Assembly: GCA_016789655.1 (NCBI GenBank)
Contig: JAEUQV010000038.1
Location: forward strand, 1-35,720
DNA length: 35,720 nt
Direction: 5' to 3'
Source of the DNA: Candidatus Saccharimonadota bacterium
Lineage (GTDB): Bacteria; Patescibacteriota; Saccharimonadia; Saccharimonadales; UBA4665
Positions 1 to 35,720 of this stretch are shown here, one piece after another. Under the pieces are notes generated by a model. That model made no database searches, was not told the DNA's origin, and was given only the letters and a program-made list of their open reading frames with translations. A program made the translations under genes and the position numbers. Within the stretch, counting starts at the first letter, position 1, and every line of letters begins with the position of its first letter.

Positions 1-852
<852 letters not shown>

Positions 853-927
853 TTAGCAGATACACACATAGAGTGCTAAAGTAACCCCATTGTACCCAAA
901 CTAGCACTCACATGTCAAGAGTGCCAG
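853..927 (-). promoter_or_regulatory. dnaK promoter with two CIRCE operators
   Basis: A sigma70-type promoter reads TTGACA (913-918), 18 nt, TACAAT (889-894) toward dnaK. A CIRCE inverted repeat (consensus TTAGCACTC-N9-GAGTGCTAA) lies at 901-927 as CTAGCACTC-N9-GAGTGCCAG and its spacer contains the -35 box. A second, more degenerate CIRCE lies at 853-879 as TTAGCAGAT-N9-GAGTGCTAA, with one perfect and one partial half-site, just past the likely transcription start. The operators are 48 bp apart. HrcA encoded at 5622-6323 is the expected repressor. The first site is clear; calling the second an operator is an inference from half-site identity and exact N9 spacing. Confidence 0.88.
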
Positions 928-936
928 TTCTGCCCG

Positions 937-2823
937 TTACGGCGTAGTTATGAGCAAATTATCGATATCGATATCGGTATCGACAGCTGGCGCCCAATCG
1001 GAGGTCGCACCGCCATAGAACATATGCCACATGAGGTGCGTAATATTTGCTGCCTCATATATACGAAATACCTGGGCCGTGTTTTCATATACAAGATTAC
1101 CGTCGAGCCACATTCGGTGAATGCCGTCGGAGTTGCCGCTGGAGCCTTCTGCATTTATAGTGTTCATTTTGTAATACTGAGTCACAGTATGCCACTGCCC
1201 AGCCGTAAATGATGTGTCCGTCTGACGATTTTGGCCGTAATTGCCAGCTGTTTGTGTAGGATCGTAGATGTACCCAACCCATTCATTGGGGCTGTTGGAC
1301 GACCCTGGATACGACCCAGGCGTGATCCACATACCTCGACCCGACCATCCATAGGGAGAAGGAGATCCTCCGGTAGGCGGGTTCTGTAACCCGCCCGGGT
1401 TATCGGGCAAAACACCCCCTAGCCCAGGCAGTTTGCCGCCCCACCCCCAATCAAAAGCAGTTGGCGTATTTACAAAACGTACATCATAGCTGATGGTAGC
1501 TTCATCGACAGCGTACTGTAGCGGCGCATTGATAACGATACCGTAAGTCCCGCCAAATTCACCCGCCAAGAAATGTTGCCTAACTACATTACCTCGGCCT
1601 GCCACTGCCAGTATAGACGTATTGACAACTGTCGCGCCGCTACCGCCTGTCCAGTTACCCATAGCTGCCCTCATATCTGTTATGGACATGGGCGAGCTAA
1701 CAGCAAAAGAGTCAAAGGTGGTGTGAAGTATGGTTACTGTAGCCGAACGACGAACCAAAGCCCCTCCTTGAACAGTCCAGATTGTATTCGACTCAGCTGC
1801 ACCGGACATGATTGACTTGGTTTGTAAAGGCGTTTCTACGCCACTCATCACTGCTCTTTCGGTAACAGGCAACACTACACACTGCACCGTACTTTCGGCT
1901 GAGTTAGCACCTTGGTTGTCGGTAACTGTATAACCAAAAGTTAATGTATCGCCTAGAAGGGTACCTGGCGCTATGAATGAACACGTGTCGGTAGTGGCTC
2001 CGCTAAGCACTACGCTCGTTCCCGAAAGCTGCTGCCACTGCCGAGAAACAACGGTACCATCGGTGTCACTATCGGTTCCGGTTAGTGTAACCACCTTAAA
2101 CGGTTCAATGCCCATTTGATTGGTACCTGCATATGCCGTCGGCGCATCATTGCTCGCACCACTATACGGACCGAGTGGCGATGCCGTCGTATCGTCGTAT
2201 CCGAAGCTGTCAAAGTACGCATCGAGTGTTGCCGATGAAGTCATCTTACCAAAAACGCCTCGTATAATCGACACCGTTCCCGTGTTGACTGTTGCTCCCG
2301 ATGCATAGGAATCTTCAGCAGTTGTTGAATCGCCTGTATAATACTGGAAATCGAGGCTACCTGTACTTGTAGTAGCCCCAACCACCGCCTGCATCTCCAC
2401 TCTGTACCACACGCCCTGGCTTAAGGCAGTCGTTGCAGTATACAGTGTAGTGCCACCAGCATCTTGGACTATAAGTTTATTTGCGGCGTTTATTGCTACG
2501 ACAGCTACGAATGAAAAGCTGCTATTTTGCAGTGCGAATAACTGCTGGCTCACCGACGGCAAGGAGCTCAAATTTATGTAGCAGCGAAGCGTCGCATTGC
2601 TACCACCTCCGTTATACATGTAAAACCTAGCTGTATCTCCGGAGGCGCCAGAGACGCTATAGGACAATGCGCCGTGGCTTGCGGTAGTATCTGAGAATAT
2701 ATAGGTAGGCGCACCGGCAATAGTGATTTGTCCAAACGCATCGCCAGAACCAGCCCCTGAATTACCAGTTGTTACTGTTACACCTACGCTGCCACCCTCG
2801 GCTGTATTTTGTTTTAGTGCCAC
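937..2823 (-). CDS. Putative surface protein: LamG-like, PKD/REJ-like and PL14-like polysaccharide lyase domains
   Basis: 628 residues starting at GTG (2821-2823) behind AGGAAGAAGA. No signal peptide or membrane segment is visible. Residues about 10-220 form a Gly/Ser/Thr-rich beta-sandwich-like region resembling a LamG/concanavalin fold. About 225-320 resemble a PKD/REJ domain (APTAYAGTNQ at the start, then SRQWQQLSGTSVVL). The C-terminal 230 residues carry WGWGGKLPGLGG and a beta-jelly-roll pattern ending DIDNLLI, like polysaccharide lyase family 14 or related heparinase-like sandwiches. Probable role: binding or cleaving an acidic polysaccharide outside the cell. It follows the fibre-like gene at 2853-3302 by 29 bp in the same direction, so the two are probably co-transcribed. 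The lyase assignment comes from the GGKLPGL motif and overall pattern and is moderate. Confidence 0.62.
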   Translation of the reverse strand: MALKQNTAEGGSVGVTVTTGNSGAGSGDAFGQITIAGAPTYIFSDTTASHGALSYSVSGASGDTARFYMYNGGGSNATLRCYINLSSLPSVSQQLFALQNSSFSFVAVVAINAANKLIVQDAGGTTLYTATTALSQGVWYRVEMQAVVGATTSTGSLDFQYYTGDSTTAEDSYASGATVNTGTVSIIRGVFGKMTSSATLDAYFDSFGYDDTTASPLGPYSGASNDAPTAYAGTNQMGIEPFKVVTLTGTDSDTDGTVVSRQWQQLSGTSVVLSGATTDTCSFIAPGTLLGDTLTFGYTVTDNQGANSAESTVQCVVLPVTERAVMSGVETPLQTKSIMSGAAESNTIWTVQGGALVRRSATVTILHTTFDSFAVSSPMSITDMRAAMGNWTGGSGATVVNTSILAVAGRGNVVRQHFLAGEFGGTYGIVINAPLQYAVDEATISYDVRFVNTPTAFDWGWGGKLPGLGGVLPDNPGGLQNPPTGGSPSPYGWSGRGMWITPGSYPGSSNSPNEWVGYIYDPTQTAGNYGQNRQTDTSFTAGQWHTVTQYYKMNTINAEGSSGNSDGIHRMWLDGNLVYENTAQVFRIYEAANITHLMWHMFYGGATSDWAPAVDTDIDIDNLLITTP

Positions 2824-2852
2824 TCTTCTTCCTAACCCTCTTGGTATTACTG

Positions 2853-3302
2853 TTACGGTGTTACTAAACGGATATCTACATTATCGAGCATGCCACCGGT
2901 GCCAGAGCTAACGATAGATGGCGAAGGATCTGGGCCCTTCCACTGCACTACTATATCCGAACGTGAGGTTGGCCTGGCGGGCCAGACTCCAGCTGATTTG
3001 CTTACAGTCAGAGTAGTGCCCGCTGGAAGGTCGGCAATCGTTACCGACCCACTGCTCTGTGCTACCCATGCAAGACCAGACCCATCCCATGACAGAACAT
3101 GGCCAGAGGTCGGGCTATTTGTTATGGACAGTTTTTGTTCAGTTATGGTACTGTCTGCAATATCTGATGCCGTGATCGAAAGTGGCACATTATTCCATTT
3201 GGCAGTTGTGCCGTTGTAACGCAAGACGTTATCCTGGGAAAGCCCAGAGAAAAAGACATCATTGGCATTTTGTATACCGGTTCCTGTCCCAGTGAATGGC
3301 AT
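2853..3302 (-). CDS. Small tail-fibre-like protein of the MPFTGTGTG family
   Basis: 149 residues, unknown function. It begins MPFTGTGTGIQNAND and continues FFSGLSQDNVLRYNG, nearly the same first 40 residues as the protein at 9523-9999. The rest is Ser/Thr/Gly-rich with phage tail-fibre flavour (NSPTSGHVLSWDGSGLAW). No signal peptide or membrane segment. The ATG at 3300-3302 has AGGA 7 nt upstream. An extended -10 (TGGTATACT) lies about 30 nt upstream, making this the likely first gene of an operon with the lyase-like gene at 937-2823. The shared N-terminus probably forms a module for assembly, trimerisation or export, with variable C-terminal parts; that is inference. Confidence 0.7.
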   Translation of the reverse strand: MPFTGTGTGIQNANDVFFSGLSQDNVLRYNGTTAKWNNVPLSITASDIADSTITEQKLSITNSPTSGHVLSWDGSGLAWVAQSSGSVTIADLPAGTTLTVSKSAGVWPARPTSRSDIVVQWKGPDPSPSIVSSGTGGMLDNVDIRLVTP

Positions 3303-3369
3303 ATACTTATCCTGTTTATGTTTACTACGTTTAGTATACCAGTTAACGCTTAGTCTAGTACCCCGACGC

Positions 3370-3531
3370 TAGACCTGCTCCCCAATAATTTTTCGAGACA
3401 AATATGTCTGATTTGTGGCTTGAAGTCAATCTGTGAGGAGGGGCAACTGTAGTTAGGCCGACGAGGAGATCGGGCAGTATAGACAAATTGGTTATATTTT
3501 GAGCCGGAAAGGTTATTGGGGGGCAGGTCTA
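3370..3531. repeat. Long inverted repeat with structured interior (gene-free stretch 3303-3644)
   Basis: Two 19-nt arms, 3370-3388 and 3513-3531, are complementary except at one position. That position would be a U-G wobble if the plus strand were transcribed and an A-C mismatch on the minus strand. The 124-nt interior holds small hairpins such as GACA-aata-TGTC and CCGA/TCGG. No credible coding frame exists in 3303-3644. The element lies downstream of the GH26-like gene (minus strand) and upstream of the promoter of 2853-3302, so it could be a folded 3' untranslated region, a large terminator or a separate small RNA. Confidence 0.55.
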
Positions 3532-3644
3532 CTGACACACGGATGGTTATTTGGAGGTTGGAAACTTGTTGCCGCTTGAATTGGCATCGATATCTACCCT
3601 GAAACCTTACATATTAACTATGCAGTCTGGGTGGAGTAAGGTCA

Positions 3645-4742
3645 CTACAGCCATCCAAGGCTTGCTGGCAGCTTGCATTCTGAGCGCGCCATGCCCGTAC
3701 CATACCCTTCGTAGCGTATCTGCTGCGGGTCTTGGATCTCTAGCCTCCACGCTTGGTCGACTATCGCATAGTTGAAGACCTGCATCGCGACAATATTTCG
3801 AGCAGTCATGGTGTCGTACATACCGGAGATATAATCGAGAGTTGTTGCCGGAACATACACGGCATCGACACCTTCAGTGCCAGTATGGTATGCCTGCACA
3901 CCGTGTTCCATAATGTTGTAGGGCAAGCCCAAGAAGTCCATACGGCTGGCCGCCCAATCAAAAAGTGTCTCGAAGTCGTCCCAGCTAGTCATAGACTCAC
4001 CCTCATTCCACCATGAGTACACATCGAGACCAATACCGTCAACTACTGCATTTGGGTCACCAGGCAGATAAAAATCGACTGGATCTGGATTGTTCTTTGA
4101 TGAGCCAGCCTGTGTCGTACCTTTCCAGTCTGGATACCAAGCTCGCCAATCACGCGCCCCCCCTGCGTCACCAAAGGTGTACGGGCACATATAGCCTGTC
4201 GTCCAGAACATGCCATTCGTGACTCCTCTACTAACAAGGGCATTCTTAATATTGCGACAAACTGTGCGATACTCTGCTTCACCCGAGCCCTGCCAATTCG
4301 CATCATTTTCGGGCTCGTGATGAAACGTCCACCAGATTGGAACCGGTGCATAGGCGTTAAAGGCATCGGCGAGTGCATCCATCCAGCCCGTGAAAGCCAC
4401 CGTCTGATCAACGCAGTCAGACTGCGTGACGCCACTGGCAAGCTTGAACGAAACATGCACAAGACGGTTAGCCGCTATGTGCGTATCGGTCGTAGCCCTA
4501 CCCGACCACCCCGTGGTGATGCTGCCGTTACTATACTGACGGATGATACCCAGCGGCGCTCCTCCAGACCAAGGCGCCATATTTGATTCCCAATTCGCTA
4601 TAGCTGTCGCCGAACTAGGCCATGTAAGTTGATCTTCACGGCCACCAAAATAAAAATTTCCTAGCCCTGGATCGCCTGGGAAACGAGTGCTTAATGCCAC
4701 TATAGGTGACACCCTCTGTAGACGTCGAGCAAATACAGACAT
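3645..4742 (-). CDS. Glycoside hydrolase, GH26-like (clan GH-A barrel), without signal peptide
   Basis: 365 residues. The segment IWWTFHHEPENDANW matches the acid/base glutamate region of GH26-type mannanases, and YNIMEHGVQ near residue 290 fits the strand carrying the nucleophile glutamate. VDGIGLDVYSWW and the spacing of strands suit a TIM barrel. Likely activity is endo-hydrolysis of a beta-mannan or related glycan. The N-terminus is MSVFARRLQRVSP with no hydrophobic segment, so Sec export is not evident; the same short start recurs in the proteins at 13593-14654 and 8037-8486. A TATACT box lies about 30 nt upstream and AGAGGGA precedes the ATG. The gene sits alone between grpE and the fibre/lyase pair. 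Exact GH family is uncertain. Confidence 0.65.
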   Translation of the reverse strand: MSVFARRLQRVSPIVALSTRFPGDPGLGNFYFGGREDQLTWPSSATAIANWESNMAPWSGGAPLGIIRQYSNGSITTGWSGRATTDTHIAANRLVHVSFKLASGVTQSDCVDQTVAFTGWMDALADAFNAYAPVPIWWTFHHEPENDANWQGSGEAEYRTVCRNIKNALVSRGVTNGMFWTTGYMCPYTFGDAGGARDWRAWYPDWKGTTQAGSSKNNPDPVDFYLPGDPNAVVDGIGLDVYSWWNEGESMTSWDDFETLFDWAASRMDFLGLPYNIMEHGVQAYHTGTEGVDAVYVPATTLDYISGMYDTMTARNIVAMQVFNYAIVDQAWRLEIQDPQQIRYEGYGTGMARSECKLPASLGWL

Positions 4743-5066
4743 TTCCCTCTTTCGTTACGAACCTAGTATACTTTAGCGCCCACATTAGCGCTAGCTTTTT
4801 AGCTTATGATAGTTTGTTGAAGCTTCGTTAAAACTAAGGCTGTAGAATATTTGGCGATGTCCGAATGCGTGTAAAACAGTGTCTTATAACTGAAGTGTAC
4901 CCATGGAAATGGCGATGGAAGAAACACTTTTTTGGTTACCTGGAAGCTACGAAAAGCTGGTTTATTGCCGAGGCTTTAGTAGACTTACCCAAGTCATGTG
5001 TAGTCTCGACTTGTTTGCGATGCGCATGGTCAAGCCTTAGCCTTGCAAGGTGAAAATCGATCAGCA
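4743..5066. other. Intergenic stretch between the GH26-like gene and grpE
   Basis: This 324-bp stretch holds the -10 box (TATACT) and leader of the GH26-like gene at its left end. Near it is a small hairpin, AGCGC-n8-GCGCT (about 4774-4791), followed by AGCTTTTT, which could act as a weak plus-strand terminator although no plus-strand gene precedes it. A 62-codon plus-strand frame at 4865-5053 has no ribosome-binding site, a composition rich in Trp and Cys and no recognisable motif, so it is not annotated as a gene. Nothing else was recognised. Confidence 0.4.
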
Positions 5067-5582
5067 CTACGCCCTGACGCGAACCATAGCGTGGCGAATG
5101 ACTTCATCACCTACAGTATAGCCCGCTTGCAATTCATCGCATACAATTTCTTGTTCACCATCGCCCTCTTCCATACTGACTGCTTCGTGGTACTTAGGGT
5201 CAAACGGTTCACCAACTGTTTTTATGCGCTCGACGCCAATATCTGCCAGAGTTTTCTCGAACTGTTTGACAATACCCTGTACACCTTTGACGAAATCATT
5301 CTCGGCAAGCTCAGCTGGTGTGTGCTTGAGCGCCCGTTCAAAGTTGTCGATGACGGGCAATAGGTCTCGGACGACACTGGCCTTAACGGCGGTACGCAAG
5401 CCTGCAATCTGATCTTCATGACGGCGACGGATATTTGTCGCATCGGCACGTTCGCGCTGCAATGCTTCGGTTAGTTGAGCGTTTTCGGCTGCCAATTGCT
5501 CAGCAACCTGCGCATAGTCGACATCATTTGTCGCAGGGTGCTTCTGCTGGTCATCTGCCTTATGCTGAGTATTTTTCGCCAT
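5067..5582 (-). CDS. grpE: GrpE nucleotide exchange factor
   Basis: 171 residues, within the usual GrpE size range. Releases ADP from DnaK. The N-terminal third is charged and predicted coiled coil (QLAAENAQLTEALQRERAD), followed by the GrpE core with LLPVIDNFERAL, the family signature region, and the C-terminal beta domain around GEPFDPKYHEAVSM and GYTVGDEVIRHAMVRV. It follows hrcA by 39 bp in the same direction, so it is probably the second gene of an HrcA-controlled operon. AAGGA lies about 10 nt upstream of the ATG. The dnaK gene is not next in line: three surface-type genes separate them. Confidence 0.97.
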   Translation of the reverse strand: MAKNTQHKADDQQKHPATNDVDYAQVAEQLAAENAQLTEALQRERADATNIRRRHEDQIAGLRTAVKASVVRDLLPVIDNFERALKHTPAELAENDFVKGVQGIVKQFEKTLADIGVERIKTVGEPFDPKYHEAVSMEEGDGEQEIVCDELQAGYTVGDEVIRHAMVRVRA

Positions 5583-5621
5583 TTCCTATTCCTTAATCGT
5601 TACTCTTTAATCATTATTCGT

Positions 5622-6323
5622 TTACAGTACTTCTTCGAGTGTGCGCCCAGCGTGCGACACCAGCGTCATGACATCGCGGTAACTTTGACGTGTGGGGCCA
5701 AGTACGCCTATATAGCTATGGTCGCTGAAGGGACTACGGAAGCGGCTAATAATAAGACTAACGTCTGCACTGCGACCAATCGGGTTTTCTGCTCCTATGT
5801 ACACGCTCAGCGGCTCGTTGGGCGCAGCTTCGCGCAACCATGGTTCAAGGTTATCCAGCAATCGTGCCACCTGTTGCACCTGGTGCCCACCTACAAACTC
5901 TGGCTGGCCAAAAAGGTTACTGAGACCAGACATATACAGCTGGTTGCCTATAGTGGCAAGGCCGAGATTATGCGTTAGCTCCACGAGAGTATCGACAGCA
6001 TTGCGTATAGCACGTTCTGGCAAGCCGCCATCTTGTAGGCGCGCTGCCAACGCGCGCTCTGCACGGCGCTCGGGAGCTAGCGTAGCCCCAGGTTGGGATA
6101 TATTGTTAACATAGAAGCGGTAGCCTTTATCTGTTGGTATACGTCCAGCACTGGTATGAGGCTGCCTAATATAACCGTGTATTTCAAGATCTGCCATTTC
6201 AGCCCGAATGGTGGCACTAGACACACCAAACACCTTAGCTAGCAAACTGCTGCCCACAGGCACAGCCACCTCAGCATACTGCTCAATAATAGCGGTCAAT
6301 ATTTGCTTTTGACGTTCTGTCAT
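5622..6323 (-). CDS. hrcA: HrcA heat-inducible repressor, short form
   Basis: 233 residues, compared with about 340 in typical HrcA. The N-terminal winged helix is complete: [20 protein letters not shown], the segment [14 protein letters not shown] for DNA contact, and [18 protein letters not shown]. The C-terminal part ([27 protein letters not shown]) matches the end of the GAF-like domain. Roughly 100 residues of the middle region, including the usual inserted dimerisation domain, are missing. The shortening looks like domain loss, not a frameshift. The protein is expected to bind the CIRCE sites at 6343-6369 and 853-927 and so repress its own operon and dnaK. The ATG at 6321-6323 lies 8 nt from the -10 box, so the mRNA is probably leaderless. 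Confidence 0.95.
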
Positions 6324-6331
6324 GATATAAA

Positions 6332-6369
6332 ATTATACCAATTTAGCACTCAAAAGTCTAGAGTGCCAA
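6332..6369 (-). promoter_or_regulatory. hrcA promoter with CIRCE operator
   Basis: A good CIRCE lies at 6343-6369: TTAGCACTC-N9-GAGTGCCAA, 17 of 18 consensus bases. It overlaps a promoter toward hrcA with TAGACT (6355-6360), a 17-nt spacer and TATAAT (6332-6337); the bases before the -10 form an extended TGG. Only 8 nt separate the -10 from the hrcA ATG, which places transcription start at or within a base or two of the start codon. Binding of HrcA here would give autorepression of hrcA-grpE. Confidence 0.93.
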
Positions 6370-6374
6370 ATTAT

Positions 6375-6492
6375 ATCCCGGACGCAACACTTCTCTTGTG
6401 CGAGTTGATCCGGGATGAAAAAGTGTATTAGACCTCTTCTAAAACCTACCCTTACTGCGGCTGTTTTTCAGGGTAGCTTTTAGAAGCGGTCT
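6375..6492 (-). terminator. Two hairpins between the dockerin gene and hrcA
   Basis: A strong hairpin has 23-nt arms at 6430-6452 and 6470-6492 with 21 of 23 positions paired and a 17-nt loop. On the minus strand it lies just after the dockerin gene and a CTTTTTC run follows about 8 nt later, so termination of the cohesin/dockerin operon is the simplest role. A second hairpin (ATCCCGGA at 6375-6382 with TCCGGGAT at 6409-6416) lies between it and the hrcA promoter. The pairing is read directly; terminator function is inferred and the U-tract is modest. Confidence 0.6.
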
Positions 6493-6503
6493 GGTCTTGA
6501 GGC

Positions 6504-7169
6504 TCACTGACCGTAGGTGCTAGCCATCAGGCTAAAATCGAGGAAGTTCACCGTGCCGTCATTATTAATATCAGTGCGGCCCAAACTCCCTCCTGATTGA
6601 TTATATTTGGCAGCCAAGCGACTAAAATCCAAGAAATCAACTTTACCACTCTGATCGATATCAGCAGCTAAGTAGATGGTTGCGCAATTTGATCCATCGC
6701 CGGTCGGTGTACAGGTTACATCTTTGGTTAGTACTATACGATCTACGACGACACCGTCAGCATTGCCAATAAGCTTGAGGGTGTGGTTAGCGACAGTAAA
6801 GTTAACATCTATATTTGCCCCTCCAGATGTCTTGCTAATCCAGTTTGAGGTATTGCTTACAAATCGGGTCGTAGAGCCATTGGCATACACTGGAACGCTG
6901 CTGCCTCCTACGGTATAGCAAGCACCTCCATCGATTTCGAGCAGGAATGTGTTTGCGCTGGCACTTGGCGCAGCCATTCGTGTCCAGATGCGATACGTAC
7001 CAGCTGAAGTGATGCTAACATTACTATGTGTCACCGTACCGTAATCAGTCCCAGGTGCCGTGCAGGCTGCCGAAGCAATCGGGCTAGCCACAAGCATCGC
7101 AGTCATCGCAAATAGGGTTGAAAATAGGGATGAGACTATAGTATATACTGAAGTTTTTTTAGCGCGATA
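6504..7169 (-). CDS. Secreted CBM-dockerin protein
   Basis: 221 residues from a GTG at 7167-7169, chosen because GGGAGG lies just upstream; an ATG further upstream (7214) would lengthen the cytoplasmic N-terminus. Residues 1-35 form a Sec signal peptide with cleavage after SPIASA. Residues about 36-165 form a carbohydrate-binding domain of CBM6/CBM35 or malectin type (GTYRIWTRMAAPS, HTLKLIGNADGVVVDRIVLT). The C-terminus is a type I dockerin with two calcium-binding repeats, DIDQSGKVDFLD and DINNDGTVNFLD, and the protein ends right after repeat two. Predicted role: bind a polysaccharide and plug into a cohesin. The two genes upstream in the same operon encode cohesin-like domains; this gene overlaps the anchored cohesin gene by 11 bp. 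Confidence 0.85.
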   Translation of the reverse strand, partial: YRAKKTSVYTIVSSLFSTLFAMTAMLVASPIASAACTAPGTDYGTVTHSNVSITSAGTYRIWTRMAAPSASANTFLLEIDGGACYTVGGSSVPVYANGSTTRFVSNTSNWISKTSGGANIDVNFTVANHTLKLIGNADGVVVDRIVLTKDVTCTPTGDGSNCATIYLAADIDQSGKVDFLDFSRLAAKYNQSGGSLGRTDINNDGTVNFLDFSLMASTYGQ

Positions 7170-8028
7170 CACTGTTTCCTCCCTTATATATATTGCCTTT
7201 TTTCGGAAGCCCACGTTTCATTGTAACAAGATACACAAAATAACCTACTGCCACCAAGCCACCACCAGCAACAGTTATAAACAATATTGGTGCCATTGAA
7301 GCGGCACGATACTCTGGCAATCCCAGTTTTTCTAGGAGGTTCTTTGTGAACTCGATTGGGGCAGGCGAGCTGCTGGTAGCTGCACTGCGAGTCGCTATTT
7401 TGCCCCCAGTTGCTCCCTTTGGCAACACCTCACCATCGATAGTAACTGCTTGGCCGTTTAGTGTTGGGTTTGTGGCTACGCCCGCACGAGCTGCATTACC
7501 ACTCAACACTAACCTCGGGGTGCCATCTTTGAGCGCAGCAAAAGAAAGTGTGGCAACGAGTGAGTCGGCAGATACAGGGTCGCCGCCGAACTTCGCACTT
7601 TGAACCGTTACCTTGGCAGGAGCCGATGTCGCAGGGATTTGCGTGCTGAACGGCGATTCGGCGTAAGAAACCGACTTGTACTGTAGCTCACTGCTATCAT
7701 AGCCTACCCCAACCGTAACAGTGTCTATCGGAGTGCCGGGCTCGATACGAAGCGCAAGCTTAACCGAGTCGCCTTTCTTCATAGAGACAGCGGCAGGCTG
7801 CGTATAAATATTACCCATACTCGTAGCTGGTAACACGTAGCTTTTATCGGCAAATACATAGGCAAGTAGCGTCGGTACTACCAAAACGGCTACGACTACA
7901 GAGGTAAATGCTTTTGGATTGCGCCTTAGCTTTGCCCATACACCTTTTGCTGGCGCTCGCTTAGTCCCAGCTATTACTCTTTTGGTTGTTGACTTTTTAT
8001 TTTTTGCTGGTTTAGATATAGATTTCAT
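7159..8028 (-). CDS. Membrane-anchored cohesin-domain protein
   Basis: 289 residues. A Lys/Arg-rich N-terminus (residues 1-37) precedes a membrane segment or signal anchor at about 40-60 (TSVVVAVLVVPTLLAYVFA). Residues about 65-200 have the cohesin pattern: KKGDSVKLALRIEPG, VTVGVGYDSSELQYKS, then SLVATLSFAALKDG. A linker rich in Ala/Ser/Thr leads to a second membrane segment at about 247-268 (PILFITVAGGGLVAVGYFVY) and a basic tail. This suits a scaffold holding one cohesin outside the membrane for the dockerin protein encoded next. The gene is 8 bp downstream of the other cohesin gene and overlaps the dockerin gene. No clear ribosome-binding site; translation may be coupled. Cohesin call is by fold pattern. 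Confidence 0.75.
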   Translation of the reverse strand: MKSISKPAKNKKSTTKRVIAGTKRAPAKGVWAKLRRNPKAFTSVVVAVLVVPTLLAYVFADKSYVLPATSMGNIYTQPAAVSMKKGDSVKLALRIEPGTPIDTVTVGVGYDSSELQYKSVSYAESPFSTQIPATSAPAKVTVQSAKFGGDPVSADSLVATLSFAALKDGTPRLVLSGNAARAGVATNPTLNGQAVTIDGEVLPKGATGGKIATRSAATSSSPAPIEFTKNLLEKLGLPEYRAASMAPILFITVAGGGLVAVGYFVYLVTMKRGLPKKGNIYKGGNSVSR

Positions 8029-8036
8029 AATGTTGA

Positions 8037-8486
8037 CTAGTTAATTGTGTACGATCCGCCGTCTTTTTGGTCACATATGTCTGCAGAATCAGAAAACCGA
8101 GCTACACCAGACCCAGTATCGAATGCAATGGCAGCACTACCTGCGCCAACTATATCAAAGGTTACTGTGCCAACAAGTTGATCGCCCGTGACTGATCCCG
8201 CCAATAAAGCAACGCCTAGCCTAACGGTACCGCTACCGCCCGTATTTTCGATAGCAGTGGTAAATGCACCGCCCACGATTGATGTTGACTGGAACGAAAG
8301 CTGGCCAGTGGGATATGTCAGGTTCGCCTGTACGGCATTTACCGCATTGGCGCCACTATCTTCCCGTATTTCAACAACCAATGTACCACCGTTGGAATAG
8401 CTACCAGATGCTGGCGCAAGATACAGTCGCGCACCTCCGCCAGAGCCACCAGCCGAACGCATAAACCGTCGAGTTGAAATACTCAT
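8037..8486 (-). CDS. Single-domain cohesin-like protein with MSISTRRF N-terminus
   Basis: 149 residues starting at the ATG 8484-8486, chosen because a TATACT box ends 6 nt upstream; a longer frame starts at 8522 but would begin before that promoter. The body is a cohesin domain: ARLYLAPASGSYSNGG, AVNAVQANLTYPTGQLSF, and GDQLVGTVTFDIVGAG. No signal peptide and no membrane segment are visible, which is odd for a cohesin. The start MSISTRRFMRS resembles MSVFARRLQ and MSMFSRRLQ of two carbohydrate-active proteins in this window. First gene of the cohesin/dockerin operon. It could be a free adaptor or a surface subunit exported by an unknown route. Confidence 0.72.
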   Translation of the reverse strand: MSISTRRFMRSAGGSGGGARLYLAPASGSYSNGGTLVVEIREDSGANAVNAVQANLTYPTGQLSFQSTSIVGGAFTTAIENTGGSGTVRLGVALLAGSVTGDQLVGTVTFDIVGAGSAAIAFDTGSGVARFSDSADICDQKDGGSYTIN

Positions 8487-8492
8487 GCTTGC

Positions 8493-8498
8493 AGTATA
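8493..8498 (-). promoter_or_regulatory. -10 box of the cohesin/dockerin operon
   Basis: TATACT on the minus strand ends 6 nt before the ATG at 8486, predicting a leaderless or near-leaderless mRNA for the first cohesin gene. No convincing -35 box was found. Confidence 0.6.
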
Positions 8499-8537
8499 CC
8501 TTGGCTGTAGTCTAATACTCAACAGCCTTTTTTATAT

Positions 8538-9254
8538 TTATATGTGGTTTTTAAGGTCGCGTAAGATGTTTTCTACCCAAACACGGTAGCTTTTATCTAT
8601 TTGGGTGAACTTATCGTCATGGGCGATAATACCCTCTGCTGAATGTACCGCCTGATCTAAGTCTTCGTTTATTAGAAAGTGGTAGTAGTCGTGCGCCAAA
8701 GCATCCTCAAGTTCCTTAATAGCACTCTCTCTTCGGATTGGCCAAGCCGCATTAAACTCATCTTCGCTATCGTAACGGCGTTTGATGCGTCTCATCCATT
8801 CTTCGTAGCTCGGTGGGACAACGAATATTGCGGTTATATTATCTGAGAGCGACTTGAATGTATGTACGCCCTGGACATCAACGTCTATAATGGGTTGCTT
8901 GCCAGCAGCTTCAGCCTTTTCAAGCTCACTTACCAATACGCCGTTAATCTTTTCATGCACGGGCGCAACTTCTATGTACTCGCCGGCGCGCAATTTCTCG
9001 ACAGCCTCATCAGTCTGGAGAAAGATGTAGTCAACACCATTTTGTTCCATTACACCATTGTTGTCGCGTGGTTCGCGCGTGGTACTTGTCACGATATCGT
9101 GATATTTGCCTGATTTTAAGAGACCGTTCATCACAGAATTTTTGCCAGCACCAGCTGTTCCGGCAAAGATAACAAGCCGTTGTCTCTGTAAAACATCTAT
9201 AGCATGCTGGCTTGGGTGATATTGGGTGATAAGCTGTTTGATTTCGTCTGTCAT
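8538..9254 (-). CDS. gmk: Guanylate kinase-type protein
   Basis: 238 residues. Phosphorylates GMP to GDP using ATP. The P-loop is AGTAGAGKNS, so the residue after the lysine is Asn where most kinases have Ser or Thr. The GMP-binding segment is TSTTREPRDNNG followed by NGVDYIFL, and the lid/base region has FVVPPSYEEWMRRIKRR. About 30-40 residues longer than common Gmk, mostly at the N- and C-termini. Single-gene unit reading away from the structured element at 9327-9439. Start at 9252-9254 lies 6 nt from the -10 box. Ordinary nucleotide metabolism is the likely role. Confidence 0.9.
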   Translation of the reverse strand: MTDEIKQLITQYHPSQHAIDVLQRQRLVIFAGTAGAGKNSVMNGLLKSGKYHDIVTSTTREPRDNNGVMEQNGVDYIFLQTDEAVEKLRAGEYIEVAPVHEKINGVLVSELEKAEAAGKQPIIDVDVQGVHTFKSLSDNITAIFVVPPSYEEWMRRIKRRYDSEDEFNAAWPIRRESAIKELEDALAHDYYHFLINEDLDQAVHSAEGIIAHDDKFTQIDKSYRVWVENILRDLKNHI

Positions 9255-9260
9255 GCACTA

Positions 9261-9269
9261 GTTATACCA
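9261..9269 (-). promoter_or_regulatory. Extended -10 promoter of gmk
   Basis: TGGTATAAC on the minus strand, an extended -10 (TGn plus TATAAC), ends 6 nt before the gmk ATG. This predicts a leaderless mRNA. The -35 region is poor, as expected with an extended -10. Confidence 0.65.
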
Positions 9270-9326
9270 GATAATCCTTGCTGATACCATGGTGCCTGTT
9301 TCATATCGACCGTGGATCTATAGGTT

Positions 9327-9439
9327 TTACGCGGGAATGGTGCAGTCTGGGATGAATAACGGGCGCCGGAGCAGCCGTACTGAGGCACGGCGGACTGAGG
9401 AGCGGAGTTATTCTCCCGGGATATGCCGTTCCCGCGTAA
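9327..9439. other. Nested-hairpin intergenic element upstream of gmk
   Basis: The outer stem is an 11-bp perfect pairing (9327-9337 with 9429-9439). Inside it GAATAAC (9354-9360) pairs with GTTATTC (9407-9413), and inside that GCCGT (9374-9378) pairs with ACGGC (9387-9391). The core is GC-rich with repeated CTGAGG and GGAGC motifs. No coding frame of note. It may be a small structured RNA or a two-way terminator between gmk and the fibre-like operon. No homologous copy was found elsewhere in the window. Confidence 0.5.
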
Positions 9440-9467
9440 GCGCTATCTTGGTTAAATAAAATTAATC

Positions 9468-9508
9468 AAGAAAAAGAAAATGGAGCCGTTTAGAAAAGGC
9501 TCCATTTT
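9468..9508 (-). terminator. Rho-independent terminator after the fibre-like gene
   Basis: Perfect 11-bp stem (9477-9487 with 9498-9508) with a 10-nt loop. On the minus strand it is followed by TTTTCTTTTTCTTG. It lies 14 bp past the stop codon of the gene at 9523-9999. Confidence 0.9.
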
Positions 9509-9522
9509 AAATTTACTGTTGA

Positions 9523-9999
9523 CTAGGCGAAGTTCGTACCGACAAGCGAGCCGTACCAGTTGGTGCCGCCATCGAGCGATTCGAATACAAGGATATCTAC
9601 TTGATTCGCACCTGTCGAAATGGTAGGTGCGCCACCTGACCAGTTTACACTCCCTGGCCATGTTACCGTTCGGCTGCCAGTAGCATCTTGCTTAAGATAC
9701 AGTGAAAAGCTGCATGCTTTACCATTTGTTGCACCACTAAACGTGAACGTGACATTACCCGTGAGCGTAATATTAAATACGTTACCGTTGTTTAGGTTAA
9801 GCGTTGTTGCGCCAGAAGCGTTCGCTGTTGAGACAGTTTCTTGGCCACCTTTGCTGGCTAGGGCTGCCAGACCAATAATCGGCGTGTTATTCCACTTTGA
9901 TGTTGCATTGTTGTATGATAGTACGTTATCTTGCGCTAGACCAGAGAAAAATATGTCATTAGCGTTCTGGATGCCCGTACCTGTTCCTGTAAATGGCAT
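9523..9999 (-). CDS. Tail-fibre-like protein of the MPFTGTGTG family
   Basis: 158 residues. The first 40 residues (MPFTGTGTGIQNAND, then FFSGLAQDNVLSYN) match the paralogue at 2853-3302. The C-terminal 100 residues are a compact beta-rich domain (TTLNLNNGNVFNITLTGN, TGSRTVTWPGSVNW, and ending GGTNWYGSLVGTNFA), of a type common in phage and bacterial fibre tips. No signal peptide. AGGAGG lies 6-7 nt before the ATG and overlaps the stop codon of the upstream gene at 10009-10971, 9 bp away, so the two genes form one operon ending at the terminator at 9468-9508. Likely a surface or extracellular adhesin; function unproven. Confidence 0.72.
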   Translation of the reverse strand: MPFTGTGTGIQNANDIFFSGLAQDNVLSYNNATSKWNNTPIIGLAALASKGGQETVSTANASGATTLNLNNGNVFNITLTGNVTFTFSGATNGKACSFSLYLKQDATGSRTVTWPGSVNWSGGAPTISTGANQVDILVFESLDGGTNWYGSLVGTNFA

Positions 10000-10008
10000 A
10001 GCTTCCTC

Positions 10009-10971
10009 CTAGTTCCTGTACCAGTTAGTGCCATCACTGACAAATTCAATCGCATCATATTGGTTCGATAGTACATGCGACCCAACTCCGGCTCCGTCTA
10101 TAAGCGCACCACCTTGCGGTACTATCTGCACCCCATTGGCGCCACTATTAGTACGCTTGATTCGAACAATTGCACCGGCGCTTGCAGCTGGCAACGTTAC
10201 ATCAAACCCAGTGCTTGAAGCGTCGGCCAAAATATATTCATGGTCAGCGGCAGTCGTAGCCGCGGTTGCCGTACGGAAGCTGAATGTCCAGCCGCCGCCA
10301 CCGCCACCAGAAGGTGTCTGCCAGTTGGCAGCTGATGCACCAGTAGCGGTCAAGACTTGGCCGCTGCTTGGAGTGCCAGAAACTGTAATACCATTGACCT
10401 TAGCTACGCTAGGAGCATTATAGGTACCACCTAAGTCGCCGGCTAGCTGCACGAGACCAGGTGTTGAATTGTCTGCGTTTGGAGCTCCACTTGCTGCAAC
10501 ACCATCGACGTATGATTTGTTCGCTGCATCTGTAGCTCCCGTAGGCGTTGGGACTACCGGAGAACTTGAAAAGGTCTTCACGCCAGCTACCGTTTGTGCG
10601 CCTGCGAGAGTAACAACGCTAGTAGTATCTGCTTTTGCGGCAAGATCGGCAGTGAGGTTTGTGATGTCTGATTCGGCAAGCACGACCGCACCGGTACGGC
10701 CTGCTACAGAAGTTACCGCTGGGGCTGCGCCACCTGAAGGCGTCTTCCATGCCAAACCACTTGCAGCCGTCGAGTCTTTAACCAGCACGTCATCATCAAC
10801 GCCTCCAGATGGTGCTATTGCAGCTACATTGACTGCTCCTGGGGCGATTGTCGCTGAAGTTACACTATTATCTTTGAGTGAACCGTCTGTTTTGTGGACG
10901 GTACCCAAGAAATCATTGAGGATGGTACCCCAGTTCCCATCGTCACCTCCCGGTTGTGGTAAACGTGCCAT
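10009..10971 (-). CDS. Large tail-fibre-like protein (MARLPQPGGDDG family)
   Basis: 320 residues. The N-terminus MARLPQPGGDDGNWG and NDFLGTVHKTDGSL form a conserved module that I recognise from fibre-like proteins of CPR and other bacteria. The middle has phage tail-fibre repeats: VTSVAGRTGAVVLAESDI, then AGVKTFSSSPVVPTPTG and ANKSYVDG. The C-terminus is a beta-sandwich tip that ends DGTNWYRN, like the end of the next gene. No signal peptide or membrane segment. A TATACT box about 50 nt upstream and AGGAGA 10 nt before the ATG mark it as the first gene of a two-gene operon. The role is probably adhesion or glycan binding. No capsid, portal or lysis genes occur here, so it is not part of a recognisable prophage. 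Confidence 0.75.
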   Translation of the reverse strand: MARLPQPGGDDGNWGTILNDFLGTVHKTDGSLKDNSVTSATIAPGAVNVAAIAPSGGVDDDVLVKDSTAASGLAWKTPSGGAAPAVTSVAGRTGAVVLAESDITNLTADLAAKADTTSVVTLAGAQTVAGVKTFSSSPVVPTPTGATDAANKSYVDGVAASGAPNADNSTPGLVQLAGDLGGTYNAPSVAKVNGITVSGTPSSGQVLTATGASAANWQTPSGGGGGGWTFSFRTATAATTAADHEYILADASSTGFDVTLPAASAGAIVRIKRTNSGANGVQIVPQGGALIDGAGVGSHVLSNQYDAIEFVSDGTNWYRN

Positions 10972-11020
10972 GGTATTGATGTCTCCTATTTAAGCATTAG
11001 CCTCATGATAACATAGTATA

Positions 11021-11158
11021 TCAAGAGTCTCTAGTTTGTTGTGAATTTATGGTTTCTTTCTGGCTTTTAAGCACTTCAAGCGCTTCTTTTTCCATGCGTA
11101 AATGAATAATCCAAGCAAATAAGACGCCTATCCAAAATAGAAGCCATAATTTACCCAT
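11021..11158 (-). CDS. Possible 45-residue single-pass membrane protein
   Basis: Starts MGKLWLLFWIGVLFAWIIH, one hydrophobic segment followed by a charged helix (RMEKEALEVLKSQKE). The frame is open further upstream but that part overlaps the gene at 11178-11369 in another frame. It begins 19 bp after that gene and reads the same way. The ribosome-binding site is weak. Function unknown; a small partner of the neighbouring Tat-like protein is possible. Support is only hydropathy, position and the charged tail. Confidence 0.45.
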   Translation of the reverse strand: MGKLWLLFWIGVLFAWIIHLRMEKEALEVLKSQKETINSQQTRDS

Positions 11159-11177
11159 AGTTTCTTGGCTCGTCAGC

Positions 11178-11369
11178 TTAGCGCTTGACGCCCCCGTATG
11201 CACTGGCACCATAACCGCTTGCAGATGAGGTTGTGTGTGGCTTTTGGACACCCAAAAGGGTACGCGCAATAATGTTGCCCCCCATTAGCAAGGCAGCACC
11301 AGCACTAACGTGCTTCAGGAACTCTCCCCTATCCATAGGTTTATCCAAAAGATTTGCGAGTGTTTGCAT
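11178..11369 (-). CDS. Small Tat-signal-like protein with DRGEFLK motif
   Basis: 63 residues. The N-terminus has PMDRGEFLKHVSAGAALLMG, matching the Tat consensus (S/T-R-R-x-F-L-K) except that the second arginine is glycine, followed by a short hydrophobic stretch (AGAALLMGGNIIARTLLG). The C-terminus GYGASAYGGVKR is a small Gly/Tyr motif that I associate with CPR small surface proteins. AAGAGA lies about 8 nt before the ATG. It is encoded just downstream of tatA-tatC in the same direction, which favours a Tat link. Nearly the whole protein is the signal-like part, so it may stay in the membrane. Function unknown. Confidence 0.6.
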   Translation of the reverse strand: MQTLANLLDKPMDRGEFLKHVSAGAALLMGGNIIARTLLGVQKPHTTSSASGYGASAYGGVKR

Positions 11370-11486
11370 TGTTTTTCTCTTATCTTTTAATTTTATATTT
11401 TATACTTTGTGACTACATGGTACCGCAACTAAGATTAAAGCGCAAGCATTTTGACAGTAAAATCAAATATGATGTTCCAGCTCAAA

Positions 11487-12689
11487 CTAGACTGTTTGCT
11501 GCGACACCATACGTGTAGGCATAAAGAAACCATCGACACTCATGGGGCGCGCTGAGGCCGATTTGAAAATCGGAGTCTGTGAATTTACGATACTCTGTGT
11601 ATTTTGCCTTGGGGGCAAGCCGCTAGCCCGCACCCCAACCATGCCATCAATACTTCGACGAGATGTGCTAGGGACACTACTGCGCCGAATCACTCGAGAT
11701 TGGGTAGTCGGCGTCTGCATCTGGGGGTGACTTTGCTTGTTCGCTACGGTCTTGGGTGAACCCTGAGCGCTCACAGGCATAGCTGTAGCGCGTACATCGG
11801 CAAACTGACGTTGTTGTATAGGGTGCAGCGGTTGAAGTCGCTGTCGGGTCTCCGGCTTAGCAGCTATTGGGCCCGTAGCTGCAAGGACAGGTTCATAGGT
11901 TTGGTTTTGGGCAGCTTTCAGCTTTCGCGTCTTGGCTTTTTTACCCTTCTGCTTCATCCAAACAATGATAATACCTACTTGGTACATAACTACGATAGGT
12001 GCCGCCAATAGCGTTTGATTTACTACATCGGGTGTTGGCGAGACTATAGCTGCCATCACAAATGAAGCGACGATCATATGACGCTGGTAGCTCATGAGCG
12101 CCCGAGGCTTGAGCGGCGTTGCGCTGTTGATGATGAGCATTATGAGAGGCAGCTGGAAGAGTAAGGCACCTGCAAGCAGGTACGCCATAATAAATGACAT
12201 ATACGCATCTATGGTCAACATCGCGGTAATGTTGTTTAGATCTATACCGGTCAAAAAATGTAGCGCGGCTGGCAAACTTACAAAATACGCAAAGGCAATA
12301 CCTGTCATTGCTAGCAATGTAGACGCAATCGTATAGCCCAAGATGGCACGTGAGCGGCGGTTTGGCATAACCGGTGCTATAAATTTATACAACTGATACA
12401 CAATTACCGGCATAACACCGATAAAGCCTGCATACATACATACTTTAAGGATAAAGCTAAGACCCCCAGCGGGCGAAAGGTAGTACAAACGTTGATGCCC
12501 GAGGGGCTTCACCAGAATATTAATGATATCTTGAAAGAACGGGTAGGCGATACCCGCTGAAACGACGAATCCCACCGCCACATAAAACAGTCGGCCCTTC
12601 AACTCCTGGATATGATCCATAAAAGTGGGAAGAGCCGCTTGTGTCTGGTTGTGATCGTTACCCGTTGTTGCTTTGCTTTGGTTGTTCAT
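11487..12689 (-). CDS. tatC: TatC twin-arginine translocase subunit with long C-terminal tail
   Basis: About 400 residues from the ATG at 12687-12689; a typical TatC is about 250. The core starts FMDHIQELKGRLFYVAVGF, the conserved cytoplasmic N-terminus with the signal-binding Glu, and has six hydrophobic segments, including YPFFQDIINILVKPLG, PAALHFLTGIDLNNITAML and SFVMAAIVSPTPDVVNQTLL. After residue about 255 comes a 140-residue polar tail rich in Gln, Ser, Thr, Pro and Arg with two RRSS/RRSI pairs and the end MSVDGFFMPTRMVSQQTV. The start overlaps the end of tatA by 32 bp and AAGAAGG abuts the ATG, so the exact start is uncertain; a later ATG at 12620 is possible. Forms the Tat pore with TatA for export of folded proteins. 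Confidence 0.93.
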   Translation of the reverse strand: MNNQSKATTGNDHNQTQAALPTFMDHIQELKGRLFYVAVGFVVSAGIAYPFFQDIINILVKPLGHQRLYYLSPAGGLSFILKVCMYAGFIGVMPVIVYQLYKFIAPVMPNRRSRAILGYTIASTLLAMTGIAFAYFVSLPAALHFLTGIDLNNITAMLTIDAYMSFIMAYLLAGALLFQLPLIMLIINSATPLKPRALMSYQRHMIVASFVMAAIVSPTPDVVNQTLLAAPIVVMYQVGIIIVWMKQKGKKAKTRKLKAAQNQTYEPVLAATGPIAAKPETRQRLQPLHPIQQRQFADVRATAMPVSAQGSPKTVANKQSHPQMQTPTTQSRVIRRSSVPSTSRRSIDGMVGVRASGLPPRQNTQSIVNSQTPIFKSASARPMSVDGFFMPTRMVSQQTV

Positions 12690-12834
12690 CCTTCTTGTCG
12701 TCCGCCATACTATTTCGCAATTCCTTCGCTGACGTACCAACACTACGTGCTAGTTCAGGAAGTTTCTTGGCGCCAAAAAGCAGCAAGACGATAATCAAGA
12801 TAATGATGAGTTCTGGTGCACCTAAATTTGGCAT
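12658..12834 (-). CDS. tatA: TatA/TatE twin-arginine translocase subunit
   Basis: 58 residues from the ATG at 12832-12834, with GAGGGG 4-5 nt upstream; a frame extension to 12897 runs through the promoter and is not used. Sequence MPNLGAPELIIILIIVLLLFG then AKKLPELARSVG: an N-terminal membrane helix, the FGxKKLPEL hinge and an amphipathic helix, followed by a short charged tail. Polymerises around TatC to translocate folded proteins. First gene of the tatA-tatC pair; only one TatA-type gene is seen, as in minimal Tat systems. Confidence 0.95.
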   Translation of the reverse strand: MPNLGAPELIIILIIVLLLFGAKKLPELARSVGTSAKELRNSMADDKKDEQPKQSNNG

Positions 12835-12849
12835 AGTCCCCTCGATTCT

Positions 12850-12898
12850 TGTTAATATTCCTTTGACATAGTATACTGCTAACGTTATACAATGCAAG
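12850..12898. promoter_or_regulatory. Overlapping divergent promoters of tatA and the LANTG gene
   Basis: Toward the plus strand: TTGACA (12863-12868), 17-nt spacer, TATACA (12886-12891), a near-ideal promoter for the gene at 12923. Toward the minus strand: TATACT (12869-12874 region, inside GCAGTATACTATG) with a TTGCAT about 16 nt upstream, for tatA. The two core promoters occupy the same ~40 bp, so polymerases would compete. Confidence 0.7.
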
Positions 12899-12922
12899 TA
12901 ACAGAAAATCTACCACAGGGGG

Positions 12923-13198
12923 ATGCATAAAAAAATGACAACGTTAGCTTACAAAATTAATCTTCCCCATTTGTTTGCTGCTAGCTATAACTGTAGCTCT
13001 TACGGTGCTGGTTCGTACAACAGCAGCCAAGTTTGTGGCGCCACTACTACGACTAGCGGCGGCACAGGGACCACAGCTTCCGGAGGCTCTTTGGCCAATA
13101 CCGGCGTACACGTTATTCTACCTATAGTTATTGGTGTTGCACTTATAGTCGCAGCGGCTCTGTTGCTTTTCCGCAAATCAAAAAAATCCGCTAGCTAG
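12923..13198 (+). CDS. Small cell-surface protein with LANTG sorting-like motif
   Basis: 91 residues from ATG 12923, or 87 from ATG 12935, which is better placed relative to AGGGGG (12917-12922). Contains SYNCSSYGAGSYN and SQVCG, a Cys/Tyr/Gly motif seen in CPR surface proteins, then a Thr/Gly/Ser-rich linker. The C-terminus reads SLANTGVHVILPIVIGVAL, a hydrophobic segment and FRKSKKSAS: motif, membrane segment and basic tail as in sortase substrates. LAxTG is the class E sortase motif. No signal peptide is visible at the N-terminus, so it may have been lost or changed, or export uses the C-terminal segment. No sortase gene is in the window. Confidence 0.65.
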   Translation: MHKKMTTLAYKINLPHLFAASYNCSSYGAGSYNSSQVCGATTTTSGGTGTTASGGSLANTGVHVILPIVIGVALIVAAALLLFRKSKKSAS

Positions 13199-13216
13199 TC
13201 GACTCCTGCTGTATTC

Positions 13217-13393
13217 TAACCCCAGCTCAACGTATGCACCTCTCATGACTTTATATAAATGCACCGAAGGTGCCAGCAAGCGTTAGCACAGCCTTTAGGA
13301 GAGGGGCTCTTTGACTGGATTTACTCCAGACAAAAGAGTGGGGAGGGCGAGCCCTCCACTTCTCAGGCCGACACTTATGTCGAGCTGGGGTTA
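13217..13393 (+). ncRNA. Candidate structured RNA, copy 1 of 2
   Basis: Closed by a perfect 12-bp stem (13217-13228 with 13382-13393). Inside are GCACC-GAA-GGTGC (13261-13273), a stem CTCTTTG/CAAAAGAG (13307-13338) with CTGGA/TCCAG in its loop, and a GC hairpin at 13342-13357. The same order of elements recurs at 21876-22022 with different bases in several stems. No coding frame. The plus-strand orientation is suggested by the terminator-like hairpin at 13423-13449 and by the upstream promoter at 12863; it may be the folded 3' part of the LANTG transcript. The structure is read by eye; the RNA is an inference. Confidence 0.55.
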
Positions 13394-13422
13394 TTCTAGT
13401 GTCTTTTTAGTTGATCTCTGGT

Positions 13423-13449
13423 TTAGCCGCCCTTTAGGCTAACATTTTT
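13423..13449 (+). terminator. Probable terminator after structured RNA copy 1
   Basis: TTAGCC (13423-13428) pairs with GGCTAA (13437-13442) across an 8-nt loop and is followed by CATTTTT. Short stem but correct order for a plus-strand intrinsic terminator. The remaining bases to 13592 hold no gene or feature I recognise. Confidence 0.5.
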
Positions 13450-13592
13450 AATCGAGAATTGACTTCTCCCAAAACAACATCCTGCCAATGAGTACTCTTG
13501 TCTGCAGGTGCATTTGCTGGAAAAGCCTATTTCTTTATCATGCGACAACCAACCGAACCCGCCAGTACAATGACGAGCATACGTATTGAAAT

Positions 13593-14654
13593 TTAACCGG
13601 TATAGTCTGTTTGGCTGACGTATGGAGTGTCGTCATTGCCAATGATATTGCTATCTACTGGCATCCAATACCAGCCGTCATGCGCTGGGCTTCCCCAAGC
13701 TGCACCAGAGGGCACCCACCAAGTGTTGCGCCGCCACGAATTACCCGAGCCGCTTGCAATTGCTGCGGTATATAGTGGCCCATAAGCAGGTCGTATACGT
13801 GTCGAGAAAATATTGTCCTCAAATATAATATTTGTACCACCTCCGGGTGATCCTGGCGTTCCGCTACTCAAATTGACCGTAAACCCCCATCCACCGAACA
13901 CATTATTCGTAATGGTGAAATGATCCCACACAGATGGCCCAGGAGAGTTTTGATACGCCAAACCTTGCGTATCGCCTATGTCTTCAATCCAGTTATGACT
14001 TATGGTCACATACGCTGCGCTACCACCCGCTGGACATCCAATACCGTCCGTGTGGTCATCTCCGGATGTGTTGAGCCGAGCGTTATGCACCCAGTTATAA
14101 GTAAAGCTATGTGGGTACGTTTGCGTGCTCCCCTGCACCATCGTAGCATTCGCGTAGCCCCATATATCGCAATGGTCGACAATCAGCTCGCCATTTTCTA
14201 CGAATGAATTCCATGTTCCAGGAGAGGCTAAAGTACCATCTGCAACTATGCCGTACTGATAACCAGCGTTCTGCGCGACCGGCGCAGTATGGTCGGTGTG
14301 ATTTGTCGGGCGGATCGTGCAGTACTGGAAGGTTATGTCTCCATCACACGCTGGGACAACTGCTGCAGTATTCGCACCGTCAGCCTCCCATAGACATCCT
14401 ATGAACGTCACGTTATGTACTGGGTTGCCTAGCGTCCCAATATTTCCCCACTGTAAATTTTTATAGTAAGAATACGTCTGATTGGACTGTATGGTTATGC
14501 CTGAGCCATCCTGCAGTGCTGTACCTGCAAAATCATTCACACCGCCAGGATAGCCAGGCGCAAACGTAAACCCAGCATCCGGCGGAGTGTATCCGCCCGG
14601 CGCGACCGACCCATCGACCGAACTCGCCTGCAACCTTCTGCTAAACATGCTCAT
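13593..14654 (-). CDS. Right-handed beta-helix protein (pectate-lyase-like fold), no signal peptide
   Basis: 353 residues. Starts MSMFSRRLQASSVDG, the same short tag as the GH26-like protein, with no hydrophobic segment. From about residue 60 there are repeated short strands typical of a parallel beta-helix: VHNVTFIGCLWEADG, GDITFQYCTIRP, GELIVDHCDIWGYANA, YVTISHNWIEDIGD, WDHFTITNNVFGG and TNIIFEDNIFSTR. Such proteins are polysaccharide lyases, glycosidases or phage tailspike-type binders; no catalytic set can be named here. A TAGACT box ends 6 nt before the ATG, predicting a leaderless mRNA. It stands alone between structured RNA copy 1 and the lepA tail duplication. Confidence 0.7.
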   Translation of the reverse strand: MSMFSRRLQASSVDGSVAPGGYTPPDAGFTFAPGYPGGVNDFAGTALQDGSGITIQSNQTYSYYKNLQWGNIGTLGNPVHNVTFIGCLWEADGANTAAVVPACDGDITFQYCTIRPTNHTDHTAPVAQNAGYQYGIVADGTLASPGTWNSFVENGELIVDHCDIWGYANATMVQGSTQTYPHSFTYNWVHNARLNTSGDDHTDGIGCPAGGSAAYVTISHNWIEDIGDTQGLAYQNSPGPSVWDHFTITNNVFGGWGFTVNLSSGTPGSPGGGTNIIFEDNIFSTRIRPAYGPLYTAAIASGSGNSWRRNTWWVPSGAAWGSPAHDGWYWMPVDSNIIGNDDTPYVSQTDYTG

Positions 14655-14863
14655 AGTTCTAGTCTACGCAGTTTGCGACTTTTTGACTACTAAAGTTGTG
14701 ACACGGCTATTCTAGACTTACCCGTTATTACAGGAGCCCTTACGCGCACGCTGATGGATGCGTAGATATCATGGATTATACGTGTCTATGATTGCTTGCC
14801 ACGCATCTTTTTCGACTTGGATGTCTAGCTCTGAGTACGCGTACGAGGTCGGTTCGAAAATGT

Positions 14864-14950
14864 ATGAAGCAGCCAGAGGTACTAATCACGTTTGAGCATG
14901 ACGGTGAAGGCTTCGGCAGGGATATCGACCTTGCCGAAACGCTTCATGCG
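14864..14950 (-). pseudogene. Duplicated 3' end of lepA (gene-free stretch 14655-15019)
   Basis: Aligns base for base, 138 bp offset, with the true lepA end at 15002-15088. A 41-bp block (14910-14950 and 15048-15088) is identical. The minus strand at 14882-14947 encodes MKRFGKVDIPAEAFTVMLKRD and a stop, identical in protein to the last 21 residues of LepA, but with seven or so silent base changes and TAG for TAA. The ATGAAGCAGCC beyond the stop is shared too. No upstream coding remains. The rest of 14655-15019 has no recognisable gene. This is a remnant of a recombination event at the lepA 3' end. Confidence 0.88.
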
Positions 14951-15019
14951 AACTACCACCCCACAAAACAGGTTTTGCGGGGACCCCGTTTGAAAAAACA
15001 CATGAAGCAGCCCTATTTG

Positions 15020-16900
15020 TTAATCGCGTTTTAGCATTACCGTAAACGCTTCGGCAGGGATATCGACCTTGCCGAAACGCTTCATGCGTTTTTTGCCTTT
15101 GGCTTGTTTGGCGAGGACTTTTTTCTTTCGCGAGACATCGCCACCATACAAGCCAATGGTAACGTCTTTGCGGTAAGCGCTTATGTCTTCGCGGGCGATA
15201 AAGCGGCCATTTATCCCTGCCTGAAGTGCGACTTGAAAGTTTTGGCGTGGGATCACTTCTTTCAGCTTAGCTACGATATCACGCCCAAGTTTCTGAGATT
15301 CGCTGCGGTGTGCCATGACGCTCAGTGAAGCAACAATCTCTCCTGCTACGTAAAAATCAACCTTTACTAGATCTTCTGCACGGTAGTTGTCGAGCTCGTA
15401 GTTGAAGCTGCCATAGCCGCTGGTGATACTTTTGAGCTGATCGTAGAAGTCGGTAAGTAAATTGGCTAATGGAGCCTCAATACTCACAAGCGCACGATCT
15501 TCCACATAACTAAGATTCTTTTGCAATCCTCGCTTCGAAGATATAAGCTGGATTACCGGCCCCACATACTCTTTTGGCACAACTATTTCGCCTTTGATCC
15601 ATGGTTCTCGAATTTCGGTGATTTTTGTTGGGTCAGGCAAATCTGCAGCCGATTTTATATCAATCTCCTCGCCACTATTGAGCCGAACCTGATAGTCAGT
15701 GCTGGGGTTCGTAACGACAAGATCGAGATTATATTCGCGCTCCAACCGTTCTCGGATGATATCCATATGCAGCAAACCCAGGAAGCCAATACGCACACCA
15801 AATCCTAGGACGGGTGAATTCTCAGGGGTGAATTGCAGCGCGGAATCACTCAGACTTAGTTTTTCTATAGCATCTTTCAGCTCTTGGTAATACTCGTTAC
15901 TTTCCGGGAAAAAGCCTGCGTAGACGAAAGGCTGCACATTTCGGTACCCAGGTAACGGCTCTGTTGCCGGCTTTTGTACCAATGTGATGGTGTCACCGAC
16001 TTTTGCCTCGCGGGTACTTTTGAGGTTCGTCACGATGTAGCCGATCTCTCCTGCGGATAACGCACTGCCCGGTGTCATATCGGGCTTGAGCGCCCCAACT
16101 TCCAGCGCCAGACCATGCGCAGCCGTCGCCATCATGTGGATATGGGCATTTTTTGCAATGCTTCCATCAAACAATCGCACGTACAGGATAACCCCACGAT
16201 AATCATCGTAGTACGAATCAAATATAAGCGCCCTGGTCTTTGCGTCAGGGGCCGTCCCTGTCGCAAACATTTGTTCGGTTTTTGGCGGAGGGATGTCTGC
16301 GACGACACGGTCGAGCACCGCCTCGACACCCTGCCCTGTCTTGGCCGAGATAAGCAATATGTCTTCCTTCGTACAACCGAGCAGACTTATGACTTCCCGA
16401 CTCACTTTTTCTACGTCAGCTGCTGGCAAGTCAATCTTATTCAGTACTGGAATGATATGCAAATCCTGTTCCATGGCTAGATACACATTGGCGAGAGTTT
16501 GCGCCTGTATTCCTTGGCTGGCATCGACTACCAGTAATGCCCCCTCGCATGCCTGGAGGCTGCGTGATACTTCGTAGCTAAAGTCGACATGCCCCGGCGT
16601 ATCTATAAGGTTTAGTTCAAATTCCTGCGTCTTTGGAGCTTGAACATATGAATTTTGGTTATTATTTGGAATTTCATGCTTGGAATTTGGCGCTTGGGGT
16701 GCCCGGTAGACCATCCTTACTGGCGCTAGTTTAATAGTAATACCCTTCTCGCGCTCCAGGTCCATCTTATCAAGCAGTTGCGCTTTCATATTACGCTTAT
16801 CGACCGTACCGGTAAGCTCAAGCATACGATCTGCTAAGGTCGACTTGCCGTGATCAATGTGCGCAATAATGCAGAAGTTACGTATGTGTGATTGATCCAT
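15020..16900 (-). CDS. lepA: LepA / EF4 translational GTPase with a repeat-derived insertion
   Basis: 626 residues, slightly longer than the usual 600. Ribosome-associated GTPase that back-translocates stalled ribosomes. G1 is AHIDHGKST (13-21), G2 around EKGITIK, G3 DTPGHVDF (100-107), G4 NKID (LHIIPVLNKIDLPAADVE). The EF4 C-terminus RKKKVLAKQAKGKKRMKRFG and the final AEAFTVMLKRD are present. Residues about 67-92 (containing NSKHEIPNNNQNSYVQAP) are an insertion before G3 not found in standard LepA; its DNA resembles short AATTCC-type repeats. The ATG is preceded by the heptamer array at 16911-16964. The 3' end is copied at 14864-14950. Confidence 0.97.
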   Translation of the reverse strand: MDQSHIRNFCIIAHIDHGKSTLADRMLELTGTVDKRNMKAQLLDKMDLEREKGITIKLAPVRMVYRAPQAPNSKHEIPNNNQNSYVQAPKTQEFELNLIDTPGHVDFSYEVSRSLQACEGALLVVDASQGIQAQTLANVYLAMEQDLHIIPVLNKIDLPAADVEKVSREVISLLGCTKEDILLISAKTGQGVEAVLDRVVADIPPPKTEQMFATGTAPDAKTRALIFDSYYDDYRGVILYVRLFDGSIAKNAHIHMMATAAHGLALEVGALKPDMTPGSALSAGEIGYIVTNLKSTREAKVGDTITLVQKPATEPLPGYRNVQPFVYAGFFPESNEYYQELKDAIEKLSLSDSALQFTPENSPVLGFGVRIGFLGLLHMDIIRERLEREYNLDLVVTNPSTDYQVRLNSGEEIDIKSAADLPDPTKITEIREPWIKGEIVVPKEYVGPVIQLISSKRGLQKNLSYVEDRALVSIEAPLANLLTDFYDQLKSITSGYGSFNYELDNYRAEDLVKVDFYVAGEIVASLSVMAHRSESQKLGRDIVAKLKEVIPRQNFQVALQAGINGRFIAREDISAYRKDVTIGLYGGDVSRKKKVLAKQAKGKKRMKRFGKVDIPAEAFTVMLKRD

Positions 16901-16910
16901 ACTAAAAGAT

Positions 16911-16964
16911 ATTCCTAATTCCTAATTCCTAATTCCTAATTCCTAATTCCTAATTCCTAATTCC
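16911..16964. repeat. Heptamer tandem repeat directly upstream of lepA
   Basis: ATTCCTA is repeated seven times plus a five-base partial unit, ending 10 bp before the lepA start codon. On the transcribed strand each unit is TTAGGAA and so contains AGGA, a Shine-Dalgarno-like core; the copy nearest the ATG has it 18 nt away. Such arrays vary in copy number by slippage. Confidence 0.97.
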
Positions 16965-16992
16965 CTGCTAGTATAACAGTGGTCAGGACGAT

Positions 16993-18594
16993 TTACCACT
17001 CGATACGAACAGGGCGAAGGATGAACCGCTTCAGCCAATTGAATACCGTAAGAGCCTCCTCTAGAGCAAACAGGCCCGATACAATAAGGTGCGTAAACAG
17101 TGTTGCGCTAGCGATAATCGTAAATTTAAACAGTAGCGCAACGCCTAGATCATTTGCGCCGAGCGGTAAAAACTGTACCGAAATAAATCCTGCCATCAGC
17201 GTAAAACCAGTAACCGACACTACCCTTAGCACACCACTCCAAAAAACAGTGTTAAATAGTTTACGATCGCGTATGAGCATAATACTAGCTAGCACGAACA
17301 CCTCAACAGCTGCCACAATCGACTGAGCAAGTGCCAACCCCTCAACCCCATAGGACTGGGGACGTGAGAGTGTCACCGCTAGGATAACGTTTAAGGCAAT
17401 TACGAAAACCGAAACTACTAGCGGTGTTCTCGTATCCTTTTGAGCATAAAACCAGCGTGAAATAATAGCGTAGAGGGAACGAAAAAGTATGGCCACGCAG
17501 AGAAAACCAAAGATATTAGTAATTGCCTGAGAATTACTAGAGAAAATCATGCGAGCCAGATAGCCTCTTCCAAAAAAACTGACAACAACAACTGGCAATG
17601 TAATCCAAAGTATTAGCCTTAGGGTACGAAGAAAATCTTGCCGGAACAAATCGGGGCGACCCTGGCTAAGGCGCACGTTAAGCTTAGGGAATATCGCCGT
17701 CGAGATAGCTGTACCGATAAGCAATATTGGTGCAGTGTGCAGCACGAACGCACTGTTGTAGTTACCTACGGCCGTCGCACCGCCTAGCACCTGGCTAGAA
17801 GCTAGCTTTGTCTCTACAATATTTTGCACCTGATCAAGCCCTTGGTCTAGTGAGCGAGGTGGCAATTGCCCAATCATTTGCCTGAAATCGGCAGTGCGCT
17901 GAATCTTGGGCTTCCAGCGAAAGCCGAAACCATACGACCCTACCACTATAATAGCAAGCTGTAAAAACGCCCCAACTGCCGCGCCTACAGCAAGGCCAAC
18001 TATACCGATATTATCTTTGAAAATATACAAACTAGCGATAATGGCGAGGTTGTAAAACAGTGGTGCAATCGCGTAAAAGAAGAATCTTCCAAAGACCTGC
18101 TGTACTGCCGCCAAAACGCCCGATATCGTAAAAAGCATCGGGTTAAACGCTATAATACGAATCATGGTGGCAACATTATCAAGCTGATCTTTCGTAAATC
18201 CGTGCACGAGCTTACTCGCGAGAAAATCTGCCGAAATGAACATTACTATGCCAACCACACACAAAAATATACTTAATAAATTCACTAAGCTACTAGAAAG
18301 CTCCCAAACCCCCTTCCGATCACCCTTAGCTAATCGGTCGGAAAGATACGGCATAAAGGCAACGCCAAGCGCACCAGCTGCGATGATGAAAAAGAAGAAA
18401 TCTGGTAAAACAAATGCCGCAAAGTATACGCCGGCGTTTTCTGGAGATGATTGGGGCATATTACCAAAATTTGCATTGACAAGTTTTGTTCGAAAAAAGC
18501 CCATAACTTGAGCTACAAGCGATGTTGCCACTAGCAACAATGCAGCATTTCCAAAGCTAATCCGCTTACCTGTACGGAGACGTGGTCTTTGCAT
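16993..18594 (-). CDS. murJ: MurJ/MviN-type lipid II flippase
   Basis: 533 residues with about 14 membrane segments. Moves lipid II across the inner membrane for peptidoglycan synthesis. Family features: N-terminal GNAALLLVATSLVAQVMGFF followed by RTKLVNANFG, the central TAVGNYNSAFVLHTAPILLI region and the charged segment PKLNVRLSQGRPDLF. The C-terminal part is slightly short but ends in ordinary TM segments and a basic tail. The start at 18592-18594 lies 12 nt after an extended -10 (TGGTATACT) located in the left arm of the inverted repeat at 18608-18764. Stop is 28 bp from the heptamer array. Stand-alone transcription is likely. Confidence 0.95.
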   Translation of the reverse strand: MQRPRLRTGKRISFGNAALLLVATSLVAQVMGFFRTKLVNANFGNMPQSSPENAGVYFAAFVLPDFFFFIIAAGALGVAFMPYLSDRLAKGDRKGVWELSSSLVNLLSIFLCVVGIVMFISADFLASKLVHGFTKDQLDNVATMIRIIAFNPMLFTISGVLAAVQQVFGRFFFYAIAPLFYNLAIIASLYIFKDNIGIVGLAVGAAVGAFLQLAIIVVGSYGFGFRWKPKIQRTADFRQMIGQLPPRSLDQGLDQVQNIVETKLASSQVLGGATAVGNYNSAFVLHTAPILLIGTAISTAIFPKLNVRLSQGRPDLFRQDFLRTLRLILWITLPVVVVSFFGRGYLARMIFSSNSQAITNIFGFLCVAILFRSLYAIISRWFYAQKDTRTPLVVSVFVIALNVILAVTLSRPQSYGVEGLALAQSIVAAVEVFVLASIMLIRDRKLFNTVFWSGVLRVVSVTGFTLMAGFISVQFLPLGANDLGVALLFKFTIIASATLFTHLIVSGLFALEEALTVFNWLKRFILRPVRIEW

Positions 18595-18607
18595 AAACTG
18601 CTACTAA

Positions 18608-18764
18608 GTATACCACCCGCAAAGTGATTTCCGCTTCCCCCGCGTGATGATCGCCGAGTCTAAATACTACCAAATTTCAGCAGCGTATCGAGATATACGG
18701 CTATGAAATATAGTAGAATTTTGGCTGGGGAGGGGAAGCGGAAATCACTTTGCGGGCGGTATAC
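18608..18764. repeat. 33-bp-arm inverted repeat between murJ and the ATPase gene
   Basis: Arms 18608-18640 and 18732-18764 are complementary at 32 of 33 positions. The mismatch would be a G-U wobble on the minus-strand RNA. The 91-bp interior has smaller hairpins (CGTAT/ATACG around 18690-18705). Each arm end carries GGTATAC facing outward; on the left this is the murJ -10 box. No flanking target duplication was found. Confidence 0.9.
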
Positions 18765-18977
18765 ACTCGACTTAGACTTGAATCGCACCTTCCCTAAGAG
18801 GCTGACCCATCCCCCCTGGCAAAGCCGAAATCGAAGCAGCATTCGTGATTATAGCTCTGTTATTAGCAGCTACGGTCGTAGTAGCGCTATGAACCTGGCT
18901 GACAAGATTAGAGCTAAGGTGAGTAACCTTTGATTTATAGGAGTCAGGGGAATTGGATCAGTCTCTAAGTTGGGCTG
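18765..18977 (+). other. Intergenic stretch with possible remnant of a small membrane gene
   Basis: A frame without start codon at about 18800-18893 encodes PIPPGKAEIEA followed by AFVIIALLLAATVVVAL and a stop, one hydrophobic helix. It has a stop just upstream and no start codon, so it may be a remnant. After it, ATAGGAG precedes a short TTG-started frame running into the ATPase gene end. No confident gene here. Confidence 0.3.
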
Positions 18978-21677
18978 TTAGCGTCGAATATGGATGACTT
19001 GTTCCACATCCAACAGTCCCACTCGATCCGTCTTGGGATTGTCTGCCGCCCGTGGGTTTGGTTGAAGAGCTGGCGCTGGTTTGCCTACGGCGTCGACCGG
19101 CTGATTGACCGCTTTCTTACGCTTCCGTACTCGCTTGCGCTTAGGTCGAGGCGGGTTGTCTGACTGTAGCGCAGCCGCGCCTATGGCTGGTCGTGAAGTT
19201 ATGCTAGCAACGCCCGGTGTCGCCTTTTGCGATACAGGTTCGGGGGGCAGCGAATCTGCTGCTACCGATTGCGGGCGGGAGACGGATGCTGTTGGACTTT
19301 GTTGAGTAAAGCCCGAAGACACTTCTGATGATCTCTTTTGCACTGCCGCTTGCCTCGCTGCGACCACTGAACCCTGTAAACCATACCTATGCATGACATA
19401 CTGCTCGACCTGTTCGCGTGTTTGAGTGTACTGCGCTCGGCTATGCTGAATGATTTGGGAGCTATGATCAAACTGAAAATCAGGCAGGTTCAAACTTATA
19501 GCCGAAAAAGCTTGTACTTTCTCACCCTCTATCGTCATGCTTATAGCAAAGTGGCGATTGTGCATATGCACCATATCGTAGTCGGTAAATTTCGGTTCAA
19601 AATACTTCAGCATGGTGTGTGCATCGTCGGCACTCGTACGGAAAGAAACGATAGAGCCTACGTTACCAAACACTGCGTCTTTGACCTCAGGCAACATTTG
19701 GGCTATATACTGGTTCGCCACGGTAAGATTAAGCCCGTATTTACGCGCTTCGCTCAGTATGGTCGCAAAAGAGTCGGTCGCAAAATTCTGAAACTCATCG
19801 ACATACAGGTAAAAAGGCGTCCTGAACTCTCCGGCCATATCAGCTCGCGACATTGCAGCCATTTGTACCTTAGTGACAAGCAGCGCCCCGAGCAAAGCCG
19901 CATTATCTTCTCCTACTAAGCCTCGGCTAAGATTCACGACAAGAATCTTATTCTCATCCATAATCTGGCGAATATTAAAACTGCTTTTGGGCTGCCCAAT
20001 TATATTGCGCACGAGTGGATTAGCCGTAAATGCACCCACCTTGTTCAATATAGGCGCAATAGCTTCCGTCATGAACTTTTCGTTCCAACTGGCAAATTCT
20101 ATAGTCCAAAAGTTACGCACTACTGGGTCGGTTACATATTGTAGCACCTCTGACCGAAATTTCTTCTCGGTCAACATGCGAGTAATATCGAGCATCGTAG
20201 CTTGCGGATAATCAAGTAGCGCCAATAGGCAATAGCGCAGAATGTACTCTAGCCTTGGCCCCCAGCTATGCTCAAACATACGCTTAATAACACCTATCAA
20301 CTCCGAGCTGGTATGCGTTTTAAGCTTAGGGTCGTAAATTTCGAGTGGGTTGAAGCCCATAGGATAATCGGTGTCAGCGGGGTTGAAATACACAACATCA
20401 GCTGCCCTCTCGGGCGGGATTCTCTTTAGAATATTTTGGGCATAATCACCATGCGGATCGATAACCGCAAAACCATAGGGGCTATAGATATCTGATATTG
20501 TTAGTAACTCAAGTAAGCCAGATTTGCCGGTACCCGTCTGGCCAATGATATATAGGTGTCGCCCACGATCAATCCGCGGCAAGCCAAACATCGTGTTATG
20601 CCCTCGAAAATTTGTTGCAGCAATAGGGCTAAGTACTTCCTGCGAAGCGGCTGTCACCACTGGTAAATTGGCTGGCGGCTCAGCCGTTTGACTGGTAGCC
20701 CACATAATATACGGCGTTTCTACGTTGGTGTGCGGCAAGTGATACAGTGTCGCCACTTCTTCGATATTACACATAAAACCAGCTCGATTGAACGTACGCG
20801 CCCCGTAGTGCTCTATCACAGACGGATCATCGGCGATACGCTTTGATTGAAACCCATTCAGGTACGTGCTGTTAAACTGCTTATAGCTAGCTACGATTGA
20901 CTGTATTTGCAGCTGGGCCTGCTGCTTGAGCGTGTTCCCTTGGTAGACTATGCGCACTTGCGTTTCAAAAGCCAGCTTCTGGCTTTTTTGCTCGGCTGCA
21001 GATACACGTGTTTGCTGGTCGTCAGTCAACTTTACACTATCAACTTTTGTTTCGGGTGGTGCCCAGAGTACGCTGAACATACCTGTCGTTGTCATACTTC
21101 CCTGGTTTTTCATCTTGGCTACATACTGCTCGCTGGACTTGTGCCAGGTCGGGCTAGCTGGACGAATAAGCATCTGTAGCCAAGCTTCCTCATCGTCGCT
21201 AAATTTAGCCAACGTCGCCGTAATGGCCGCGAGTGGGTCTACCTCAAAACTTTGAAATGTCTTTATGGGCAGTGCGTTATTGGCTGTAAACTTTAGCTCT
21301 GTAGCTAGTCGAATCTGATACTTCCGAGACTGTACTTCGGCAGCATAGTCTGCAACCTCTGTAATATGCACTGTGGGGTACTGCGCATAAATTTGTTCCT
21401 CTACGTAGCTCACCAGGTAGCGCGGCACCCACACGTAAAAACCAATTCTTTTCCCGCGTACCGCAATTTCGAACCCTAGCCGTTCGCGCTTAGCGGCACG
21501 CAGTATACCAGGTGTCGGTATGGTAAGTAACCCATGCAAGCTCGCAAACATCTGCTCGGCCGCCAATTCTTTTTTATCATTGGTCCGCGGCACCTGTAAC
21601 AGCAGCACCACACCGCTATCATCGTGCAGTGGTTCTGTGTTTTTTGCGAATAATTGCGTTGCTATGCGTGTTGCCAT
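18978..21677 (-). CDS. FtsK/TraD/VirD4-like AAA ATPase of a conjugation-type or secretion system
   Basis: 899 residues. Walker A GQTGTGKS at 379-386; Walker B in FYLYVDEFQNF near 622-632; sensor-type region LTVANQYIAQM. IDPHGDYAQNIL and YFNPADTDYPMGFNPL match the helicase-HerA/TraG family common in CPR genomes. The N-terminal 350 residues resemble the cytoplasmic region of such proteins, with no clear membrane segment. The C-terminal 150 residues are polar and include a basic block (PKRKRVRKRKKA). Probably a hexameric motor for DNA or protein transport; no other secretion genes are adjacent. Start at 21675-21677; promoter not clear. Confidence 0.82.
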   Translation of the reverse strand: MATRIATQLFAKNTEPLHDDSGVVLLLQVPRTNDKKELAAEQMFASLHGLLTIPTPGILRAAKRERLGFEIAVRGKRIGFYVWVPRYLVSYVEEQIYAQYPTVHITEVADYAAEVQSRKYQIRLATELKFTANNALPIKTFQSFEVDPLAAITATLAKFSDDEEAWLQMLIRPASPTWHKSSEQYVAKMKNQGSMTTTGMFSVLWAPPETKVDSVKLTDDQQTRVSAAEQKSQKLAFETQVRIVYQGNTLKQQAQLQIQSIVASYKQFNSTYLNGFQSKRIADDPSVIEHYGARTFNRAGFMCNIEEVATLYHLPHTNVETPYIMWATSQTAEPPANLPVVTAASQEVLSPIAATNFRGHNTMFGLPRIDRGRHLYIIGQTGTGKSGLLELLTISDIYSPYGFAVIDPHGDYAQNILKRIPPERAADVVYFNPADTDYPMGFNPLEIYDPKLKTHTSSELIGVIKRMFEHSWGPRLEYILRYCLLALLDYPQATMLDITRMLTEKKFRSEVLQYVTDPVVRNFWTIEFASWNEKFMTEAIAPILNKVGAFTANPLVRNIIGQPKSSFNIRQIMDENKILVVNLSRGLVGEDNAALLGALLVTKVQMAAMSRADMAGEFRTPFYLYVDEFQNFATDSFATILSEARKYGLNLTVANQYIAQMLPEVKDAVFGNVGSIVSFRTSADDAHTMLKYFEPKFTDYDMVHMHNRHFAISMTIEGEKVQAFSAISLNLPDFQFDHSSQIIQHSRAQYTQTREQVEQYVMHRYGLQGSVVAARQAAVQKRSSEVSSGFTQQSPTASVSRPQSVAADSLPPEPVSQKATPGVASITSRPAIGAAALQSDNPPRPKRKRVRKRKKAVNQPVDAVGKPAPALQPNPRAADNPKTDRVGLLDVEQVIHIRR

Positions 21678-21875
21678 ATCAAAATACGCCGAATATACGG
21701 CTTACGTTTACTATTGTCTCACTTTTGCAGTATGAAATATAGGGCGTAGGGGTCAAGGCAGATCAACCGAATTCATCCCAGCTAAAATGTACCCCTGTGA
21801 AATTGCATTCCTGGAATAGACCCTTTCCAACCCCCTCCCGCCAAGACACCAGTCTCTCCAGCTACAATAACCCGA

Positions 21876-22022
21876 ACTCGACATAAGCACCCCAATTATT
21901 AGTCAGTGCACCGAAGGTGACAAACAAGCGAAAGCGCAGCCTCCCAAGGGCTGGGAACTCATTAAACAGGATTCGCTCCAGTTTAATGAGCAGGGCGGGC
22001 AAGCCCCAGCAATAAGTTGAGT
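21876..22022 (+). ncRNA. Candidate structured RNA, copy 2 of 2 (gene-free stretch 21678-22134)
   Basis: Same order of elements as 13217-13393. ACTCGAC (21876-21882) pairs with GTTGAGT (22016-22022) as closing stem with one G-U. GCACC-GAA-GGTG follows at 21908-21919 and CAAGCG-n4-GCGCAGCCT next. CTCATTAAAC (21958-21967) pairs perfectly with GTTTAATGAG (21981-21990); the loop has GGATTCGCTCC where copy 1 has GGATTTACTCC. A GC hairpin at 21993-22006 ends it. Stem sequences differ from copy 1 but keep pairing. Strand is uncertain. The flanks, 21678-21875 and 22023-22134, hold nothing I recognise. Confidence 0.55.
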
Positions 22023-22134
22023 AAATATCCGGCAGTTAGACCGCCGATATGCGCATAAAGAAGCTCAACCCAATACAAGCATCAGAAATCATCGGTATCA
22101 GCGGATAGGCTGAGTCAGTTGTCGTAATCAATCT

Positions 22135-24003
22135 CTAATACAGCGTAGCGTCTTTGGGGAGGTGCGAACCTTCGAACAGCTTCAGGACTTCGTCGGCATC
22201 GACGGTTTCTTTTTCAAGCAGTGCTTCTTTGAGCTTTTCGAGTTGCGCAAGATTAGCCTTTATGACTATCCGGGCGCGCTTGGCGGCTTCAGTTATGAGC
22301 GCTTCGACTTCATCATCGATAATCTTGGCAGTTTCGTCAGAGTACTCACGCTCGTGCATAATGCGTTCCATCATTATGCCCTCTTCGGCATGAAATACTT
22401 GGTCGCGTAGCTTTTTGCCCATTCCCTGTTTTGTCACCATCTCGCGCGCCAACTCAGCAGCTTTCTGGAGATCATTACCCGCACCAGTTGTCACCCGATC
22501 GGAACCGTATTTTACTTCTTCAGCTATACGACCGCCAAGCATACGTGCCAAGATATCTTTATACTCCAGAATGCTGTGGTAACTCTTATCCTCCGGCGGG
22601 ATGAACCAGGTCACGCCGCCAGTACCACCGCGGGGAATAATGGTCACCTTATGGACGACGTCGCTATCCGGCAACACATGACCGACTATAGCATGGCCAG
22701 CTTCGTGGTAGGCTGTGAGCTCTTTCTCTTTTTCGTTCATGACCTTACTCTTGCGTTCTGGGCCAATTGCAACACGCTCAAATGCTTCAGTCACATCTTG
22801 CTGGGTGATCTGATTGTGATTGTTGCGAGCGGCAATTATAGCCGATTCATTCGCGATATTAGCGAGATCTGCACCCGATGAGCCGGCTGTCTTGGCAGCA
22901 AGAGCATCGACATCGACATCTTTCGCAAGCGGTTTCTTCTCGAAATGAATCTTGAGGATTGCATTGCGATCTGGCCGGTCTGGCAAACCTATGTTTACTC
23001 GCCTGTCGAAACGGCCGGGGCGCAACAGCGCAGGGTCAAGCACATCAGCACGGTTGGTTGCCGCCAACACTATGACGTTCTGACCTTGTTCGAAACCATC
23101 CATTTCAACCAAGATTTGGTTCAGGGTTTGCTCGCGCTCATCATGCCCACCGCCCATGCCAGAGCCACGACGGCGGCCAACGGCATCGATTTCATCGACG
23201 AAGATGATGCACGGAGCATTTTTCTTGGCTTTAGCAAACAGATCTCGTACCCGTGAGGCCCCGACACCTACGAACATCTCGACGAATTCAGAACCGGAAA
23301 TACTAAAGAACGGTACGCCCGCTTCACCGGCTACAGCTCTAGCGAGCATGGTCTTGCCGGTACCTGGAGGACCAACTAGCAATACGCCCTTGGGGATACG
23401 CGCGCCGACTGCGGCGAACTTCTTCGGAAACTTCAGGAACTCAACCACTTCTTCGAGGTCTTGCTTGGCTTCACCCTGACCTGCAATCTGCTTGAACGTA
23501 ATCTTGTCTTTTTCATTACCATACAAACGGGCACGGCTCTTGCCAAAGCTAAGCGCTTGGTTGCCCTGCCCCTGAGCACTGCGCATCATCCATACTAACA
23601 GTGCGCCTATAAGCAGTACTGGGACAATCGTACTCAAACCAAAGCCAATGACACTCGATGTGGTCGAGGTGGATGGTTTGGCGACAATTTTTACTTTGTC
23701 TTTCTTTATACCTTCATCTGCTGTTGTCGCGCCATCTTCCATAGTAGATTTGATAGATGGCTTTTTATCGCCCTTCTTCGTAATAGTAAGTTTTTGCCCT
23801 TGCACCTCTATCTCAGAGTACTTTCCGGCATTTGCCTCCTGGACAACCTGAGAAATAGGGACTTCTTTGAGCGAGCTTGGTTGGTTAAGCGCCGAAATGC
23901 CTATAAGCAGGCAGAGCGCAATGATAGCTATAAAGCCAATATTCTTACCGGTAGCTTTGCCAGATGGCCGCTTGCCGTTTGACCTGTGTGATTTATTCTC
24001 CAT
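22135..24003 (-). CDS. ftsH: FtsH ATP-dependent zinc metalloprotease
   Basis: 622 residues. Membrane protease that degrades unfolded membrane proteins and regulators. Membrane segments at about 21-38 and 118-140 flank a short outer domain. AAA domain: Walker A GPPGTGKT (211-218), Walker B IIFVDEID (266-273), [20 protein letters not shown]. Protease zinc site HEAGH (433-437), third ligand Asp in the [11 protein letters not shown] region. The outer domain is of normal small size and the tail has no clear oligomer extension. The ATG at 24001-24003 lies 8 nt from TATACT. Single gene between structured RNA copy 2 and the ABC exporter. Confidence 0.98.
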
Positions 24004-24011
24004 GTTGCACT

Positions 24012-24017
24012 AGTATA
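24012..24017 (-). promoter_or_regulatory. -10 box of ftsH
   Basis: TATACT on the minus strand ends 8 nt before the ftsH ATG, predicting a leaderless mRNA. No good -35 box at 17 nt. Confidence 0.6.
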
Positions 24018-24084
24018 CAACAGATACGCCCATATTTCGAATGCTGCAAGGAAAATATCAAATGAATAGTCTTAGCACAGATAT

Positions 24085-26073
24085 TTAGTTTTCGTCACGC
24101 ATGTCGCGGATGGGGTTTCGCCGGATATTAGTCAACAGCGGCAAGATGGTGCTCAACAACGCAGAAAGAACAACTAAACCCAATACAATTGCCACGTAGG
24201 TAATGTCTACACCATAAAATGTAAACTGCTTATGTACGTCTTGAGCATTGTAGGCCAGCACGGCTGACACTGAGGCTTCTGGAGTAAGTTTGTTGCTTAG
24301 TAACAATGCCGCGCCCGAACCGAAAACAAACGCTAACATCATTATGAATACAGCAATAAATAGACTATACGTTAGGTATATCTGCGCTATAGCAAACCGG
24401 GTAGCACCAAGTGCTCTAAAAACTGCTGTTTCGCGGCGGCTATCGGCGATAATCTTGCCCACTATGCCCATAAGTACTAGTGCTGCTAACACGAGCACCA
24501 CTGGCGCCACATAGCGCATAGCCTTCCATACACCCTGACGTAGATCTTCGATTGCGCCAGCATTGTTCCCGAATGGTGATATGTCGAAATAGGTGCCCCG
24601 CTTGAAGCAGTCTACGACGCGTGGGTCTTGTTGGCCAGGTTCCGGCGGCCCAAAGTTTAGAACCGAGGAGACTTCACTGCTACAACCAACCCGCTGCGTG
24701 AAGCGTTTGGCCGATGCTAAATCACTAAACTCAGCGTAATAGAACTGCTCTATGTCTAGCAATTTCGACATTTTGGGATTTATTTTATCTAGCGCGGAGC
24801 CTTCGCTGATTGCTTCAGCCGGAGCGAACCAACCGCTTCCCAGGCCAGTCCTAAATACACCCTCTACTATGCTGCGTGCACTAAAACCAGGCTCAAAAGA
24901 CAAGTCTTGTGAAAATCCAACTATTCGTATTTTCATAATTTGTTGGTCAGGGTCGTTGTAGACTTCGTATGTTCGCTTGAACTCAAGCTCGTTGTTGGCT
25001 GTTTTTTTCTCATCTGCCGAACGAGTGTCTTTTTTTATTGTTATAGCGCCACACGCATCACTTGGAACAGCATACTGGAGCGCTGGAGCAGTATAGCCAG
25101 TCTTGCCCTTATTAAAAGCGATCTCCTTCTCTTGCTCTTTGGCCTGCTGGAGTAGATCACCACTGGGCCTATTGCGATAACACAGCTCAAACGTCTTGCC
25201 GGCAATATCTTTGCGAAGCTCAACCAGCCTATCTAGCCGCTGCTGAGCCGTGGCCGTGGCTGGCAGGCTAGGCATACTTAGGATTTGTTCAGCCGCACTC
25301 ACAGGCGCTATCACAGGCACGCTGCCGTCTTTACCAGAAGCAAGGCTCTGTCCAGGCAGCACGAAAGGCAGCAGTAGATCGGCATCGAAGTAGCTCAGGC
25401 CTAAGCTCATTAGCGTTGCAACGCCGCGCGGCTCACCCGCAGAGCTAACCTTGGCTTGGTCGACCACCTGCTCTTTGCCGTCTATTATCGGCACGACGGT
25501 TGGCTGCTCATACATCGCCCCAAAGCCAAAACCACCATTCATCGGGTTGGTGGAACTTCGGTAAACACCCTTGGCATTATTCTGTTTGGCAACCGATGAA
25601 AAGTCACTAAAGCTAATGTGCTGCAACGAGCGAGCATAGGTGTTGATAGCCTCGCGCGCTTCGGGGTTTGCTGTGTTCAGGAAATATTCTGAGCCGCCAC
25701 TGCCGTTTTTAGCTTCAAAAACAGGTAAACTTTGATCTGTGGTAGGGTCGTATGGGACATTTAAACGCTTGGCTGTGGCTTTTTTGTCGTTCTTGAGCTG
25801 TGTGGTGCGTGTTTTTAAGTCGTTTAAAATATCTGCGGTACCCATAAATATACTTTGCTGGTCGAAGATGGGTCGTGCCTGCACAATATACCGACTCCCC
25901 AAGCCTTCGGCGCCAAACGACTGCATGCTGCGTACCGCACCTGTCAGCATAGTAAGCACTAGCACAATCCCAGCGAACAACAGTGAAGCTATAGCCACGA
26001 CTATGCCAGTACGAACCCGGTGCGTTTTTAGTTTTGCCCCCGCCAAACGCACGCTATCGCGCAGAGTCATCAT
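24085..26073 (-). CDS. ABC transporter permease, MacB/FtsX type
   Basis: 662 residues. An N-terminal membrane segment (GIVVAIASLLFAGIVLVLTM) is followed by about 400 residues outside the membrane and three C-terminal segments of the FtsX domain (VVLVLAALVLMGIVGKIIA, then the motif ETAVFRALGATRFAIAQIYL, then LGLVVLSALLSTILPLL). The one plus three layout and large outer domain match MacB-type exporters and lipoprotein-release permeases. The outer domain has paired Cys but no known enzyme motif. Start overlaps the end of the ATPase gene by 4 bp, so the two are translated together. Substrate unknown; antimicrobial peptide or envelope component export are common roles. Confidence 0.9.
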   Translation of the reverse strand: MMTLRDSVRLAGAKLKTHRVRTGIVVAIASLLFAGIVLVLTMLTGAVRSMQSFGAEGLGSRYIVQARPIFDQQSIFMGTADILNDLKTRTTQLKNDKKATAKRLNVPYDPTTDQSLPVFEAKNGSGGSEYFLNTANPEAREAINTYARSLQHISFSDFSSVAKQNNAKGVYRSSTNPMNGGFGFGAMYEQPTVVPIIDGKEQVVDQAKVSSAGEPRGVATLMSLGLSYFDADLLLPFVLPGQSLASGKDGSVPVIAPVSAAEQILSMPSLPATATAQQRLDRLVELRKDIAGKTFELCYRNRPSGDLLQQAKEQEKEIAFNKGKTGYTAPALQYAVPSDACGAITIKKDTRSADEKKTANNELEFKRTYEVYNDPDQQIMKIRIVGFSQDLSFEPGFSARSIVEGVFRTGLGSGWFAPAEAISEGSALDKINPKMSKLLDIEQFYYAEFSDLASAKRFTQRVGCSSEVSSVLNFGPPEPGQQDPRVVDCFKRGTYFDISPFGNNAGAIEDLRQGVWKAMRYVAPVVLVLAALVLMGIVGKIIADSRRETAVFRALGATRFAIAQIYLTYSLFIAVFIMMLAFVFGSGAALLLSNKLTPEASVSAVLAYNAQDVHKQFTFYGVDITYVAIVLGLVVLSALLSTILPLLTNIRRNPIRDMRDEN

Positions 26074-26891
26074 GACACCACCCTCCCATCGCTCATGTGC
26101 ACAGCACGGTCGGCCATGCCTGCGAGAGCCAAATCATGCGTTACGACTACTACCGTCGCGCCACGCTCATCGCGAATTTGCTTGAATAGCTCAAATATAG
26201 CTACAGCGTTGGCATGGTCAAGGTTGCCGGTTGGTTCATCGGCCAGCAGTATATCCGGATCATTCTGTAGCGCCCGGGCTATGGCCGCCCGTTGCATCTG
26301 CCCGCCAGAAAGTTCACGCGGATAGTGCTTGAGCCTGTCACTAAGCCCAACAGTACCAGCAAGCTCAGTGCTTTTGGCTTTACGAACCGAGCGTTTGGTG
26401 CGTGCGAACATAGCCGGTACCTCAATATTCGTCTGTAAGCGCAAGAACGGCTGCAAGTAGAAAAATTGGAACACGAAACCGATGGTGCGGTTACGAAACC
26501 GCGAAAGCTTGCCATCACGCAGTTTACTTAAGTTTTGATCATGTACTGTGATCACACCCTTAGACGGCTTGTCGAGCCCGCCCATGAGTTGCAACAAGGT
26601 ACTTTTTCCACTACCACTCGTACCGGTTATGGCCACGAACTCGCCCTTATGCACCCGGATCGATACATCTTTAAGCGCCTCAACATGTGCCTTACCCATC
26701 TTATAGGTCTTGCTCACGTTGTCGACCGCAACCACGACCTCTTCACTTTTTGGTTTATACATCTTGGCTGTACGTAGTGTCCTGGCAGCGATCTTGAGCT
26801 GTTCCAAAGCTTGTCGCGGGTCCCCACCACAAGCCTGCAGCAATTGCACCGCGTACACTTGTTTATTGTCTGTGTTTTCCCCACCATCCAT
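26070..26891 (-). CDS. ABC transporter ATPase, MacB/LolD type
   Basis: 273 residues from ATG 26889-26891, picked because CATAAT ends 7 nt upstream; a longer frame to 26927 would begin before that box. The first 45 residues (MDGGENTDNKQVYAVQLLQA) form a helix-rich extension not found in most LolD. ABC motifs: Walker A GTSGSGKST, Q-loop FQFFYLQPF, signature LSGGQMQRAAIARAL, Walker B ILLADEPTGNLD, switch VVVTHDLALA. Energises the permease encoded 4 bp overlapping downstream. The hairpin at 26943-27011 precedes its promoter. Confidence 0.95.
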   Translation of the reverse strand: MDGGENTDNKQVYAVQLLQACGGDPRQALEQLKIAARTLRTAKMYKPKSEEVVVAVDNVSKTYKMGKAHVEALKDVSIRVHKGEFVAITGTSGSGKSTLLQLMGGLDKPSKGVITVHDQNLSKLRDGKLSRFRNRTIGFVFQFFYLQPFLRLQTNIEVPAMFARTKRSVRKAKSTELAGTVGLSDRLKHYPRELSGGQMQRAAIARALQNDPDILLADEPTGNLDHANAVAIFELFKQIRDERGATVVVVTHDLALAGMADRAVHMSDGRVVS

Positions 26892-26898
26892 ACCCAAT

Positions 26899-26904
26899 AT
26901 TATG
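26899..26904 (-). promoter_or_regulatory. -10 box of the ABC exporter operon
   Basis: CATAAT on the minus strand ends 7 nt before the ATG at 26891, another predicted leaderless start. Confidence 0.5.
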
Positions 26905-26942
26905 CACGGCTTGTGCTTGAGGCACAAGCGGCAGATGGTACA

Positions 26943-27011
26943 GCCCTCCGTAAAACAAAACCTGCTTTATTTTGGGTGATGGCCAAAATGCAGGTTTTGT
27001 TTTCTGAGGGC
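26943..27011 (-). terminator. Large hairpin terminator between tilS and the ABC operon
   Basis: GCCCTC, AAAACAAAACCTGC and TTTTGG on the left pair with CCAAAA, GCAGGTTTTGTTTT and GAGGGC on the right, with small internal differences. Loop is GTGATGG. On the minus strand CAGGTTTTGTTTT follows the core, as in an intrinsic terminator for tilS; T-rich runs on the other strand make it bidirectional in principle. Confidence 0.8.
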
Positions 27012-27015
27012 TATA

Positions 27016-27114
27016 GGTGGTAGGTAGCAGATAGTAGTTGGTAGATGGGGAATCGAATTTTTGAGGTTAGAAGAATGCCCATTCTTCAATCTTTAATCGT
27101 TCCTCGTAATTCGT
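27016..27114 (-). repeat. Dispersed repeat, copy A (after tilS)
   Basis: Contains GGTGGTAGGT-type 7-mers, then AATCGAATTTTTGAGG, a GAAGAATG-CC-CATTCTTC palindrome (27070-27087) and CTTTAATCGTTCCTCGTAAT. Its reverse complement matches 31888-31975 after the TauE-like gene in the same order (about 70-80 percent by eye). Sits between the tilS stop codon and the terminator. Confidence 0.75.
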
Positions 27115-28110
27115 TTAAGGTTCGGTGCCGGGTGAGATTAGTTGCACTTCATTGCGGCCGATGGCAAATGAGTAGCCCTGCTCGATGTCGGCTAGCGAAT
27201 TATTGCGACCGGTTTGCAGCGCTTTTACGAGGCGCTCGAGTAGCTTCGTCGTGATGACTGCCGAAGTGTTGTGGCGTAGCCACGATGCCAAAATCTCGCG
27301 TGCCGCTTCATCGGGCAGAGACTTGAAAGGCTCACGATCGATGGATGTGGGAGTAGTATGCGCTGCCAAATACTCATTCGTCACGGCACTGATGGCGTCA
27401 TTAAGACTCGCCGCACGCTCACTATGCACAAGTAACTGCTCGCGCATTTTAGCGGAAATTTTCGGTATGATTTGCCGCCGCACGTAGTTACGCAAGTAAG
27501 TTTCATCCTCATTGGTGCTATCTTCCCGCCACTGCAATGTATGCAAATGAGCATAAGCCCGTATCTGTTGTTTTGACCATCCCAGCATAGGACGACGAAT
27601 TTCGGGTGTCGAACGCAGCGAGCTCAAGCCCCTGCTTTTAGTGCCACGCAGCCAGTTAATGATGATGGTTTCCAACACGTCGTCTTGGTGATGCGCCGTC
27701 AGGATCGCATCGGCTCGATGTTCCTCTTTTACGCGGCGCAAGAAATCGTAACGCGCTTTCCGTGCTACCGCCTCACTAGCTCCCGCGCCCAACTCTGCGC
27801 GCTCATACACAAACGGCAAACCGCATGCTGCGGCCAGTTCTTGCACGAACTGCCTATCTGCATCGGAATCCGGGCGAATGCCGTGGTCGAAATGCGCCAC
27901 GATCAGTTGGTAGGTGGTAGGTGGTAGGTGGTAGGTAGGGGCAGTAAATGAATTGAGATTTGGGAATTGAGATTCGGGAATAGTCTGTGGATTGTGAATG
28001 GTGAGTTGTGGATTACTGTAATTTTGCGCCAGTAAGTCCAAGAGCACCACCGAATCAACACCCCCGCTCACCGCCGCAATATACGTACTAGCTGGCAATT
28101 CTACATCCAT
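27115..28110 (-). CDS. tilS: TilS tRNA(Ile)-lysidine synthetase with repeat-derived insertion
   Basis: 331 residues. Makes lysidine at C34 of tRNA-Ile(CAU). PP-loop SGGVDS at 15-20 (AAVSGGVDSVVLLDLL); HFDHGIRPDSDADR and LTAHHQDDVLETI are the family motifs, and RWREDSTN-like WREDSTNEDETYLRN follows. Residues about 31-69 (around PQTIPESQFPNLNSF and PTYHLPPTTYQL) are an insertion between the PP-loop strand and HFDHG; its DNA consists of GGTAGGT heptamers and ATTGAGATT-like repeats also found between genes. The C-terminal domain is short. ATG lies 8 nt after TATAAT. Divergent from the HD gene by 16 bp. Confidence 0.95.
   Translation of the reverse strand: MDVELPASTYIAAVSGGVDSVVLLDLLAQNYSNPQLTIHNPQTIPESQFPNLNSFTAPTYHLPPTTYQLIVAHFDHGIRPDSDADRQFVQELAAACGLPFVYERAELGAGASEAVARKARYDFLRRVKEEHRADAILTAHHQDDVLETIIINWLRGTKSRGLSSLRSTPEIRRPMLGWSKQQIRAYAHLHTLQWREDSTNEDETYLRNYVRRQIIPKISAKMREQLLVHSERAASLNDAISAVTNEYLAAHTTPTSIDREPFKSLPDEAAREILASWLRHNTSAVITTKLLERLVKALQTGRNNSLADIEQGYSFAIGRNEVQLISPGTEP
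27906..28018 (-). repeat. Short-repeat insertion inside tilS
   Basis: GGTAGGT repeated five times (about 27907-27938), then GAATTGAGATT, GGGAATTGAGATTCGGGAAT and GTGAATGGTGAGTTGTGG type runs. The frame stays open. Same kind of sequence as the intergenic copies at 27016-27114 and 31888-31975. Confidence 0.75.
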
Positions 28111-28126
28111 ATGACATAATTATAAG
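28111..28126. promoter_or_regulatory. 16-bp divergent promoter of tilS and the HD gene
   Basis: Between the two start codons lies only ATGACATAATTATAAG. Toward tilS: TATAAT (28119-28124), 8 nt to ATG. Toward the HD gene: CATAAT (28115-28120), 6 nt to ATG 28127. The -10 boxes overlap, both mRNAs would be leaderless, and each -35 region lies in the other coding sequence. Confidence 0.7.
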
Positions 28127-28723
28127 ATGAAACGACCAGATTTGGATAGATTGATTGAACTCCAAAGGCTGCTGCAGGCATTTGGGTCGGTAGACCGGGT
28201 CGTCCACCGCGATCATAACGGTACCATGCGCCAAGAGACCGATGTAGAACATAGCTATAACTTAGCTATGACCGCCTGGTTTTTAGCACCACATTTTCCT
28301 GAACTCGACCGCGACCTGCTCCTTCGTTACGCGCTGGTGCATGACCTGGTAGAAGTGCACGCCGGCGATACATATGTATATGGTTCGCGCGAAGAACTAG
28401 CTAGCAAACACGACCGAGAAGCGGCAGCCGCTTCAAAATTGGCTGCCGAGTGGAGCGACTTCCCTGAGTTGCACGAGCTCATACAGTCATACGAGGCACG
28501 CGACACCGCCGAAGGCCGGTTTGTTTACGCGCTCGATAAACTCATGCCGATTTTTGCCATCTACATCCACGACGGCTACACTTGGAAGCAAGAAGGTATA
28601 ACCGTCGCCATGCTCGACCGCATCAAACGCGACAAAGTCGCCCTCTCTCCCGAAATCCAGCCGTATTTCGAAGATCTCATACAGCTCCTCCTCACCTCCC
28701 CCCACCTCATCCCCGCCAAATGA
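28127..28723 (+). CDS. HD-domain phosphohydrolase, YfbR-like
   Basis: 198 residues. HD motifs: TDVEHSYNLAMTAWF (first metal His), YALVHDLVEVHAGD (HD pair and following E), and FVYALDKLMPIF (last Asp). Similar to YfbR 5'-deoxynucleotidase and related HD families, so it probably removes phosphate from nucleotides. It starts 16 bp from tilS in the opposite direction. Its last 26 codons, LSPEIQPYFEDL onward, are copied at 30865-30942 after the next two genes. Specific substrate is not deducible. Confidence 0.85.
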   Translation: MKRPDLDRLIELQRLLQAFGSVDRVVHRDHNGTMRQETDVEHSYNLAMTAWFLAPHFPELDRDLLLRYALVHDLVEVHAGDTYVYGSREELASKHDREAAAASKLAAEWSDFPELHELIQSYEARDTAEGRFVYALDKLMPIFAIYIHDGYTWKQEGITVAMLDRIKRDKVALSPEIQPYFEDLIQLLLTSPHLIPAK

Positions 28724-28880
28724 TATTTTGGCTAGTCTAAAATATTTCCATAGTGAATCGAATGCACTTTGTCATGCGAATTCAGCATAACATTCAAGAA
28801 ACTCGTCGCCATGCTATAGCTCTGCCAAACATCAATATATCTGGAGACTAAATTGAGATTATTAGTTCAAGTTAAGGCTG

Positions 28881-28909
28881 TTGACAAGTAGGCAAAATAC
28901 CCGTATCAT
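28881..28909 (+). promoter_or_regulatory. Strong promoter of the ATP-grasp cassette
   Basis: TTGACA (28881-28886), 17-nt spacer, TATCAT (28904-28909), then 7 nt to the ATG at 28917. Best -35/-10 pair in the window and again leaderless. The preceding 28724-28880 has no gene. Confidence 0.85.
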
Positions 28910-28916
28910 TTGACAA

Positions 28917-29981
28917 ATGAATGCTAATGTTTTGATGCTTTACCCCCAGGAGGGTTTGCCCCCAGATTCTACGATTAGGCATAAAAACCAAGCTGCTGTC
29001 AGACAGCTAGCGATGCTAATGAACGGGCATGTTTTCGAGCACGGCGAACGTGTGCCTGCAGGTACAATGGTTATGGGCTACCCACTGGAAGTTGTTGCTA
29101 CGACCACAGACCTCCCAAAAAGCATCCTTGAGCCTGGTGGATTATACGGAGCAATCGTCGAGTCGGATAATCACGGTCATAAAGCCGTACTTCATGCCCT
29201 GCCGCATGGCGATGCTCCATCACCTGATTGGTACTCAAATTCTGCCGCAAGTGCATCTGGGGAAGGCACCATGCCAGGTTTTAGTTTTTTTGACCATCAT
29301 TCAGGCTTGCATGCATTTGATAGGGTGGTAGCGGATCACGGTCAAGCAAGGCTAAAGATAGCCAACGAACAGGCTGGCAGAGGCCAATGGGTAGTCGACG
29401 ACAAGGATCACCTTAAGCGTATACTTTCATCTAACCCGAACGGTTTTGCTTCCGGGTTTGTTATGGAACCACACTTGCACGATCATGAAGTTATGGTCGT
29501 TTCGCAAGTACAAACACCTCTGGGGTTCATCTCACTAGCCGGTCATTGTTACGATGTTATCGATTCGAATGGCAAAGCTAAATATGGTGGTGCAGAATTA
29601 ACTGCTATAAATCAGCCCCTTGAAGACCTGGCTACACACTTCGGCGGCAATCGACTGTTAAGGGAAGCCATTCGAGCAGCCACAGAGACTAATCGCGTAT
29701 TTGAAGTACTCGGTGCAACGGTATCAAAATTCACTTTTGACGTAGTATCTGGGAACGACAGCAAAGGAAACCATACCTTAGGAGTCACCGATACATCGCT
29801 ACGACCCACCGCATCCACACCTGCAGAAATCGCTGCCATGAAATATTATGCTACACATACGGGTGGCCCTGTATCTATATCTCTGCGCTACGATTATACA
29901 GGGCTCCCGGTTGCCCAAGGTTTTGATACTTTTCTCAATACGGGTAAGGTAACTATTGGCACTAGGGTTAGCCCAATTTAG
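28917..29981 (+). CDS. ATP-grasp-like protein resembling DUF3182
   Basis: 354 residues. Resembles my memory of the DUF3182 family in residue pattern: an N-terminal HKNQAAVRQLAMLMNGHVFE, LYGAIVESDNHGHKAVLHAL, then GQARLKIANEQAGRGQWVV (ATP-grasp glycine loop), a second FVMEPHLHDHEVMV, and C-terminal GVTDTSLRPTASTPAEIAA. Soluble, no signal peptide. ATP-grasp enzymes join a carboxylate to an amine or thiol; the substrate here is unknown. The α/β-hydrolase gene follows after 1 bp, so both are co-transcribed from the promoter at 28881. The cassette has lower GC than its neighbours by eye and is bordered on the right by copied gene ends, so it was probably acquired. Confidence 0.6.
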   Translation: MNANVLMLYPQEGLPPDSTIRHKNQAAVRQLAMLMNGHVFEHGERVPAGTMVMGYPLEVVATTTDLPKSILEPGGLYGAIVESDNHGHKAVLHALPHGDAPSPDWYSNSAASASGEGTMPGFSFFDHHSGLHAFDRVVADHGQARLKIANEQAGRGQWVVDDKDHLKRILSSNPNGFASGFVMEPHLHDHEVMVVSQVQTPLGFISLAGHCYDVIDSNGKAKYGGAELTAINQPLEDLATHFGGNRLLREAIRAATETNRVFEVLGATVSKFTFDVVSGNDSKGNHTLGVTDTSLRPTASTPAEIAAMKYYATHTGGPVSISLRYDYTGLPVAQGFDTFLNTGKVTIGTRVSPI

Positions 29982-29982
29982 C

Positions 29983-30729
29983 ATGAACCAGGCGATTTTT
30001 GAAGACTTGCAAATACCCTCCCAAGGAGTTTTGCTAAATATAAAAAACGTCACTTCCGGAGCGATCAAAAACCCAGACTGTTTAATGGTTTTGCCCGGGT
30101 ATTTGTCTCGACGATCCAAATATGCAGATGTACTCTCAAAACATGCCTTAGAAATAGGAGTAGATTTGTCGGTCATAGGGTTTCAGGGCTGGGATAATAG
30201 TGATGTTCGACTTGAAGATACCTCCCAGGAATCACATGTAGCAGATACCCTTTCTCTGTACCAACATCTATTAAAGCAATATGAGAGAGTGCACCTGTAC
30301 GGAACAAGTTACGGTGCGTATATCGGCGCAAATGCTTTTGCTAATGGTGCGCATTTTTCAAGTATTTGCCTTCGAACGCCAGCAGTTTATTTTGAAACTG
30401 ACTTTAACACTCCGAGTAACTTGGTTGATAGAGATGATAAAGTGCAATCCTTACGACGTAACAAAACTGAGCTTGGGCGGCATAGCCTGCTCAATAGACT
30501 GTGGTCTACTATTGATGCCGATCCAACACCTGCGCTAATCGTAGCTCATGGCGATGATAGTGACACACCTCTTGCATCCACTATGGCATACGCTTCATCG
30601 CTGAGCGCAGCCGTATATATTGCGCCGGGTGTCCAACATTCTGCAAAAGACGCACTTAGCAATAGTAGGGAAGTAGCTCTAAGTGATGCTGTCTACTTTG
30701 CTTGGCTAAGAGCTATTGTTGCTCAATAG
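29983..30729 (+). CDS. Alpha/beta hydrolase
   Basis: 248 residues from ATG 29983, two bases after the TAG of the ATP-grasp gene; a frame extension upstream overlaps that gene and is not used. Nucleophile elbow GTSYG within VHLYGTSYGAYIGA; acid in ALIVAHGDDSDTP; His in APGVQHSAKDA. So Ser-Asp-His triad appears complete. Oxyanion-side segment LMVLPGYLSRRSKYADVL. No signal peptide, so cytoplasmic. Together with the ATP-grasp protein it may ligate and then cleave or activate a small molecule, or act as esterase or acyltransferase on it; that is inference. Confidence 0.8.
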   Translation: MNQAIFEDLQIPSQGVLLNIKNVTSGAIKNPDCLMVLPGYLSRRSKYADVLSKHALEIGVDLSVIGFQGWDNSDVRLEDTSQESHVADTLSLYQHLLKQYERVHLYGTSYGAYIGANAFANGAHFSSICLRTPAVYFETDFNTPSNLVDRDDKVQSLRRNKTELGRHSLLNRLWSTIDADPTPALIVAHGDDSDTPLASTMAYASSLSAAVYIAPGVQHSAKDALSNSREVALSDAVYFAWLRAIVAQ

Positions 30730-30774
30730 CGAACAAAACGAGCTACTCTATGTATTGCTTGACTAGGTTTCGCT

Positions 30775-30942
30775 ATGCTCCTGGCCATGGGAGACCCACC
30801 GCTGGTAGCCAATCTGACGTCCAATGCCGTTACCCTACCGAGGCAACTGATAGTCGTCGATCTTTCTCCCGAAATCCAGCCGTATTTCGAAGATCTCATG
30901 CAGCTTCTCCTCACCTCCCCCCACCTCATCCACGCCCGCTAA
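30775..30942 (+). pseudogene. Chimeric remnant: TauE-like fragment fused in frame to the HD gene tail (stretch 30730-31129)
   Basis: 55 codons. First half MLLAMGDPPLVANLTSNAV then TLPRQLIVV matches residues about 31-58 of the TauE-like gene (31220-31300), 445 bp further on. Second half DLSPEIQPYFEDLMQLL then LTSPHLIHAR matches the last 26 residues of the HD gene (28646-28720), 2219 bp before. The join at about 30857 keeps frame. Amino-acid changes show decay. An in-frame stop precedes the ATG. After it, CGCCCGCTAACCCC occurs twice (about 30933 and 30957). The remaining bases to 31129 carry no gene; TATACT at 31091-31096 may be the -10 of the TauE-like gene. Confidence 0.85.
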
Positions 30943-31129
30943 CCCCCCGCCCCATCCCCGCCCGCTAACCCCAGCACCATCACCTTGCAATCACGGCACT
31001 TGTAACATTTTTGATACGGCCGGATAGCTTTTGTTACAGAGTGTTTGGAGAATGCATGGTGTAGAGTCGCACAGAAGACGCTAATTGTTATATACTTTAT
31101 TAACAGGGAAAACAAAACCTCTAAACTAT

Positions 31130-31891
31130 ATGGAAAAAGACGTCATTATTCTGCTCGTGGGCATCGTGGTCGGTGCTATGAATGCTATTGCTGGCGGTGG
31201 AATGCTACTGGGATTTCCTATGCTTGTAGCTCTAGGTGTCCCCCCGCTGGTAGCCAATGTGACGGCCAATGCCGTTACCCCGCCTGGGCAACTGGTGGTA
31301 GTCGGCCTGTACCGGGATTACCTTCGGCGCATCCCCCGGCGCTATGCATACCTCATCATCCCGATCGCACTCGGAGCGACCGCCGGCGCGTTGACGCTGC
31401 GCGACACCAACGCAGCCAATTTCGCGGGATTCGTTCCGTGGCTGATACTTTTCGGTGTCATTCTATTTGCGTTCCAGCCACTTATACATCTGAAGTTACA
31501 CCATCACATACATCACCGGCGAGGTGGTAATTGGACCCTGTTTTGGATAGGGCTGGGGCTTTTGCCAGTGTCGTTCTATGGAGGCTACTTCGGCGCCGGT
31601 TACGGGTTCATGATGTTGGCGTTCCTAGGGTTCGGCAAGATTCATGAAGTGCATATGCTCAATGCCATGAAGAGTATATCTTCAGTCATCGTGGCGCTGA
31701 TTTGTCTGGCCATATTACACGGTACGGGGCTGATAGATTGGCGTGTCGCGACATTCATGGCTATAGGCACGACGGCTGGCGGCTACATAGGCGCCGGTGT
31801 CGCCAAACGCGTATCTTCCAAGTGGCTGCGTGTATTCATCGTGGTAGTTGGCTTGGTCGCCGCCGCCCACATGGCGTTCAGTAATTATTAA
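31130..31891 (+). CDS. TauE/SafE-family membrane permease
   Basis: 253 residues from ATG 31130; an upstream ATG at 31085 lies before the TATACT box and is not chosen. About eight hydrophobic segments in two halves, with NAIAGGGMLLGFPML and SFYGGYFGAGYGFMMLAFLG in matching places, the two-fold TauE repeat (GxGGG and GGxxGxG). Exports or imports sulfonates or sulfite in known members; substrate here unknown. A His-rich loop (HLKLHHHIHHRRGG) between halves is unusual and could bind metal. Part of its 5' half was copied into 30775-30857. No transporter partner is adjacent. Confidence 0.88.
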   Translation: MEKDVIILLVGIVVGAMNAIAGGGMLLGFPMLVALGVPPLVANVTANAVTPPGQLVVVGLYRDYLRRIPRRYAYLIIPIALGATAGALTLRDTNAANFAGFVPWLILFGVILFAFQPLIHLKLHHHIHHRRGGNWTLFWIGLGLLPVSFYGGYFGAGYGFMMLAFLGFGKIHEVHMLNAMKSISSVIVALICLAILHGTGLIDWRVATFMAIGTTAGGYIGAGVAKRVSSKWLRVFIVVVGLVAAAHMAFSNY

Positions 31892-31975
31892 ATCGAATTA
31901 CGAAGAACGATTAAAGATTAACGAATCGGCATATTCTAGCATCAAAATTCGATTACCCACCTACCACCTACTCCA
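31888..31975 (+). repeat. Dispersed repeat, copy B (after the TauE-like gene)
   Basis: AATCGAATTACGAAGAACGATTAAAGATTAACG... then AAAATTCGATTACCCACC and CTACCACCTACTCC match the reverse complement of copy A at 27016-27114 over about 90 bp. It follows the stop codon directly and precedes the GH16 gene. Confidence 0.72.
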
Positions 31976-32023
31976 TTATGTCTCCTTCCGCTCCACCCCC
32001 GTTTGTGTTAGCATATGCTTATT

Positions 32024-35000
32024 ATGGCTCAAAATGCATCCAGCGCCTCGCCAACTCGCAAAAGTCGTGGCACAAAACGCGGTGCCAAAGTCACTCATGA
32101 AACTGCTGCCCAGAAACCCGTTAAGCAAAAGAAGGCTATACGCAAAAAACACGGTGTGCTTGCCTTACTTGGCGCCCTACTCATTGCCAGCGGGATTATG
32201 GCATTCCTCATAAATGCAGACTCTCAGCCCAAAGATGCCGCGTTTGCAGAACCGCCAGCAGCACCTTCAGGTAAGGTATGGAGTCTCAAATGGAGCGATG
32301 AGTTCAATGGTACTAGTGTCGATACGAGCAAATGGAATGTGGCAGACAATAGCAACTACGGTAGCAGCAACAAAGAAGATGAGTGCTACAAAGCAGCCAA
32401 CACAACGGTGTCCGGCGGGGCACTGCACCTAACCGCAAAACGCCAGACTGTTACTTGCGGCGGAACCAATCCAGATACCGGCAATAGCACCTACTATTTT
32501 ACTTCCGGCATGGTAACGACCCGCGCCCAGGGCGGCAGTATGAAGTACAAATTCAAACAGGGCTACGCCGAAGCCCGGGTGAAGTCGCCCAGAGGTAATC
32601 CATACTGGTCTGCGTTTTGGCTTGTTAGCCCCAACGACGGTTCCACGCCTGGCTGGCCAACCTATGGTGAGTTTGATATTTTCGAGCTGTACGGTGCCCG
32701 CCCAGATATTACGACCGGAACGCTCCACTACGCTTGCACCAAAAGCGGCGGCCATTGCCAGACCTCACCCAACTGGTACAACATAAAGACCGACAGTGCC
32801 TACGGTGGCTCTAGCACGCTGGGCACGCAGCTCTCCACACAATCCGCTGTAAATGCGTATACCGGTGGCACAGCCGATTATCAAGTCTACGGCTTTTTAT
32901 GGGAAGCCGATAAGATTTCCTGGTATGTGAACGGGCGCAAATTCCGCTATTTCGATGGCACGAATGTGTACCGTATAGAACAAAATGGCTCGCAAACGCT
33001 TGAAAATAGCATCTCCAGCCTTGGAACACCATCGACACCATTTAGCACCGTATTTGGGTACGATCACTCCATCATCCTGAACCTAGCATTCGGTGGAAAT
33101 GGCCCGCGCTATAGCTACTATGGCTACACTGGTTCAGACTCAGCTAGTGGTTATTCTAATGGCAATTTAGCCGCAGACTTACCTGGCAACATGGACGTAG
33201 ACTATGTGAGGGTGTATCAATTGGAGACTGGATCTTCTAGTGGCAGTGGTAGTACCAGTGGTAGTGGCGGTACATCTACCGGAGGTACGAGCTCTAGCAG
33301 CGAGGTTTCTCAGACGGGCAATTTGGTAAAAGGCAAAACTTTTACCTCATCGGTGGGCAACTCGACCAAAGAGCCCGGCCATCCAACCAGCTACATCTCT
33401 GATGCCAACGGATCAACTCGCTGGATTTCCTTGCCAACGAGCCCTGTAAACCTTACCGTCGACCTTGGCAGCACCTATGCCCTGAACAAAATGAGCGTCA
33501 AGTGGGCTGGTGACACCATACGTAATTTTCAGTTTCAGATTTCAAACAATAACAGCACCTGGACCACGTTCTACACCGGAGCGACCAACAACACCACCTC
33601 ACAGTACGCCGATTACACTTCATTCAGCGCAGCTGCCACTGGTAGATATCTACGGATAGTCGGCACGGACCGCTGGAAAGATACCTACGGCAATTCCATT
33701 TGGGAAGTTGGGGCCTACGGCACGGCTGCTACCCTAGCCGATACTACCGCGCCTACCGTTGCTCTTACGACACCAGCAGCTGGAGCTGCGCTGACCGGCA
33801 CAACGACTGTGAGCGGCTCGGCAGCAGATAACATAGCAGTCACGAAAGTGGAGCTGCTCGTCGATGGTGTAGTAAAAGCCACCAATTCAAACAGCAGCAC
33901 ATCATTCAGCTGGAACACAACGAGTGTGGCTGACGGCAGCCATAGTATTTCGCTCAGAGCATCAGACGCAGCCGGCAACAGCACGACGACCGCGGCTCGC
34001 AGTATTACCGTACGCAATGCTACGCCAGTTCCTGCGCCGACTATCAGCAGTTTTACAGCAAGCCCATCCAGTGTATCTACTGGAAACACGAGCACGCTCA
34101 GCTGGGTGAGCAGTAATGCTAGCGGCTGTTCCATCACGCCTAGCGGCCCGACCAATACGACCGCCGCTTCATGGCAAACGGCAGCTCTCACGACGACAGG
34201 CACCCGTACCTACACGCTCACCTGCACAAATACATCGGGGTCAGCCACCAAAACGGTCAATGTTACCGTCACATCTCCGGCCACCCCACCGGCTAAGCCG
34301 ACTTTCACGGCCTCAGCCACCACTATTAGCTCAGGTAGTAGCGTGACGCTCAGCTGGAGCAGCAGCGGAGCGGCTAGCTGTTCCCTCAACCCTGGTGGTT
34401 TGACCGTTGGCGCCACAGCCAGCAAGGTCTACACAAACGTGACTGCCAGTACGACATACTCGCTGTCTTGTCAAAACAGCGCCGGCACCACTAGCGCCGA
34501 CCCGCTCACGGTGAAAGTCACTACTGCTAGCGTGCCTGCGGCAGACCCCACTATAGCAAGTTTTACGGCTAGCCCGGCAACGCTTACAAGTGGGCAACCT
34601 ACTACCCTCACCTGGATCACCAGCAATGTCGCGACCAGCGGCTGCAATCTATCGCCAAGCCCTCTAGTTACTGCAGCCGCCAGCGGCAACTGGAAAACAC
34701 CTGCCTTGACCACCTCAACTAGCTATACCCTGACGTGCGTCAATGGCGATGGCAAGCAAACTAGTAAGAGTATCGCCGTAATCGTTAACGGTCAGCCCGC
34801 ACCAGCCGCTCCGGCCGCTACATCGCCGGCCGTGAACAAAACTGACACGACAGCCAATAAGGTAACCGCCTCGACTGGCCAGACCGTATCGAACGCGGCG
34901 GCAACCGAGACGGTGACTGGTCCAACCACCCTCGACCCTTCAAACATTACCAATTCTGCCAAAGAGCAGTCTATTTTGAGAGTGGAGTACTATGACGGCG

Positions 35001-35371
35001 AATTACTCATACAGACCGACACCGAAAAACCGTTCGTACTCGACAGCACCAAGCTAAAAAATGGCCGATACACCCTTACTGAACGTACGTACTTCATAGA
35101 TGGCAGCCAAAGTGAGACCTCTCGGGTCGTAACGATTGCCAACAGCACCGTTGCCGCTAAACATAATGGCATCGATTGGATATGGCTCATACTACTCTTG
35201 CCCCTATTGAGTGGCGGCGGGCTGCTCCTCTACAAGCGCAAGCGCGCAAAAGATGCCCAGTTTAACTACCCCATGAACACTCAAATGTACTACCCGCTTA
35301 CGCCGTACGGATTACCGACACCCGATAATCCAGAAGAGGGAGTCGTGCACGTCTACAGCGACAAACGCTGA
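32024..35371 (+). CDS. Membrane-anchored GH16 glucanase with CBM32-like and Ig-like domains
   Basis: 1115 residues from ATG 32024 (an ATG at 32015 is in frame; neither has a clear ribosome-binding site). A basic N-terminus and a membrane segment at about 46-66 act as signal anchor. GH16 domain about 85-405: SLKWSDEFNGTSVDTSKWN, catalytic GEFDIFE (Glu, Asp, Glu in place), and MDVDYVRVYQLE at its end; likely a beta-1,3-glucanase or related. A Ser/Gly/Thr linker, an F5/8-type C (CBM32-like) domain at about 435-565 (GRYLRIVGTDRWKDTYG), then four Ig-like repeats, three with FTASP starts (about 570-930). The C-terminus has one more Ig-like or RDD-like stretch, a membrane segment (WIWLILLLPLLSGGGLLLY) and a basic tail. 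So it is a surface enzyme held at its C-terminus. Confidence 0.9.
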   Translation: MAQNASSASPTRKSRGTKRGAKVTHETAAQKPVKQKKAIRKKHGVLALLGALLIASGIMAFLINADSQPKDAAFAEPPAAPSGKVWSLKWSDEFNGTSVDTSKWNVADNSNYGSSNKEDECYKAANTTVSGGALHLTAKRQTVTCGGTNPDTGNSTYYFTSGMVTTRAQGGSMKYKFKQGYAEARVKSPRGNPYWSAFWLVSPNDGSTPGWPTYGEFDIFELYGARPDITTGTLHYACTKSGGHCQTSPNWYNIKTDSAYGGSSTLGTQLSTQSAVNAYTGGTADYQVYGFLWEADKISWYVNGRKFRYFDGTNVYRIEQNGSQTLENSISSLGTPSTPFSTVFGYDHSIILNLAFGGNGPRYSYYGYTGSDSASGYSNGNLAADLPGNMDVDYVRVYQLETGSSSGSGSTSGSGGTSTGGTSSSSEVSQTGNLVKGKTFTSSVGNSTKEPGHPTSYISDANGSTRWISLPTSPVNLTVDLGSTYALNKMSVKWAGDTIRNFQFQISNNNSTWTTFYTGATNNTTSQYADYTSFSAAATGRYLRIVGTDRWKDTYGNSIWEVGAYGTAATLADTTAPTVALTTPAAGAALTGTTTVSGSAADNIAVTKVELLVDGVVKATNSNSSTSFSWNTTSVADGSHSISLRASDAAGNSTTTAARSITVRNATPVPAPTISSFTASPSSVSTGNTSTLSWVSSNASGCSITPSGPTNTTAASWQTAALTTTGTRTYTLTCTNTSGSATKTVNVTVTSPATPPAKPTFTASATTISSGSSVTLSWSSSGAASCSLNPGGLTVGATASKVYTNVTASTTYSLSCQNSAGTTSADPLTVKVTTASVPAADPTIASFTASPATLTSGQPTTLTWITSNVATSGCNLSPSPLVTAAASGNWKTPALTTSTSYTLTCVNGDGKQTSKSIAVIVNGQPAPAAPAATSPAVNKTDTTANKVTASTGQTVSNAAATETVTGPTTLDPSNITNSAKEQSILRVEYYDGELLIQTDTEKPFVLDSTKLKNGRYTLTERTYFIDGSQSETSRVVTIANSTVAAKHNGIDWIWLILLLPLLSGGGLLLYKRKRAKDAQFNYPMNTQMYYPLTPYGLPTPDNPEEGVVHVYSDKR

Positions 35372-35450
35372 TTTCATAGTGTATACGCACATGTTGTCTT
35401 GCGAAATACAGCCGCTAGCATTCCCCGCTTCAATCTGTTACAATCGTCTC

Positions 35451-35641
35451 TGTTCCAGCTCCCTGAGCCTCAGGGAAAAAGAGCAACCATTCATTTAGGT
35501 TGGCTTTAATACAAATTTGCAAACCAAGGAGCGAAGTCGACTGTTTGCAAAATTGAGAGGAGCAATCGGCTAAGGTTGCAGCTCGGCAAAAGGTGTGCAA
35601 GCTCATTTTGGCGCAGCGGAAACCGGTGTCGCATTGCGACG
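35451..35641 (+). ncRNA. Structured leader or small RNA upstream of the tRNA gene
   Basis: An extended -10, TGTTACAAT (35439-35444 for TACAAT), lies just before 35451. After it come CCCTGAG-c-CTCAGGG, CAACC/GGTTG, TTTGCAAAC (about 35515-35523) pairing with GTTTGCAAA (about 35543-35551), GCAATC/GGTTGC, and GTCGC-att-GCGAC just before the tRNA. No coding frame and no match to an RNA family I know. It may be a leader processed away during tRNA maturation or an independent small RNA. Confidence 0.4.
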
Positions 35642-35642
35642 A

Positions 35643-35719
35643 GGCGGCGTAGCTCAGCTGGTTAGAGCACAGGACTCATAAGCCTGGGGTCAGTGGTTCA
35701 AGTCCACTCGTCGCTACCA
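35643..35719 (+). tRNA. tRNA-Met (CAT anticodon)
   Basis: 77 nt with CCA encoded. Acceptor stem GGCGGCG/CGTCGCT with two G-U pairs, D-stem GCTC/GAGC with AGCTGGTTA loop, anticodon loop CTCATAA, T-loop GTTCAAG type, then ACCA. The anticodon stem has one mismatch (A31-G39). Sequence pattern suits elongator Met; a tRNA-Ile2 modified by TilS has the same anticodon and cannot be fully excluded. Confidence 0.93.
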
Positions 35720-35720
35720 A

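Follow-up and report, generated by a model that had tools for sequence, protein, structure and literature searches.

A predicted surface-display pair of membrane cohesin and secreted dockerin in a Saccharibacterium and its order

The closest described system comes from the same phylum: Starr et al. (2018) attributed to the Saccharibacterium T. rhizospherense a “simple, two-subunit cellulosome”, which they read as serving cellulose degradation (PMC6031116). A two-part cohesin-dockerin unit is implied, as in the locus presented here; but the dockerin protein of our locus is enzyme-free, the cargo of its relatives is mostly non-cellulolytic, and the passages of that paper that deal with the unit give no sequences, domain architecture or distribution. 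A second precedent is SEML1_0315, a dockerin surface protein of the Saccharibacterium Southlakia epibionticum that Wang et al. (2023) found among its essential envelope proteins, with a speculated role on host glycans; the main text names no cohesin partner for it (PMC10633639). The type I pairs of clostridia (C. cellulolyticum 2vn5, C. acetobutylicum 6kgc) share with our locus the cohesin fold and a two-repeat, near-symmetric calcium-loop dockerin, but identities are 15-18%, the cohesin here is the only one of a membrane-spanning protein, where clostridia have a polycohesin scaffoldin, and there are no cellulases. Cohesins outside cellulosomes occur in A. fulgidus (2xdh) and in C. perfringens NagJ (2jh2), in other architectures, whereas here cohesin genes are linked to adjacent dockerin genes across a whole order. 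An open-access literature search returned no account of order-wide cohesin-dockerin gene pairs, of their cargo or of the gene trio described below, and the broader order-wide pattern appears to be undescribed so far. The means by which Saccharibacteria hold on to their host cells and exploit them are a central question in the biology of CPR bacteria.

The window, that is, the whole stretch of DNA that was analysed, is 35,720 nucleotides long. The initial annotation placed it in a probable CPR genome, and the host is indeed a Saccharibacterium: a genome of the same genus (G005, DAIDKK010000001.1) belongs to Candidatus Saccharibacteria. Three genes are tightly packed on the minus strand between the guanylate kinase gene (8538-9254) and hrcA (5622-6323), which bears out the operon layout proposed at the outset. 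The first gene, coh1 (8037-8486), encodes a free cohesin of 149 amino acids; the second, coh2 (7159-8028), begins after a gap of 8 nucleotides and encodes a membrane-anchored cohesin of 289 amino acids, the predicted socket; the third (6504-7172) encodes a secreted CBM-dockerin protein of 222 amino acids, the predicted plug. We think it probable that the trio constitutes a two-component surface-display unit accompanied by one orphan cohesin.

The GTG start of the third gene, at 7172, overlaps the stop of coh2 by 14 nucleotides, an arrangement which, as read from the sequence, is one of translational coupling. The first-listed start of this gene, GTG 7214, is probably wrong, GTG 7172 being the one preceded by a Shine-Dalgarno sequence, AAGGGAGG (7178-7185, minus strand). 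For coh1, TTG 8522 was rejected as a start, an orthologue of equal length in genome G279 aligning from ATG 8486. A promoter-like TTGAGT-18-TATACT (8493-8522, minus strand) ends 6 nucleotides short of that ATG, so that the coh1 transcript is possibly leaderless; the promoter call is weak, because the motif scan found 8 such sites against 5.3 +/- 2.5 in shuffles, and the promoter and terminator scans barely exceed shuffles. Two further elements were noticed by eye: an imperfect inverted repeat of about 22 base pairs at 6430-6492, just past the dockerin gene, is a candidate terminator before hrcA, and a CIRCE-like inverted repeat, TTAGCACTC-N9-GAGTGCCAA, lies at 6343-6369, directly upstream of hrcA-grpE.

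The CBM-dockerin protein consists of a signal peptide, a beta-rich domain of 130 amino acids and two dockerin repeats. As the initial annotation had it, the signal peptide (MYRAKK...ASPIASA; 7068-7172, minus strand) is present: a hydrophobic segment peaks at residues 12-30, with a hydropathy of 1.82, and is followed by an AxA-like site. The two dockerin repeats reported at the same time also hold. The dockerin (6510-6671, minus strand) matches Dockerin_1 PF00404 with E=1.5e-7 and 31.9 bits for a cut-off of 22.9; its two EF-hand-like repeats of about 22 residues, DIDQSGKVDFLDFSRLAAKYNQ and DINNDGTVNFLDFSLMASTYGQ, each have a complete calcium-loop motif, D-x-D/N-x-S/D-G-x-V plus Asp12, with all calcium ligands, and its model superposes on 2y3n_B with a TMt of 0.84 (Foldseek).

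The beta-rich domain (6678-7067, minus strand) is a CBM6/CBM35-like beta-sandwich. The AlphaFold model of the protein has a pTM of 0.60, with a pLDDT of about 90 across most of the CBM-like part, and the top Foldseek matches of this part are CBM35 and CBM6 modules (2wz8, 5e-4; 2cdp, 9.5e-4), with values of 5e-4 to 1e-3 overall and a TMt of about 0.5. It shares the fold of these modules but differs from them in having four conserved cysteines and in falling under every Pfam CBM cut-off: CBM_35 gives 0.027, at 15.2 bits versus 28, and a relative (L106) is likewise below for CBM_6, at 18.6 bits versus 28.9. Residues C37, C85, W111, C154 and C163 are invariant across 18 relatives, and the domain recurs in numerous dockerin proteins elsewhere in the order, at identities of at most 61% (the G036 copy). 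A second copy, at 35% identity, is found in the same genome, in a protein of 489 amino acids cut by a contig end (G000:C104:3-1469, minus strand); a dockerin could lie past that end.

The membrane anchoring proposed for coh2 is supported by hydropathy. Its protein has a basic N-terminus of 40 amino acids, a hydrophobic segment at residues 41-59 (7852-7908, minus strand; hydropathy 2.36) that is a signal anchor or a signal peptide, the cohesin domain (7426-7791, minus strand), a short linker, a transmembrane segment at residues 248-266 (7231-7287, minus strand; hydropathy 1.98), at the same place in relatives, and a basic tail. The protein matches PF00963 with E=4.7e-6 and 27.3 bits, above the curated cut-off of 24.1, and a search on the genome gives the domain E=9.2e-7. 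Relatives of coh2 were found in 24 of 99 genomes. A profile of full-length membrane cohesins returned no cohesin match in the PDB, and 11 aligned cohesins proved too divergent for a pattern search. The third cohesin of the genome (G000:C45:3370-4827, plus strand) is encoded with no dockerin nearby; it has a signal peptide, a cohesin, Fn3-like and carboxypeptidase-regulatory-like domains and a transmembrane segment, the usual architecture among relatives.

The free cohesin coh1 has no match in Pfam. However, a cohesin HMM built from other Saccharibacteria only recognises one complete domain with E=1.4e-37, better than for the Pfam-recognised coh2. The AlphaFold model, from 46 related domains, has a pLDDT of 94.8, and its top PDB matches in Foldseek are all solved cohesins: 6kgf (E=3.7e-10), 2vn5 and 2xdh, with a TM of about 0.75 to 6kg and 2vn5. 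On this model coh1 clearly has the cohesin fold, a nine-stranded beta-sandwich, so that the cohesin identity first assigned to both proteins holds, for coh1 by model and lineage HMM and for coh2 by PF00963. Hydropathy reveals no hydrophobic segment and no export signal at the N-terminus of coh1; a Tat signal was considered and rejected, since an RR is there but no hydrophobic region. Among the Foldseek matches is the autonomous cohesin CohG/ScaG of Ruminococcus flavefaciens (4n2o, 4wkz), which stands alone in the same way, the difference being that coh1 is devoid of any export signal.

It is thus natural to ask if coh1 is the decaying remnant of a former two-cohesin membrane protein, having lost signal peptide and anchor, all the more as relatives do have membrane proteins with two cohesins. 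We find this doubtful: the modelled fold is intact, and genome G279, of a second family of Saccharibacteria, encodes an orthologue of exactly 149 amino acids, equally leaderless, with 51% identity over 148 amino acids. The search for the same trio in related genomes, suggested with the initial annotation, was indeed successful in G279, where all three genes are found in the same order, with a membrane cohesin of 209 amino acids (46%) and a CBM-dockerin protein of 219 amino acids (L155_3; 61% over 214 amino acids). Because it recurs in another family, the trio is not a chance assembly. On the other hand, of the six other genomes in their own genus, five yielded no match to coh1 or coh2, and G005 has a different cohesin-dockerin pair. 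This distribution suggests that the trio spread by cassette transfer. Upstream of gmk and the trio are two genes for leaderless phage-tail-fibre-like proteins (9523-9999 and 10009-10971, both on the minus strand). The first of them matches a tail fibre PHROGs family with 2.8e-18, and may travel with the cassette, since a homologue at 48% identity lies right beside the trio of G279 (L155:3727-4176).

The pairing of cohesins and dockerins can be studied throughout the order. Among its 295 genomes, Pfam detects a cohesin in 57, a dockerin in 84 and both domains in 49, an odds ratio of 35.5 (p=1e-24). The nearest cohesin and dockerin are within 5 kb of each other in 44 of these 49 genomes (35 genera, 14 families), a count that includes some genomes with both domains in one chain; random placement would give about 2.5. 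When only separate genes are counted, 38 genomes among the fetched loci show a dockerin gene free of any cohesin domain no more than 3 kb away from a cohesin gene, mostly at a distance of -28 to +16 nucleotides, so that operonic pairing is conserved. The association is, if anything, understated, because the Pfam dockerin count takes in short cytosolic EF-hand proteins, which inflates the number of dockerin-only genomes, and because Pfam overlooks some cohesins adjoining dockerins that the lineage HMM recovers (G132, G172, G159 and G050). One such EF-hand protein occurs in our own genome: the “dockerin” match on contig C23, a leaderless protein of 79 amino acids with 21-23 bits for the dockerin class profiles described below, was rejected as a second plug.

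These counts bear on the possibility that no pairing takes place at all, the dockerin being a calcium-stabilised C-terminal tag, the cohesins generic beta-sandwich stalks, and each protein an adhesin acting alone. Peer et al. are said to have reported in 2009 that single cohesin or dockerin domains occur in many non-cellulosomal proteins from all domains of life, and 35 genomes of the order have a dockerin but no Pfam cohesin, although some of these dockerins are the short EF-hand proteins and some of these genomes have cohesins that Pfam missed. We hold such independent adhesins to be unlikely, as they would explain neither the co-occurrence, nor an adjacency of 44 against 2.5, nor the matching divergence within families to which we now turn.

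For 37 neighbouring cohesin-dockerin gene pairs, we compared the dockerins with the window dockerin, and the cohesins with coh1 and coh2. Dockerin similarity follows coh2 similarity (rho 0.69, or 0.695 as a partial correlation controlling for LepA identity; permutation p=2e-4), and does not follow similarity to coh1 (rho -0.30 to -0.33). Cohesin and dockerin distances are also correlated in Mantel tests, with r=0.54 (p=3e-4) inside the window's family and r=0.34 (p=0.005) outside. Profiles of two classes, A and B, assign the dockerin (85.0 bits for A versus 43.7 for B) and coh2 (101.9 versus 64.5) to class A, and coh1 (83.8 versus 134.6) to class B; leave-one-out agreement is 28 of 29, for labels set by eye from the dockerin sequences. 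Unsupervised clustering of the dockerins or cohesins into two to four groups only split off outliers.

Since dockerin similarity tracks coh2 and not coh1, which is of the other class and has no export signal, we predict that the membrane cohesin and the dockerin are the cognate pair. However, there is always the possibility that correlated divergence arises without binding, because adjacent genes move together. The initial annotation had supposed that cohesins and dockerin of the trio pair: co-occurrence, adjacency and correlated divergence favour this for coh2, while a leaderless coh1 of the other class speaks against it, so that probably only one cohesin is engaged.

The excess of cohesins leaves room for another hypothesis, in which they would be sockets for the dockerin proteins of other organisms, for instance host or community enzymes, and the cell's own dockerin a cap or a competitor. 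The genome has three cohesins for a single true dockerin, which is of class A while the free cohesin is of class B, and the assembly, 93% complete, contains no class-B dockerin to match coh1. Yet throughout the order dockerin genes adjoin cohesin genes and diverge in step with them, and a free cohesin with no export signal is hard to reconcile with the capture of foreign proteins, which we consider quite improbable.

What the relatives carry on their dockerins helps to interpret the predicted pair of coh2 and dockerin. Peptidases are found among them (kumamolisin-like S53 sedolisins, with a profile E=7.5e-31, S8 subtilases, and a BSP peptidase with a ricin lectin), as are wall and glycan enzymes (polysaccharide deacetylases with CBM4_9, a GH25 muramidase, GH16 with CBM6, and an N-acetylmuramoyl-alanine amidase with peptidoglycan-binding repeats), BNR/sortilin propellers, beta-helices, and the CBM of the window, alone or with Ig domains. 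The window dockerin is 61-67% identical to dockerins on sedolisins in G005, G014 and G018: as judged from these identities, cargo has been exchanged while the dockerin type stayed the same. The observation made at the outset that the dockerin protein carries no enzyme is thus correct here but does not extend to a general trait; since dockerins of this type bear peptidases and cell-wall enzymes in relatives, the enzyme-free state is a local variant, and the window unit is the smallest, enzyme-free version of the order's system.

The word cellulosome, used in the initial annotation for the trio, is not supported: each window protein has at most one cohesin and there is no multi-cohesin scaffoldin here, the CBM-like domain is on the dockerin protein and not on the scaffold, and the genome's only true dockerin protein has no glycoside hydrolase or other enzyme. 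That the unit is a true cellulosome in reduced form, acting on plant polysaccharide, is very improbable, in spite of the published proposal for T. rhizospherense and of GH16 on some dockerins, given that the families recorded for 81 dockerin proteins include no GH5, 9 or 48, that recognisable enzyme cargo is mainly peptidase, polysaccharide deacetylase or peptidoglycan-acting, and that the window plug is without any enzyme. The set of cohesins and dockerins in the order suggests a modular surface-display system instead. NCBIfam “exoglucan_CbhB” matches on dockerin proteins were set aside as probable cross-hits of Fn3 domains.

Larger assemblies were observed elsewhere in the order. In G031, G181 and G199 (L109, L110, L152), scaffoldin-like proteins of about 1000-1200 amino acids combine three cohesins, Fn3 repeats and a C-terminal dockerin, and their genes adjoin those of two-cohesin membrane proteins; from their domain content, the three-cohesin and two-cohesin proteins possibly form multi-slot assemblies. 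In G045, G102 and G154 (L125, L135-L142, L157-L162), there are many dockerin proteins per genome, with ten dockerin matches in G045, and the dockerin is often N-terminal, right behind a signal anchor.

For the window, the reading that we favour would work as follows. The coh2 protein would be inserted in the cell's cytoplasmic membrane and expose its cohesin domain on the outside; the CBM-dockerin protein of 222 amino acids would be exported by Sec, its dockerin folding in extracellular calcium and docking onto the cohesin of coh2. The cell would thereby display a CBM6/35-like glycan-binding domain that may attach it to a polysaccharide, most plausibly in the envelope of its host bacterium or in the surrounding matrix. 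Considering how members of the phylum live, and that relatives carry cargo directed at cell walls, a glycan of the host envelope is the likeliest target. Within a system found across the order, whose dockerins take exchangeable cargo, the unit would be one of the cargo variants; coh1, which is conserved but of the other cohesin class, would stay outside the predicted pair. A wider proposal, that the whole order uses a modular rack of weapons and adhesins in which membrane cohesins hold swappable dockerin cargo in order to hold or breach the host envelope, with at least two mutually specific classes and some multi-slot scaffoldins, seems to us evenly balanced between true and false.

For the essential dockerin protein of S. 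epibionticum, a genetically tractable species, the locus and its relatives suggest a possible partner and mechanism: a small, testable membrane socket with a set of dockerin cargo. They also indicate that cohesin-dockerin assembly has been put to use beyond biomass degradation, in the reduced genomes of epibionts, where the cargo is directed against proteins and the walls of bacteria. Minimal cohesin-dockerin pairs could also be useful as orthogonal binding modules.

Three other genes of the window, all on the minus strand, deserve mention. A protein of 628 amino acids (937-2823) has a PKD domain and a polysaccharide lyase 14-like domain (2.3e-22), and is another candidate glycan-active surface protein. 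Near the trio, a TatC of 418 amino acids (11487-12743) has about 170 extra C-terminal residues past the TatC domain. Finally, the match of nearly all relatives to LepA (15020-16900) is split into residues 1-66 and residues from about 93 to 626, which gives the stretch from about 67 to 92 the appearance of an insertion in the present genome.
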